Source: Meiothermus sp.
GTDB lineage: Bacteria > Deinococcota > Deinococci > Deinococcales > Thermaceae
Length of the DNA: 54,707 bases
NCBI RefSeq assembly: GCF_025060375.1
Contig: NZ_JANXCG010000021.1
Coordinates: forward strand, 1-54,707
Direction: 5' to 3'
This document shows, piece after piece, positions 1-54,707 of the stretch. Position 1 is the stretch's first letter, and the number at the start of each line of letters is the position of its first letter. A model generated the notes under the pieces. That model ran no database searches and was not told where the DNA came from. It was given only the letters and a program-made list of their open reading frames with translations. The position numbers and the translations under genes are program-made.

Positions 1-663
1 GGTCCAGCCCAGCGGGCGCAGCAGCGGGTAGCGGGCTAGAGCGGCCAGTGCCCCGAACGGGTTGGCCTCGAGCCAGCGCAGCGTCTTTTTGCGATCTTCT
101 GGCCTCAAAGATTCGGGTAGCAGCGCCAGGGCCAGCGCAAAGGTGAGGGCCGAGAGCCCCGCGACTGCCCAGAAGGGCGCCCGCAGCCCCCAGTCGCTTA
201 CCAGCCCGCCTAAAGCGGGCCCAATCACAAAGCCGAAGCCAAAGACCGCCCCTAGAAGGCCAAAGCTGCGGGCCCGCTGTTCGGGAGGCGAGACGTCGAC
301 CAGGTAGGCGTTGACCACCACCAGGTTGGCGCTGGTTGCTCCTGCGACAACACGGCCCAGGAAGTAGAGCTCGAGGTTCTGAGCAACGGCGGTGAGCAGG
401 TTGCCCAGGGCTGCCCCTGCTACCGACAGCAGCAGAATGGGCCTGCGCCCGTAGCGGTCGGAGAGCACGCCCCAAGCCGGGGCGAAGAACAGGGTCAGCC
501 CGGCGTACAGCGCCAGCGACCAGCCATACAGACGGGCCGCTTCCTGGGCGGTGCCGCCCCCCAGTGCTTGTAGGAAGCCCGGCGTGATGGGGTAGACCAT
601 TCCCTCACCCGCGATGTCCACGAACAGGATGGCCAGAACCCACGGCAGGCCCGAGCGCGCCAT
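1..663 (-). CDS. MFS drug exporter, TetA-like (3' end cut by window edge)
   Basis: Major facilitator superfamily exporter of the TetA/Bcr 12-TM type, expected in the inner membrane as a drug/proton antiporter; substrate unknown. Only the N-terminal 221 residues are in the window. Hydrophobic helices alternate with the MFS motif A in the loop between TM2 and TM3 (GVLSDRYGRRPILLL) and a motif-C-like stretch GFVIGPALGGL near residue 150. The ATG at 663 fits because a TTGACA/TAGATT promoter ends 6 bases before it, giving a leaderless mRNA. It is divergent from a MarR gene at 764, with two similar palindromes between them, so repression by that MarR is likely. Family call is firm, substrate is not. 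Confidence 0.88.
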   Translation of the reverse strand, partial: MARSGLPWVLAILFVDIAGEGMVYPITPGFLQALGGGTAQEAARLYGWSLALYAGLTLFFAPAWGVLSDRYGRRPILLLSVAGAALGNLLTAVAQNLELYFLGRVVAGATSANLVVVNAYLVDVSPPEQRARSFGLLGAVFGFGFVIGPALGGLVSDWGLRAPFWAVAGLSALTFALALALLPESLRPEDRKKTLRWLEANPFGALAALARYPLLRPLGWT

Positions 664-669
664 GGGCTC

Positions 670-698
670 AATCTAGCCCCTAAAGTTTGGTTTGTCAA
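670..698 (-). promoter_or_regulatory. Promoter of the MFS exporter, leaderless
   Basis: On the minus strand a perfect -35 box TTGACA (698-693) is followed after exactly 17 bases by TAGATT (675-670). The start codon lies 6 bases beyond the -10 box, so transcription probably begins at or next to the A of the ATG. The -35 box lies inside the palindrome at 690-700, so a bound repressor would block polymerase. Confidence 0.75.
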
Positions 699-700
699 AC
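690..700. promoter_or_regulatory. Putative MarR operator 1
   Basis: Palindrome GTTTG-T-CAAAC overlapping the -35 box of the exporter. The same core, GTTTG-N-CAAAC, recurs at 724-734, 34 bases away centre to centre (about three helical turns). MarR dimers bind such short palindromes next to divergent target genes, so this is the likely site; binding is inferred. Confidence 0.6.
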
Positions 701-721
701 AATTTGGTAATCCACAAGCAT

Positions 722-736
722 CGGTTTGCCAAACCG
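722..736. promoter_or_regulatory. Putative MarR operator 2
   Basis: A 7-1-7 perfect inverted repeat CGGTTTG-C-CAAACCG upstream of the marR start at 764. A possible -10 box TAAGAT sits at 752-757, 6 bases before the GTG start, so this palindrome covers the -35 region of marR and would serve for autorepression. Confidence 0.6.
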
Positions 737-763
737 AACGCCTTTTTGGCCTAAGATAGAGGA

Positions 764-1216
764 GTGGATGCCCTGCGGCAGGAGTTGGCCCAGGCCCTGT
801 GGCGGCTGAGCGAGAAGGCCTTTGCCGACTGGACCGGCCGGATGACCGAAATCGCCCAGACCCACGGCCTTACCCTGCGTGAGATCAACACGCTTTACGA
901 ACTGAGCGCAGATGGCCCGCTTAGGGTTTCCGAGATTGCTGTGCGAACCGGACTTTCCAGGGCAGCAGCGAGCCAGATGGTCGAGCGGATGGTACAGCAG
1001 GGGCTGCTCGAGCGCACCGAAAACCCCGCGGACCGCCGGGAGAAGCTGGTGCAGCTAAGCCCGCAGGGCCGCTCGGTTACCCAGCAGTTTGACCAGGCCA
1101 TCCTGGAGCAGGTTGTCCGGATGCTTAGCCGGGTTCCCGACAGAAAAATCCGCTCCCTCCTTAGGGCTTTGGGTGCGGTCTTGAAGGAGCTGGAAGCCGG
1201 TCCACCTGGAGGGTAG
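764..1216 (+). CDS. MarR-family transcriptional repressor
   Basis: Winged-helix MarR regulator of 150 residues, the usual length for the family. The recognition region reads GPLRVSEIAVRTGLSRAAAS and is followed by the wing with the DRRxK signature (ENPADRREKLVQLSPQGR). The GTG at 764 is preferred because it gives the full N-terminal dimerisation helix; an ATG at 842 would delete it. The GTG lies 6 bases after a TAAGAT -10 box, so the mRNA is probably leaderless. It faces away from the exporter at 1-663 and is the obvious candidate to repress it and itself through the two palindromes. The ligand is unknown. Confidence 0.9.
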   Translation: MDALRQELAQALWRLSEKAFADWTGRMTEIAQTHGLTLREINTLYELSADGPLRVSEIAVRTGLSRAAASQMVERMVQQGLLERTENPADRREKLVQLSPQGRSVTQQFDQAILEQVVRMLSRVPDRKIRSLLRALGAVLKELEAGPPGG

Positions 1217-1287
1217 TTTTGCATCAACGCGTAGGCCTGTTGGGTGTCTGGGATAACCGGTCGGTCCAGAGGCTGTAGCATAGGGGT

Positions 1288-2292
1288 ATGTGGGATTTGG
1301 TCGTGGTGGGGGCTGGGCCGGTGGGCCTCGCGGCGGCGGTAGAGGCCAAGCGGGCCGGCCTACGGGCGGTGGTGTTGGAGAAGGGCACCCTCGTGAACAC
1401 CATTTACCGCTGGCCCCGAGAGACGGTGTTTTTCAGCGAAGCCCGAAACATCGAGATAGGGGGGCACCCTTTTCCCTCCCTCTCGGCCAAGCCCACCCGC
1501 CGGGAGGCCCTGGTCTACTACCGGCGGGTAGCCGAGGTGGAAGGGCTGGATGTGCGCACCTACACCGAGGTCACGGCGGTTCAGCCGGGGCCGGGGGGGT
1601 TTCGGGTCTCGTACCGCGACCGGATGGGGGAGGGGGCTTATGAGGCCCGTTTTGTGCTGGTCGCCACCGGTTACTACGACAACCCCAACCGCCTAGGGGT
1701 GCCCGGGGAGAACCTGCCGCACGTGCGCTACGGATGGGAGGAGACCCTCCCCTACTGGAACCAACGGGTGGTGGTGGTGGGGGGCTCCAACAGCGCGGTG
1801 GAGGCGGCGCTCGAGCTCTACCGGGGAGGGGCCAGGGTTACGGTGGTGCACCGGGAGGCTGAGATTCGCCCCAGCGTCAAGTACTGGCTTAGGCCCGACT
1901 TCGACAACCGGGTGCGGGAGGGAGCCATCGGGCTTCTCCTGAACGCCAGGGTTCGGGAGATAGGGCCGCAGGAGGTGTGGATCGAGGTGCTCGGGCCTGG
2001 GGGGAGCCAGGAGGAGCGGGTTGTTCCCGCCGACTTTGTGCTGGTCCACATTGGCTACAAGGCGGTGGATGGTCTGCTCCGGGCTGCGGGGGTGGCCTAC
2101 AAAGGGGACGCCCCGGTGCTCTCTGAGGTGTTCGAGACCAGCCTGAGGGGGCTTTTTGTGGCGGGCAGCGCCGGGTTCGGCTCGGATACCCGCAGTGTCT
2201 TCATTGAGAACGGGCGGGAGCACGCCCGGGTTGCCGTCCAGGAGATGGTCCGCCGGGTAAGGGAGGGCCAGCTGTGCGGGATGGCCGGATGA
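1288..2292 (+). CDS. bdr: YpdA-type FAD/NAD(P)H oxidoreductase (bacillithiol disulfide reductase family)
   Basis: Flavoprotein of 334 residues of the YpdA family, which uses NADPH and FAD to reduce bacillithiol disulfide in organisms that use bacillithiol instead of glutathione. The N-terminal FAD dinucleotide fold VVVGAGPVGLAAAVEAK is at residues 5-21, and a second Rossmann motif VVVVGGSNSAVEAALELYR for NAD(P)H lies near residue 160. The stretch VLEKGTLVNTIYRWP after the first fold is typical of YpdA and differs from thioredoxin reductase; no CxxC redox pair is present, also as in YpdA. A TAGCAT box 6 bases before the ATG suggests a leaderless start. It is 71 bases after marR and may be separate from it. 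Family assignment is strong; the bacillithiol role rests on the family. Confidence 0.82.
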   Translation: MWDLVVVGAGPVGLAAAVEAKRAGLRAVVLEKGTLVNTIYRWPRETVFFSEARNIEIGGHPFPSLSAKPTRREALVYYRRVAEVEGLDVRTYTEVTAVQPGPGGFRVSYRDRMGEGAYEARFVLVATGYYDNPNRLGVPGENLPHVRYGWEETLPYWNQRVVVVGGSNSAVEAALELYRGGARVTVVHREAEIRPSVKYWLRPDFDNRVREGAIGLLLNARVREIGPQEVWIEVLGPGGSQEERVVPADFVLVHIGYKAVDGLLRAAGVAYKGDAPVLSEVFETSLRGLFVAGSAGFGSDTRSVFIENGREHARVAVQEMVRRVREGQLCGMAG

Positions 2293-2294
2293 GA

Positions 2295-2324
2295 GGCCCC
2301 CGGAAGGCGGGCCTTCCAGGGGCC
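2295..2324 (+). terminator. Strong hairpin after the YpdA gene, possible terminator
   Basis: Two stacked stems, GGCCCC/GGGGCC (2295-2300 with 2319-2324) and GGAAGG/CCTTCC (2302-2307 with 2312-2317), with a 4-base loop and a single mismatch. There is no T tract, so it would be an atypical terminator; it sits exactly between the stop codon at 2292 and the 3' end of the converging tRNA gene. Confidence 0.45.
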
Positions 2325-2328
2325 TAGC

Positions 2329-2420
2329 TGGCGGAGGAGGAGGGATTCGAACCCTCGATAGGGGGAGACCCCTATACCGGTTTTCGAGACCGGCCCGTTC
2401 AACCACTCCGGCACCCCTCC
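2329..2420 (-). tRNA. tRNA-Ser (anticodon CGA)
   Basis: Class II tRNA of 92 bases including an encoded CCA end (2331-2329). The acceptor stem GGAGGGG pairs with CTCCTCC, the D stem is CCG/CGG, the anticodon stem CCGGT/ACCGG closes the 7-base loop CTCGAAA with anticodon CGA, the long variable arm forms TAGGGG/CCCCTA, and the T arm is GAGGG-TTCGAAT-CCCTC. The discriminator base is G, as expected for serine. It reads UCG. It lies just downstream of the tilS-tadA gene on the same strand. Confidence 0.96.
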
Positions 2421-2458
2421 GGGCCGGATAAAGACTCTAGCACAACCGAGGCCTCATG

Positions 2459-4021
2459 TCACGGGGTGCGCTTTTGGGAAAAGAAGCCCTTTAGGAGCCT
2501 GGTGGCGTCCCGCTCGAGCCAGCCACCCTCCCAGGCGAAGGGGGGGGTAAGCCGGTGTACGGTGAGGGCCCCGGCCTTCAGGTTTTCCACCGCATAGACC
2601 ACCCGCCGCACCTGCGCCTCGGCCAGGGCCCCAAAGCACATCGGACAGGGCTCCAGCGTTACGTAGACGGTAGCCCCAGGTATGACCTTTTCGCCCTTTT
2701 TGAGCAGCGCTTGGTGCAGCGCTAGAAGCTCGGCGTGGGCGGTGGCGCTCCGCAGGTGTTCCACCTGGTTGTGAGCCCTGGCAAGCACCTGGTCGTCCTG
2801 CACCACCACCGCGCCGATGGGCACCTCTCCTTTTTTCTCGGCCCGCTCTGCTTCGCTTAGGGCCATCCGCATGTACACGAGGTCCTCGGGCTCAGGCCAG
2901 AGGTTCCAGACCTCCTGGACCTCCTCACCCACGGCCCGCACCGGCCAGACCTGCTTGAGCTCGGGGGGCACCCCATGCCCGGCCAGGAAATCCACCAGTC
3001 GGACCCGCCCGGTAGGGAGATGGATCTGGTCCCCGGGTCTGGGGAGCCTTGAGCCGCGCCAGGGGGGAAAGCTCTCCACCACCGGGGGAATGAGGAAGAG
3101 CGTTCCATCGCGTCGGCGAACCTGCCAGCCTCCGGGCAGGGTAAAGGCCTCGCCCTGCAGGGCCCGCTCGAGCTGGAGTATCCAGCTGCTCTCGGGCCGC
3201 ACCCCAACCTCCTCCAGCATCTGCCGCAGGGCCCGCCGCCGGAGGCCTGGGGGGGCTTGTAGCAGAGGGGCGACCCGGTAGGCTGGGCAGGGCCAGCGTC
3301 GGTCGGGCAGCAGGAGCAGGCGGGCCAGGGGGTCCAGCGCCTCATCCTCGACCTGGGAGATGCCCGCGAAGCGGGCCAGCGCGGCCTGGGCTTGCGGGAA
3401 GCGCTCGGCTAGGCGGGGCAGGATTTCTTGGCGCAGGAAGTTGCGGTCGAGGGTTACGTCAGCGTTGGTGATGTCCTCGAGCCAGTCCTGGCCCTTACCC
3501 CTCAGGTACTCCCTCAGCGTCTGGCGGCTTATCTCCAACAGGGGGCGCACCACCTTACCCCGCTTGGGCCGCATCCCTAGGCCCCTTCCGGTGCCCTGGA
3601 GGAGCTGCAGGAGCACCGTTTCAGCCTGGTCGTCCTCGGTGTGGGCGGTCAGAACCGCCTGGGCGCCGTGCTTTTTGGCTACTTTGGCTAAAAAGCCGTA
3701 GCGCAGCTCGCGGGCAGTGGCCTCGAGGTTCCCCCCCCGCTCGGCCGCGATACGGGCTACCTCGAGCCGCTCCCCCTCAAAGGGATAGCCCAACCGCTCG
3801 GCCAGGGCCTTGACCCACAGGGCGTCGCGGGCCGAGTCTGGCCGTAGGGCATGGTCTAGATGGGCCACCACCACCTTGCGAGGGGTGGAGGTGAGCAGGA
3901 GGAGCAGCGCTACCGAGTCCCCCCCACCCGAAACCGCTGCCACCAGCACGCCCTCGGGCACCAGGCGGGTCAGGTGGTTGGCGAACCAGGCCTCGAGCCT
4001 TTCCAGGTCGGTTGAGTCCAC
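2459..4021 (-). CDS. tilS-tadA: Bifunctional tRNA(Ile)-lysidine synthase / tRNA adenosine deaminase fusion
   Basis: 520-residue fusion of two anticodon-wobble enzymes. Residues 1 to about 370 are TilS, which joins lysine to C34 of tRNA-Ile(CAU) with ATP; the PP-loop SGGGDSVA is at 31-38 and the HTEDDQAETVLL motif of the family follows near 126. TilS keeps its C-terminal domain (RPGDQIHLP onward). Residues from about 384 are a full TadA, the zinc deaminase making inosine 34 in tRNA-Arg(ACG): HAE at 429-431 (zinc ligand and proton-shuttle Glu) and PCPMC at 458-462 (two zinc Cys). The GTG start at 4021 lies 6 bases from a TAGCAT box. No frameshift is seen between the halves. I recall similar fusions in Thermus, but could not check. 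Confidence 0.93.
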   Translation of the reverse strand: MDSTDLERLEAWFANHLTRLVPEGVLVAAVSGGGDSVALLLLLTSTPRKVVVAHLDHALRPDSARDALWVKALAERLGYPFEGERLEVARIAAERGGNLEATARELRYGFLAKVAKKHGAQAVLTAHTEDDQAETVLLQLLQGTGRGLGMRPKRGKVVRPLLEISRQTLREYLRGKGQDWLEDITNADVTLDRNFLRQEILPRLAERFPQAQAALARFAGISQVEDEALDPLARLLLLPDRRWPCPAYRVAPLLQAPPGLRRRALRQMLEEVGVRPESSWILQLERALQGEAFTLPGGWQVRRRDGTLFLIPPVVESFPPWRGSRLPRPGDQIHLPTGRVRLVDFLAGHGVPPELKQVWPVRAVGEEVQEVWNLWPEPEDLVYMRMALSEAERAEKKGEVPIGAVVVQDDQVLARAHNQVEHLRSATAHAELLALHQALLKKGEKVIPGATVYVTLEPCPMCFGALAEAQVRRVVYAVENLKAGALTVHRLTPPFAWEGGWLERDATRLLKGFFSQKRTP

Positions 4022-4024
4022 GCC

Positions 4025-4037
4025 TATATGCTATAGA
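4025..4037. promoter_or_regulatory. Overlapping divergent -10 boxes for tilS-tadA and truD
   Basis: The 18 bases between the GTG of tilS-tadA (4021) and the ATG of truD (4040) contain TATGCT on the plus strand (4027-4032, 7 bases before the ATG) and TAGCAT on the minus strand (4033-4028, 6 bases before the GTG). Both would yield leaderless mRNAs and only one polymerase could open this DNA at a time. No good -35 box is visible for either. Confidence 0.5.
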
Positions 4038-4039
4038 GG

Positions 4040-5113
4040 ATGGTCTCCTTGCGCTTCGACTTTAACGCCTATCCCTACCTGACGGCCGACCTGCCTGGGG
4101 TGGAAGGGGTCATCCGCAGCCGTCCAGAGGAGTTCCAGGTCTGTGAGGTGCCAGCCTACCTGCCCAGGGGGGAGGGCGAGCACCTGTTCTTGCTCCTGGA
4201 AAAAAGGGGTCTGACCACCCGGGCAGTGCTGGAGTTTCTGCGCGACCGCCTAGGGGTTTCCGAGGAACAGATTGGGGTGGCTGGGCTCAAAGACAAGCAC
4301 GCCCTCACCCAGCAGTGGATTAGCCTTCCCTCTCGCTACGAGGCCAGGCTGGAGGTTCTGCAGGAGCTGCCGGGGCTTCGGCTCCTGCACTGGGCGCGCC
4401 ACCCCCACAAGCTCAGGGTGGGTCACCTGAAGGGCAACCGTTTTCGCATCCTCATCCGCGGAGCCACGGCGCCGGATTCGGCCGAACGGGTAAGGGCTGT
4501 GCTGAGCCGGCTGGCCCAGCAGGGGGTGCCCAACTACTACGGCCCTCAGCGGTTTGGCCTCGGCGGTTTGAACCCGCAGAAGGGCTACGCCCTGGCCACC
4601 CGGGGCAAGGCCCACACCCCCCCTTGGCTTGGGAGGTTCCTGCTGGCCAGCCTGCAGAGCCTCCTCTTCAACGACTGGCTGGCTTTGCGGATGAAACTGG
4701 GCCTTTTTGACCGGGTGGTGGAGGGTGATGTGGCCAAGAAACACGACACTGGAGGGGAGTTTTGGGTGGAGGACGCTGGAGCGGAGAACCCGCGGGCCCA
4801 GCGCTTTGAGATTAGCGCCACCGGTGCCCTTTTTGGCAGGAAGTACAGGGAGGCTCGGGGCGCGGCCCGCGCCCTAGAGGACCAGGTGTTGGAGAAGTAC
4901 GGCCTTACCCGCCAGCACTTTGCCCGCCGCAGGGGCGACCGCCGCCCCATCCGCCTGCCCCTTACGGAGTGGGATGTGGAGGCGGTTCCTGAGGGGGTTT
5001 GGGTTTCCTTTTTTCTGCCCAAGGGGGCCTACGCTACAGCGGTGCTGCGTGAGGTGATGAAGCGCGACCCTGAGGCCCGGCTCGAGGAGGAGCCCCTGGC
5101 CGAGGACCCCTGA
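4040..5113 (+). CDS. truD: tRNA pseudouridine synthase D
   Basis: TruD of 357 residues, which isomerises U13 of tRNA-Glu and others to pseudouridine. Family marks are the early segment VEGVIRSRPEEFQVCEV and the catalytic motif GVAGLKDKHALTQQWISLP near residue 80, where Asp of the GLKDK motif is the nucleophile. The NYYGPQRFG motif around residue 158 is also diagnostic. Divergent from tilS-tadA with an 18-base spacer; both modify tRNA, so the pair may be kept together for function. The ATG at 4040 is the only reasonable start upstream of the domain. Confidence 0.95.
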   Translation: MVSLRFDFNAYPYLTADLPGVEGVIRSRPEEFQVCEVPAYLPRGEGEHLFLLLEKRGLTTRAVLEFLRDRLGVSEEQIGVAGLKDKHALTQQWISLPSRYEARLEVLQELPGLRLLHWARHPHKLRVGHLKGNRFRILIRGATAPDSAERVRAVLSRLAQQGVPNYYGPQRFGLGGLNPQKGYALATRGKAHTPPWLGRFLLASLQSLLFNDWLALRMKLGLFDRVVEGDVAKKHDTGGEFWVEDAGAENPRAQRFEISATGALFGRKYREARGAARALEDQVLEKYGLTRQHFARRRGDRRPIRLPLTEWDVEAVPEGVWVSFFLPKGAYATAVLREVMKRDPEARLEEEPLAEDP

Positions 5114-5149
5114 CCCCTCGGCATCCATCACAGGCTCAGGGTGCGCCCG

Positions 5150-5158
5150 TGCTAGACT
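5150..5158 (+). promoter_or_regulatory. Extended -10 promoter of mglB-mglA
   Basis: TGC-TAGACT is an extended -10 box (TG, one base, then hexamer). It ends 9 bases before the ATG of mglB. No -35 match is seen, as is usual with extended -10 promoters. The same 11 bases TGCTAGACTGG recur before the gene at 30808. Confidence 0.55.
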
Positions 5159-5167
5159 GGGTCTGTT

Positions 5168-5659
5168 ATGGTTGAGCCTGCCGTCGCGCTCTTCGGGGAG
5201 GCCTACGAGAAGGCAGCCCGTGTCCTCGAGGAGCTTTTGCGGGAGAGTGGGGCCCGCTACACCCTGCTGCTGGACCGCAAGGGGTTTGTGCTGGTTCACA
5301 AAGAGGCGTTGTGGGCGCCTAAACCCCCTGCCCTGGACTCCCTGGCCACCCTGATTGCAGGCAACGCTGCGGCTACCCAGGCTCTGGCCAGAATGTTGGG
5401 CGAGCCCCGCTTCAACGAGCTGCTGCACCAGGGATCCACCCATGGGCTGTACGTGGAAGAAGTGGGTGAGCTGGCCCTGCTGGTGATCGTCTTTGACAGC
5501 TCGGCCCCGGTGGGTCGGGTCAAGCTGTATGGGAAGCGGGCTGCGCAGGCCCTGGAGGGCATTACCCAGGAGGCAGTGGTCAGCCCCGGCACCTTGGGGA
5601 TTGACAGCGAGTACCGAGAGGGGGCGAGCGCCCTTTTAGACGAGCTGTTCGGGAACTGA
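5168..5659 (+). CDS. mglB: MglB-like roadblock/LC7 protein, activator of MglA
   Basis: 163-residue roadblock/LC7 domain protein. In Myxococcus and Thermus the MglB dimer binds the small GTPase MglA, stimulates its GTP hydrolysis and sets which cell pole is active; structures of the Thermus complex define the family. The domain starts around residue 15 ([19 protein letters not shown]), with the hydrophobic strand [13 protein letters not shown] and a second strand LALLVIVFD typical of roadblock folds. The gene stops one base before mglA begins, so the two are translated together and the regulator comes first. In Thermaceae the pair is probably linked to polarity and type IV pilus twitching; that role is inferred. 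Confidence 0.9.
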
Positions 5660-5660
5660 A

Positions 5661-6248
5661 ATGAGCACGATTAACTTTGCCGCAAGGGAGATCAACTTCA
5701 AGATTGTCTACTACGGCCCGGGTATGTCTGGGAAAACCACCAACCTCAAGTGGGTTTTCCAGCAGATACCCCAGAACCGCAAGGGGGAGATGGTCTCGCT
5801 GGCCACCGAGGACGAGCGCACCCTTTTCTTTGACTTTCTCCCGGTGGACTTGGGGGAGGTCAAGGGCTTTAAGACCCGTTTTCACCTCTACACGGTGCCG
5901 GGCCAGGTCTTCTACAACGCCAGCCGCAAGCTAATCCTGCGTGGGGTGGATGGCATCGTGTTTGTGGCCGACTCAGCCCCCAACCGCCTGCGGGCCAACG
6001 CTGAGTCCATGCGCAACCTGCGCGAGAACCTGGCCGAGTACGGCATCAAGCTCGAGGACATCCCCATCGTGCTCCAGGCCAACAAGCGGGACACCCCCGA
6101 TGCCCTGCCGGTGGAGATGATTCAGGCCGTGATAGACCCCGAGAAGCGCTTCCCCATTTTCGAGGCTGTAGCCACCACCGGAATGGGGGTCTTTGAAACC
6201 CTCAAGGCAGTGAGCCGCGAGGTGCTCTCGCGGGTGGCCTCGAGCTGA
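5661..6248 (+). CDS. mglA: MglA small Ras-like GTPase
   Basis: 195-residue GTPase. P-loop [10 protein letters not shown] at residues 19-28, the PM3 region reads TVPGQ in place of the DxxG of Ras, which is the MglA signature, and the base-specificity motif is NKRD near residue 142. The final SA-like motif is [10 protein letters not shown]. It is the switch protein of cell polarity; MglB from the preceding gene is its activator. The start ATG at 5661 follows the mglB stop by one base, with translation likely coupled. Nothing else motility-related is in the window. Confidence 0.95.
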
Positions 6249-6265
6249 GGGGCTACCCGGGCTGT

Positions 6266-7132
6266 TCAGTAGCTTCCCCAGAGCCGGCCTTGGTCGTCCC
6301 GGAGCTCAACCCGGGCAACCCGGGGTGGGGCCTCAAACAGCAGCACAACCCCGTTGGTCTGGGCGGTGAGGCCCGGGCTGCGGCTTGCCTCCAGGGTGAC
6401 CAGCAAGGTTGTCTCCCGGAGCGACATCCCCACCACCTTGAGCCGGAAATCGCTTTCGGCCCGTAGCCCGGAGAAGAAGTAGCCCACCTTTGCCTCAAAC
6501 CGAGCGGGGGGGAGTTCGCCCAGGCCCAGCTCTCGCCAGAGCCGCTCGAGCTCGCCCGGACCCGCCAGGAAACCCCCTCGGCTTCTGAGCCCACCGCTGC
6601 GTACCGACCGATTCTCCAGCAGACGGGGCTTGTCTAGGGCTTGGCTCTCTCCAGGCCACACCCAAAGGCTGGTGTGCAGCACCCCTCCGGGCTCAGGGGC
6701 ATAGGTCAGGGGAGGCAGGGTGGCCCGGCCGGCCTCCTCGAGGACCAGCAGGGGTAGGGGCAGGCCCAGCCGTTCAATCCAGGCCTGCGCAGCGGCCGAC
6801 TCCACCGGGGTGGCCAACTCCAGTTCAAAGGCCTGCCGGTGCCAGTAGCCCTGGTCGGAGAACCATCGTCCGTCGTAGAGCCAGCGGCGACCCTCGCCCG
6901 GCTGGGCCTGGGTTGGGCCATGGGGCAGCTCGAGGAAGGTGTCCGACTGGAAGACGAGCGTTTGCTCGCCCTGCGGTCCGCGGATCCGCACGGTCTGTTC
7001 GGTAGCCCCCGGCGCGGCGACCAGGTAATGCCCTCGGCCGGCCACGTGCAGGTGCATCTCCACAATGTTGAAGCTGGACTGGCTCAGGGCCGTAAGTGCG
7101 AGCAGCCCCAAGCCGAGCTGAAGTGCTTTCAT
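6266..7132 (-). CDS. Exported protein of unknown function
   Basis: 288 residues with a Sec signal peptide (MKALQLGLGLLALTALSQS). I do not recognise the family. The mature part is rich in strands, with Trp/Tyr-rich stretches such as RRWLYDGRWFSDQGYWHR near residue 86 and a C-terminal half of beta character ending VARVELRDDQGRLWGSY. The ATG at 7132 is chosen because it begins the signal peptide and lies 5 bases from a CATAAT box on the minus strand; the open frame continues upstream across gcvT but that part is antisense. It converges with mglA, 17 bases away. Likely periplasmic or outer-membrane facing and lineage-specific. Confidence 0.75.
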   Translation of the reverse strand: MKALQLGLGLLALTALSQSSFNIVEMHLHVAGRGHYLVAAPGATEQTVRIRGPQGEQTLVFQSDTFLELPHGPTQAQPGEGRRWLYDGRWFSDQGYWHRQAFELELATPVESAAAQAWIERLGLPLPLLVLEEAGRATLPPLTYAPEPGGVLHTSLWVWPGESQALDKPRLLENRSVRSGGLRSRGGFLAGPGELERLWRELGLGELPPARFEAKVGYFFSGLRAESDFRLKVVGMSLRETTLLVTLEASRSPGLTAQTNGVVLLFEAPPRVARVELRDDQGRLWGSY

Positions 7133-7180
7133 GGTGAAATTATGACCGATGAACCCCCTCCCTGGTAAGCTGGAGGGGGC

Positions 7181-8236
7181 ATGAGGACCACCCCTCTTTA
7201 CCAGGCCCATCTGGCCCTGGGGGCCCGGATGGTGCCCTTTGCCGGATACGAGATGCCCCTGCAATACGCCTCCATCACCGCTGAGCACAGGGCGGTGCGG
7301 GAGGGGGCGGGTATGTTTGACGTGAGCCACATGGGCGAGTTCTGGGTGCGGGGGCCGGGGGCCCTCCCTTTTTTGCAGTACGTGACCCTCAACGACGTCG
7401 CCAAGCTCAGGGTGGGGCGGGCCCAGTACTCTATGCTGCCCAGTGCGCAAGGGGGTGTGGTGGACGATGTTTACCTCTACCGCACGGCTGAGGGCGAGTA
7501 CCTGATGGTGGTGAACGCGGCCAACATTGGTAAAGACTGGGCTCACCTGGTTGCACTGAGCCAGGGCTTTGATGTGGAGCTTGAGAACGCCTCCGATTTC
7601 TTCGCCCTGATCGCTGTGCAGGGGCCCCAGGCGGTGGGTGCGTTGCAGGGCCTCACCGATACCGACCTCCTCTCGCCCAGGAAGAACGATACCTTCATGG
7701 GCAAGCTGGCTGGGAAGTGGGTGCGTTTCGCCCGCACCGGCTACACTGGCGAGGATGGCTACGAGGTGTTTGTTGCTCCCGACGAGGCTGAGGCGGTCTG
7801 GGAGGCTCTGCGGTCCGTTGGTGTGACCCCCTGTGGCCTTGGCGCACGGGATACCCTGCGGCTCGAGGCGGGCTTCCCCCTCTACGGCCACGAGCTTACC
7901 GAGGAGACCAGCCCCCTTTGCACCCCTTTTGCCTGGGTGGTAAAGGCCCAGAAGGACTTCTACGGGAAGGAGGCCCTTTTGGGTCAGGACTGCGGCCAGC
8001 GGTTGGTGGGGCTCGCCTTGGAAGAGGGGGTCCCCCGGGAGGGTTACCGGGTATTGCACGGGGGCGAAGAGGTGGGCCGCCTCACCTCGGGGACCTACTC
8101 CCCTCTCCTCAAAAAGGGCATTGCGATGGCCTATGTGCGGGCTGAGCTGGCCGGGCCAGGCACCCGGCTGGAGGTGGAGGTGCGGGGGCGGGCCTTGCCC
8201 GCGGTGGTGGTGGAGCTACCCTTCCTCAGGCGATAA
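7181..8236 (+). CDS. gcvT: Glycine cleavage system T protein (aminomethyltransferase)
   Basis: 351-residue GcvT, which transfers the methylene group from the aminomethyl-lipoyl arm of GcvH to tetrahydrofolate, releasing ammonia. Family marks are FAGYEMPLQY near residue 21, the MFDVSHMGEF motif at about 46, RTGYTGEDGYE near 187 with the catalytic Asp region, and LGARDTLRLEAGFPLYGHEL near 222. Length matches the family. The ATG at 7181 has GGAGGGGG directly before it and a TAAGCT -10 candidate at 7166. gcvH follows after 58 bases. The decarboxylase gcvP is not in the window. Confidence 0.96.
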   Translation: MRTTPLYQAHLALGARMVPFAGYEMPLQYASITAEHRAVREGAGMFDVSHMGEFWVRGPGALPFLQYVTLNDVAKLRVGRAQYSMLPSAQGGVVDDVYLYRTAEGEYLMVVNAANIGKDWAHLVALSQGFDVELENASDFFALIAVQGPQAVGALQGLTDTDLLSPRKNDTFMGKLAGKWVRFARTGYTGEDGYEVFVAPDEAEAVWEALRSVGVTPCGLGARDTLRLEAGFPLYGHELTEETSPLCTPFAWVVKAQKDFYGKEALLGQDCGQRLVGLALEEGVPREGYRVLHGGEEVGRLTSGTYSPLLKKGIAMAYVRAELAGPGTRLEVEVRGRALPAVVVELPFLRR

Positions 8237-8294
8237 GCGCCTGTGGGGGTGAACCTTGGAAGCCGGTAGACTAAACCTTGAGCGAGGAGCGAGC

Positions 8295-8675
8295 ATGGAC
8301 TACCCAAGCGAACTTAAGTACACCAAGACCCACGAGTGGGTGCGCCTAGAGGGGGATGTGGCCGTAGTGGGCATTACCGACTTTGCCCAGGACGCCCTGG
8401 GCGATGTGGTGTATGTGGAGCTACCCGCAGTGGGGAGGAAGGTTGCGGCTGGAGAGGCGGTGGCGGTGGTGGAATCGGTCAAAACCGCCTCGGACATCTA
8501 CGCCCCCTTGGAGGGGGAGATCCTCGAGGTAAACAGCGCGCTCTCTGACAAGCCCGAGCTGGTAAACCAGTCCCCTTACGGTGAGGGCTGGCTCTTCAAG
8601 ATGAGGTTCAACCCTTCCGGTCTTTCGGAGCTCCTATCGGCTCTAGAGTACCAGAAGGTGGCCCAGGCAGGCTAA
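8295..8675 (+). CDS. gcvH: Glycine cleavage system H protein
   Basis: 126-residue lipoyl carrier of the glycine cleavage system; it shuttles the aminomethyl group between the P, T and L proteins. The lipoylated lysine is in the motif [14 protein letters not shown] near residue 63. The start is the ATG at 8295, preceded by GAGGAG at 8284-8289 with a 5-base spacer; an upstream ATG at 8256 would add 13 residues outside the conserved domain. Co-transcription with gcvT is likely. It ends 5 bases before the stop codon of the converging moxR gene. Confidence 0.96.
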
Positions 8676-8680
8676 GCGGC

Positions 8681-9580
8681 CTACTTGGGCATGGTCCGTC
8701 TGAGCAGGTCCTGGATTACCTGCTCCACCCGCAGGCCCTCAAACTGGGCCTCCTCGGTGAGCAACAAGCGGTGGGAAAGGGCGGGAAGGGCTGAGCCGCG
8801 TAGGTCCTCCCAGTCCACGTGAGCCCGCCCATCCAGATAGGCCAGGGCTCGAGCCAGCCCCAGCCAGGCCTTGGCCCCGCGGGGGGAAAGGCCCATGCGG
8901 AGGTGTTTTTCCTCGCCGGAGAGCTGAGCGGTGTTGGCGATGGCCTCCAAGGCAGGCTGGCTCACCACCACCTGGGCCGCTTCAGCACGGGCTACCAGGA
9001 GGTCTAACCCCGGAACCGCCTGAGGGGTTTGGGGCTCTTCGGAGAGGATGCGCACCCAGGTGGCGCGCGGCGGTGCAGAGAAGGCAATTTTCGCCGTGAA
9101 GCGGTCAAGCTGGGCCTCGGGAAGGGGATAGGTACCCTCGAGCTCCAGTGGGTTTTGCGTGGCGAGGACAAGGAAGGGTTCAGGCAGGGGATGGCGCACC
9201 CCGCCTACCGTGACCCCGCGCTCCTGCATCGCCTCCAGGAGGGCCGACTGGGTTTTAGGGGTGGCCCGATTGACCTCGTCAGCCAGCACCACCTGGGCGA
9301 AGATGGGCCCTGGGCGGAACACAAACTGCCCATCCTCCAGGATTTCGGTGCCGGTTACGTCGGCCGGCAGGAGGTCGGGGGTGAACTGGATGCGCCGGTA
9401 GGAGAGGCCGCTGGCCTCAGCAAAGGCCTTGGCCAGGAGGGTTTTACCCAGTCCAGGTAGCCCCTCCAGGAGGGCGTGCCCCCCAGCCACCGCAGTGGCC
9501 AGTAGCTCGCGGATGACCCGCTCCTGGCCGAAAAGGACGCTTCTTAGGGTTTCTTCCAGGGCTTTTAGGGCGGCTCGCAC
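8681..9580 (-). CDS. moxR: MoxR-family AAA+ ATPase
   Basis: 299-residue AAA+ ATPase of the MoxR group, chaperone-like motors that usually help assemble metal enzymes or envelope complexes with a VWA-domain partner. Walker A is GLPGLGKTLLAKA, Walker B VVLADEVNRA, sensor 1 lies in VLATQNPLE. I start at the GTG at 9580, which is 7 bases from a TATACT -10 box at 9593-9588; the longer frame from 9682 would run into the divergent tsaD coding region. Its usual neighbours (DUF58, VWA genes) are absent, so the partner is unknown. Confidence 0.9.
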   Translation of the reverse strand: MRAALKALEETLRSVLFGQERVIRELLATAVAGGHALLEGLPGLGKTLLAKAFAEASGLSYRRIQFTPDLLPADVTGTEILEDGQFVFRPGPIFAQVVLADEVNRATPKTQSALLEAMQERGVTVGGVRHPLPEPFLVLATQNPLELEGTYPLPEAQLDRFTAKIAFSAPPRATWVRILSEEPQTPQAVPGLDLLVARAEAAQVVVSQPALEAIANTAQLSGEEKHLRMGLSPRGAKAWLGLARALAYLDGRAHVDWEDLRGSALPALSHRLLLTEEAQFEGLRVEQVIQDLLRRTMPK

Positions 9581-9587
9581 AGGCTTG

Positions 9588-9593
9588 AGTATA
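9588..9593 (-). promoter_or_regulatory. -10 box of moxR
   Basis: TATACT on the minus strand (9593-9588), five of six matches to TATAAT, 7 bases before the GTG at 9580, so a leaderless start is likely. No clear -35 box is seen 17 bases upstream. Confidence 0.5.
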
Positions 9594-9610
9594 AGGTGCG
9601 GCCCCTTAGG

Positions 9611-9639
9611 TTGACCCACCGCCTCAGGGGGGGGAGAAT
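9611..9639 (+). promoter_or_regulatory. Promoter of tsaD
   Basis: TTGACC (9611-9616), 17 bases, then GAGAAT (9634-9639). The -10 box ends 5 bases before the GTG at 9645. The run GGGGAG at 9631-9636 could also serve as a ribosome binding site, so leaderless and leadered starts cannot be separated. Confidence 0.5.
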
Positions 9640-9644
9640 TGAGG

Positions 9645-10622
9645 GTGTGGATTTTGGGGATTGACACCTCCTGCGACGACACCGGGGTGGGCCTGGTGCA
9701 GGACGGGCGGGTGGTGGTGAACCGGGTGGCCTCGCAGACCCTGTTGCACGGGCGCTACGGGGGGGTAGTGCCCGAGCTGGCCTCGCGAGAGCACGTACAG
9801 GTGATTGATGGGTTGGTGGAGGAGGTTCTCCGGGAGGCTGGGTTGGGGTTGGAGGCGCTGGACCTGGTGGCCGCTACCCGGGGGCCAGGCCTCATCGGTG
9901 CCTTGCTGGTGGGCTTCACCTATGCTAAAGGTCTTGCTTTTGCCCTACACAAGCCTTTTATTGCGGTGCATCACCTCGAGGGCCACATCTACGCAGCCCT
10001 AGCCGAGCACCCCGAGGTTCGGCCACCCTTCTTGGCCCTTGTGGCCTCGGGGGGGCACACCCACCTCTTCGAGGTGCCGGCCTGGGGTGCTTACCGCCTT
10101 TTGGGCGCAACCCTGGACGACGCAGCAGGGGAGGCCTTTGATAAAGCGGCCCGGCTTTTGGGCCTGGGGTACCCCGGTGGGCCGGAGATTGAGCGGCTGG
10201 CGGTCCAGGGCGACCCCGGGCGGGTGCCCCTGAGCGTGCCCTTGAGCGATCAGGAGGGGTTTTCCTTCAGCTTTTCGGGCCTCAAAACCGCGGTGGCCCG
10301 GGCCTTGGAAAAGGGCTATGCCCCCGCCGACATTGCCGCCCGCTTTCAGGAGGTGGTCGTGGAGCACATCGCCCAGGTGGTGGGACGCGCGGCCCGGAAA
10401 ACCGGCCACACCACCCTCTTGGTCACGGGAGGGGTGGCCCAGAATCGAGCCCTTAGGGCCCGCCTAGAAGGTATGGGGCTCCGGCTTTGCTTTCCCCCTC
10501 GAGGCTTGGCCACCGACAACGGGGCCATGATAGCCCTAGCCGCCTGGCATACCCTGGACCGCCGCTCAGAAGGCGACCTCTACCTCCCCGCCGCGCCCTA
10601 CCTGCCCTTGGCTACCTCCTGA
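9645..10622 (+). CDS. tsaD: tRNA N6-threonylcarbamoyladenosine synthase subunit TsaD
   Basis: 325-residue TsaD (Kae1/YgjD), the catalytic subunit moving threonylcarbamoyl onto A37 of ANN-reading tRNAs to form t6A. It begins WILGIDTSCDDTGVG; the metal-binding histidines are in the PELASREHV and VHHLEGH segments (near residues 45 and 108), and ASGGHTHL and VTGGVAQNRALR complete the ASKHA ATP fold. Start at GTG 9645 fits family N-termini; a TTG at 9639 would add two residues. TsaB, TsaC and TsaE are not in the window. It overlaps the last 11 bases of the converging exported-protein gene. Confidence 0.96.
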   Translation: MWILGIDTSCDDTGVGLVQDGRVVVNRVASQTLLHGRYGGVVPELASREHVQVIDGLVEEVLREAGLGLEALDLVAATRGPGLIGALLVGFTYAKGLAFALHKPFIAVHHLEGHIYAALAEHPEVRPPFLALVASGGHTHLFEVPAWGAYRLLGATLDDAAGEAFDKAARLLGLGYPGGPEIERLAVQGDPGRVPLSVPLSDQEGFSFSFSGLKTAVARALEKGYAPADIAARFQEVVVEHIAQVVGRAARKTGHTTLLVTGGVAQNRALRARLEGMGLRLCFPPRGLATDNGAMIALAAWHTLDRRSEGDLYLPAAPYLPLATS

Positions 10623-11295
10623 GCGCCACCAGCTCGGTCACGCTTTCGCCCTCGCGGGTCTTCTGGATGCTCTTCACCAGCCCCACGTTCTCGGCGTACC
10701 AGCTTGTCCCCTGGCTGTCGAAGTTGAAGGGGAGGCTCAAAGGCCCTGTGCTGGCCCGCAGTCGGGTGCTGAACTGCGTTTGTAAGCGGTAGGCTAGAAA
10801 GCGCCCCGCAGGGGTGACCACGGTCTCCTGGGCGACCACCTTGTAGGTGGTTTCGAGGGTGCCGCTGAGGCTAAAGCGAAGAGGGCCTTGCTGGCCGCTG
10901 CCTCGTACCTCCAGGGTCAGCTTCCAGCTGTTGCCCACCGCCCAGGCGTCGTAGTCGGGGATAGCCACCCCAGTTACCCTGACGACCTCGAGGTTGTAGC
11001 TTACGGGCTGCCCTCCCATCTCGGCCCGGCCGGCGCCCTGGCTGCCGAAGTCCACAGGGTAGATGCCCTGCTCCGTGCAGCGGTAGCGCGACTCCTCCTG
11101 CCCGCCAGGGCCTTCGCGAACCTGGGTATAGCCGTTGGGGGTGATCTGGGTTTTGCGGATGGTGTAGGTGTAGCTTCGCTCTCCGATCACCTGGTACTGC
11201 CATACCCAGCCGGGCCGGGTGGGGGAGAAGGGTTGGTCGCAGAGCTGGGCCGCTGCTGGGGAGGCCAGCAAAAGGGCCAATGCGGCTGTGCGCAT
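10612..11295 (-). CDS. Exported protein of unknown function, last gene of the zinc-efflux operon
   Basis: 227 residues with a clear Sec signal peptide ending in SPAAAQ. Two cysteines (LCDQ right after the signal and RYRCTEQG near residue 72) could form a disulfide. The mature protein looks all-beta, with alternating short strands. I do not recognise the family. The ATG lies only 4 bases after the stop codon of the P-type ATPase gene on the same strand, so it is almost certainly co-transcribed and may share its metal control. It could bind metal or sense envelope stress; this is only context. Confidence 0.78.
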   Translation of the reverse strand: MRTAALALLLASPAAAQLCDQPFSPTRPGWVWQYQVIGERSYTYTIRKTQITPNGYTQVREGPGGQEESRYRCTEQGIYPVDFGSQGAGRAEMGGQPVSYNLEVVRVTGVAIPDYDAWAVGNSWKLTLEVRGSGQQGPLRFSLSGTLETTYKVVAQETVVTPAGRFLAYRLQTQFSTRLRASTGPLSLPFNFDSQGTSWYAENVGLVKSIQKTREGESVTELVALRR

Positions 11296-11299
11296 GGGC

Positions 11300-13594
11300 T
11301 TATTCTAGCCGTTTGGTAAACCCCAGCAGACGCAGGGCGTTGGCGGTGATCAGCACGGTGGCGCCTGTGTCGGCCAGAACAGCCATCCAAAGACCCGTAG
11401 CACCGGTCAGGGTGGTGATTAGGAAGGCGGCCTTCAGGCCCAGGGCCAGCGCGATGTTGGTGCGGATAACCCCTAGGGTGGCCCGCGAGAGCTGTATCAG
11501 ATCCGCCACCCCCGTGAGCCGGTTGGCAAGCAGCGCTGCGTCAGCGGTCTCTAGAGCCGCTTCAGTCCCATCGCCCATGGCTATGCCCACGTCGGCCTGG
11601 GCCAGCGCGGGAGCGTCGTTGATGCCATCACCCACCATTGCTACCTTGCCCTCTCTCCTCAAGGCTGCAATGCGGTGGAGCTTATCCTGGGGCAGCAGCC
11701 CAGCCCAGGCTTTCAGGCCCAGCTCGCTGGCAATGGCATGGGCGGTTCGGGGATTGTCCCCAGTCAGCATTACGCTGTGCACCCCCAGAGCTTTCAGCCG
11801 CTCCAGGGTTTCCTTGGCCTCTGCCCTCGGCTCGTCCCGCAGGGCCAGTAGGCCGATTGGGGTAGTGCCGCGGAGGACCACCACCACGGTCTTGCCCTGG
11901 GCCTCGAGCCGCGCGATCTGGTCCAGGAGGTCCGGTGGGAGCGGGGCCAGCTCAGCCGCGTGCTGGGGTGAACCCACTGTGTGGGGCTCGCCCTCTACCA
12001 GCGCGGTGGCCGCCTGGCCTGGAAGAGTTCTGTGCTCGCTGCTGGGAAAAACCCTTACCCCGGCCTCGGCGGCCCGACGGAGGATGGCCCGGCCCAGGGG
12101 GTGGTTTGAGCCGGTTTCTACTGCAGCGGCCCGCCCCAGCAGCTCATCCTCAGGCAGAGCCAGGGGAATCACATCGGTTACCTGAGGTCTTCCTTCGGTC
12201 AGGGTGCCGGTTTTATCAAAGGCCACGATGCGTAGCTGCCCGAGGGTTTCAAGGGTTGCGCCACCCTTCACCAGCAAGCCCCGTCGGGCTCCGGCGGCTA
12301 GGCCTGCTGATACGGCTGTGGGTACAGAGAGGACGAGCGCACAGGGGCAGCCGATGAGCAGGAGGGCCAACCCCTTGTAAAGCCACTCCTGTCCGTCGCC
12401 CCCGAGGAGCGGGGGAACCAGCATCGTCAGAAGGGCTCCCAACATCACCCAGGGGGTGTAGTAGCGGCTGAAGCGGTCTATGAAGCGCTCGGTGGGAGCC
12501 TTGTTGGCCTGAGCCTCCTCCACGAGGCAAAGGACGCGGGCCAAAGTGGTGTCCTGCCCGGCCCTTTCCACCCGAATCGTGAGGGCACCTTCGGTGTTGA
12601 TGCTGCCGGCGTACACAGCGGCACCAGGGCCCTTGCTTACCGGCGCTGACTCCCCGGTGATGGGCGACTCGTCTAGGGCGGAGTGCCCCTCCTCCACCAC
12701 GCCATCGGCGGGTACCCGGCCTCCGGGCAGGACCAGCACCCGATTTCCCTTCTGAAGGTACTCGACAGGTACCTCGCGAGGTCCTGTGCCCTCTAGGAGC
12801 AGCGCGGTTTTGGGGGCTAGAGCGACCAGGGCGTGGATGCTCGAGCGGGCCCGCTCGGTTGCCCAGCTTTCCAGAAGCTCGCCTACCCCAAACAGGAACA
12901 CCACCACCGCCGCTTCTGCAGCCTCGCCGATGAGGACAGCCCCCAGAGCGGCGGCGGTTACCAGGGTGTGTATGCTGAAGGGGTGGCCTGCCTGAACCCC
13001 CCGTAGGGCCTTGAGGGCAAGGGGCCAGCCCCCGGCCAGGACGGCGGCAGTGTAGGCCCACCCGGAAAGTTCTGGTTTGGCCATTGAGAGGCCCCAGGCC
13101 AGGGCCAGCATACCCCCCGTGAGCGCCACTGAGCGGCTCATAGAGCGTCCTTCAGACTTTGATGGGGTGGTGCTTTGGGGCGGGGAAGCCGGTCTGATGG
13201 CGTAGCCCAGCTGCCCCACTGAGTGCTGGAACTCCTGCAGTGCGGGCTGGCGGGGGTCGTAGGCCAGCTCAATTCTTCTGGTCAGGGGATTGAGCTCAAG
13301 TAGCCGCACCCCCGGAATGCGGCCCGCTACACCCTCTACCGTCCGGGCGCAGCTGGCGCAGTCCATGCCCTCCACCCAGAAGGTCTGGTGGGTGTGGACG
13401 GCCTGAACCTGCCGGATGGCCTCGGGGAACCTGGGGCTGGGGTTCTGGGTGGCTTCGAGGTGGACTATGCCCCCTTCAAAGGAGACTTCCCGCACCCCGG
13501 GGAGCGCTAGGAGGGCTGAGCGAAGGAGGCTTTGGCACTCAGGGCAGTCTGCCGCGCTGGGTAGGGTTTTTCGTATGGGAAAGGAAAAGCGCAT
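11300..13594 (-). CDS. zntA: Zn/Cd/Pb-type P1B ATPase
   Basis: 764-residue heavy-metal exporting P-type ATPase in the inner membrane. Two N-terminal metal-binding regions: CPEC (Cys17 and Cys20) and a classic HMA motif GMDCASC (Cys79, Cys82). The membrane metal site is Cys416-Pro-Cys418; the phosphorylated Asp460 is in DKTGTLTEG; the hinge MVGDGINDAPALAQADVG follows near 640. The CPC motif with the last-helix pattern and the SmtB-type regulator upstream favour Zn/Cd rather than Cu. The ATG at 13594 has AAGGA 7 bases before it; an upstream ATG at 13651 would lie in the promoter/operator. Operon: regulator, ATPase, exported protein. Confidence 0.92.
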   Translation of the reverse strand: MRFSFPIRKTLPSAADCPECQSLLRSALLALPGVREVSFEGGIVHLEATQNPSPRFPEAIRQVQAVHTHQTFWVEGMDCASCARTVEGVAGRIPGVRLLELNPLTRRIELAYDPRQPALQEFQHSVGQLGYAIRPASPPQSTTPSKSEGRSMSRSVALTGGMLALAWGLSMAKPELSGWAYTAAVLAGGWPLALKALRGVQAGHPFSIHTLVTAAALGAVLIGEAAEAAVVVFLFGVGELLESWATERARSSIHALVALAPKTALLLEGTGPREVPVEYLQKGNRVLVLPGGRVPADGVVEEGHSALDESPITGESAPVSKGPGAAVYAGSINTEGALTIRVERAGQDTTLARVLCLVEEAQANKAPTERFIDRFSRYYTPWVMLGALLTMLVPPLLGGDGQEWLYKGLALLLIGCPCALVLSVPTAVSAGLAAGARRGLLVKGGATLETLGQLRIVAFDKTGTLTEGRPQVTDVIPLALPEDELLGRAAAVETGSNHPLGRAILRRAAEAGVRVFPSSEHRTLPGQAATALVEGEPHTVGSPQHAAELAPLPPDLLDQIARLEAQGKTVVVVLRGTTPIGLLALRDEPRAEAKETLERLKALGVHSVMLTGDNPRTAHAIASELGLKAWAGLLPQDKLHRIAALRREGKVAMVGDGINDAPALAQADVGIAMGDGTEAALETADAALLANRLTGVADLIQLSRATLGVIRTNIALALGLKAAFLITTLTGATGLWMAVLADTGATVLITANALRLLGFTKRLE

Positions 13595-13641
13595 ACGTGT
13601 CCTTGGAAGCCGCTTCCGGAGCGGTCGCCTGGCTACTCCGG

Positions 13642-13670
13642 ATTGTAGCAATATATGAACGTATGTTCAA
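13642..13670 (-). promoter_or_regulatory. zntA promoter with SmtB/ArsR operator
   Basis: On the minus strand TTGAAC (13670-13665), 17 bases, then TACAAT (13647-13642), leaving a leader of about 40 bases. The inverted repeat TGAAC-GTAT-GTTCA (13656-13669) overlaps the -35 box and the spacer. SmtB/CzrA-type repressors bind repeats of this kind (TGAAC...GTTCA), so apo-regulator would block and metal would release. Confidence 0.78.
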
Positions 13671-13702
13671 GTGTTTGAGAGCGCTCTATCCTCTTGCGAG
13701 GG

Positions 13703-14032
13703 CTACTCGCTGGCGTGCTCGAGCGCGGCTTGAAGGATTGCCCGCACGTGGGCGTCGGCCAGGCGGTAGTGGACCGACCGACCTTCCCTGCGGCCGGCCA
13801 CCAGCCGGGTGTTCCGCAGCACCCGAAGCTGGTGGGAAACCGCCGACTCGCTCATCCCGACCACCTTGGAGATTTCCGATACGCACAGCTCCCCCAGTTG
13901 CAACGCTGAGAGGATGCGCATCCGGGTGGGATCGGCAATGGCTTTCAGCAGTTCGGAGGCCCTTTGAACCTGGGGAAGACGGGGAAGGGCCTTGCTGACC
14001 GCTTGGAGGTCTTTGGGTTTTGATACCGACAT
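13703..14032 (-). CDS. SmtB/CzrA-type ArsR-family metal sensor
   Basis: 109-residue winged-helix repressor of the ArsR/SmtB family. The recognition helix is in GMSESAVSHQLRVLRNTRLV. The alpha-3 metal box reads ELCVSEIS, lacking the second Cys of the ELCVCD box used by CadC and ArsR. By contrast the C-terminal alpha-5 signature DxHx10HxxE is complete (ADAH...EHASE, at the end of the protein), which predicts a zinc/cobalt/nickel sensor of the SmtB, CzrA, NmtR group. It precedes zntA with a 108-base gap holding the operator. The ATG at 14032 has a GATAGC box 3-4 bases upstream, so a leaderless start is possible. Confidence 0.9.
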   Translation of the reverse strand: MSVSKPKDLQAVSKALPRLPQVQRASELLKAIADPTRMRILSALQLGELCVSEISKVVGMSESAVSHQLRVLRNTRLVAGRREGRSVHYRLADAHVRAILQAALEHASE

Positions 14033-14112
14033 CTTGCTATCAGACTAACCGGCGGTTCTGCCTGGGGCAACCGAAGGGTTGGGGGTTGCGTCTCAAGAGT
14101 GAAAAGTTTTTC

Positions 14113-14141
14113 TTGACAATAGTTTGTTTTGGAAATATATT
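14113..14141 (+). promoter_or_regulatory. Strong leaderless promoter of the marR-MFS operon
   Basis: TTGACA (14113-14118), 17 bases, TATATT (14136-14141), then the ATG at 14151 nine bases later. One of the best promoter matches in the window. No Shine-Dalgarno sequence lies before the ATG. No clean palindrome overlaps it; the AT-rich spacer may still be the MarR site. Confidence 0.8.
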
Positions 14142-14150
14142 ACCCCCAGT

Positions 14151-14582
14151 ATGACCTGGGGCATCCTCACCCATTTGTGGAAGTTGACCCGGGAGCTGCG
14201 GGAGGAGGTGACACCTCACTTGGAACGCCTGGGTTTGGCACCCACCGACCCCTGGTTGTTGGCCGAGATTGAGCGACACCGATACCCTACCGAAGCCGTG
14301 CGGGCCATGCAGATACCGGCTCCCACCGTTAGCCAGATGCTCAGGCGGCTCGAGCAGGCTGGCTTGGTCACGCGCTCGCTTGACCCCACCGACTTGCGCC
14401 GCTACCGCTTTGAGCTTACCGAGCGGGGGCGCTTTCTTCTGGAGGAAAGCCGGAAACACATCCTCCAGGCCATGGAGCGCCGGCTCAACCGGCTGGCCCC
14501 CGGAGAGCGTCGCCGGTTTGCTGAGTGGCTGGAGGTTCTGGCCCAGCCTGAGGATGCCCAGGCCCCAAGGGAGCAACCATGA
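14151..14582 (+). CDS. MarR-like winged-helix regulator
   Basis: 143-residue winged-helix protein, MarR type. Helix-turn-helix around AMQIPAPTVSQMLRRLEQAG and wing LVTRSLDPTDLRRYRFELTE. It begins at ATG 14151 directly after the promoter; a longer frame from 14124 would start inside the -10 region. Its TGA overlaps the ATG of the exporter (ATGA, 14579-14582), so regulator and transporter form one translationally coupled operon and the regulator most likely represses it until the drug binds. Ligand unknown. Confidence 0.88.
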   Translation: MTWGILTHLWKLTRELREEVTPHLERLGLAPTDPWLLAEIERHRYPTEAVRAMQIPAPTVSQMLRRLEQAGLVTRSLDPTDLRRYRFELTERGRFLLEESRKHILQAMERRLNRLAPGERRRFAEWLEVLAQPEDAQAPREQP

Positions 14583-16936
14583 AAACGATACCCCAGGTTC
14601 CCGACGAACGCTTTGCTCAACAAAGGCGGCTGACCCTAATTGGCATACTGCTTGGGTTGTTTCTGGCTGCCCTAGACCAGACCATCGTTTCTACCGCTCT
14701 CCCCAGAATTATCGCCGACCTCGATGGCACGGAGCTTTACGCATGGGTCACCACCGCCTACCTTCTGGCTTCCACGGTGTCCGCGCCTATTTTTGGCCGA
14801 CTGACCGAGCTGTTCAGCCGAAAGGCAGTTTTGCTTGTGGCTATTGTGGTATTCCTGATGGGTTCGGCCCTGTGCGGTCTGGCCCAAAACATGCCCGAAC
14901 TTATTGCTTTTCGTGGCTTGCAGGGCATTGGTGGGGGGGCGCTTTTCGCCTTGGCCCTGACCACCATTGCGGTGCTCTTCCCGCCGCGGGAACGGGGCCG
15001 GGTGGGGGGGCTTTTCGGGGCCGTCTTTGGGGTGAGTAGCGCGGTGGGGCCCTGGCTTGGGGGGGTGCTCACTGACCACCTTTCCTGGCACTGGGTGTTC
15101 TACATCAACATGCCGGTAGGAGCGGTGGCGCTTGCCTTTATTCTGCGCTACATGCCGCGTCTTTCTCCAGAGCGCCGGGAGCGCTTTGACTTCCTGGGGG
15201 CTTTCCTGCTGGCGTTGTGGACTGTTCCCCTAATGCTGGCTTTTTCCTGGGGAGGGAGCACCTATCCTTGGCTGAGCGCTCCCATCCTGGGGCTTTTTGT
15301 CCTGAGCGCCTTGTCCTTGGCCCTTTGGGTTTGGTCGCAAAATTGCCAGCCAAACCCGCTTTTCGACCTCTCCCTTTTGCGGGTGCGTACTTTTAGCCTA
15401 GCCTCGGCGGCAACCTTTTTCTTTGGCCCGGCCTTTTTAGGAGCGGTGGCTTTCCTTCCGCTTTATTTGCAGGTGGTAAAGGGGGTTTCGGCCTCAGCTT
15501 CGGGCTTGACGGTGCTGCCCCTCACCCTAGGGGTGGTGCTTGGGGCCAGCACCAGTGGGTTGCTTTCGGGGCGGATGGGTCGCTTCAAGCCCCTTTTGTT
15601 GCTGGGCACGATCTGGCTGTTGGCGACCTTCCTGGCCCTGCACTTCTTGCTTAGCGTAGAGACCCCCCTTTGGCTGGCGGTGTTGTTTTTCTTCTTGTTG
15701 GGGCTTGGGTTGGGCCCAGCGCAGTCGCTCTTGCAGCTTGCTGCCCAGAACAACGTGCCCACCGAGCGGTTGGGTTCGGCCACGGCTTTTACCCAGCTTA
15801 TGCGCCAGATTGGTTCTACCATTGGTATTGCCCTATTGGGCACGGTGCTGACCCATCACCTGACCGCAGAGACCTGTAAGGTTTTCCCAGAGAACGCCTC
15901 ATGCAAGCCCGGGGCGTTGGTCAAGCGCAGCGAGGGGGCCGCTGGCCTGAACCTGGATGAGCAGTTCGCAAGGCTTGAGACCCAGATTGTGGCCGCCCTC
16001 AAGGGCGATACCCTAGCCTACGAGGCCTTGATGCGGGATTCCGAGGTGCCCCCGCAGGCTAAAGAGAGTTTGGTGAAAGGGGGTATACCTGCGCAGTTTG
16101 CCCGGATGGAGCGGCTGATGGTGGCTGCGCTGAGGGGGGACGAGGAGGCCTATGCGGAGCTGATGCGGGACCCAAACCTGCCGGAGGAGTACAAGGCCAG
16201 GTTGGTGAAAGGGGGTATACCTGCGCAGTTCCGTTCCCTCGAGCAGCGCCTCGTCGCAGCTATAAATGGAGATGCCCAGGCCTATCAGGCTGTGCAGCAG
16301 GACCCCCGGATTCCTAGCGAGTTCAAGGGCCGGATTCCCCAAGGCGGGGTAGCGGCTCAGGTACGGGCCCGGTTTCGGGAAACGCTGAGCCGGTTTGAGG
16401 CTGCTTTGCAGGGCGATGAGCAGGCAAAGCGAGCTCTTCAGGCGACTCCTGGCTTGGATTCGCTTCGGGGTTTGTTGGATAACCCGCCCCCCGCTGAAGC
16501 CCGGCCGATGGTGCTGGCCCAGGTACAGGCGGCTTTGGAAGCCCAGGCAGCCCGGGTTGCGGCTGTAGCGACCCAGCAGGCCATTGCCCAAATTCGGACC
16601 GAACTGGAGCAAGCCCAGGCCCGGGCCCTTGATCAGGCTCTAGCCTCGCTGCGAGAGGGTTTGCGGAAAGCCCAGGCCGCCGCTTTGGAAAAAGCCGAGC
16701 AGGCCCTTCATGAGAGCTTGCGGTCTGCCGAGAAGAAGGCCCTGGAGGAGGTGCCGCAGCGGTTGGTGGAGCAGCTTGAGGAGACCAAGCGCAAGCTTCA
16801 CGGGGCTTTGAGCCAGGGTATTACCAATGCGGAGCGGGATATATTTCTCTACGCTGCTCTGTTTGTGCTGGTCTCTTTAGGCTTTGTCCTTGGTCTGCCC
16901 AACGAGGAGCTTCGAGGCCGGGTGGGTGCTGTGTAG
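14579..16936 (+). CDS. 14-TM DHA2-type MFS exporter with large repeat/coiled-coil insertion
   Basis: 785 residues, about 280 more than usual for the EmrB/QacA family. Residues 1 to about 425 are a normal DHA2 exporter: LGLFLAALDQTIVSTALPRI in TM1, motif A GRLTELFSRKAVLL after TM2, motif C GVSSAVGPWLGGVL in TM5, and TM13 in GSTIGIALLGTVLTHHL. TM14 (IFLYAALFVLVSLGFVLGLP) comes only near residues 749-769. Between them lie about 320 soluble residues: four units of about 44 residues (roughly 455-630) with the recurring pattern LVKGGIPAQF...GDxxAYxxL, then an Ala/Gln/Glu-rich coiled coil (about 640-745). By standard topology the loop after TM13 is outside the inner membrane, so this would be periplasmic. 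Operon with the MarR gene. The transport role is firm, the function of the insertion unknown. Confidence 0.9.
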   Translation: MKTIPQVPDERFAQQRRLTLIGILLGLFLAALDQTIVSTALPRIIADLDGTELYAWVTTAYLLASTVSAPIFGRLTELFSRKAVLLVAIVVFLMGSALCGLAQNMPELIAFRGLQGIGGGALFALALTTIAVLFPPRERGRVGGLFGAVFGVSSAVGPWLGGVLTDHLSWHWVFYINMPVGAVALAFILRYMPRLSPERRERFDFLGAFLLALWTVPLMLAFSWGGSTYPWLSAPILGLFVLSALSLALWVWSQNCQPNPLFDLSLLRVRTFSLASAATFFFGPAFLGAVAFLPLYLQVVKGVSASASGLTVLPLTLGVVLGASTSGLLSGRMGRFKPLLLLGTIWLLATFLALHFLLSVETPLWLAVLFFFLLGLGLGPAQSLLQLAAQNNVPTERLGSATAFTQLMRQIGSTIGIALLGTVLTHHLTAETCKVFPENASCKPGALVKRSEGAAGLNLDEQFARLETQIVAALKGDTLAYEALMRDSEVPPQAKESLVKGGIPAQFARMERLMVAALRGDEEAYAELMRDPNLPEEYKARLVKGGIPAQFRSLEQRLVAAINGDAQAYQAVQQDPRIPSEFKGRIPQGGVAAQVRARFRETLSRFEAALQGDEQAKRALQATPGLDSLRGLLDNPPPAEARPMVLAQVQAALEAQAARVAAVATQQAIAQIRTELEQAQARALDQALASLREGLRKAQAAALEKAEQALHESLRSAEKKALEEVPQRLVEQLEETKRKLHGALSQGITNAERDIFLYAALFVLVSLGFVLGLPNEELRGRVGAV
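16070..16230 (+). repeat. Two identical 29-bp direct repeats inside the MFS insertion
   Basis: Positions 16070-16098 and 16202-16230 are identical over 29 bases and start 132 bases (44 codons) apart, the same period as the protein repeat. They encode the LVKGGIPAQF segment of units 2 and 3. Identity at the DNA level points to a recent unit duplication or gene conversion. The segment includes the palindrome GGTATACC. Confidence 0.9.
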
Positions 16937-16969
16937 CTCGATATTTCGCCCGGAGATGCGGCTTCCTGC

Positions 16970-16975
16970 TAAAAT
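16970..16975 (+). promoter_or_regulatory. -10 box of the ddrA operon
   Basis: TAAAAT, eight bases before the ATG of ddrA, so probably a leaderless start. No -35 match at the usual distance, and no palindrome resembling the Deinococcus radiation/desiccation response motif is visible in the 47-base gap. Confidence 0.5.
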
Positions 16976-16983
16976 ACGCCCTA

Positions 16984-17583
16984 ATGGATGAGTTGTGGCA
17001 GATGTTGGGTGAGCCTTTCCCACCGGAGGACCTGAGCTGGCGGGTGGAGGCTGTTTCCAAGGATGGTAAGCGCGTGTTGCTGGCTCGCTGCGTGGATGTG
17101 CAGGCCGTTCTGGATCGCCTGGACGAGGTGTTGGGCCCTCAGGGCTGGCAGGACCACTATGAGCTGCTCCAGGTCCCGGGGGTGGGCGGGCGCTACGCGG
17201 TGAAGTGCAGGCTCACCATCCAGGGGGTTTCCAAGGAGGATGTGGGGGAGGGCGAGAGTCTGCAGGCCGCTTTCGCCGATGCCTTGAGGCAGGCTGCGCT
17301 CAAGTTTGGCGTGGGGCGGTTTTTAGCAGGAGAGAGGCGTTGGGTTGACCGGGAGTTGGAGGGCGCTCCTCAAACCCTGCCGGAGGGTGCCTCAGGGCCT
17401 TCTTCGGAGAAGCTCGAGCCCCAGGTCCTTATAGACCGCCTGTTGGAGCGGCTAAAGCAGGCTGGCCTGGGCAGACAGGCCGCCCAGATTGTGGTGAAGT
17501 ACGGCGGTTACGGGAAGCACCCCGAGGAAACCCGCAGGCTCTACGGGGAGCTAAGGGCTTTGCTGAAGGGAAGCACTTCGTAA
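16984..17583 (+). CDS. ddrA: DdrA-like Rad52-family single-strand DNA protein
   Basis: 199 residues. DdrA of Deinococcus protects 3' single-strand DNA ends and belongs to the Rad52/Erf fold group. The match covers the N-terminal strand region LSWRVEAVSKDGKRVLLARC, the DRLDEVLGPQGW segment near residue 47, the strand YAVKCRLTIQGV, and the helix FADALRQAALKFGVGRFLAG near residue 95, the most conserved part. A C-terminal tail with a short helical domain (VLIDRLLERLKQAG onward) follows a low-complexity linker. First gene of an operon with a phosphoesterase 8 bases downstream and rsmA. Length agrees with Deinococcus DdrA. Confidence 0.88.
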   Translation: MDELWQMLGEPFPPEDLSWRVEAVSKDGKRVLLARCVDVQAVLDRLDEVLGPQGWQDHYELLQVPGVGGRYAVKCRLTIQGVSKEDVGEGESLQAAFADALRQAALKFGVGRFLAGERRWVDRELEGAPQTLPEGASGPSSEKLEPQVLIDRLLERLKQAGLGRQAAQIVVKYGGYGKHPEETRRLYGELRALLKGSTS

Positions 17584-17591
17584 GGGATGCC

Positions 17592-19159
<1,568 letters not shown>

Positions 19160-19261
19160 CCTACTTTGATAGCGATTTCTCATGTATCCAGGGTAGGCTA
19201 GTGAAGGTCCGTAAACTGCGGCGTAAATTGTGGTAAATCCTTTGGGTGGTAGAAAGGCTAG
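19160..19261 (+). promoter_or_regulatory. Intergenic region with GTAAA direct repeats before the PfkB kinase
   Basis: The 102 bases hold three GTAAA(C/T) copies beginning at 19211, 19223 and 19233, i.e. roughly one helical turn apart, on the same face of the DNA. Candidate start signals are AAAGG at about 19253-19257. No convincing -35/-10 pair is seen. The repeats could be regulator half-sites or chance. Confidence 0.25.
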
Positions 19262-20188
19262 GTGGCCGAGATGCGGTTTTTTGTTGTGGGGGATGTATCG
19301 GTAGACCTGATCTATTTTCTTGAGCGAATCCCCGATCCCGGCGAGGAGATACCAGCGCAGCGAGCCTTGATGAAGCCAGGAGGGGCAGGGGGCACCTTGG
19401 CCGCCCACCTGGCCAGCCTGGGCAACAAGGTTTACCTGGCCAGCCGGGTGGGGAACGACCCCTTTAGAAGCGTGGCCTTGTCGCAGCTCGAGCAGGTGGG
19501 GGTGGACCTGAAGTACCTCCAGGTAGATCCCGAGCAGACCACCTCCTCGGTGCTCATCCTGCTGCTTCCAGGAGGTGAACGCTCCATGGTTTCGGCTGGA
19601 GGGGCCAGCCGGTACCTGGATGCGGCGGAGTTCAAGGGCCGGATGCTCGACCAGGTGGATGCGGTGGTGCTGTCGGCCTACGCCTTCGTGGGGGGGCCCC
19701 AGCGCCAGTACGCCATCAACGTGCTGGACGCGGCGCGCAAGCGCGAGCTGCCCATTTTTGCGGACCTGGGCACCGGTGCGGTGCGGGCTGCAGGGCGGGA
19801 GTTGCTGGATATTCTGCGGGGCGTGCCCTACCTGCTCATGAACCAGGTGGAGCTCCTTACCCTCACCGGCGCAGGCTCCATCAGCGAGGGGTTGCAGCGG
19901 TTGGAGGCCCTTGGCCTGAATACCGCTGTGGTCAAGGTGGGTGCGCTGGGCTCAATTGTGGTCACCCCTACCCGCCAGGAACTCGTTGAGCCCTACCCGC
20001 TGGAGGAGGTGGTGGACACCACCGGCTCAGGAGACGCCTTCACTGCGGCTTTTGCGCACGCCATCCTGCAAGGCAAAGACCCCTTCACCGCGGCCCGGCT
20101 GGGGAACCTGGCGGGCTCGTTGGCCGCGACCGCTGTGGGGGGTCAGGGGCGGTTGGTTACCGAGGCCGACCTGAAGCAGGTTTGTTGA
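19262..20188 (+). CDS. PfkB/ribokinase-family carbohydrate kinase
   Basis: 308-residue sugar or nucleoside kinase. The N-terminal family pattern GDVSVDLIYFLERIPDPGEE, the glycine-rich substrate loop MKPGGAGGTLAAHLASLG near residue 40, and the C-terminal signature DTTGSGDAFTAAFAHAIL near 250 with catalytic Asp in GSGDAF are all present. The substrate cannot be read from sequence; ribokinase, adenosine kinase or KDG-kinase-like activities are possible. Start is GTG 19262 or ATG 19271; both lie outside the conserved domain. Stands alone after rsmA and converges with the dNTPase gene 3 bases away. Confidence 0.88.
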   Translation: MAEMRFFVVGDVSVDLIYFLERIPDPGEEIPAQRALMKPGGAGGTLAAHLASLGNKVYLASRVGNDPFRSVALSQLEQVGVDLKYLQVDPEQTTSSVLILLLPGGERSMVSAGGASRYLDAAEFKGRMLDQVDAVVLSAYAFVGGPQRQYAINVLDAARKRELPIFADLGTGAVRAAGRELLDILRGVPYLLMNQVELLTLTGAGSISEGLQRLEALGLNTAVVKVGALGSIVVTPTRQELVEPYPLEEVVDTTGSGDAFTAAFAHAILQGKDPFTAARLGNLAGSLAATAVGGQGRLVTEADLKQVC

Positions 20189-20191
20189 ACA

Positions 20192-21343
20192 TTAGCGGTA
20201 GAACTCCGGTTCGAACAGGCGGGCGTATTCGTCCAGGGCAAATCGGTCGGTCATGCCCGCAATGTAATCGCAGGCTGCCCGATGGATTCCCTCGCTTTCA
20301 GCAGCTCGCTGCACCTGGGGGGGCAGAACCTTGGGGTCGTGGGTATAGGCCTCAAAGAGCTTCTCCAGCACGAAGCGCGACTTGCCCACCTGCCGCACCA
20401 CGTAGTAGTGGCGGTAGAAGTGGGTGTAGAGAAACTCCCTTAGCTCCTCAAGCTGCCGGGCGAGCTGGCTGGAATAGCCGGCCAGCGGTCCGCTGTGCTG
20501 CCGCACGGCTTGCAAGCTTTCAATCCGGTTCTCCACCAAAAGCTTGTGGGTGGCCTGGATGGTATCGGTGATGAGGAGGCCTAGAAGCTCACGGACCAGG
20601 GTCCGTCGGCTAAGCTCGTCAAAGCGCTCGGGCCTTAGCTCGAGCTCACGCATCAGGTCCTTCAGAAGCTCCACCTCCGAAAGCTGCCCCGGTTGCAGCA
20701 GCCCTGAGCGGAGGCCGTCGTCAAGGTCGTGGGCGTTGTAGGCAATTTCGTCGGCCAGGTTCACAATCTGGGCTTCCAGGCTCGGCCTCAGGTGCGGTTC
20801 GTATCCCTGGGCGTCGGGCAGGTCGTAGCGGGTTTCGTGTTTGATGATGCCTTCGCGGCTTTCCCAGCACAGGTTTAGGCCGCGGAAGCCGGGGTAGCGT
20901 TCCTCCAGGTGGGTTACGATGCGCAGGGACTGCTTGTTGTGGTCAAACCCCCCATGCCCCTGCATCAGCTCGTTGAGCACCGCCTCGCCGGCGTGCCCAA
21001 AGGGGGGGTGGCCCAGGTCGTGGGCGAAGGCGATGGTCTCGGTAAGCTCCAGGTTAAGCCCCAGTGCGCGCGCGATGGAGCGGGCCACCTGGGCCACTTC
21101 CAGGGTGTGGGTCAGACGGGTGCGGTAGTAGTCGCCCTCAAAGTTCACGAAGACCTGGGTTTTGTACTGGAGGCGGCGGAAGGCGGTGGTGTGGTTGACC
21201 CGGTCCCGGTCTTTTTGGAAGGGGGTTCTGTACGCCGACTCGGGTTCGGGGTAGGCCCGACCGCGGGTCTGGCTCGAGCGCACCGCATAGGGGGAGAGCG
21301 TCCGGTCCTCCAGGGCTTCTAGCTGCAGTCGGTCGAAGAGCAT
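20192..21343 (-). CDS. dgt: HD-domain dNTP triphosphohydrolase (dGTPase family)
   Basis: 383 residues. Removes tripolyphosphate from dNTPs; the Thermus thermophilus homologue is an allosteric dNTPase. HD residues: HTLEVAQVARSIA near residue 79, AFAHDLGHPPFGHAGE near 107 and the later NLADEIAYNAHDLDDG near 197. The opening RRLQYKTQVFVN is typical. Length matches the dGTPase-like proteins. ATG at 21343. It diverges from the lipoprotein gene at 21418. Confidence 0.93.
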   Translation of the reverse strand: MLFDRLQLEALEDRTLSPYAVRSSQTRGRAYPEPESAYRTPFQKDRDRVNHTTAFRRLQYKTQVFVNFEGDYYRTRLTHTLEVAQVARSIARALGLNLELTETIAFAHDLGHPPFGHAGEAVLNELMQGHGGFDHNKQSLRIVTHLEERYPGFRGLNLCWESREGIIKHETRYDLPDAQGYEPHLRPSLEAQIVNLADEIAYNAHDLDDGLRSGLLQPGQLSEVELLKDLMRELELRPERFDELSRRTLVRELLGLLITDTIQATHKLLVENRIESLQAVRQHSGPLAGYSSQLARQLEELREFLYTHFYRHYYVVRQVGKSRFVLEKLFEAYTHDPKVLPPQVQRAAESEGIHRAACDYIAGMTDRFALDEYARLFEPEFYR

Positions 21344-21417
21344 GGGTCCAGTCTATGCCGGGCCCCCGTGGGGTTCCATGGCCCGGGTCCCTCATGCATT
21401 TCGGGGAGGCTCGAGGT

Positions 21418-21729
21418 ATGACCCACTGGATGAGGCGCTTTTACCTGCTCCTGTTGCCGATATTTTCGGCCTGTGCCCCCGGCCTAACCGAGCCCCGGCG
21501 CTTCGATCTGCTGGTACAAAACCAGTGCACCGGGCCCAACCAGGCGGTGTTTTTCTACATCAACGGGGAGTTTGCGGGGATCGTTCGGGGGAGCAAGCTC
21601 TTCCCCAGCCTTCGCGAGGGGCGCTATGAGCTGCGGGCGGAGGGAACCCAGCCGGGTCAGCCCGGTCACCTGCGCTTTGCCCGTACCCTCCACCTGAACC
21701 GCGACTCGGTCTGGACCCTCTGTCCTTGA
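21418..21729 (+). CDS. Small lipoprotein, unknown function
   Basis: 103 residues with a type II signal peptide ([14 protein letters not shown]) whose lipobox IFSAC places the acylated Cys at residue 19. The mature 85 residues look like a beta sandwich ([19 protein letters not shown]) with two further Cys at about 35 and 102 that could pair. I choose ATG 21418 because GGGGAGG lies 7 bases upstream; ATG 21430 would give a shorter signal. Two more upstream ATGs extend into the promoter region of dgt. Located 28 bases before ruvB, perhaps in one transcript. Confidence 0.72.
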
Positions 21730-21757
21730 GCCTAGGCGGGCCGGGAAAGCCGGGCCT

Positions 21758-22750
21758 ATGATGAGGGCTGTGGAAGCGGACTTCACCCTAAGACCCAAAA
21801 GCCTGGACGAGTACGTGGGGCAGACCCGGCTCAAGGAGAAGCTGCGGGTCTACCTGGAGGCGGCCAAAAACCGGGGTGAGGCCCTAGACCACCTGCTGCT
21901 TTTCGGTCCGCCCGGGTTGGGCAAGACCACCTTGGCCCACGTGGTGGCCTATGAGCTGGGGGTAAACATTCGGGTAACCAGCGGCCCGGCCATAGAGAAG
22001 CCGGGGGACCTGGCGGCTATCCTCACCAACAGCCTGGAGGACGGTGATATTCTCTTCATAGACGAAATTCACCGCCTTTCCAAGGCCGCGGAGGAACACC
22101 TCTACCCAGCCCTGGAGGACTTCAAGATAGACATCGTAATCGGCACAGGGCCGGCCGCTCGCACCCTGCGGCTGGACCTGCCCCGCTTCACCTTGATTGG
22201 GGCCACCACCCGGCCTGGCCTCATTTCCGGGCCCCTGCGCAGCCGTTTTGGCATCATCGAGCACCTGGAGTACTACACCGAGGACGAGCTGGCCCAGGGC
22301 ATCGCCCGGGATGCGGCCCTGCTGGGCCTGCAGATTGAGCCCGAGGCGGCTTTGGAAATAGGCCGGCGCAGCCGGGGCACCATGCGCATCGCCAAGCGGC
22401 TTTTCCGGCGGGTGCGCGACTTTGCTGAGGTAGCGGGAGAGCGGGTGGTGGGGGTGGAGCGGACCCGAGAGGCGCTGGACGCGCTGGGGTTGGATGCGCT
22501 GGGTTTGGAGGTCCGGGACCGGCTGATTCTCCAAACCCTAATCGAGCGCTTCTCAGGCGGGCCGGTGGGCCTGGAGACCCTGGCCACGGCCCTGTCCGAA
22601 GACCCCGAGACCCTGGAGGGGGTCCACGAGCCCTTCCTGATACAGCTTGGCCTCCTGAAGCGTACCCCGCGGGGGCGCCAGGCCACCGAGCGGGCCTACC
22701 GCCACCTTGGCTACCCCCTCCCGGAGAGGAGCCGCCTGCTGGAGGGCTAA
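21758..22750 (+). CDS. ruvB: Holliday junction branch-migration helicase RuvB
   Basis: 330-residue AAA+ motor of the RuvAB complex driving branch migration. Begins [20 protein letters not shown]; Walker [17 protein letters not shown] near residue 48, Walker [17 protein letters not shown] near 98, sensor 1 and Arg finger in [18 protein letters not shown] near 150, and a C-terminal winged helix ending near [18 protein letters not shown]. ruvA and ruvC are not in the window. Two adjacent ATG codons start the gene; either would do. Confidence 0.97.
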
Positions 22751-22800
22751 GGACCCGACCCTCGCTCCCGCGTGGGCGGCTACCATGGGGGGAGGGAGCG

Positions 22801-23847
22801 GTGCTGCGGGCTAGGCTGGGTGAAATAGAGCTGGGCGACCTGCTTAGGGCCCTCGAGGGGGCCCGCAGGAGCGCGGTGGTTCACCTGACCTGCCCCCGCC
22901 TCACGGGCCGTATCCACATGCGGGAGGGAAGAATCGCCTATGTGCAGACCCACCCTGGCCCCCACTTGGGCGAGTACCTGGTGCGCTTTGACTACCTGGC
23001 TCTGGAGCAGGTTCAAGAACTGGTGCGCCGGCAAGCCCGGGAGAACCCCGGCACCCCCCTGGGGGTGCTGGCCCTGCAGCTGGGAATGATTGGCGAGGAT
23101 GAGCTGGCCGAGGCCTTGCACGCCCAGATACTGGAGGGCCTGGCCACCTTGCTGGCCCAGAGCGAGGGGGAAATTCTGGCCCTTCCTCTGCCCCCCGACG
23201 CCTCGCAGGTGCTGCTGCCCGGGGTGGCCGATACGGGCACCCTGCTGATGGAAGCCCTGCGCCGCCTGGACGAGTGGGCCAGGGGACGGGTAGAGCCGGA
23301 CGCGGTGCTCAGGCTGGTGGGCGACCCTACCCGCCACCCCCTTTCCCCTGAGGCCTGGGCAGTGCTGGGGGCAGTGGACGGGCTTCGGCGGGCCCGCTCG
23401 GTGGCCCTGGCCTGCGACCTGCCCGAGGAGCAGGTCTACCACCTGCTCCACGAGCTGAAAAGCCGGGGTATCCTAACCGAAGCCGAGGTGCGCCCGCAGG
23501 ACCCGCTGATTCTGGTCATGGCGGACTCTAGCCTGATACGCCGGTTGCTTCTGGTAGCCCTGGAGCGCCAGCGCTACCGGGTGGCGCTGGCCTCGGACCT
23601 GGAGGGGGCACGGCGGATTCTGGAGGGACACCAGGTGGGTGGGGTGCTGCTCGAGGGGGAGGACCTGGGGGCGAAGGTGCGTGGGTTGCGGGCCCTTCCG
23701 GCAGGTCGTTTCCTTCCCCTCTGGGTTATCGCCGAGCATCCTCCCCGGGGGTTTTGGGCTCGAGGGGCCCGGGTCGCCCACATCCCCAAGCCCTTTAGCG
23801 AGGACGACCTGCGGGCCGCCCTTTCGGTTGTCCGCCGGCCGGTATAG
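22801..23847 (+). CDS. DUF4388-like protein with degenerate receiver domain
   Basis: 348 residues. The N-terminal half resembles DUF4388/PATAN domains found in gliding and polarity regulators ([24 protein letters not shown], then [18 protein letters not shown]). A central helical region with [20 protein letters not shown] resembles the GspE N-terminal fold. A winged-helix-like stretch follows near residue 210. Residues from about 236 form a receiver fold ([18 protein letters not shown]; conserved Lys in IPKPFS), but the strand that should hold the phosphorylated Asp reads [10 protein letters not shown], and the acidic pocket is ADSS, so it probably cannot be phosphorylated. GTG start with GGAGGGAGC just before. 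Could act with MglAB; untested. Confidence 0.72.
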
Positions 23848-23854
23848 GGCCAAT

Positions 23855-23884
23855 ATTGACAATGAAAGACTCAACTTTCATAAT
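23855..23884 (+). promoter_or_regulatory. clpB promoter with HspR/HAIR-like operator
   Basis: TTGACA (23856-23861), 17 bases, CATAAT (23879-23884); ATG nine bases later. The sequence A-TTGACA-N7-ACTCAAC (23855-23875) has the geometry of the HspR operator HAIR (CTTGAGT-N7-ACTCAAG): TTGA and TCAA separated by 11 bases. The left half-site is the -35 box itself. A second overlapping inverted repeat ATGAAAG-N6-CTTTCAT (23862-23881) fills the spacer. The hsp20 promoter at 26973 has the same design. Confidence 0.78.
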
Positions 23885-23893
23885 AAGGGTGGT

Positions 23894-26458
23894 ATGAATC
23901 TCGAGCGCTACACCGAGCAGGCCCGTCAGGCCATCGCGCAGAGCCAGGTGCTGGCGCGGGAGTTCGCCCACTCCCAGATTGACCTGCCCCACCTGGCCGC
24001 GGTGCTGTTGCGGGATGCGGCCGGGCTGGCGGCGCAGATTGTGACCAGGGCCGGGCAGAACCCCAGAAGCGTCTACCAGGCGGCCCAGAGCGAGCTGGGC
24101 CGGCTGCCCAAGGTCTCGGGCAGTGAGGGCGGCCAGTACCTGTCGGGCCGCTTGGCCTCGCTGTTTTCCCGCGCCGAGAAGCTTGCGGAGGAGCTCAAGG
24201 ACCGCTACGTGGCCCTGGACACCCTGCTGCTGGCCCTGGCCGAGACGGGATATGGGGGACTGCAGGCCCAGGGGGTCCGCCGGGCTTTGCTCGAGGTGAG
24301 AGGAGGACGCAGCGTGAACTCGGAACATGCCGAAGGCACCTACAACGCCCTGGAGCAGTACGGCCTCGACCTGACCCGCCAGGCCGAGCAGGGCAAGCTG
24401 GACCCGGTTATCGGGCGCGACGAGGAAATCCGGCGGGTCATCCAGATTCTCCTGCGCCGCACCAAGAACAACCCGGTGCTGATTGGCGAGCCGGGGGTGG
24501 GCAAGACCGCGGTGGTGGAGGGGCTAGCCCAGCGCATCGTAAAGGGCGACGTGCCTGAGGGGCTCAAGGGCAAGCGCATCGTGAGCCTGCAGATGGGCTC
24601 GCTTCTGGCCGGGGCCAAGTACCGCGGCGAGTTCGAGGAAAGGCTCAAGGCGGTCATCCAGGAGACCGTAGGGAGCGCGGGGCAGATTATCCTTTTCATC
24701 GATGAGCTCCACACCGTGGTGGGGGCGGGCAAGGCCGAGGGTGCCGTAGACGCGGGCAACATGCTCAAACCCGCTTTGGCCCGGGGCGAGCTGCACCTGA
24801 TTGGCGCAACCACCCTGGACGAGTACCGCGAGATAGAGAAGGACCCAGCCCTGGAGCGTCGCTTCCAGCCGGTTTTTGTGGACGAGCCCACGGTGGAGGA
24901 GACGGTAAGCATCCTCAGGGGCATCAAGGAGAAGTACGAGGTGCACCACGGGGTGCGCATCTCCGACCCGGCCCTGATTGCCGCGGCCCAGCTCTCCCAC
25001 CGCTACATCGCCGACCGCAAGCTGCCCGACAAGGCCATCGACCTGGTGGATGAGGCGGCGGCCCGGCTCAGGATGGCCCTGGAGTCCTCCCCTGAGAGCA
25101 TTGATGCCCTGAACCGTCGCAAGCTCCAGCTCGAGATCGAGCGCGAGGCCCTGAAGAAGGAGACCGACGCTGAGAGCAAGCTTAGGCTCGCTGATCTGGA
25201 AAAGGAAATTGCCGAACTCGAGGCCGAGATTAAGAAACAGCAGGCCGAGTGGGAGGCCGAGCGCGAGGTGATGCAGAGGCTCCGCGCGGCCCAGCAGCGC
25301 CTAGACGAGGTCCGTACCCAGATTGAGCAGGCTGAGCGGGCCTACGACCTGAACAAGGCGGCCCAGCTCCGCTACGGCGAGCTGCCCCGGCTCGAGCAGG
25401 AGGTCAACGAGCTCTCCGACCGTATGGCGAACGCCAAGTTCGTGCGGCCTATGGTCACCGAAGAGGACATCGCTGCGATTGTCTCCCGCTGGACGGGTAT
25501 CCCCGTGGCCAAGCTGATGGAGGGTGAGCGGGAGAAGCTCCTGCGCCTCGAGGATGAACTCCACCGGCGGGTGGTGGGGCAGGACGAGGCCATCCGCGCG
25601 GTGGCTGACGCCATCCGCCGGGCCAGGGCGGGCCTCAAGGACCCCGGCCGGCCCATCGGCTCCTTCCTCTTCCTGGGGCCTACTGGCGTGGGCAAGACCG
25701 AGCTGGCCAAGACCCTGGCCGCCAGCCTCTTCGACACCGAGGAGAACATGGTGCGCATTGACATGTCGGAGTACCAGGAGAAGCACACCGTGGCCCGGCT
25801 GATCGGGGCCCCGCCCGGCTATGTGGGCTACGAGGAGGGCGGACAGCTGACCGAGGCGGTGCGCCGCCGGCCTTACTCGGTGGTGCTCTTTGACGAGATT
25901 GAGAAGGCCCACCCGGATGTCTTCAACGTCCTTCTACAGGTGCTGGATGACGGCCGCCTGACCGACGGGCAGGGCCGTACGGTGGACTTCCGCAACACCA
26001 TCATTATCCTCACCTCTAACATTGGCTCCCCCCTCATCCTGGAGGGCATCCAGTCCGGACTGAGCTACGAGGGCATCCGGGAGCGGGTCTTCGGGGTCTT
26101 GCAGCAGCACTTCCGCCCGGAGTTCCTGAACCGCCTGGACGAGATCGTGGTCTTCCGTCCGCTCACCAAGGAGCAGATTGGGGCCATTGTGGAGATTCAG
26201 CTCGAGGCGGTGCGCAAACGCCTGGCTGAGCGCCGCATAACCCTCGAGCTGTCCCAGGAGGCCCTGGATTTCCTGGCCCAGCGGGGCTACGACCCGGTCT
26301 TTGGGGCCAGGCCCCTCAAGCGGGTCATCCAGCGGGAGCTGGAGACGCCCCTTGCGGGAAAGATTCTCGCTGGCGAGGTGAGCGACGGGGCACACGTCTA
26401 CGCCGCTCCTGGGCCGCTGGGGCTTACCTTTGAGGTCCGCGCGCCGGCGGTAGCTTAG
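23894..26458 (+). CDS. clpB: ClpB protein disaggregase
   Basis: 854-residue Hsp100 chaperone that threads aggregated proteins through a hexameric pore with the help of DnaK. Order: N-domain (1-145), NBD1 with Walker [14 protein letters not shown] and Walker [13 protein letters not shown], pore loop KYRGEFEE, the coiled-coil middle domain (about 395-525, rich in [18 protein letters not shown] repeats), NBD2 with [13 protein letters not shown], Walker [12 protein letters not shown] and pore loop GYVGYEEGG. An open frame upstream (from 23639) is antisense-like extension over the previous gene; ATG 23894 directly after the promoter is right. A thioredoxin gene follows after 12 bases. Confidence 0.97.
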
Positions 26459-26470
26459 CGGAGTTGGGTT

Positions 26471-26890
26471 ATGGGCGAGGATATAGTCGCTTGTGTTCAG
26501 TGTGGTGCCAAGAACCGTCTGGGAAAGCCACCTGCGGGCCAGGTGCCGGTGTGCGGGGCTTGCAAGAAGCCGCTGCCCTGGTTGGTAAACGCCAAAGAGG
26601 GCCTTACCCCGGAGCTCCAGGCTAGCGTTCCGGTCCTGGTGGACTTTTGGGCTGAGTGGTGCGGCCCGTGCCGTATGGTGGCCCCCATCCTGGAGGAGCT
26701 GGCCCGGGAGTACGCGGGGCGGCTTAAGGTGGTCAAGCTCAACGTAGACCACCACCCGCTGGCCCAGGCCGCTTACCATGTGCAGGGCATCCCCACCCTA
26801 ATCCTTTTCCGGAACGGGCAACCGGTTGAGCGCGTGGTGGGAGCCCTGCCCAAAGCTGCCCTGGTGCAGAAGCTGGCTCCCCATCTGTAG
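26471..26890 (+). CDS. Thioredoxin with N-terminal zinc ribbon (Trx2-like)
   Basis: 139 residues. The N-terminal part carries CVQC (residues 8-11) and CGAC (about 29-32), a zinc ribbon as in E. coli thioredoxin 2, whose zinc is released on oxidation. Then the thioredoxin domain with active site [10 protein letters not shown] near residue 60 and cis-proline in GIPTLILF near 111. Only 12 bases separate it from clpB and a strong terminator follows, so it is a member of the clpB heat-shock operon, supplying disulfide reduction during heat stress. Confidence 0.92.
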
Positions 26891-26907
26891 TGGAGCTTCA
26901 AGGTGGT

Positions 26908-26932
26908 GCCCCCCGCTGTGGGGGGCTTTTTT
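26908..26932 (+). terminator. Intrinsic terminator of clpB-trx
   Basis: Perfect 7-bp stem GCCCCCC / GGGGGGC (26908-26914 with 26920-26926), 5-base loop, followed by six T (26927-26932). Classic rho-independent terminator 17 bases after the stop codon. Confidence 0.92.
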
Positions 26933-26972
26933 GTGGGCGCTGGAGGGAATGGCGTGAAGTCTTTGTAACATA

Positions 26973-27002
26973 CTTGACAAGATATTACTCAAGTTTTATA
27001 CT
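26973..27002 (+). promoter_or_regulatory. hsp20 promoter with HspR/HAIR-like operator
   Basis: TTGACA (26974-26979), 17 bases, TATACT (26997-27002). CTTGACA-N7-ACTCAAG (26973-26993) matches the HAIR operator of HspR in spacing and in 12 of 14 half-site bases; the two differences (CA for GT) are exactly those that make the left half a consensus -35 box. HspR binding here would occlude RNA polymerase. Confidence 0.82.
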
Positions 27003-27024
27003 TCTTCTTGTAAAGGAGGTTGAT

Positions 27025-27441
27025 ATGATTCGTTACAACCCTTTCCGGGAAATCGAGCAGCTCCAAAACGCTCTCCTGCGCAGCTTCTTCAGCCCGACGG
27101 CGGAGAGCACCAACACTCCCTTGGTAGATGCACTGGAAGACGCCCAGGGGGTTCACCTCCAGGTTTACCTGCCGGGTGTGGAGCCCAACCAGGTTGAGGT
27201 GACCACCGAGAACAACACCCTCACCATCCGGGCGGAGCGGCCTTTCAACAAGCCCGAAGGGGCCAACCAGTGGCGGCTCGAGGGGCCTTACGGCAAGTTT
27301 GAGCGCAGCTTCGTGATACCCAACACCTACGACCTCTCCAAAATTGAGGCCAGCTTCAAGCACGGCATCCTCTACCTCGACATCCCCAAAGCTGAAGCGG
27401 CCCAGCCCCGCCGGATTGAGGTCCGGGTCGACACCCCGTAA
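27025..27441 (+). CDS. Hsp20 small heat-shock protein
   Basis: 138-residue alpha-crystallin-type chaperone that holds unfolding proteins in large oligomers for ClpB/DnaK. The crystallin domain runs from about residue 38 to 128 with ALEDAQGVHLQVYLPGV, ERSFVIPNTYDLSKIEAS and the conserved GILYLDIPKAE. A short C-terminal tail PRRIEVRV contains the I-x-V motif that docks neighbouring subunits. Start ATG 27025 follows AAAGGAGGT at a good distance. Its promoter is nearly the twin of that of clpB. Ends in its own terminator. Confidence 0.95.
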   Translation: MIRYNPFREIEQLQNALLRSFFSPTAESTNTPLVDALEDAQGVHLQVYLPGVEPNQVEVTTENNTLTIRAERPFNKPEGANQWRLEGPYGKFERSFVIPNTYDLSKIEASFKHGILYLDIPKAEAAQPRRIEVRVDTP

Positions 27442-27456
27442 CCTAGCCTGGGCCTA

Positions 27457-27481
27457 GCCCCCTGTGAAGCAGGGGGCTTTT
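27457..27481 (+). terminator. Intrinsic terminator of hsp20
   Basis: Stem of 8 bp GCCCCCTG / CAGGGGGC (27457-27464 with 27470-27477), 5-base loop TGAAG, then TTTT and a further T-rich run. Lies 15 bases after the stop codon and before the rhomboid gene. Confidence 0.88.
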
Positions 27482-27503
27482 CTCTTTGGGGTAACCTAGG
27501 GGC

Positions 27504-28127
27504 ATGTTTCCCCTGCACGACATCAACCGGGCCCACCGCCGCCCCTATGTGCTCTACTTGTTGGTGATTCTGAACCTGTGGGGCTTTTTCTACACCTACT
27601 TCCTCACCGACCCCGCCTACGTTATCCAGGCCTACGGTTTTGTCCCTGCCCGCTTTTTGGCGGACCCCCTTGGGGAGTGGCCGACCCTCTTTACCAGCAT
27701 GTTCCTCCACGGGGGTCTGCTGCACCTCTTGGGTAACCTGTGGTTTTTGTGGGTTTTCGGCGACAACGTGGAGGACCGGTTGGGGCATGGACGGTTTCTC
27801 CTGTTCTACCTGTTGGGAGGCGTGGCCGCGGCCTTTGCCCAGGGGCTCATAAGCGGACTAGCGGATGTTCCCATGATTGGCGCTTCGGGGGCCATCTCGG
27901 CTCTGCTTGGGGCCTATGTGGTGCTCTATCCCAGGGCCCTCATCCTCTCCCTAATCGGCTGGATTCCGGTTCCGGTGCCAGCGGTGATCTACCTCGGCTA
28001 CTGGCTTTTGCTTCAGTTCCTGGGGGACTTTATGGGCCAGGAGGGCATCGCCTTCTGGGCCCATATCGGGGGGTTCGTTGTGGGGGCCTTGCTCATCCGA
28101 ACCTTTGATCCACTGCGCCACCACTGA
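27504..28127 (+). CDS. Rhomboid-family intramembrane serine protease
   Basis: 207 residues, six likely TM helices, an integral inner-membrane protease that cuts TM segments of substrates. Catalytic Ser128 is in the GASGAISALLG motif and catalytic His187 in AHIGGFVVGALL; the oxyanion-region HGGLLHLLGNLWFL motif lies near residue 70, and the WR-like loop region before it. Everything needed for activity is present. ATG 27504. Separated from hsp20 by a terminator, so it has its own promoter, not clearly identified. Substrate unknown. Confidence 0.92.
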   Translation: MFPLHDINRAHRRPYVLYLLVILNLWGFFYTYFLTDPAYVIQAYGFVPARFLADPLGEWPTLFTSMFLHGGLLHLLGNLWFLWVFGDNVEDRLGHGRFLLFYLLGGVAAAFAQGLISGLADVPMIGASGAISALLGAYVVLYPRALILSLIGWIPVPVPAVIYLGYWLLLQFLGDFMGQEGIAFWAHIGGFVVGALLIRTFDPLRHH

Positions 28128-28146
28128 TGTTGTAGGCTTTGGATGG

Positions 28147-28830
28147 ATGATTCACTTCCACCGAGTGAGCCTGGAGTACCCTCGCACCAAGACCAAGGCC
28201 CTTTTTGATGTGAACCTGGAGATTAAGAAGGGGGAGTTCGTCTTTCTGGTGGGGCACTCTGGGGCGGGGAAGTCCAGCCTCCTGGGCTTGATTCTGAAGC
28301 GGCTCGAGCCTACCCAGGGGGCTGTCTACTTTGCGGGGGAGAACCTGAAGGCCCTGCGAGGCGACCGCGTGGCCCTTCACCGGCGCCGTATAGGGATGGT
28401 CTTTCAGGATCACCGCCTGCTCAAGGACCGCACTGTGGAGGAAAACCTTACCTTTGTCCTGCGGGTGCTGGGGGTAGCCAGGTCAGAGTGGGAGGCCCGG
28501 GTGACCCGGGTGCTGCGCCAGGTGGGGTTGGTCCACAGGAAGCGGGCCTACCCAGAGGAGCTCTCGGTAGGTGAGGCCCAGCGGGTGGCCATCGCCCGGG
28601 CTTTGGTGGGGGACCCGCCCGTGCTTTTGGCAGATGAGCCCACCGGAAACCTAGACCCTGCCAACGCCTTGGCTGTGTTGGAAATCTTCAAGGCGGTGCA
28701 TGCCCGCGGGGCTACTGTGCTCGTAGCCACCCATGCCCGGGACCTGGTAGAGGCCTACCCCCAGCGGGTGGTGGTGCTCAAGGCTGGACAGCTCGTCCGG
28801 GATGAAAGGGAGGGGCGCTACAGCTTGTGA
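28147..28830 (+). CDS. ftsE: FtsE-like cell-division ABC ATPase
   Basis: 227-residue ABC ATPase. Walker A VGHSGAGKSSLLGL near residue 35, Q-loop MVFQDHRLL, signature ELSVGEAQRVAIARAL near 137, Walker B VLLADEPTGNLDP near 160. The opening MIHFHRVSLEYPR and the HRRRIGMVFQDHRLL stretch are typical of FtsE, partner of membrane FtsX in activating septal murein hydrolases. No ftsX follows; the next gene is hpf after 155 bases. The ATG at 28147 is 7 bases after a TAGGCT box. A LolD-type exporter ATPase is the alternative, but the motifs fit FtsE better. Confidence 0.82.
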   Translation: MIHFHRVSLEYPRTKTKALFDVNLEIKKGEFVFLVGHSGAGKSSLLGLILKRLEPTQGAVYFAGENLKALRGDRVALHRRRIGMVFQDHRLLKDRTVEENLTFVLRVLGVARSEWEARVTRVLRQVGLVHRKRAYPEELSVGEAQRVAIARALVGDPPVLLADEPTGNLDPANALAVLEIFKAVHARGATVLVATHARDLVEAYPQRVVVLKAGQLVRDEREGRYSL

Positions 28831-28985
28831 GAACCGCTGCTTGGGTGGACAAAACTCCCTCATCTGGGGGTGGTAGTATAGGGCTACCTGGCGAGCGGGC
28901 GCTCAAGGGGCCAAGCCTCGGATAGGGTGGCCTGGTGCTCCCTACGCCCAGAGCCCGGTAAGCTCCACAGGATTGGAGGGCGGAC

Positions 28986-29534
28986 ATGAACGTCTATAAG
29001 CTGGTTGGTCGCCAAATTGAGATCACCGAGGCCCTCAAAAACTACCTTGACAAGAAGATGGCCCGTCTGGACCGCCACTTTGACGACAATGCCGAGGCCA
29101 AGGTGGTGCTCTCCATGGCCCAGGGGCCTCGCATTGAGCGCAAGGCCAAGGCTGAAATCCAGGTTAACGTTCCGGGGGGCATCGTGCGGGTGGAGGAGGC
29201 CGACCCCGACATGTACGCGGCCATTGATCGGGCTGTGGACCGCATTGAGTACCAGCTCAAGCGCTACAAGGAGCGTCGCTTTCAGCGTGCCCGCCAACTT
29301 GCTTCGGAAGCGGCGGTTGCGGGTGGGCAGGCAGCCGAGGAAGAGGAGGAGGCCCCACGTATCGTGCGCACCAAGCGTTTTCACATGAAGCCCATGACCC
29401 CTGAGGACGCTGCCTTTGAGATGGAGGCCTTGGGCCACGATTTCTTTGTCTTTCGCAACGCCAAGACCGAGGAGATCAACGTCATCTATCGCCGTCGCGA
29501 TGGGAATTATGGTCTGATTGAGCCTGGTGCTTGA
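28986..29534 (+). CDS. hpf: Long-form ribosome hibernation promoting factor
   Basis: 182 residues. The N-terminal domain (about 1-95) is the HPF/YfiA fold that sits in the decoding channel of idle 30S subunits ([19 protein letters not shown], then [10 protein letters not shown] and [19 protein letters not shown]). An acidic linker with EEEEE near residue 120 leads to the C-terminal domain ([20 protein letters not shown] ... [20 protein letters not shown]) that dimerises 70S into 100S ribosomes. Good Shine-Dalgarno GGAGGGCGG. The 155-base region upstream has a short hairpin GTAG-N7-CTAC (28873 region) and no perfect promoter. Confidence 0.94.
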
Positions 29535-29584
29535 GCCTGTGGTTCCCCTGGCCAATTCCCGGGCAATGGGGATATGCTTTTGCC

Positions 29585-30727
29585 ATGCGGCTTCCGATTG
29601 GTTTTCGGGCGGGTGCTACTCGAGCAGGCATCAAGCCATCCGGCAGGCCTGACCTAGCCTTGCTGGTCTCGGGGATGCCGTGTGCTTGGGCTTTCGTAGG
29701 TACCCTAAACCGGGCCGCTGCGCCCTGTGTGCTGAGAGGACGGGAGCTGTTCGCTTTGGGGCAGCCCTTGCAAGCGGTCGTGGTTAACGCGGGCAACGCC
29801 AACTGCGCCACCGGTGAGGCGGGTTTTTGGGCCGACCGTCGGATGGCTGAGTTGGCTGCGGAGCAGTTGCAGCTGGCCCCTGAAGCGGTCCTAACCAGCT
29901 CTACAGGGGTTATAGGCCAGCCTTTGCCGGTGGAGAAGGTGGCGGCAGGGCTGCCCCGAATCTGCCTTGGGCCGGAGGCCGAGCCCTTTGCCGAGGCCAT
30001 CATGACCACCGACCTGGTGCCTAAGGTAGCAGAGGCTACCCTGTCCAGTGGGGCCCGGGTGGTGGGGGTGTGCAAAGGCAGCGGGATGATTGCTCCCAAT
30101 ATGGCCACCATGCTGGCTTACCTCGTCTCGGACGCCGCAGTGCCCCAGGAGGAGCTGCGCCGGGGCTGGAGAGGTGTGGTGGACCGGACCTTTAATCAGG
30201 TGACGGTGGACGCTGACACCTCCACCAACGATATGGCGGTGCTCATGGCAAATGGAGCGGCGGGGCCGGTGGACCTGGAGGAGTTCTGGAGGGCTGTGGA
30301 GGGGGTGGCGGTGGAGCTGGCCCGCAAGCTGGCCCGCGACGGGGAGGGGGCTACCAAGTTGCTAACGGTCCGGGTAACGGGTGCCCTGAGCGATGGCGAG
30401 GCCCGAAAAGCGGCCTTGGCGGTGGCTGCCAGTCCGCTTTGGAAAAGCGCCCTCTACGGCAACGACCCCAACTGGGGTCGCATCATGATGGCCCTTGGCA
30501 AATCGGGGGTGGCGTTCCAGATGGACAGGGTGCGCATAACCCTTCAGGGCATTCCCCTCTACGATGGCCGGGTGCTGGACTTTGACCGGGCCCGGGCCAG
30601 CCAGGCCATGCGGGCTGAAGAGGTGTTGGTGGAGGCGGACTTGGGCCTTGGTGAGGGCCAGGGGATGGCTTGGGGTTGCGACCTGACCGAGGAGTATGTC
30701 CGCATCAACGCGCTTTACACCACCTGA
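29585..30727 (+). CDS. argJ: Bifunctional ornithine acetyltransferase/N-acetylglutamate synthase
   Basis: 380-residue ArgJ, arginine biosynthesis, moving the acetyl group from N-acetylornithine to glutamate (and perhaps using acetyl-CoA). The protein cleaves itself at the nucleophile Thr175 in [17 protein letters not shown]. Other marks: [16 protein letters not shown] near 62, [12 protein letters not shown] near 105, and [17 protein letters not shown] near 297. ATG 29585 is 6 bases after TATGCT (29573-29578), so a leaderless start is likely; upstream frame extensions are not conserved-like. No other arg genes are near. Confidence 0.95.
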
Positions 30728-30779
30728 GCGCCTCCAGAAGCGCTTTCTGGGAGAAGGGAGTCTCCCGTGCACTCGGGCA

Positions 30780-30788
30780 TGCTAGACT
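30780..30788 (+). promoter_or_regulatory. Extended -10 promoter of the small envelope protein
   Basis: TGC-TAGACT, followed by GG, identical over 11 bases to the extended -10 element before mglB. A Shine-Dalgarno GGAGGT lies 12-17 bases downstream, so this mRNA has a leader. No -35 match seen. Confidence 0.5.
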
Positions 30789-30807
30789 GGCCTAGGAGGT
30801 AAAAGCT

Positions 30808-31269
30808 ATGAATCGATTGGTTCCGTTGTTTGTCCTTTTGGTCTTGGCGTTGCCCTCGGTAGGCAAGGCCCAGTCGACCGGGTTTGGTATTTACTCGGGC
30901 TGGCCTACCTGGGTGGGCGTGCAGTATCAGGTGAGCGGCTTCCGGCTGGGGGGCGGTCTGGCCATTGCGGGCCTGGCTGCGGGAGCCGACTTCATTCCCT
31001 TTGAACAGGCCATTCCAGCTGCGCCAGGCTTTGACCTGAGCTGGTACGCGGGGGCTGGCGCCTCAGTGGGGTTCTGGACAGTCTCGGGAAGCAGTGGTGT
31101 TTATCTCTTCCCCCACGGTTTGGCGGGCATTGAGTACGCCTTCCCCATGCAGCCTTTTAGCCTCTATGCGGAGCTACAGGTGGGTTTTGGGGTGGGTCTA
31201 GGCAATCTCTCGGGCGTGATTGGCGGATTGGACTTCAGCGCTCGAGCCGGCCTAATCTTCCGGCCCTAG
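30808..31269 (+). CDS. Small exported beta-barrel-like protein
   Basis: 153 residues; signal peptide to about residue 22 (LVLALPSVGKAQ). The mature part is rich in glycine and aromatics with alternating hydrophobic strands (WVGVQYQVSGFRLGGGLAI, LYAELQVGFGVGLG) and ends with a phenylalanine-containing strand FSARAGLIFRP, like small outer-membrane beta barrels whose last strand ends near an aromatic. I do not know the family. Strong Shine-Dalgarno and extended -10 support expression. Probably outer-membrane. Confidence 0.72.
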   Translation: MNRLVPLFVLLVLALPSVGKAQSTGFGIYSGWPTWVGVQYQVSGFRLGGGLAIAGLAAGADFIPFEQAIPAAPGFDLSWYAGAGASVGFWTVSGSSGVYLFPHGLAGIEYAFPMQPFSLYAELQVGFGVGLGNLSGVIGGLDFSARAGLIFRP

Positions 31270-31289
31270 GGGCCTGCTAGGATGAAGGG

Positions 31290-31940
31290 GTGCGGTATGC
31301 GCCCCTTTTTCTTTTGCTCCTCCTCTCGGCCTGCACCAGGCCTACCGACACCCAGCCACCCCTAATCGGCATTACCCAACCCAAAAGCGGCGTGATTCCC
31401 CAGCGCTCCTTTCAGGTCCAAGGGTATGTGCTGGACGATTCCGGTGTGCAGAGCATCAGGGCTTCCGGTAAGGAGGTGCTACCCGAGGCCAGCCGGGGGC
31501 AGAAGCTGGTCCGCTTCAGCTTCCGCGTGCAGGCCCCGCAGTCTGGTCAGGTAGAGGTGAAAGTAGAGGCTACCGACGTCCACGGCCAGACCCGCACGGT
31601 ACGGCTGCCGCTGGTGTTGGATGCCCGGCCGCCGCAAATTGTGGTGGAGCGGGTTGAGCGGCTGGTCACGGTGGTGCAGCCCGCCCAAAGACGCACCCTG
31701 CCCGACGGAACCGAGCAGGAGATCCCTGCCCGCACCACCTCCGTTCTTCAGGTGTCTGGCCGGGTGCTCGACGATACGGGGGTGGACCGGGTAACCCTGC
31801 AGTACAACAACCGCTACAACCCCCTTTCCCTACCTAAGGGCAAGGAGGTGAACTTCTACGTGGAGCTACCGGTAAGGCAGGTAACGATCATCGCCGTGGA
31901 TGCGGCGGGGAACCGTGCGAGCCGGGTGGTGGCCCGGTAG
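31290..31940 (+). CDS. Lipoprotein with Ig-like/cadherin-like repeats
   Basis: 216 residues with lipobox LLSAC (Cys15). The mature protein holds two Ig-like units: residues about 24-112 beginning PPLIGITQPKSGVIPQRSF and ending DARPPQIVVERV, and about 113-216 with VSGRVLDDTGVDRVTLQYNN and the closing VDAAGNRASR, a pattern common to bacterial Ig folds. Surface-anchored, function unknown. GTG start at 31290, 6 bases after TAGGAT; this may be leaderless and the gap to the previous gene is only 20 bases. Confidence 0.75.
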   Translation: MRYAPLFLLLLLSACTRPTDTQPPLIGITQPKSGVIPQRSFQVQGYVLDDSGVQSIRASGKEVLPEASRGQKLVRFSFRVQAPQSGQVEVKVEATDVHGQTRTVRLPLVLDARPPQIVVERVERLVTVVQPAQRRTLPDGTEQEIPARTTSVLQVSGRVLDDTGVDRVTLQYNNRYNPLSLPKGKEVNFYVELPVRQVTIIAVDAAGNRASRVVAR

Positions 31941-31953
31941 GGGTTGGTTTGTC

Positions 31954-33021
31954 CTAGCGGATCCCTAAGTCTTTGTTTCTGGGGACAAGCCCCTCTGCCC
32001 TTGTCTCGAGCCATCCCTCCTCTAGGGCCTTCTGCTTTACCCGCTGGAGAAACCGGGCGTCCCAGCCAAACTCCTCCTGTATTTCCGACTCGGGCACGGG
32101 GGTTTTGTGGTGGGCCAGGTGGGCCACCAGCAGCCGGGCGGTGACCTCGAGCCGCTGTTGCCTGTGGCGGAGGCGGGTGGTGAGGTAACCCTGGGTAGGG
32201 GAGAAGAGAAAGGCTAGGGCGAAGCATCCTCCGGCCACTGCGGCCATCATGCCAGCAATAGAGGTGTCCAACCACACCGCTAGAAGGTAGCCCAGGAGGC
32301 TGGAGAGAATTCCTATTCCTACTGCCAGGCCGAGCAAGGCCGGCAGCCTGCGGGTGAGGAGGTAGGCAGTGGCCGGGGGAATGATTAGGAAGGCCACGAT
32401 TAGGATGGCCCCTACCGACTGAAAGGCCCCTACGGTGGTCAGGGAGACCAGGGCCATGAGAGCGTAGTGCAGAAGCCCAGGGCTGAAACCCAGCGCGGCG
32501 GCCAGGCTGGGGTCAAAGGTGGAGAGCTTGAGCTCTTTGTAAAAGAGGAGCACGAACAGCAGGTTCAAAAGCGCCAATCCCCCCATTACCAGCCACGACT
32601 CCGGCAGCGTCAGCCCCCAAAGCTCGAGGGTGTTGAAAGGGGCATAGGCGATTTCGCCGTAAAGCACCGCGTCTAGGTCTAGGTGGATGTTGCGGAAAGA
32701 AAGGGAGACCCAAAGCACCCCTAAGCTGAAGAGGGCAGGGAAGACAATGCCGATGGCTGCGTCGTTTTTAACCCGGCCGGTACGGGTGAGCCACTCTACC
32801 AGGCTTACGGTGAGGAGGCCCGAGCCAGCCGCCCCCAGCAGGGCGGGTAGGGTGGCCTTGCCCCCCGAAAGCCAGTAAGCCAGCACGATGCCGGGCAGTA
32901 CCGCATGGGATATGGCGTCGGAGACTAGGGCCATGCGGCGGAGCACTAAAAAGCTGCCCAGAAGCGCGGAAGCGGTGGAGACCAGAACAGCGGTGAGGAG
33001 GATGACCAGGTCAGGGCTCAT
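31954..33021 (-). CDS. Metal ABC permease (ABC-3) with C-terminal winged helix
   Basis: 355 residues, the distal permease of the metal uptake system. The first 275 residues are an ABC-3 permease with eight to nine TM helices (SALLGSFLVLRRMALVSDAISHAVLPG at the start, RNIHLDLDAVLYGEIAYAPF in the middle). From about residue 280 a soluble tail of about 75 residues follows: arginine-rich LTTRLRHRQQR, then LVAHLAHHKTPVPESEIQEE and FLQRVKQKALEEGWLE, which reads like a winged-helix domain. Normal TroD-like permeases stop near 280. I start at ATG 33021, one base after the upstream permease stop. The tail may sense metal in the cytosol. Confidence 0.86.
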   Translation of the reverse strand: MSPDLVILLTAVLVSTASALLGSFLVLRRMALVSDAISHAVLPGIVLAYWLSGGKATLPALLGAAGSGLLTVSLVEWLTRTGRVKNDAAIGIVFPALFSLGVLWVSLSFRNIHLDLDAVLYGEIAYAPFNTLELWGLTLPESWLVMGGLALLNLLFVLLFYKELKLSTFDPSLAAALGFSPGLLHYALMALVSLTTVGAFQSVGAILIVAFLIIPPATAYLLTRRLPALLGLAVGIGILSSLLGYLLAVWLDTSIAGMMAAVAGGCFALAFLFSPTQGYLTTRLRHRQQRLEVTARLLVAHLAHHKTPVPESEIQEEFGWDARFLQRVKQKALEEGWLETRAEGLVPRNKDLGIR

Positions 33022-33022
33022 C

Positions 33023-34135
33023 TTAGCTCCTTGGGCGCAGGGCTTCCTCAAGGGCCAGGGCTTTTCGCAGGCCCAGCTCGGTTAGCCGGAAGCCCTCCTT
33101 TCCGGGCTCCACCCACCCTTGGACCCTCAGGTGGTTCAGGTGACGCCAGGCTTTCGGGAGGGATTCCCCGCGGTGTAGAGCCAGCTCCTGCGGGGTGAGG
33201 CGTCCGTGGTTGGCGAGGAGGTGGGCGTCCAGGAGGAGGCGCTCTAGCGCTGTTCGGCGCCGATTTTGCCGGGTGCGTAGCCCTTGCCAGAACAGGCCCC
33301 GCAGGGGGGCAAAGAAGAGGGAAAAAAACACCACCGCAGTAATGGATAGAACAATCAGGGGACCGGTCGGTAGGTTCTCGCGGCTGGCCGAAAGGAGCGC
33401 CCCAGCAACCCCGGCCGAAGCGCCTAGCAACCCTGAGAGCCACACCATCCGGCCCAGCCGGTTGGTCCACTGCCGGGCGGCGGCGGCAGGGGCAACGAGC
33501 ATCGCGGCCATCAGCACCACCCCCACCGTCTGCAGGCCTACCATCACCGCCAGCACGATGAGCGAGGTGAGCAGGATACCCAACTCTCTTGTTGGAAGGC
33601 CTAGGCTGGTCGCGTAGGCGGGGTCAAAGGTGATCAGCTTGAACTCCTTGTAGAAGAGCCCCACCAGGGCTAGGGTAACCCCTCCCAGAAGCGCAAAGCC
33701 TACCACGTCTGAGCCGAGCAGGCCTGCAGCCTGACCGAAGATGAATCGGTCGAGACCGGCGGGGTTGCCCTGGTTGCCGTGCTGGATGAAGGTGAGCAGG
33801 GTCACCCCGAGGCCAAAGAAGCCGGAAAGCGCTACCCCTAAAGCGGCGTCCTGGGGCAGGCGGGTGTGGCGGAGCACGGCCAGGACCCACAGGGCAGCAG
33901 CCCACCCCGCTAGCCCCCCACCCAGAAGCAGAACCGAGGGGGTCTTGGAGCCGGTGAGCAGAAAGGCCAGGCAGATGCCCGGCAGGGCAGCGTGGGCCAG
34001 CACATCGCCAAACAGGCTCTGCTGACGCAAAAGGGCAAAAGCGCCCAGCACCCCGCCGATTAGACCCAGCAGGGCCGAGCCCAGGACGACGTTGCGCAGG
34101 GTGTAGTCGAGAACGGCCTGACTCAGGAGTTCCAT
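33023..34135 (-). CDS. Metal ABC permease (ABC-3) with C-terminal winged helix
   Basis: 370 residues, first permease of the pair. Residues 1 to about 285 are the ABC-3 membrane part ([27 protein letters not shown] near residue 26). The tail from about 290 carries [20 protein letters not shown], then a helix-turn-helix-like [20 protein letters not shown] and a wing [20 protein letters not shown], close in pattern to the N-terminal domain of DtxR/MntR (GLV...RGVRLTEAGYRVA of the regulator in this operon). It overlaps the ATPase gene by 13 bases. Transport of Mn, Zn or Fe; manganese or iron is favoured by the regulator. Confidence 0.88.
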
Positions 34136-34887
34136 ACCCGCTCTGGTTCAGCCTGTCCATCGAGGCCGGGGAGGGGCTGCTTGCCGTAGGTGCGCTCCAG
34201 GTTGCGGGGGGTGAAGGTGCTTTCCGTTGGGCCGCTGGCGATGACCTGCACGTTGAGGAGGGTCAGGTGGGCAAAGTACTCCCGCACCGTTTGCAAATCG
34301 TGGTGCACGATCACCGCGGTTTTCCCCCGGGCCCTTAGCCCTTCCAAGACCCTCAAAATGGCCTCCTCGCTGACCGCGTCTACCCCGGCGAAGGGCTCAT
34401 CCATGAAGTAGAGGTCGGCGTCTTGGACCAGGGCCCGCGCCAGGAAAACCCGCTGTTGCTGGCCTCCAGAAAGCTCGGAGATTTGTCGGTAGGCCAGGTC
34501 GCTTAGGGCCACCTGTTCCAGGGCCTCCATGGCGGCCTCCCGCTCTTTCTTGCCCGGTCGCCGGAACCACCCCAGGCGGCCATACAGCCCCATCATGACC
34601 ACATCCAGCACGTGGGTAGGGAAGTCCCAGTCCACGGAGGTGCGCTGGGGAACGTAGCCAATGCGCCTGCGAACCTGTTCCAGGGGCTGGCCGAAGAAGC
34701 GCACCCGTCCCGAGGCTTTGGGCACCATGCCCAAGGCGGCCTTGATTAGGGTGGACTTGCCCGCTCCGTTGGGACCCACAATGGCGCAAAGCTGGCCTTC
34801 CGGGATGGTCAGGTCCACGTCCCACAGCACCGGTCTATCGCGATAGATCACGGTCAAATCAAGAATTTCCAGGGGAGGAGGGGTCAT
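34123..34887 (-). CDS. Metal ABC transporter ATPase
   Basis: 254-residue ABC ATPase energising the two permeases. Walker [14 protein letters not shown] near residue 39, signature [16 protein letters not shown] near 144, Walker [13 protein letters not shown] near 166, H-loop VIVHHDLQT near 200. Sequence resembles the MntB/TroB/ZnuC group. The ATG at 34887 overlaps the binding-protein stop by four bases; a longer open frame upstream is merely antisense-free reading of the binding-protein gene in another frame. Confidence 0.94.
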
Positions 34888-35846
34888 GGCGCGTCTCCTA
34901 GAAGCCCGGCCACAATGGTGCGGACGTTGTGCTCCAGCATACCTATGTAGGTTCCCTCGGGGGTGCCGCGAGGCCCCGCTGCGTCGGAGAAGAGCTCTCC
35001 TCCCAGCTCCACCCTCCAGCCCTGGGCCCGTGCGGCGGCGATGACCGCCTCTATCGTCCTCCGGGGTACGCTGGACTCTACGAAAATGGCCCGGATGCGG
35101 CGTTGGACGATAAACCGGGCCAGCTCCTGGACATCGCGGGTACCTGCCTCGGCCACGGTGGAGACGCCCTGGAGGCCGCGTACCTCCAGCCCGTACCGGC
35201 GCCCGAAGTAGGCAAAGGCATCGTGGGCTGTGATGAGCACCCGCTGGCGGGGGGGAATCCGGGCAATCTGGCGTTGGATATAGGCATCTAGCCTCTCCAG
35301 CCGTTGCGTGTAGGCTCTGGCGTTGGCTTGGTAGTAGGAGGCGCCGGCGGGGTCTACCCGGCTTAGGGCGGCGGCTACCCGGTCTACGGTGAGTTTCCAC
35401 AGGGAAACGTCGAACCAGACATGGGGGTCGTAACTGTAGCGGCCTTGGCCTCCCTCGAGCCGGATTAGGCGTTCCCGGGGGATGGCGTCGGTGAGGGCGA
35501 CGGCCTTGGGTAGCCTTTCCAGGAGCTCTACCATCTTGCCTTCCAATTGGAGGCCGTTGTAGAAGACCAGGTCAGCCTGGGACAGGCGCCGCACATCGCC
35601 GGCAGAAGCCTTGTAGAGGTGCGGGTCCACCCCCGGGCCCATTAGGCCCTCCACCCGCACACGCTGACCCCCTACCTGCTCAACCAGGTCGGTGATGAAG
35701 TTGACCGTGGTCACCACGCGAACCGGGGTTTTTCCTGCGGGCTGTAGCCGCTCGAGCCCGCTGCTGGGGGCCGCCCAGGCCAGGCCGCACAGCGCCAGAG
35801 CGGCCCAGCTTCCTATTGGGAAACCTGGGAAAAAGCGCCTAAACAT
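34884..35846 (-). CDS. Metal-binding protein of the ABC transporter, TroA/MntC/ZnuA family
   Basis: 320-residue cluster A-I periplasmic binding protein. Signal peptide to about residue 25 (cleavage after WAA); the Cys in the signal is not a proper lipobox, so the protein is probably free in the periplasm. Metal ligands: His76 in GVDPHLYKA, His142 in SYDPHVWFD, a Glu in [10 protein letters not shown] and Asp in the last lobe; the His-rich loop of zinc-type ZnuA is missing, favouring manganese or iron. It overlaps the regulator gene by 8 bases. ATG 35846. Confidence 0.9.
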
Positions 35847-36552
35847 AGCTCTTCACCTCGAGATGGACCCAAAGCACCTGGGCCAGGCTTTGGGGAAGGA
35901 GGTAGCGTTCCTTGCCCACCCGTACCCGGCTTCCTTCCCGGCTGTGCTCCAGAAGCTCAACCTCCGCGCCGGGGCGGAGGCCCAGGTGGGCGAAGAGGTT
36001 GAGGGCATCCTGGTCCTGGGTGGCCACCCGGGCCACGGTGCCTCGGCTGCCATGGGCCAGGGTGCTCAGCCTTTGGCTGGGCAGGGTATCGGGCAGCTTT
36101 AGGTCAGCGCTGGGAATGGCATCGCCATGAGGGTCGTGAGAGGGATGGCCGAGCCACTCGGCAATACGGGCCTCCAGGGCCTCGGAGATGTGGTGCTCGA
36201 GCCGCTCTGCCTCGGCGTGCACCTCCTCCCAGCCGTAGCCCAAGGCCTGGTGCAGGTAGGTCTCAAGGAGCCGGTGGTGGCGCAGGACCTCCAGGGCTAC
36301 TCGGTAGCCGGCCTCGGTGAGCCGCACGCCCCGGTAGGCCTCGTACACCACTAGACCCATCTCGGAGAGCTTTTTGAGCATTCCGGTTACCGAGGCGGGC
36401 TTGACCTGCATCTCCTGGGCCAGGGCCTGGGTGGAGACCGGCTGGGTCTCTTCAAGGCGGTAGGTGCCTGCACGGCTGCCACCCAGCAGCAGGACCTGCT
36501 TGAGGTAGTCCTCTTGGGCTTCGGAAAGGGGGGGGCGGTGAGGGCGGGGCAT
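35839..36552 (-). CDS. DtxR/MntR-family metal-dependent repressor
   Basis: 237 residues with the three DtxR domains: winged helix (1-75; VSTQALAQEMQVKPASVTGM then GLVVYEAYRGVRLTEAGYRV), dimerisation/metal domain (76-145; LRHHRLLETYLHQALGYGWEEVH and AERLEHHISEALEARIAEW) and a C-terminal SH3/FeoA-like domain from about 160. The metal-ligand pattern E..H..E.LEHHIS is conserved. It heads the operon and overlaps the binding-protein gene, so it controls its own uptake system. Mn(II) or Fe(II) would be corepressor. ATG 36552 follows GGGAGG. Confidence 0.93.
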   Translation of the reverse strand: MPRPHRPPLSEAQEDYLKQVLLLGGSRAGTYRLEETQPVSTQALAQEMQVKPASVTGMLKKLSEMGLVVYEAYRGVRLTEAGYRVALEVLRHHRLLETYLHQALGYGWEEVHAEAERLEHHISEALEARIAEWLGHPSHDPHGDAIPSADLKLPDTLPSQRLSTLAHGSRGTVARVATQDQDALNLFAHLGLRPGAEVELLEHSREGSRVRVGKERYLLPQSLAQVLWVHLEVKSYV

Positions 36553-36562
36553 AGACCTCCCG

Positions 36563-36587
36563 GTAGATTTGGGTAAGCAAAATCTAC
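36563..36587 (-). repeat. Inverted repeat in the leader of the dtxR operon
   Basis: Arms GTAGATTT (36563-36570) and AAATCTAC (36580-36587) with a 9-base spacer. It lies between the likely transcription start and the ATG at 36552, so it is either a second repressor site or an RNA hairpin next to the ribosome binding site. Confidence 0.6.
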
Positions 36588-36595
36588 TACCGCCT

Positions 36596-36624
36596 ATTTT
36601 TTAGGTTTAGCTAAAAAATGTCAA
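36596..36624 (-). promoter_or_regulatory. Promoter/operator of the dtxR metal-uptake operon
   Basis: On the minus strand TTGACA (36624-36619) and, 17 bases on, AAAAAT (36601-36596). The spacer is filled by a perfect inverted repeat, TTTTTTAG-N6-CTAAAAAA (36597-36618). The plus-strand reading TTAGGTTTAGCTAA (36601-36614) resembles the DtxR/IdeR box TTAGGTTAGGCTAACCTAA. A DtxR-type dimer here would block polymerase when metal is plentiful. Confidence 0.78.
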
Positions 36625-36628
36625 GGGT

Positions 36629-37876
36629 TTACTCCACGAGCAGCGCCCGGAAGTCGTTGAGGTTGCTCTGGGTCTCCCCGGTGATCAGGAGATCGCCTAA
36701 GGCCCTGAAGAAGTGGTGGGTGTCGTTTTGCTCGAGGTGGGCCTTGAGGTCTAGGCCGAACCGATGCGCCCGCACCCAGGTGTCGGGAGATAGAAGGGCA
36801 CCAGCCGCCTCGGTATTGCCGTCTATGCCGTCGGAGTCGGCTGCTAGGGCCCACACCCCCCTTTCGCCCAGGTAGTGGCACAGCCAGCCCAGAAACTCCT
36901 GGTTGCGCCCGCCCCGGCCCGTACCCCGCACCCTAACGCTGGCCTCCCCGCCTGAAAGCAGCACCACCGGTGGGCGGAAGGGCTCGCCGGAAGCCCGGAT
37001 GCTCTCTACCAAAGCGGCGTGGAAGCGGGCTAGCTCGCGGGCCTCGCCCTGGAAGCGGTCGGAGAGGATGACGGTGGGGTAGCCTCGCTCCTGCCAGTAG
37101 GCCCGTGCTGCCTGCAGGAGGGTCAGGTTGCTGCCGATAAGCCGGTTTTCCACCCGCGTGAAGAGGGGGTCGCCGGGCTTGGGGGTCTCGGGCAGCTCCC
37201 CCCGGAGGCCCTGCTCCAGGTGCGCCCGCACTGCAGGGAACTCGAGCCCGTAGCGCTCCAGTACCGCCAGGGCCTCGGCGTAGGTGCTGGGGTCGGGCAC
37301 GGTAGGCCCCGAGGCAATCACCGAAAGGTCGTCCCCCGGCACGTCGGAAAGGTAGAGGGCCCACACCCTGGCCCGGGTGGCCGCGGCCAGGCGGCCCCCT
37401 TTGACCTGGGAGAGGTGCTTGCGCAGGGCGTTGATTTCCTGTATGTCGGCCCCCGAGCGCAGAAGGGCCTGGGTGAGGGCCTGCTGAGTGGCCAGGTCCA
37501 CCCCCCAGGGGGCGCATAGCAGGGCGCTGCCGCCGCCGGAGATCAGCACCAGGAGGAGCTGCTCCGGCCTGAGCCGGGCCACCGCCTGCAAGACCCTCCG
37601 GGCGGCCTCTAGGCTCCGCCCGTCGGGCACCGGGTGTGCTCCGGGCAGCACCTCCCCGCCAGGGGGGAGAGCGGGCAAGGCAGCGCCGGCCTTGGGTACG
37701 GCCAGGTAGGGCGTGCCCGGGAAGCGGGCTAGCGCCGCCTGGAGCATGGGCAGGGCCGCCTTGCCCACCGCCACGATGAGGGCTGGGGGCTCGTCGGGCA
37801 GGTGGGGGGTGGTGAGTCGGGCGGGATGGGCGGCTGTGAGGGCGTGGTGCAGGCTTCCAATCAGGGCCTCGCGCAC
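36629..37876 (-). CDS. Glycerate 2-kinase, MOFRL family
   Basis: 415 residues of the GckA/MOFRL family, making 2-phosphoglycerate from D-glycerate and ATP; it brings glycerate from glyoxylate into glycolysis. ALIVAVGKAALPML near residue 32, ISGGGSALLCAP near 112, NALRKHLSQVKGGRLA near 150, LYLSDVPGDDLSVIASGPT near 174, and the MOFRL motif GRGGRNQEFL near 322 are all present. GTG start at 37876, 6 bases after a TATCTT box (37888-37883). It lies on the same strand downstream of glcDEF, fitting a glycolate-to-glycerate route, though the lipoprotein gene lies between. Confidence 0.9.
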   Translation of the reverse strand: MREALIGSLHHALTAAHPARLTTPHLPDEPPALIVAVGKAALPMLQAALARFPGTPYLAVPKAGAALPALPPGGEVLPGAHPVPDGRSLEAARRVLQAVARLRPEQLLLVLISGGGSALLCAPWGVDLATQQALTQALLRSGADIQEINALRKHLSQVKGGRLAAATRARVWALYLSDVPGDDLSVIASGPTVPDPSTYAEALAVLERYGLEFPAVRAHLEQGLRGELPETPKPGDPLFTRVENRLIGSNLTLLQAARAYWQERGYPTVILSDRFQGEARELARFHAALVESIRASGEPFRPPVVLLSGGEASVRVRGTGRGGRNQEFLGWLCHYLGERGVWALAADSDGIDGNTEAAGALLSPDTWVRAHRFGLDLKAHLEQNDTHHFFRALGDLLITGETQSNLNDFRALLVE

Positions 37877-37892
37877 AGCATCAAGATAGCAG

Positions 37893-37919
37893 GGCCCCCG
37901 GGTTTACTGCCCGGGGGCC
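37893..37919 (-). terminator. Strong hairpin between the lipoprotein and glycerate kinase genes
   Basis: Ten-bp stem GGCCCCCGGG / CCCGGGGGCC (37893-37902 with 37910-37919), 7-base loop. No T tract on either strand, so either an atypical terminator or an mRNA-stabilising hairpin. Confidence 0.55.
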
Positions 37920-37933
37920 GGGGGCATGCTGGC

Positions 37934-38629
37934 TTAGCGCAGCCAGAGGGGGGTGGTGAGGGACGTTCCGCTGATTCCGGCGGAATAGTACCACCGAAGG
38001 TCAGGGGGCAGGCTGGTGGAGGCGGTAGCCTGCTGTTGGATGCTGCTGCTGCTCGCGGCCTGTGTGCTGAGGATAAGGTAGTTCCAGCCCTGCTTGAAGT
38101 TGATGTTGAAGCTGGTTGAGGTAGCTGGGCTGGAGCCCGAGGCAGGACAGCTCGTGTTGCCGCTGATGGACACGTCGCGGTCCAGGTACAACAAGAGCCC
38201 CACCTTATCGCCTTGCTGCTGACCAAGGTTGGACGAGGGTGCCCGGCTGGCTGCGATGACCGTGCCAGAGGGGCTGTTGGAGCCGCCCAAATACGCAAGG
38301 ATGGAAACAAATAGAGAGGTATTTGCGTTGGTGGGGTTAGCGTTCACGGTGCCGGTGCAGCCGGAAGGAACGCTTAGGTCGAGGGGAGCGAGCGTGTTTT
38401 GGGCAGGCGTGGGCAGGTTGTAGGTGGTGTTGCCGTTGGCGTCTACGTTGCTCTGGGCGAACGGCGTGCTGGAGCCAGCTAGGAAGAACTCAATCCGGCC
38501 GCTCTGGCCGCTGGGCCAGCCCTCAATCCTGAGGGTGCCCCCCGAGCTGGGTGTGCCTCCTCCGCCCGGCTGGCAAGCGATTAGGATGGTGGATAGTCCC
38601 AGGAGAAGCGCGAGGGGTCTGCTCTTCAT
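37934..38629 (-). CDS. Lipoprotein rich in Ser/Thr/Asn/Gln, unknown function
   Basis: 231 residues with a type II signal peptide and lipobox ILIAC (Cys19), then a Gly/Pro/Ser linker. The mature protein is low in charge and high in Ser, Thr, Asn and Gln (for example QQQATASTSLPP near residue 205), with strand-like segments and two possible disulfide Cys (near 92 and 161). I do not recognise it. ATG 38629 has AGGAGG 6 bases upstream and a TATACT box at 38679. The composition, distinct from its neighbours, fits a surface-exposed protein. Confidence 0.7.
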   Translation of the reverse strand: MKSRPLALLLGLSTILIACQPGGGGTPSSGGTLRIEGWPSGQSGRIEFFLAGSSTPFAQSNVDANGNTTYNLPTPAQNTLAPLDLSVPSGCTGTVNANPTNANTSLFVSILAYLGGSNSPSGTVIAASRAPSSNLGQQQGDKVGLLLYLDRDVSISGNTSCPASGSSPATSTSFNINFKQGWNYLILSTQAASSSSIQQQATASTSLPPDLRWYYSAGISGTSLTTPLWLR

Positions 38630-38673
38630 AAAGATCCTCCTCATAGGACCGGCATACTTGCGCGGCCTCGGTG

Positions 38674-38679
38674 AGTATA
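38674..38679 (-). promoter_or_regulatory. -10 box of the lipoprotein gene
   Basis: TATACT on the minus strand (38679-38674). A TGGACA further up is 21 bases away, too far for a standard promoter. The leader would be about 38 bases and contains the Shine-Dalgarno AGGAGG. Confidence 0.45.
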
Positions 38680-38693
38680 GCACAGGCGCAGAC

Positions 38694-39956
38694 CTATAGT
38701 TGTCCAGCATAGGCCTTGTCTAGAAGCTCTACGGTGTGGAGTACCGGCAGGTTCTGGCCCAGCTTTCTAAGGTGGTTCTGGATCTGGGTGTGGCAGCCGA
38801 TATTGCCCGTGACCACCACCTGGGCTCCGGTGGCCAGAATGTTGCGGGCCTTGCGCTCTCCTAAGGTGGCAGCAATCTGGGGCTGCTCGAGGTTATACGT
38901 TCCCGCCGAGCCGCAGCAGAGCTCCCCTTCGGGAATCTCCACCAGCTCTACCCCCGGGATGCTCCGCAGGAGGGCCCGGGGCTCAGCCCGCACCCCCTGG
39001 GCATGGGCCAGGTGGCAGGCGTCGTGGTAGGCCACCCTGAGGGGCTCCTTGAGGGGTGGTACCTCCCTCAGGCCCAGCTCTACCAGAAACACGGCGATGT
39101 CCTTCACCCGCTGGGCCAGCGCCCGGGCCTCTTCCTCCTCGGCCTCTCCCCGGAAGAGCAGGGGGTACTCCTTGAGTCCCGAGCCGCAGCCCGCGGCGTT
39201 GGTGAGGATGGCGTCGTAGTCGCCGCTAAAGGCCCTCAGGTTCTGCCGCGCAAGCCGCAGGGCCCGCTCGCGCTCGCCGGTGTGCAAGGCCAGCGCCCCA
39301 CAGCAGACCTGCCCCTTGGGGATGACCACCTCCACCCCGTTGCGGGCCAGCACCCGGAGGGCCGCCCGGTTGAAGCCCGGCTGCAGCACCTGCTGGGCGC
39401 AGCCAGCCAGGAAGGCCACCCGGGCCCGGCGCTCCCCTTCGGCGGCAACCCGCTCGGGCAGGGGTTCGGGGGGAGGGAGCTCTGCAGGCAGCAGCTCCAG
39501 GGGAGCCCGCAGGAAAGAGGGCAGGAGGGGCTTTAGGGGCCGGGCCAGCCGGCCCAGACGGGCGGCCGCGCGGAAGCGCGCGGGATAGGGAAGGGTTTCC
39601 TGCAGCCCCATCCGAAAGGCCTTCTGGAACAGGGGACGGCGGCGCTTCGGTTCGCTGTAGGCCCGGAAGCTGGTGATGAGCTCACCGTAGGGCACCCCGC
39701 TGGGGCAGGCGGTCACACAGCCCAAACAGCCCAGGCACTTGTCAATGTAGGGCTGGGCTTCTTCCAGGCTCAGGCTTCCCTCCAGCACCTCCTTCATCAG
39801 GAAAATGCGGCCCCTGGGCGAGTCCATCTCCTCCCCCAGCACCTGGTAGGTGGGGCAGGCCGGCAGGCAGAAGCCGCAGTGCACGCAGGCCTCTATGGCG
39901 TGGGCCATAACCTCGCCCTGGGGGCCTACTTTTTCCGGGTCAATTCGGTGCTGCAT
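38694..39956 (-). CDS. glcF: Glycolate oxidase iron-sulfur subunit
   Basis: 420 residues. Two [4Fe-4S] ferredoxin clusters: [15 protein letters not shown] near residue 25 and [15 protein letters not shown] near 76; then two CCG domains, [16 protein letters not shown] near 222 and [14 protein letters not shown] near 350, with the [11 protein letters not shown] and [11 protein letters not shown] segments before them. It passes electrons from the flavin subunits to quinone. ATG 39956 is preferred; a TTG at 39983 is possible. It overlaps glcE by 17 bases. Lactate utilisation is the main alternative, but the three-gene D-E-F order points to glycolate. Confidence 0.92.
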
Positions 39957-41019
39957 AACGCTCAAAGCGCCCCTCGGGGTCAAGGGCGGCGGTGACCTTC
40001 AGGCCGAAGGTCCCCTCCGAGTTTAGGCCAATCCTGGGGTTTGCCACAACCCCCCTTAGAATGAGTCCAGGTAAACCCTCGGCCCGCAGGGCCTCGTCCA
40101 GGGCTTCCACAGGCCCGCTCCAGGCCAGGTAGAGCAGGTGGCCTGCGCTCATGTAGCGCCGGGGTGCCGCTCCCAACCTTGCCTCCAGGGCGGGGATGTG
40201 CCGGGGGGTGAGGGCCACTTTGACCAGGTAGCCCTCGCCGAAATCGCGCAGGTCCCTTACCCCTTCCCAGTAGGCCTTCTCGGCTTCTTCCTGGAGCCTT
40301 TCTCCCCGCCGGCCCAAAAACCCCTCCAGGCGTTCCAGCCGGGCCGGCAGGGCCTCGGGTAGGCCTCCTAGGCGCAGGACCAGGCTGTTTGGGGGAACCA
40401 GGTCTAGGGCATAGAGTTCGATGGGTGAGGCCGCCAGGCGGTACAGGGCCTCTAGGGCTTCGCCCAGGTTGGGAAACGCCACCTTGAGGGTGGCGGTGGC
40501 CTTCGGGTAAGGGAAGACCTTGAAGGCCAGTTCGGTGAGGACGCCAAGCCTCCCCAGGCTGCCCACCATCAGCTTGGGGAGGTCAAAGCCTGCGGCGTTC
40601 TTCACCACCTTGCCACCCCCCCGCACGAGGTTGCCCAGGCCGTCCACAAACTCAACCCCCAGGATGAAGTCCCGCACCCCGCCGTAGCGGTTGCGCATGG
40701 GGCCCGAGAGCCCAGCCGCCACAGTGCCCCCCAAGGTGGCCCCCTGCCCCACAAAGGGAGGGTCAAAGGGCAGGTACTGCCCATGGGCTCTGAGCAGCGC
40801 TTCCAGCTCGGCGAGGGCGGTGCCGGCTCGAGCCACCACCACGTACTCCCCCGGGTTGTACTCGAGCACCCCCGAGAGGCCGGTGAGCTCGAGGGCCACC
40901 TGCCCTTCCTTAGGGGAGGAGAGGGCGGGTTTGCTCCCCCCGCCCCGCGGAAGGAGCCGCGGATGGCTTCGCACCGCCTCCTGCACCTCCTTTGGGTGGG
41001 TGGGCCGCAGGCTATTCAC
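39940..41019 (-). CDS. glcE: Glycolate oxidase FAD-binding subunit
   Basis: 359 residues, a second FAD-binding type 4 domain protein, shorter than GlcD. PCMH-type fold marks: [15 protein letters not shown] near residue 20, [21 protein letters not shown] near 61, [29 protein letters not shown] near 94 in the FAD site, and [22 protein letters not shown] near 138. GTG start 41019 overlaps glcD by 8 bases, so expression is coupled. Functions only in the GlcDEF complex. Confidence 0.9.
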
Positions 41020-42445
41020 GCACGATCACCCCGGCCCTCTCCAGCGGGTGCGGGCCGGAAGGCGGCCTGGGCTCGCCGCCCGGGAACATCTTGCCCCGGT
41101 TGGAGAGCTCCAGGGGGTCTAGGGCCTGGCGGATGCGCCGCATGGCCTCCAGGTCGGTCGGGGAGAACATCTCCGGCATGTAGGCCCGCTTCTCCATGCC
41201 CACGCCGTGTTCGCCGGTGATGGAGCCCCCCAAGGCCACGCAGAGCCTGAGGATTTCCCCAGCCAGCTCTTCGGCTCGCTCGAGCTCACCGGGCACCCGG
41301 CCGTTGTAGAGGATAAGGGGGTGCAGATTTCCGTCGCCGGCGTGAAAAACATTGGCCACCCGCAGGCCGTAGCGTTCGGAGAGCCGCTCAATCTCCGCCA
41401 GGGCCTGGCCCAGCTTGGAGCGCGGCACCACCCCGTCCTGCACGATGTAGTCGGGGGAGAGCCGGCCTACCGCCGAGAAGGCGGCCTTGCGGCCCTTCCA
41501 GATTTTCATCCGCTCAGCCTCGCTTTGGGCCACCCGCACCTCGTAGGCCCCCGAGCTGCGAATCACCTGTTCGAGGTGATGCGCCTCGGCCTCAACCTCC
41601 GGGGCCTCACCCTCCAGCTCCACAATCAAAAGCGCCCGGGCTTCTCGAGGATACCCGGCCCCCACCGCTGCCTCGGCCGCCTCGATGGCCAGGGAGTCCA
41701 TGATCTCCATGGCCCCGGGAAGGATCCCCGAGGCCACCACCGCCGCCACCGCCTCCCCAGCTTTTTCCAGCGTGTCGTAGGCTGCCAGTACGGTGTGGTA
41801 GGCTTCTGGTTTGGGTAGAAGGCGCAGGGTTACCTCAGTGGCGATGCCCAGAAGCCCCTCGCTGCCCACGAAAAGGCCGAGCCAATCCGGCCCCACCCCC
41901 TCCAGGCTCTCGCTTCCCAGGGAGGCCGTTTCGCCATCTGGGAGCACCACCTTGGCCCCGAGGACGTGGTTGGAGGTCATGCCGTATTTTAGGCAGTGGG
42001 CCCCGCCGGAATTGAAGGCTAGGTTTCCCCCGATGGTAGAGACCGGCTGCGAGGAGGGGTCGGGGGCGTAGTAGAGGCCGTATGGGGCTGCGGCTAGGGA
42101 GACCTGTAGGTTGATAAAACCGGGCTGCACCACTGCGGTGCGCTCCTTGGGGTCAAGCCGCAGGAGCCGGTTCATCCGGTTGAGCGCGATAACAATGCCT
42201 CCCTCGACCGGTAGCGAGCCTCCCGAGAGGCTGGTGCCGGAGCCCCGGGCCACGTAGGGAATCCGGTGCTTTTGGCACCAGCGCACCGCCGCCACCACCT
42301 CCTCGTGGCTCTCGGGCAGGACCACCGCCAGCGGGCGCGCTCGGAAAGCGGTGAGGGCGTCAGACTCGTAGGGAGCGAGCTCGCCTGGCCTGTGCAGCAG
42401 GCCCTTGGGGAAGAGGATTTCGAGCTCACGCAAAGCCGGCGTCAT
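41012..42445 (-). CDS. glcD: Glycolate oxidase catalytic flavoprotein subunit
   Basis: 477 residues, FAD-linked oxidase; takes electrons from glycolate giving glyoxylate. FAD domain with [17 protein letters not shown] near residue 60, [21 protein letters not shown] near 130, then the C-terminal catalytic domain with [15 protein letters not shown] near 368 and the signature [17 protein letters not shown] near 413. Good Shine-Dalgarno GCAGGAGG before the ATG. First gene of glcDEF with a strong promoter. D-lactate dehydrogenase is a related possibility, made less likely by GlcE and GlcF. Confidence 0.93.
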
Positions 42446-42466
42446 GCGGCCTCCTGCTGTGCTTTG

Positions 42467-42495
42467 AAGCTAGCCTGGGGCGATTTTTTTGTCAA
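42467..42495 (-). promoter_or_regulatory. Promoter of glcDEF
   Basis: TTGACA (42495-42490), 17 bases, TAGCTT (42472-42467) on the minus strand, giving a leader of about 15-20 bases including the Shine-Dalgarno. A run of seven A follows the -35 box. The rest of the gap 42496-42657 shows nothing else recognisable. Confidence 0.72.
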
Positions 42496-42657
42496 TACAG
42501 CGGGCTGGTCCTCCCCCTTTGTGGGCAGGAAGGGAGTTTGATGCGTCGCTGGGTCTCCCTTGAGGCCCGCCTCTGGTGGGGTTCCTGCGCGGCCCCAGAC
42601 AAACCTGAACGCGCTGTGAGCTCGCTCGGCGGCCAGCCAGGTGAGGGAAAGCAGCTG

Positions 42658-44241
42658 CTAAAGGGGGAGTTCGGCCCGGATTAGGGTGCCCTGGCCCTCC
42701 ACCGACTCTACGTAAAACCGCCCACCCCGGGCCTCCACCCGCTCCCGCATCTGGGTCAGCCCGAAGCCGCCCATACCCTCTGGGGCAGCATCGGTCTGGA
42801 AGCCTCGGCCGTTGTCGCGGATCTCCAGCACGCCCCCCCGCTCCCCCATGGGGGTCAGGCTGACCTGCACCAAGGTGGGCCGCCCGTGCTTGGCTGCGTT
42901 GGTCAGCGCCTCCTGTAGAACCCTGAAGAGGACCAGCTCGGAGGCCTGGGAAAGACCGACCCTCTCCGGTAAGGAGAGACGGAGTCTGAAGCCCGCCTGT
43001 TCGGCGAAAGCCTGCGCATAACGCCGCACCGACTCCAGAAAACCGTAGCGCTCGAGGTCAATTGGCCTCAGGGCGAAGATGCTTCGGCGCACCTCCCGAA
43101 TCTGGGCCCGGAGGGTGCCCTTAACCTGCTGCAGCTCCTCTATGGCCCGCTTCGGGTCGGTCGGCCAGATGCGCTCCACCAGGTCCAGCTTGAGGGCCAT
43201 GAAGGCTAGGGCCTGGGCCACCCCGTCGTGGATTTCACGGGCAATGCGGTTGCGTTCCTCGGTCAGGGCTAGCTCCTCGGCCCGCAAGTAGGCCTGGGCG
43301 TTGCGGACAGCAAGGGTGACCTGGGCGGCCAGGAAGCGTAGAAAAGGCAGCCGCTGGCGCAGGTTCTCGGCTTCCCCTCTCAGCAGCAGAACCCCCACCA
43401 CGTCTTTCTCCCTAAGGGGAACCGCAAGTAGGTCGTTCTCGATGAAAACCGGGGCTTCAAGGGCCTCCTTCCAGAGGCCTTGGGGCAGGAAGGCGCGGAG
43501 GGGCAGCTCGAGGTGGCGCGTTACCTGAGGCCGGAGGAAGTGTTCCTCATCCAAGAGCAGCACGCTGCCCCCGCTGGCCTTGGCCCAGTCTAGAATGCGG
43601 TCCAGAAGCCTTTCCAAAAGCCTTTCCAGGTTGGCCTCGGCGCGAAGGGCCTGGTCCACCTCATAAAGGGTAAGCAGGTCGCGGCTGCGCGAGCGCACCG
43701 CCTCCAGCGCACCGGCCACCTCGGCGGCCAGCACCTCCAAAAAGCTTCGCTCGTCCTTGGAAAGGGGGGGTTCCGCAACCACCTCGAGCTGGCCTTCCAG
43801 GCCTGGTAGGGCTACCCTGAGCGCTCTGCCTGGGACAAACCCCGCCGAGGCAGCACGCACCCCCTCGAGGGTGAGCGCCACCTCCCGCCGCAAGGCTTGG
43901 GCTACCTCCTGCACCGCCGCGGTTAGGGCTTGTTCCAGGTTATCCGCCACCGAGGCCCGCCTTAGGATGTTGCCTACTGCCATGAGCCGGCGGTTGGCTT
44001 CTTCCAGGGCCCGTTGCACCTCTTCGCGCTCCTGCACCTGTTGAGCAATCCACTCCAGGGTCATCCAGGTCACCAAAGGCCCCACCAGCCCGTAGAAGCC
44101 CAGGCGCAACCAGAAGGCCGACGGCAGGCCCTCGTAGGGCTTTAGGGAAAGCTCAAAAAGCACGACCACCAAGACGATAGCAGCCGGCAAAAAGAGCCTG
44201 TAGAGCCGGATAAGCCGGTATAGGCTGGGTGCGGCCTCCAT
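42658..44241 (-). CDS. Orphan sensor histidine kinase, NarL-system class (HisKA_3)
   Basis: 527 residues. Two N-terminal TM helices (about 17-33 and 45-62), a short helical linker, two GAF-like regions (about 85-175 and 190-320), then HisKA_3 with phosphorylated His in RNRIAREIHDGVAQAL near residue 340, and an HATPase with N box LQEALTNAAKHG, G1 DNGRGF and G2 GGFGLTQMRERV. This class normally pairs with a LuxR/NarL-type regulator, none of which is in the window. It starts 9 bases after the TrmJ-like gene on the same strand, so the two may be one transcript. Signal unknown; the GAF parts suggest a cytosolic ligand or redox cue. Confidence 0.9.
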   Translation of the reverse strand: MEAAPSLYRLIRLYRLFLPAAIVLVVVLFELSLKPYEGLPSAFWLRLGFYGLVGPLVTWMTLEWIAQQVQEREEVQRALEEANRRLMAVGNILRRASVADNLEQALTAAVQEVAQALRREVALTLEGVRAASAGFVPGRALRVALPGLEGQLEVVAEPPLSKDERSFLEVLAAEVAGALEAVRSRSRDLLTLYEVDQALRAEANLERLLERLLDRILDWAKASGGSVLLLDEEHFLRPQVTRHLELPLRAFLPQGLWKEALEAPVFIENDLLAVPLREKDVVGVLLLRGEAENLRQRLPFLRFLAAQVTLAVRNAQAYLRAEELALTEERNRIAREIHDGVAQALAFMALKLDLVERIWPTDPKRAIEELQQVKGTLRAQIREVRRSIFALRPIDLERYGFLESVRRYAQAFAEQAGFRLRLSLPERVGLSQASELVLFRVLQEALTNAAKHGRPTLVQVSLTPMGERGGVLEIRDNGRGFQTDAAPEGMGGFGLTQMRERVEARGGRFYVESVEGQGTLIRAELPL

Positions 44242-44250
44242 GGCTCGAGC

Positions 44251-45024
44251 TTACGACTTCAGCTCGGACTTACGGCGGCCGTGGGCTGCGTACCAGCGGC
44301 TTTGATGCAGGAAACCCCGCAAGAACTGCACCTCCCCTGGGGTCAGGGCAGCTTTGTGCAGCAAACGGCGGAAGCGGCGCATGGTGTAGGGCAGCCGCCG
44401 CTCATCGGTAAAACCGATGCGCAAGACGTACTCCTGAAGGTCGGCAAAGAGGCGCTCCAAGGCCTCCCGCTCAGCCAGCGGGGCTACCTCAGGCTCGGGA
44501 GGGTGGTGGGCTACTCCAAAAATCTCATAGCAGAGGAGCAACACAGCCTGAGCTAGGTTTAGACTGGGCTGCTTGGGCGCAGTGGGAATGCGCACAATGA
44601 CCTGTGAGAGGTCGATCTCCTCCTTGGTCAGGCCGAAGGTCTCTCGGCCAAAGACCAACGCCACCTGTCCTTGTGGCGCTACCCGGGCCACCTCCTCTGC
44701 CATGGCCCGCGGCCCCAGCACTGGACCGGTGTAGATCTCCCTCTCCCGCACGGTGGTGCCCACCACCAGCCGGGCTGGGGCCACCGCTTCTGAAAGGGTT
44801 GCCGCTACCTTGAGGTGGTCCAGAATCTCGCCAGCCCGCACCGCCAAGCGGTAGGCCATGGAACGCTCAGGACCCATGGCCAGATCCTCGCGTACCCTGG
44901 GTTCCGGAGCTACCAGCCACAGGTCAGAGAAGCCGAAGTTCTGCATAGCTCGCGCAGTGGCTCCCACGTTCATGGGTTCCTGGCTGCCCACCAGCACCAC
45001 GCGGACGTTTGCCAGCCATTCCAT
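44251..45024 (-). CDS. trmJ: TrmJ-type RNA 2'-O-methyltransferase (SPOUT)
   Basis: 257 residues of the SPOUT class. TrmJ methylates ribose 32 of tRNAs. NVRVVLVGSQEPMNVGATARAMQNFG (residues 6 on), then LVFGRETFGLTKEEIDL near 125 and RIPTAPKQPSLNLAQAVLLLCYEIF near 146 form the knotted SAM site. A long C-terminal extension (about 175-257) with an HRR-rich end matches TrmJ rather than TrmL. ATG 45024 is 7 bases after a TAGGCT box. A related 23S rRNA methyltransferase is a possible alternative. Confidence 0.85.
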   Translation of the reverse strand: MEWLANVRVVLVGSQEPMNVGATARAMQNFGFSDLWLVAPEPRVREDLAMGPERSMAYRLAVRAGEILDHLKVAATLSEAVAPARLVVGTTVREREIYTGPVLGPRAMAEEVARVAPQGQVALVFGRETFGLTKEEIDLSQVIVRIPTAPKQPSLNLAQAVLLLCYEIFGVAHHPPEPEVAPLAEREALERLFADLQEYVLRIGFTDERRLPYTMRRFRRLLHKAALTPGEVQFLRGFLHQSRWYAAHGRRKSELKS

Positions 45025-45085
45025 CGGTTCCAGCCTAATGGCTGAGCCCTGGCGCGTCGAGCCGCTTTCTGGTCCTGGGCGAAGG

Positions 45086-45115
45086 TTGACACTTCCGAAG
45101 GGGCTGCGGTAGACT
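45086..45115 (+). promoter_or_regulatory. Promoter of the alpha-glucoside operon
   Basis: TTGACA (45086-45091), 18 bases, TAGACT (45110-45115). The leader is about 85 bases. ACTTCCGAAG (45091-45100) recurs with one change as ACTTCCAAAG (45183-45192), a possible regulator site pair flanking the leader, but no sugar regulator is in the window. Confidence 0.65.
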
Positions 45116-45205
45116 CTCGGCAGGAGTTCTTCCAAAAATGGTCTGTTGCGTAGGGCGACTCTCTGGTTGAGTTCATGGAAGCACTTCCAAAGCTCAGGAG
45201 GAAAT

Positions 45206-46492
45206 ATGAAGCGTAGGGAGTTTCTCAAAAAGGCGGGCATGGGTTTGGCCACGGGTTTGCTGGTGAGCCAGGGCTGGGTGCGGGCCCAAAGCCAGGCCAC
45301 CCTGCGGGTTTCCCTGGGTGGGGGTGTGGGGGAGGGGCCCCGCTGGATGCGCTCCCGCCTGGCCGAGTTTACCCGGCGCACCGGCATTCGCGCCGAGGTT
45401 TTTGAGGCCCCCACCGATACCGATGCCCAGCTGGCCCTCTACCAGCAGTACTGGGCGGGGCGGAGCTCGGACATTGACGTCTACATGGTGGATGTGATTT
45501 GGCCCGGCATCATCGCGCCGCACGCCCTCGACCTCAAGCAGCACTTCACCGAGGCTGAGCTCAGGGAGTTCTTCCCCCGCATTGTCCAGAACAACACCAT
45601 CCGGGGCAAGCTCACCTCCATCCCCTTCTTCACCGACGCCGGGATTCTGTACTACCGCACCGACCTGCTGCAGAAGTACGGCTACAGGAATCCCCCCCGC
45701 ACCTGGGCTGAACTCAACCAGATGGCCCAGCGGGTGATGGAGGAGGAGCGCAAGGCTGGCAACCGCGACTTCTTCGGCTTTGTCTTCCAGGGCAAGCCCT
45801 ACGAGGGCCTTACTTGCGATGCGCTGGAGTGGATCTACTCCTTTGGCGGTGGGCGCATCGTGGAGCCCGACGGGCGCATCAGCGTGAACAACGGCAGGGC
45901 AGCCCTGGCACTCAACACCGTACGCCGCTTTGTGGGCACCATTGCGCCCCAGGGGGTTACCAGCTACGCCGAGGAGGAGGCCAGGAACGTCTGGCAGCAG
46001 GGCAACGCCCTCTTCATGCGCAACTGGCCCTACGCCTACGCTTTGGGACAGGCCGAGAACAGCCCCATCAGGGGCAAGTTCGCGGTAACGGTGCTGCCCA
46101 AAGGGGCGGCCGACGCCCCCAACGCCGCCACCCTGGGTGGCTGGCAGCTCATGGTTTCGGCCTACAGCCGCTACCCCAAGGAAGCCGTGGAGCTGGTGCG
46201 TTTCCTGACCTCGGCAGAAAGCCAGAAGGACTTCGCCCTGAACCTCTCCTGGCTGCCCACCCGTCCGGCTCTCTACAACGACCGGGACATCCTGGCCCGC
46301 ACGCCCTGGTTTAGGGACCTGCTCCCGGTCTTCCAGAACGCGGTCTCGCGGCCTTCGGATGTGGCCGGGGCCCGCTACAACCAGGTCTCTGAGGCCATCT
46401 GGACCGAGGTTCACAGCGCACTCACCGGCCGCAAGACGGGCGAGGCGGCGGTGCGGGACCTCGAGGCTCGCCTGCGCCGTATTCTGCGCTAA
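45206..46492 (+). CDS. ABC sugar-binding protein, likely trehalose/maltose
   Basis: 428 residues. The N-terminus has a twin-arginine-like motif, RREFLKK, then a hydrophobic stretch and cleavage after VRA, so Tat export is likely. The body is an extracellular binding protein of family 1: [21 protein letters not shown] near residue 92, VIPFFTDAG-type strand [22 protein letters not shown] near 133, [20 protein letters not shown] near 310. Closest to maltose/trehalose binding proteins of Thermus by pattern. ATG 45206 has AGGAGGA before it. Followed by the two permeases and a GH31 enzyme, so an alpha-glucoside is the likely ligand. Confidence 0.88.
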
Positions 46493-46504
46493 CCTAACCC
46501 TTTG

Positions 46505-46528
46505 CCCGGGGGGCCCAAGCTCCCCGGG
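46505..46528 (+). other. Intergenic hairpin between binding protein and permease genes
   Basis: CCCGGGG pairs with CCCCGGG (46505-46511 with 46522-46528), extended by two pairs, 6-base loop, no T tract. Such hairpins after binding-protein genes often stabilise the upstream mRNA so the binding protein is made in excess over the membrane subunits. Confidence 0.65.
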
Positions 46529-46548
46529 TCTGCTCTAAGGGGAAAGAC

Positions 46549-47424
46549 ATGCTCGTTCAAAGGCAGGTTCGACTGGCCTGGCTGCTGGTGTTACCTACCC
46601 TCTTGGTGGTGGTTTTCGTAGCTGGCTACCCCCTGGCCCAGGTTTTCTACTGGTCGTTTTACAAGGCCGATATTGCCCTGGTAGACCCGCCGGAGTTCGT
46701 GGGTTTTGAGAACTACCTCTTCCTTCTGCGGGACCCCGACTTCCGTGAGGCCCTGTGGAACACCGTGAAGTTCACCGTCTTCTCGGTGAGCATTGAGACC
46801 GTGCTGGGCCTGGTCATCGCCCTTATCATCCACTCCAACTTCAGAGGCCGGGGTTTGGTGCGCACCGCCATTCTCATTCCCTGGGCCATCCCCACCGTGG
46901 TCTCGGCCAAGATGTGGCAGTGGATGCTCAATGATGTCTACGGGGTGATCAACGTCATTGGCGTCAAGCTTGGCATCCTCTCGCAGAAGGTGGCCTTCTT
47001 GGCCCGGCCTGAGCTCATGCTCCCTGCCATCATCGCCGTGGATGTTTGGAAGACTACGCCCTTTATGGCTCTTCTCCTCCTGGCTGGCCTGCAGCTCATC
47101 CCCGAGGAGCTCTACGAGGCGGCCAGCATTGACGGGGCTACCCGCTGGCAGCAGTTCTGGACCATCACCCTGCCCCTCCTCACCCCGGCCCTAGTGGTGG
47201 CGCTCATCTTCCGCACCCTGGATGCGCTTCGGGTTTTCGATGTGATTTACGTGATGACCGGGGTCAACCCGGCCACCCGCACCCTGGCGGTCTACAACCG
47301 GCAGAACCTCATTGACTTCCAGGACCTGGGCTACGGCTCGGCCATCAGCGTGGCCATTCTCATCGTCACCTTTGCCTTCGTGATCCTCTACATGCGCAGC
47401 ATCGGGAGGGAGGCTCTGAGATGA
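46549..47424 (+). CDS. ABC sugar permease, MalF-type
   Basis: 291-residue inner-membrane permease with six TM helices. The EAA loop, where the ATPase docks, reads LIPEELYEAASIDGATRWQQFWTITLPLL near residue 183. N-terminal TM1 RLAWLLVLPTLLVVVFVAGYPLAQ is standard. Its stop overlaps the next permease start by four bases (ATGA). No MalK-type ATPase follows. Confidence 0.92.
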   Translation: MLVQRQVRLAWLLVLPTLLVVVFVAGYPLAQVFYWSFYKADIALVDPPEFVGFENYLFLLRDPDFREALWNTVKFTVFSVSIETVLGLVIALIIHSNFRGRGLVRTAILIPWAIPTVVSAKMWQWMLNDVYGVINVIGVKLGILSQKVAFLARPELMLPAIIAVDVWKTTPFMALLLLAGLQLIPEELYEAASIDGATRWQQFWTITLPLLTPALVVALIFRTLDALRVFDVIYVMTGVNPATRTLAVYNRQNLIDFQDLGYGSAISVAILIVTFAFVILYMRSIGREALR

Positions 47425-48263
47425 GGCGCGCCCTTTTTTGGCTCAACCGGGTGCTTTTCTACCTCTTGGTGGTCTTCGTGGTGATCTACAGCGTCTTCCC
47501 CTTCTATTGGGCTGTCATCTCGAGCTTCAAACCCTCCAGCGGGCTTTTCTCCCCTGACCCGAGCTTCCTGCCAATTCCTTTTACCCTTGAGCAGTACCGC
47601 AACGTCTTCGTGGGCACCGCCTTTGGCCGCAACCTGCTGAACTCCCTCATCGTGGCGGGGGGGGCCACCCTCCTCTCGCTGGTGCTGGGCGTGCTGGCGG
47701 CCTACGCCCTGGGTCGGTTGCGCTTTCCCCCGAAAAACGCGGTGCTCTACATCGTGCTCTCCATGACCATGTTTCCTCAGATTGCCGTGCTGGGGGGCTT
47801 TTTTGTGCTTTTGCGGCAGGTGGGCCTCTTCAATACCCATGCTGGGCTGATTCTAAGCTACATGCTCTTTACCCTGCCCTTCACGGTCTGGGTGTTGGTG
47901 GGCTACTTCCGGGGGCTGCCGCGGGAGATGGAGGAGGCGGCCTACGTGGACGGGGCCACCCCGTTGCAGACCCTCCTTCGGGTGATGCTCCCGCTCACCG
48001 GGCCCGGCCTGGTGACCACTGGGCTTCTGGCCTTCATTGCGGCTTGGAACGAGTTCCTATTCGCCCTCACCTTTACCGTAAGCGATGCGGTGCGCACCGT
48101 ACCTCCGGCCATTGCCTTCTTCGGCGGAGCCACGCCCTTTGAGATTCCCTGGGGCTCCATCATGGCAGCCAGTGTGGTGGTCACGGTGCCGCTTGTGATC
48201 CTGGTGCTGGTCTTCCAGCAGCGCATCGTGGCGGGGCTCACCGCGGGTGCGGTGAAGGGCTAG
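47421..48263 (+). CDS. ABC sugar permease, MalG-type
   Basis: 280-residue permease with six TM helices. EAA loop GLPREMEEAAYVDGATPLQTLLRVMLPL near residue 162. Typical MalG features: RLRFPPKNAVLYIVLSMTMFPQ near 95 and the short C-terminus. Coupled to the MalF-type gene by a four-base overlap. Ends 93 bases before the GH31 gene. Confidence 0.92.
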   Translation: MRRALFWLNRVLFYLLVVFVVIYSVFPFYWAVISSFKPSSGLFSPDPSFLPIPFTLEQYRNVFVGTAFGRNLLNSLIVAGGATLLSLVLGVLAAYALGRLRFPPKNAVLYIVLSMTMFPQIAVLGGFFVLLRQVGLFNTHAGLILSYMLFTLPFTVWVLVGYFRGLPREMEEAAYVDGATPLQTLLRVMLPLTGPGLVTTGLLAFIAAWNEFLFALTFTVSDAVRTVPPAIAFFGGATPFEIPWGSIMAASVVVTVPLVILVLVFQQRIVAGLTAGAVKG

Positions 48264-48294
48264 GCCCAGGGGAGAAGGGGTGCCGAGGAGGGTT

Positions 48295-48354
48295 ATGGTC
48301 CTTCGGCCCTGGGCGGGGCCGGTGGGGAGCCTAGGGGCGCTCCAGAGGGGGTAA
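48295..48354 (+). CDS. Possible 19-codon upstream ORF before GH31
   Basis: ATG 48295 preceded by GGAGG (GAGGAGGG ending 3 bases before) and stopping with TAA at 48352-48354, two bases before the GTG of the GH31 gene. It would encode MVLRPWAGPVGSLGALQRG. Such a position could couple translation into the GH31 gene; alternatively it is chance in a G-rich gap. Low confidence. Confidence 0.25.
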   Translation: MVLRPWAGPVGSLGALQRG

Positions 48355-48356
48355 GC

Positions 48357-50636
48357 GTGAACGAGCTACTGGACTGGGACATCCCTTTTGACCGACTGGA
48401 GGGCCTGCCCCTGGCGGATGTCAGGGTGCAGGCGGTGGAGAAGGAGGGGGTGCGGGCCTGGCGGCTCCTTTTCACCCAAAGGCCGCGCGACCGGGCCAAG
48501 GCGGGGCCGGCGGTGCAGGGGGCAAGGCCGTTGCCCATGGAGGAAGCCCAGGGGGTCTACCGGGCCGAGGGGCTTCCACCCTTGGCGCTGGGTGAGGGGA
48601 GGGTGCGCTTGGGGGACCTCGAGCTCACCCTTTGGGGCCTGCCCCACCTCGAGGCCCTGCCCCTCCTGCGGCTCCTTTCCGACGGGGTGCCCTACCCGCT
48701 TTTAGCGCTGCGCTTCGCCCTGGGGGCAGCCCATTACTACGGCTTGGGTGAGCGAACCGGAGGGCTCGAGCGGCGGAGCCGGCGCTTTTGGAACTTCACC
48801 ATGGACCAGCCCCCCCGCCCCGGCCGCGACCCGCTCTACCAGGCCAGCCCCTTTCTGCTGCGGCTGGAGGAGGGGCGGGCCCTGGGCCTCCTGCTGGACG
48901 AGAGCCACCCGAGCCTCTTTGACCTGGGCCACGCCCACCCCGCCGAGGGCCGCATCGCCGTGGCGGGGCCGCACCTCGACCTCTACCTTTGGGAGGGAAG
49001 CCCCTTGGAGGTGGTGCGGGGCCTGACCCTGCTCACCGGTCGGCCCGCCATGCCCCCCTTGTGGGCCCTGGGCTACCACCAGTGCCGCTACAGCTATGCC
49101 GACAGCCAGGCGGTGCGGGAGGTGGTGGAAGCGTTCAAGGCCCACGACCTGCCCCTGGAGGCGGTCTGGCTGGATATCCACTACATGGAGGGGTACAAGG
49201 TCTTCACCCTAAGCCCGCACCGCTTCCCCGATTTCCGGGCCCTCTCGGACGAGCTGGCTCAGGAGGGCGTGCGGCTGGTGCCCATCGTAGACCCGGGGGT
49301 GAAGGTGGAGGAGGGCTACCGGGTCTTTGAAGAGGGGAAGCGGCGAGGGGTTTTCATTCTGGACGACCGGGACGAGCCCCTGGTGGGGGGAGTCTGGCCC
49401 CGGCGGGCGGTCTGGCCCGACTTTAGCCGGGAGGAGGCCCGGGCCTTCTGGGCCGAGGAGGTGCGGGCCTTCGCTGAGGAAAACGGCTTTGCCGGCATCT
49501 GGAACGACATGAACGAGCCGGCGGTGCTGGAGCTTGGGGGTGCTGAGCCCCCCGATAAGGCCCTACCCCTCACCGCCCGCCAGGGGGGAAAGAGCCACCT
49601 CGAGGCCCGCAACCTCTACGCCCTGGGGATGGCCGAGGCCACCCACCGGGGCCTGGCCGCCTTGGGTCGCCGCCCCTTCATCCTCACCCGCAGCGGCTTC
49701 CCCGGCATCCAGCGCTACGCCTTTGTCTGGACGGGGGACAACGAAAGCCGCTACGAGGATATGGCCCTCTCGGTCCCCATGCTCCTCTCGCTGGGGCTTT
49801 CGGGGGTGCCCTTTGCCGGGACGGACGTGGGTGGGTTTGGTCTGGACACCGAGCCCGAGCTGTTGCTGCGCTGGACCTGGCTCGGGGCGCTTTACCCCTT
49901 TTTCCGCAACCACAGCGCCCTGGGCACCCGCCGCCAGGAGCCCTACGCCTTCGGCGAGCCCTGGACCTCCAGGATGCGCGAGGCCCTGCGCTTTCGCTAC
50001 CGGCTGCTTCCTTACCTCTATTCCCTGGCCCGGCAGGCCCACGAGGAGGGCCTGCCCCTCTGGCGGCCGCTTTTCCTGCACTGGCCGGAGGAGCCGGAGG
50101 CCCGGCGCGACGACGAGTTCCTGCTGGGGGAAGCCCTGCTGGCGGCACCGGTGCTGTGGCAGGGGGCCCGCGCCCGCGAGGTCTACCTGCCGCCGGGGGG
50201 CTGGCAGGACTTCTGGGAGGGCGCTCTCTGGGAGGGCCCCCGGCGGCTTGGGGTGGAGGCCCCTTTGGAGCGGCTGCCCCTCTTTCAACGGGCGGGCACT
50301 GCCCTGCCCCTCACCGAGCCCCACGCCCCCACCCGTTCGGCCCGCTGGGCCCACCTCGAGTTCAGGGTGGCCCTGGGACGGGAAATTCGTGGGCGGGTCT
50401 ATGAGGACGAGGGGGAAGGGGAGACCCTGGGAGCCTGGAGCGAGCTTCTGGGTAGCTTTGACGGCCAGCGGCTCGAGCTGCGCTTTGTGGACCGCTCGAG
50501 CCACCCCCGCGAAGCGGTCTTTGCCGAGGTGCGGGGGGTGGCTCCGCCGTCCCGTGGGGTGGGCCTGGCCTACCAAGACGGAGTGCTGCGCCTGAACCTG
50601 AGCTCGGGGGAGGCCTGGGCCGAGTGGGACGGATAG
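48357..50636 (+). CDS. GH31 alpha-glucosidase
   Basis: 759 residues, family 31 glycoside hydrolase that releases glucose from alpha-glucosides with retention. The catalytic nucleophile is Asp384 in GIWNDMNEP and the acid/base is Asp461 in WTGDNESRYEDM. The family motif WLDIHYMEGYKVFTLSP lies near residue 271. N-terminal beta-sandwich, central barrel, C-terminal beta domains. No signal peptide, so cytosolic; it would hydrolyse sugars imported by the three preceding genes. GTG start with AGAGGGGG 5 bases before. Maltose, isomaltose, sucrose-like or trehalose-derived substrates cannot be separated. Confidence 0.93.
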   Translation: MNELLDWDIPFDRLEGLPLADVRVQAVEKEGVRAWRLLFTQRPRDRAKAGPAVQGARPLPMEEAQGVYRAEGLPPLALGEGRVRLGDLELTLWGLPHLEALPLLRLLSDGVPYPLLALRFALGAAHYYGLGERTGGLERRSRRFWNFTMDQPPRPGRDPLYQASPFLLRLEEGRALGLLLDESHPSLFDLGHAHPAEGRIAVAGPHLDLYLWEGSPLEVVRGLTLLTGRPAMPPLWALGYHQCRYSYADSQAVREVVEAFKAHDLPLEAVWLDIHYMEGYKVFTLSPHRFPDFRALSDELAQEGVRLVPIVDPGVKVEEGYRVFEEGKRRGVFILDDRDEPLVGGVWPRRAVWPDFSREEARAFWAEEVRAFAEENGFAGIWNDMNEPAVLELGGAEPPDKALPLTARQGGKSHLEARNLYALGMAEATHRGLAALGRRPFILTRSGFPGIQRYAFVWTGDNESRYEDMALSVPMLLSLGLSGVPFAGTDVGGFGLDTEPELLLRWTWLGALYPFFRNHSALGTRRQEPYAFGEPWTSRMREALRFRYRLLPYLYSLARQAHEEGLPLWRPLFLHWPEEPEARRDDEFLLGEALLAAPVLWQGARAREVYLPPGGWQDFWEGALWEGPRRLGVEAPLERLPLFQRAGTALPLTEPHAPTRSARWAHLEFRVALGREIRGRVYEDEGEGETLGAWSELLGSFDGQRLELRFVDRSSHPREAVFAEVRGVAPPSRGVGLAYQDGVLRLNLSSGEAWAEWDG

Positions 50637-50674
50637 CGGACTGCCCCCAGGCTGGCAAAACCGCGCGGGGTGGC

Positions 50675-50680
50675 TATGAT
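50675..50680 (+). promoter_or_regulatory. -10 box of the Taq carboxypeptidase gene
   Basis: TATGAT, eight bases before the ATG at 50689; leaderless start is likely. No clear -35 box. Confidence 0.45.
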
Positions 50681-50688
50681 GGGCGGGT

Positions 50689-52194
50689 ATGACCGCCCAG
50701 GAAGCGTATCAGTGGCTTTTGGAGCATAGCCGGGAGAGTGCCTACCTGGAATCCTTCGCCAAGCTGGCCGCGTGGGACCAGGCCGCCTGCATCCCCAAAA
50801 AGGGCCACCCCCACCGGGCCCGGATGCAGGCTGCGCTGGCTGGGCTGCTGCACCGGCGGGCCACCGACCCCCGGGTAGGGGAGATGCTGGCCCTTCTCGA
50901 GGGCTCGAGCTGGCTCCAACCTGCCTCGGTGGAGGCGGTGAATGTGCGGGAGTGGCGGCGGGCTTTTGACCGCGCCACCCGCATTCCCGAGCGGCTGGTG
51001 GTGGAGCTGGCCCAGGCCACCAGCGAGGGCGAGGCCATCTGGGAAGAAGCCCGTCCTAAGGACGACTGGGAGGCCTTCCGGCCCATCCTGAAGCGGATTT
51101 TTTCCCTGACCCGTGAGCTCGCCGATGCGCTGGGCTACCCGGAGGAGCCCTACGATGCCCTGCTGGACCTGTACGAGCCGGGGGTCACCGCCGCCCAGCT
51201 CGAGCCCGTCTTCAAACAGGTGGGCGAGGCCAGTGTGGCTCTCCTGAGGCGCATTCAGGCCAGCCACCGCCGCCCCGACACCGCCATCCTCCACCGCCAC
51301 TTTCCCGTCCCCGCCCAGGAGGCCTTCGGCAAAGAGGTGATCGCTCGGCTGGGGTTTGACCTCGAGGCGGGTCGGCTGGATGTGGTGGCCCATCCCTTCA
51401 TGCAGGGCATCGGTCCTGGGGATGTGCGCCTCACCACCCGCTACCACCCGGACTACTTCAACGCCGGCTTCTTCAGCACCGTGCACGAGATGGGGCACGG
51501 CCTCTACGGGCAGGGGCTGTTGCCCGAGCACTTCGGCACCCCCATGGGGAGCGAGGTTTCGTTGGGCATCCACGAGTCGCAAAGCCGCACCTGGGAGAAC
51601 CTGGTCGGCCGCAGCCTGGGCTTCTGGCGGTATTTTTGGCCCCGGGCCCAGCACCACTTTGAGGCCCTGCGGGACGTGCGGTTGGAGGACTTCTACTTCG
51701 CCATCAACGCCGTCGAGCCCAGCCTAATCCGGGTCGAGGCCGACGAGGTGACCTATAACCTGCACGTTCTGATTCGCTTTGAGGTGGAGCGGGCCCTTTT
51801 GCGGGGTGAGCTTTCCGTGGAGGAGGCCCCGGAGGCCTGGGATGCTAGGTACCAGCAGTACCTGGGGGTTCGCCCGTCTAAGGTTGGGGATGGGGTGATG
51901 CAGGATGTGCACTGGGCGGCGGGGCTCATCGGTTACTTCCCCACCTACACCCTGGGCAACCTCTACGCCGCGCAGTTCTTTGCGCAGGCTGAGCGGGAGC
52001 TGGGGCCTTTGGAGGAGCAGTTTGCCCGGGGGGATTTTCTCCCCCTTCTGGAGTGGACCAGACGGAACATCCACCACCAGGGTAGCCGCTACTGGCCCCG
52101 CGACCTCCTTCGGCAGGTAACCGCGGAAGACCTGAATCCGGGCTACCTCCTGGCCCACCTGGAGCGCAAGTTCACCGCCCTCTATGGGGTCTGA
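50689..52194 (+). CDS. M32 thermostable carboxypeptidase (Taq type)
   Basis: 501-residue zinc metallocarboxypeptidase, family M32. Zinc motif His266-Glu-Met-Gly-His270 in [13 protein letters not shown], followed by the third ligand region in [13 protein letters not shown] and the signature [20 protein letters not shown] just before. Almost entirely helical, cytosolic, trims C-terminal residues from peptides. Family first described in Thermus aquaticus. Last 13 bases overlap the end of the converging MFS gene. Confidence 0.95.
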
Positions 52195-53423
52195 CCTATG
52201 GCTGTCGTTTCTAGAAGCCTAAGCCGCCGACCGGCATAGAGGGCCCAGGCATAGCAGACCGCCGCTACCAGCATCGGGCCTGCGTAACCCACCCGGTCGG
52301 CCAGGAGCCCCCCCAGCACCGGGGAGAAGGAGAGCAGCCCCACGATGGTGTTGGAAAGACCAATATACGAGCTGCGCGCCTCGGTGGGGGCCAGGTTGAC
52401 CAGGTAGGTGGCTGTGCCCACCCCGATGGCCGATAGGTAAACCCCCTGCAAGGCAAACACCAGCCAGAAGGACGGGGCGGGCAGCATCAGGGCCAGCAAA
52501 GGGGTCAGGGCACCCAGGGCTGCGCCTGTGAGGATTAGGCTCCGGGAGCCGAAGCGCCGGGAGAGGCGCACCCAAAACAGGTTGGAAAGCACCGAGGCCA
52601 GGGTGTAGACCATCAGGTAGATACCCACCTCCCCCTTGTGGCCCAGGTTGCGCACCGCATAGGCGGCGTAGAAAGGCTCTACCATGCTGGCAACTGCCAA
52701 AAGGACTCGCACCCGCAGAAAGCGGCGGAAGTAAAAGTCGCGAAAGGGTAGGGTCAGGGAAAGCCGTTCGCTCCGGAATTCCCTGTCCGGCGGCTCGTCG
52801 ATTTGGCCGAACAGGTGCCATCCGTAGGCGAAGGCCAGGGTGCCCAGGGTAAAGAGGATGGCGTAGGGATAGGGGAAGGGTAGGGGCAGCTCGAGCACCT
52901 GCCGCACCAGCAGACCGGCCAGGAAGGCCAGTGCCCCGCCGACCAGGTTGCGCATGGAAAAGAGGGCTGCCCGTCGCTCCATGGGGATGGTTTTGGCGAT
53001 GGTTTCCCAAAAGGGTAGGCTGGAAAAGCCGGTGAAGAGGCCGTTTAGGCCAAGCCCCACCACAAAAACCCAAAGCAGAAGGTCGGGCCGATTGCCCAGT
53101 AAGAAACCTCCTATGGCCACCAGGGCCAGGCTGGCCACCCGCAGGGTGGCCATTCGCCGGTAGAGCACCACTTTCACGGGCAGCCGGGCCACGTAGGGGG
53201 CCAGAAAAACCTGTGGAACCATGGAACCTGCGGTGAGCAAAGCCGGCAACAGCCCCACCACCCAGTTAGCTGCCCCCAGTTTGGCTGCAAACGAGGCCAG
53301 CACAATGGAGCCGTTGAAAAAGGCGTCGCCAAGCAGCACCAGCCAGCCATTGAGCATCGCCAGACGGTAGCTTTTGTCGCGAAGGTCTAGAATACCGGGC
53401 GTGTCGGTTTTGCTCGTTCCCAC
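52182..53423 (-). CDS. MFS transporter, unknown substrate
   Basis: 413 residues with about 12 TM helices. [21 protein letters not shown] near residue 117, [21 protein letters not shown] near 152 and the C-terminal half with [23 protein letters not shown] near 340 are MFS-like, while motif A is weak ([16 protein letters not shown]). Substrate unknown. The GTG at 53423 lies inside the next, divergent, gene's start region; an ATG at residue 23 is an alternative but would lose the N-terminal cytosolic segment before TM1. Confidence 0.82.
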
Positions 53424-54384
53424 CCTGGGCCCCTTTCACATCCTGCACCCGCGCTACAATGGGGTGACCGTCTTAGAGTTGACGCGGCTTTATCAGCCCG
53501 AAACCCTGTACCTGGCTTCCTACAGCTCGCAAGAGCTGGGCGCGCAGCGCTGGCGCGACCAGAACGAGCTTTCATTCTTTCACGTCTTGCCCTGGGCGGA
53601 AAGGGTAGGCCTGCCCGTGGTGGCCTTGGATGAGGCTGAGCACCTACGCCGTCAGGCCTTGGAGTTCCGCCAAGCCCTGGAGCAGTACCCGCGCGGCCAG
53701 GAGTTTTTGCGGCGGGCCTCTCCCCTAGAGGAGGCCTTGCGAGCGCTCCTCACCGAACCGATGACCCCGGAGCGGTTGGCCCAGGGGGGCACCATAGAGG
53801 CTTTGCGGGCCCACCACCAGGGGTATGTGGAGCTTTTTGGGGAGGGGCCTGCCACTGGCTTTCGGTCGCTCAGGATGCGCGAGGTAGCCAAGCGCATCCC
53901 GCTCCGTGGGGAGAGATCGGTGGTGCTGGTGGACGTCCTGGACTACCCCCTGCTGGTGGAGGCCTTACCGGAGGGCTCGTACCGCTTTCCCCAGGCCCAC
54001 ACCCCTACGGAGCTCGAGCGCTGGCGCAGCCTGCTGGACCGGGCTTGGCGGCTTAGCGAATCGGACGACTGGGGCCTTTTGCTGGAAGGGCTTCAGGCGG
54101 TGAGGGAGCCTGAGGCGCTCTACTGCGCAGCCCAGATTTACCTGGCGGCGGGTCAACTGGAGGACGCCTTTACCCTCCTGGAGGAGCTCCTGCACACAGA
54201 TTTCAACCACCCGGCCTACCTACCGGGCTACGCCTTGGCCCGCTACGGCCAGCTTGCCGACGCCCTGGGCCAGCGCGAGCGAGCTTTGCGAGCCTACCAA
54301 GCGGTGCTCGGGCTTTCCTGGGCGCCTGCGGAGGCTCGGGAGATTGCCCTGGCCGGCCAGCGAAGCCCTTTCAGGCTGGGGTAG
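53401..54384 (+). CDS. Unknown protein, weak TraB/ChaN-like front and TPR-like back
   Basis: 327 residues. I do not recognise the family with certainty. The first 200 residues ([20 protein letters not shown], then EARLYQPETLYLAS-type strand, and later FRSLRMREVAKRI followed by VVLVDVLDYPLL) recall the TraB/PrgY/ChaN pattern of an early His and a later Arg-helix-strand. The last 110 residues are helical repeats resembling TPR (EALYCAAQIYLAAGQLEDAF, YALARYGQLADALGQRERAL). GTG 53401 is 7 bases after a TAGAAT box. Divergent from and overlapping the start of the MFS gene. Confidence 0.65.
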   Translation: MSVLLVPTLGPFHILHPRYNGVTVLELTRLYQPETLYLASYSSQELGAQRWRDQNELSFFHVLPWAERVGLPVVALDEAEHLRRQALEFRQALEQYPRGQEFLRRASPLEEALRALLTEPMTPERLAQGGTIEALRAHHQGYVELFGEGPATGFRSLRMREVAKRIPLRGERSVVLVDVLDYPLLVEALPEGSYRFPQAHTPTELERWRSLLDRAWRLSESDDWGLLLEGLQAVREPEALYCAAQIYLAAGQLEDAFTLLEELLHTDFNHPAYLPGYALARYGQLADALGQRERALRAYQAVLGLSWAPAEAREIALAGQRSPFRLG

Positions 54385-54389
54385 GCCGC

Positions 54390-54707
54390 TCAGGCCAGCT
54401 TACGCAGCAGCCGGGGTGGCCAGAAGCCCAAAAGCCGCATCTGTCCTGGTCTGGGGTGGCCCTCCAGGTGGGCCACCCCCCCCTTCTTGAAGGGAAAGGC
54501 ATCCCCCTGGGGGCTTCCAACCAGCAGCCAGGCGCACAGGCTGCCCAGCCAGGGCTCGTGCCCCACCAGGGCCACCGAGGAGCCTTCCAGCTCCTCGAGC
54601 AGGGCTTCGCCCGGTGGTTCGGCCAGGTGGGGGGTAACCCGGGTTTGGCCCTTCTCCAGCAGGGGGATCAGCAGCTCAGCGGTCTGCACCGCCCGCAGCT
54701 TGGGGCT
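54390..54707 (-). CDS. SixA-type phosphohistidine phosphatase (5' end cut by window edge)
   Basis: C-terminal 105 residues of a histidine phosphatase superfamily member. The segment SPKLRAVQTAELL matches the SPLxRAxQTA block of SixA, and VALVGHEPWLGSL holds the second catalytic His in GHEP. The N-terminal RHG motif is beyond the right edge. SixA removes phosphate from phosphohistidine. The gene ends 5 bases from the converging unknown gene. Confidence 0.85.
   Translation of the reverse strand, partial: SPKLRAVQTAELLIPLLEKGQTRVTPHLAEPPGEALLEELEGSSVALVGHEPWLGSLCAWLLVGSPQGDAFPFKKGGVAHLEGHPRPGQMRLLGFWPPRLLRKLA

Follow-up and report, generated by a model that had tools for sequence, protein, structure and literature searches.

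Bacterial TilS and TadA act on the wobble bases of different tRNAs: the substrate of TilS is tRNA-Ile2(CAU), while that of TadA, which is active as a homodimer, is tRNA-Arg(ACG). Known TilS structures are 1ni5 from E. coli, 1wy5 and 2e21 from A. aeolicus, and 3a2k, a TilS-tRNA structure, and the known TadA structures (2b3j from S. aureus, 1z3a from E. coli, and 7cph from B. subtilis) are of stand-alone proteins. TilS has also been annotated as a fusion with a second enzyme, in the TilS/HprT bifunctional protein of Listeria, but the partner there is a purine salvage enzyme and not a tRNA-modifying one. Here we describe a gene in the window (the whole 54,707-nucleotide stretch of Meiothermus sp. 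DNA that was analysed) that joins TilS to a TadA deaminase; its domain architecture is presumably visible in databases such as UniProt. A TilS-TadA fusion is undescribed in the non-subscription full text that we searched, which included passages of PMC6313347, PMC10454642, PMC7694415, and PMC8879553.

The coordinates that the first-pass annotation had given for this gene are correct, and its strand, absent from that annotation, is minus (Table 1). Pfam identified an ATP_bind_3 PP-loop domain (residues 27-199, E = 4.5e-48), a TilS substrate-binding domain (residues 250-309, E = 7.1e-5), and a MafB19/TadA-type deaminase domain (residues 381-517, E = 1.9e-31); the C-terminal phosphoribosyltransferase expected of a TilS/HprT protein is absent from the window fusion, the deaminase taking that place. 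Among NCBIfam models, TIGR02432 (TilS_N) scored 164.1 bits in the window fusion, above its cut-off of 93.6, and TIGR02433 (TilS_C) scored 13.3 bits at residues 328-361, under its cut-off of 20.2. All 33 fused relatives (the window fusion counted) match the PP-loop model and both deaminase models, and 17 of the 33, the window fusion not among them, match PF11734 (TilS_C); thus TilS looks complete, with a last domain that is short and divergent in the window fusion. The active-site residues of the TilS half (SGGGDS at 31-36, H54, H57, H127, D131, and E134) and of the deaminase half (N418, H429/E431, and C459/C462) are all present, and all except G34 are invariant in the 33 aligned fusions.

Table 1. 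Features of the tilS-tadA locus (positions in the window; residues are those of the fusion protein)
Feature	Position	Strand	Remarks
tilS-tadA fusion gene	2459..4021	minus	520 aa; GTG 4021-4019, TGA 2461-2459
TilS N-terminal PP-loop ATPase/ligase domain, residues 26-202	3416..3946	minus	TIGR02432; 2e21 superposition
SGGGDS ATP-binding PP-loop, residues 31-36	3914..3931	minus	all but G34 invariant in 33 fusions
TilS CTD1/substrate-binding domain, residues 250-309	3095..3274	minus	PF09179 23.4 bits (cut-off 21)
Putative TilS CTD2 (residues about 326-376; short and divergent)	2894..3046	minus	match to 3a2k reaches residue 376
TadA deaminase domain, residues 379-520	2462..2887	minus	Pfam; 2b3j superposition
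HAE zinc/catalytic motif, H429 and E431	2729..2737	minus	H and E in 50/50 fused and 30/30 stand-alone
PCPMC zinc motif, C459 and C462	2636..2650	minus	Cys pair in 50/50 fused and 30/30 stand-alone
N480, position of E. coli TadA D108	2582..2584	minus	Asn in 49/50 fused
tRNA-Ser(CGA)	2329..2420	minus	38-nt gap downstream of tilS-tadA; tRNA search
Predicted tRNA-Ser promoter GTGACA-17-TAGAGT	2434..2462	minus	consensus match only; first hexamer overlaps tilS-tadA stop codon

An AlphaFold2 model of the fusion (mean pLDDT 92.9, pTM 0.80) agrees with this layout. Its residues 3-311 superpose on 2e21 (Z 28.7, rmsd 2.4 Å over 301 residues) and the match to 3a2k continues as far as residue 376 (Z 25.0, rmsd 5.3 Å over 366 residues). 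The PP-loop domain and CTD1 are common to the fusion and known TilS; the putative CTD2, which this match includes, is short, divergent, and runs directly into the TadA domain. The latter superposes on 2b3j with Z 26.9 and rmsd 1.2 Å over 144 residues, and across the three stand-alone TadA structures the fold is shared at 1.2-1.3 Å over 144-146 residues, together with the zinc site, the catalytic Glu, the Asn46 equivalent, and the gate Lys/Phe. The earlier claim of one chain with two complete active sites is thus borne out by domains, fold, and catalytic residues alike.

We surveyed 111 genomes of the Thermus–Deinococcus phylum (Deinococcota), and a hand count of the search listing places both halves at one position in 97 of them (including G005 and G094, where the gene is truncated at contig ends). 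The fusion is broken in two others, by an apparent frameshift beside a run of C in G048 and by contig ends in G070; six rows of the listing were flagged with one stop, of which G010 was found to be open through the fusion. The remaining 12 genomes gave weak matches only, with no TilS_N above the cut-off. Five of the 12 keep a CAT tRNA 86-88% identical to tRNA-Ile2, which makes assembly gaps likelier than true loss. Completeness reaches 90-91% in two of the 12, however, and in one genus (g29), six of seven genomes (G099, G102-G105, and G107) have no TilS above the cut-off and only G106 has the fusion; assembly gaps are the likely explanation there, and real loss may be another. DdrB, which we take to be a Deinococcus-type marker, was matched in four of eight genomes of families f2 and f5, so the survey covered Deinococcaceae-like genomes. 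The fusion is accordingly found throughout the Thermaceae and in DdrB-positive, Deinococcaceae-like genomes, which answers the question of distribution raised with the original observation, and its recurrence in 97 of 111 genomes rules out a chance or assembly join.

Outside the phylum the picture is different: among the best 80 of 384 loci, 27 were fused, all assigned to the phylum (L093, the G050:C8 locus, counted within it), and none of the other 53 was (the scan patterns were derived from the Meiothermus protein alone, and two of the 53 have no phylum in their titles). Fused halves fall on one side of a branch in both trees, against 45 other sequences in the TilS tree (SH-aLRT 99) and against 31 in the TadA tree (support 83, not starred), which fits a single origin. 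Most likely, the fusion arose once, before the sampled Deinococcota families diverged, and a free tadA was then lost.

The source genome (2.39 Mb in 96 contigs, 99.8% complete) contains a single tilS-tadA copy, according to a full-length search. PF00383 matches two places in it, the fusion and a second gene that proved to be a cytidine deaminase; the stand-alone tadA whose presence would have weakened the first-pass reading was thus not found by this search. Forty-four tRNA genes were found, including Arg(ACG), Ile(GAT), and two CAT tRNAs, one of which we take to be initiator-like and the other to have a tRNA-Ile2-type anticodon arm; Arg-GCG, Arg-TCG, and Ile-TAT are not among the 44. An elongator tRNA-Met was also unrecognised in this set, probably through an assembly gap. 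Codons that depend on the two modifications are in use: in 37 window ORFs, chosen mechanically by length and GC3, CGU, CGC, and CGA together occur 551 times and AUA 42 times among 14,150 codons. Thus, if inosine 34 and lysidine are made in this organism, tilS-tadA is the sole candidate gene found in its genome for either.

tRNA-Arg(ACG) is present in all eight further genomes checked across the phylum, and in seven of them there is no additional PF00383 match resembling TadA; the eighth (G055) has a further deaminase (L331) that, compared with PDB sequences, could be either a guanine deaminase or a TadA. Extra deaminases of relatives were examined in 20 stretches. Two of these (from G054 and G048) are the fused gene itself, and the rest, judged by eye, are RibD or resemble deaminases of guanine, cytosine, or nucleosides, and not TadA. 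Two further proteins were compared with PDB sequences, of which the nearest is a guanine deaminase for L315 and a CMP/dCMP deaminase for L187.

Taken as a whole, we consider it highly probable (about 0.88) that the fusion is a bifunctional wobble-base enzyme and the sole source found for both modifications in the source genome, although we infer both activities, and any benefit of joining them, from sequence. The TilS part would ligate lysine to C34 of tRNA-Ile2(CAU), allowing AUA to be decoded, and the C-terminal TadA part would convert A34 of tRNA-Arg(ACG) to inosine, which reads CGU, CGC, and CGA. By analogy with homodimeric TadA, two copies of the fusion protein probably pair through their TadA domains.

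Why the two enzymes share a chain is another matter. The suggestion that fusion channels tRNAs has to be given up, because TilS and TadA use different tRNAs and no substrate is common to both; fixed stoichiometry, suggested at the same time, is possible. It is almost an even call whether the fusion is simply a neutral accident of adjacent genes, kept by drift, with uncoupled active sites: the two activities (which may both be real under this explanation) have no substrate in common, no coupling mechanism is apparent, and other phyla are served by separate TilS and TadA, but no genome with a split gene was seen apart from G048 (the apparent frameshift) and G070 (the contig break). Nature here offers a case in which to ask whether a shared chain benefits two essential tRNA enzymes whose substrates are unrelated.

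The deaminase half of this putative bifunctional enzyme has diverged from stand-alone TadA. We aligned 50 fused and 30 stand-alone TadA sequences (24 of the latter from 30 genomes outside the phylum and six from scanned loci; two stand-alone rows are identical) and numbered positions as in E. coli TadA. H57, E59, C87, C90, and N46 are kept in every sequence of both sets, so the earlier statement that all catalytic residues are retained is correct; the conserved RNA-contact loop of TadA, however, has been lost. This (N/H)H loop is common to TadA and ADAT3 (PMC9643335). At its second position (128), 27 of the 30 stand-alone sequences have H. By eye, the motif (127-128) is in place in no fused sequence (G054 has HW): WKR-type letters stand there in Trueperaceae-like fusions, and in Thermaceae fusions the pair has gone with a deletion. 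A loose motif flag reported 'NH' in fused L068, L091, L092, and L143, where by eye the letters lie outside the loop position. Because the loop pair is missing, we classify the fused half as a divergent TadA domain. R98, found in 30/30 stand-alone sequences, remains in 4/50 fused ones, and position 108 is D in 18, E in nine, and N in three of the stand-alone sequences vs N in 49 and S in one of the fused sequences; Asn108 is therefore not unique to fusions, being found in those three stand-alone TadAs and in 2nx8 as well. A change at position 108 is also one of the founding changes of adenine base editors; together, Asn108 and the loss of the loop bear on how TadA recognises RNA. In G050 (L093/L320), HGE replaces HAE and Ser stands at position 108. 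The window fusion scored 93 bits against the TadA equivalog model NF008113, under its cut-off of 150, a shortfall that is not decisive, since the cut-off is a naming rule, reached in no more than 15 of the 30 other genomes.

Both halves are under purifying selection, judging from low dN/dS (Nei-Gojobori): against the nearest relative (94%) the values were 0.024/0.353 for TilS, 0.044/0.600 for the middle, and 0.045/0.533 for TadA, and two Thermus-type pairs gave 0.154/0.419 and 0.045/0.373 for TadA. Five wider Meiothermus comparisons were made, and in four of them dN was higher for TadA than for TilS.

The fused TadA resembles eukaryotic ADAT2 (of ADAT2/3) in two respects, a likeness read from published text and alignment rather than from complexes: ADAT2 has N157 where fused TadA has Asn (by residue arithmetic from K106 of SaTadA = R159 of TbADAT2; PMC9643335), and it too is without the RNA loop common to TadA and ADAT3. 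In ADAT2/3, the partner of ADAT2 is catalytically inactive. A doubtful proposal is that the Deinococcota TadA dropped its RNA-contact loop and gained an ADAT2-like Asn108 while the fused TilS came to hold its tRNA, converging on the ADAT2/3 plan of a deaminase with added tRNA-binding domains; that TilS compensates for the lost loop is speculation. If true, the TadA half on its own should be poor at binding or deaminating tRNA-Arg, and both wobble reactions would rely on TilS as a common platform that holds the tRNA.

It is improbable, although compatible with a bifunctional enzyme, that in Thermaceae translation can also begin inside the gene, at the former ATG of TadA, so that some of the TadA works unfused. 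In 31 fusions, SD-like runs (AGGAGG matched at four or more bases in a row) are found before 26 of 67 start codons at the junction vs 113 of 978 other internal starts (the L092 junction was misplaced by the motif used), and in the window GAGG precedes V382 and M384 (2865-2890, minus strand); but acidic codons (GAG GAC, GAG GAG) make such runs anyway, the control is unmatched for this, and most Trueperaceae-like junctions lack the runs.

A 2022 review (PMC8879553, section 7) reports that T. thermophilus has no TadA, considers that it may read CGN with unmodified A34, and regards it as possibly an evolutionary intermediate on the way to inosine decoding. Among the genomes surveyed, G032 has an MglA identical to PDB 3t12 at 192 of 194 residues (175-183 of 194 in the other 12 g5 genomes compared). 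We take 3t12 to be a T. thermophilus protein, which would make G032 a very close relative of that species. G032 has tRNA-Arg(ACG) and three PF00383 places (the fusion, RibD, and a cytidine deaminase), and the zinc motifs of its fused TadA are intact. The TadA half of the G032 fusion reaches 81.5 bits where NCBIfam requires 150 for TadA, whereas the TilS half is above its own cut-off, so a name-based survey would see TilS only; this is probably why the Thermus TadA was missed. With a fused TadA apparently present in Thermus, the basis for an evolutionary intermediate is removed. It is very improbable that the TadA half no longer forms I34, and instead helps TilS to dimerise or to bind tRNA or acts on another substrate, while Deinococcota read CGN with unmodified A34: the missing loop and R98, Asn at 108, and the reported absence of TadA speak for this, but the zinc ligands, catalytic Glu, and N418 equivalent in 50/50 fused sequences, the low dN/dS, the tRNA-Arg(ACG) of 8/8 genomes with no Arg-GCG found in the source genome, and a naming cut-off from which such a report is to be expected all speak against it.

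The neighbouring tRNA-Ser named in the first-pass annotation is tRNA-Ser(CGA), on the same strand as the fusion. Among the 81 loci that we compared, 59 have it 3′ of the fusion gene, and in 34 of these 59 the tilS-tadA stop codon is inside the tRNA gene: in 26/26 loci of g5 (Thermus-type), 6/6 of g19, 1/1 of g3, and 1/2 of g4 (loci L066-L073, L197, L264-L282, and L288-L293). The overlap is 22-23 nt long (47 in G043), and the overlapping proteins end in EGCRSG (32 loci), EGCQSG (G020), or otherwise (G043). Elsewhere there is a gap, of 3-4 nt in g12 (5/5), 11 nt in g8, and 38-327 nt in 15 of 18 Meiothermus-type loci, the window being at the lower end. One tRNA-Ser promoter is predicted in the window, vs a mean of 0.0 in shuffles. 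Where the genes overlap, RNase P cutting a joint transcript would strip the stop codon; the overlap itself may be mere compaction. On the other side of the fusion gene, 18 bases (4022-4039) separate its start from that of a divergent plus-strand gene at 4040, putatively truD (the name given by the first-pass annotation), and the plus-strand interval 5168-6248 holds an MglA gene (matching 3t12) with a possible MglB, judged by eye, just upstream of it.
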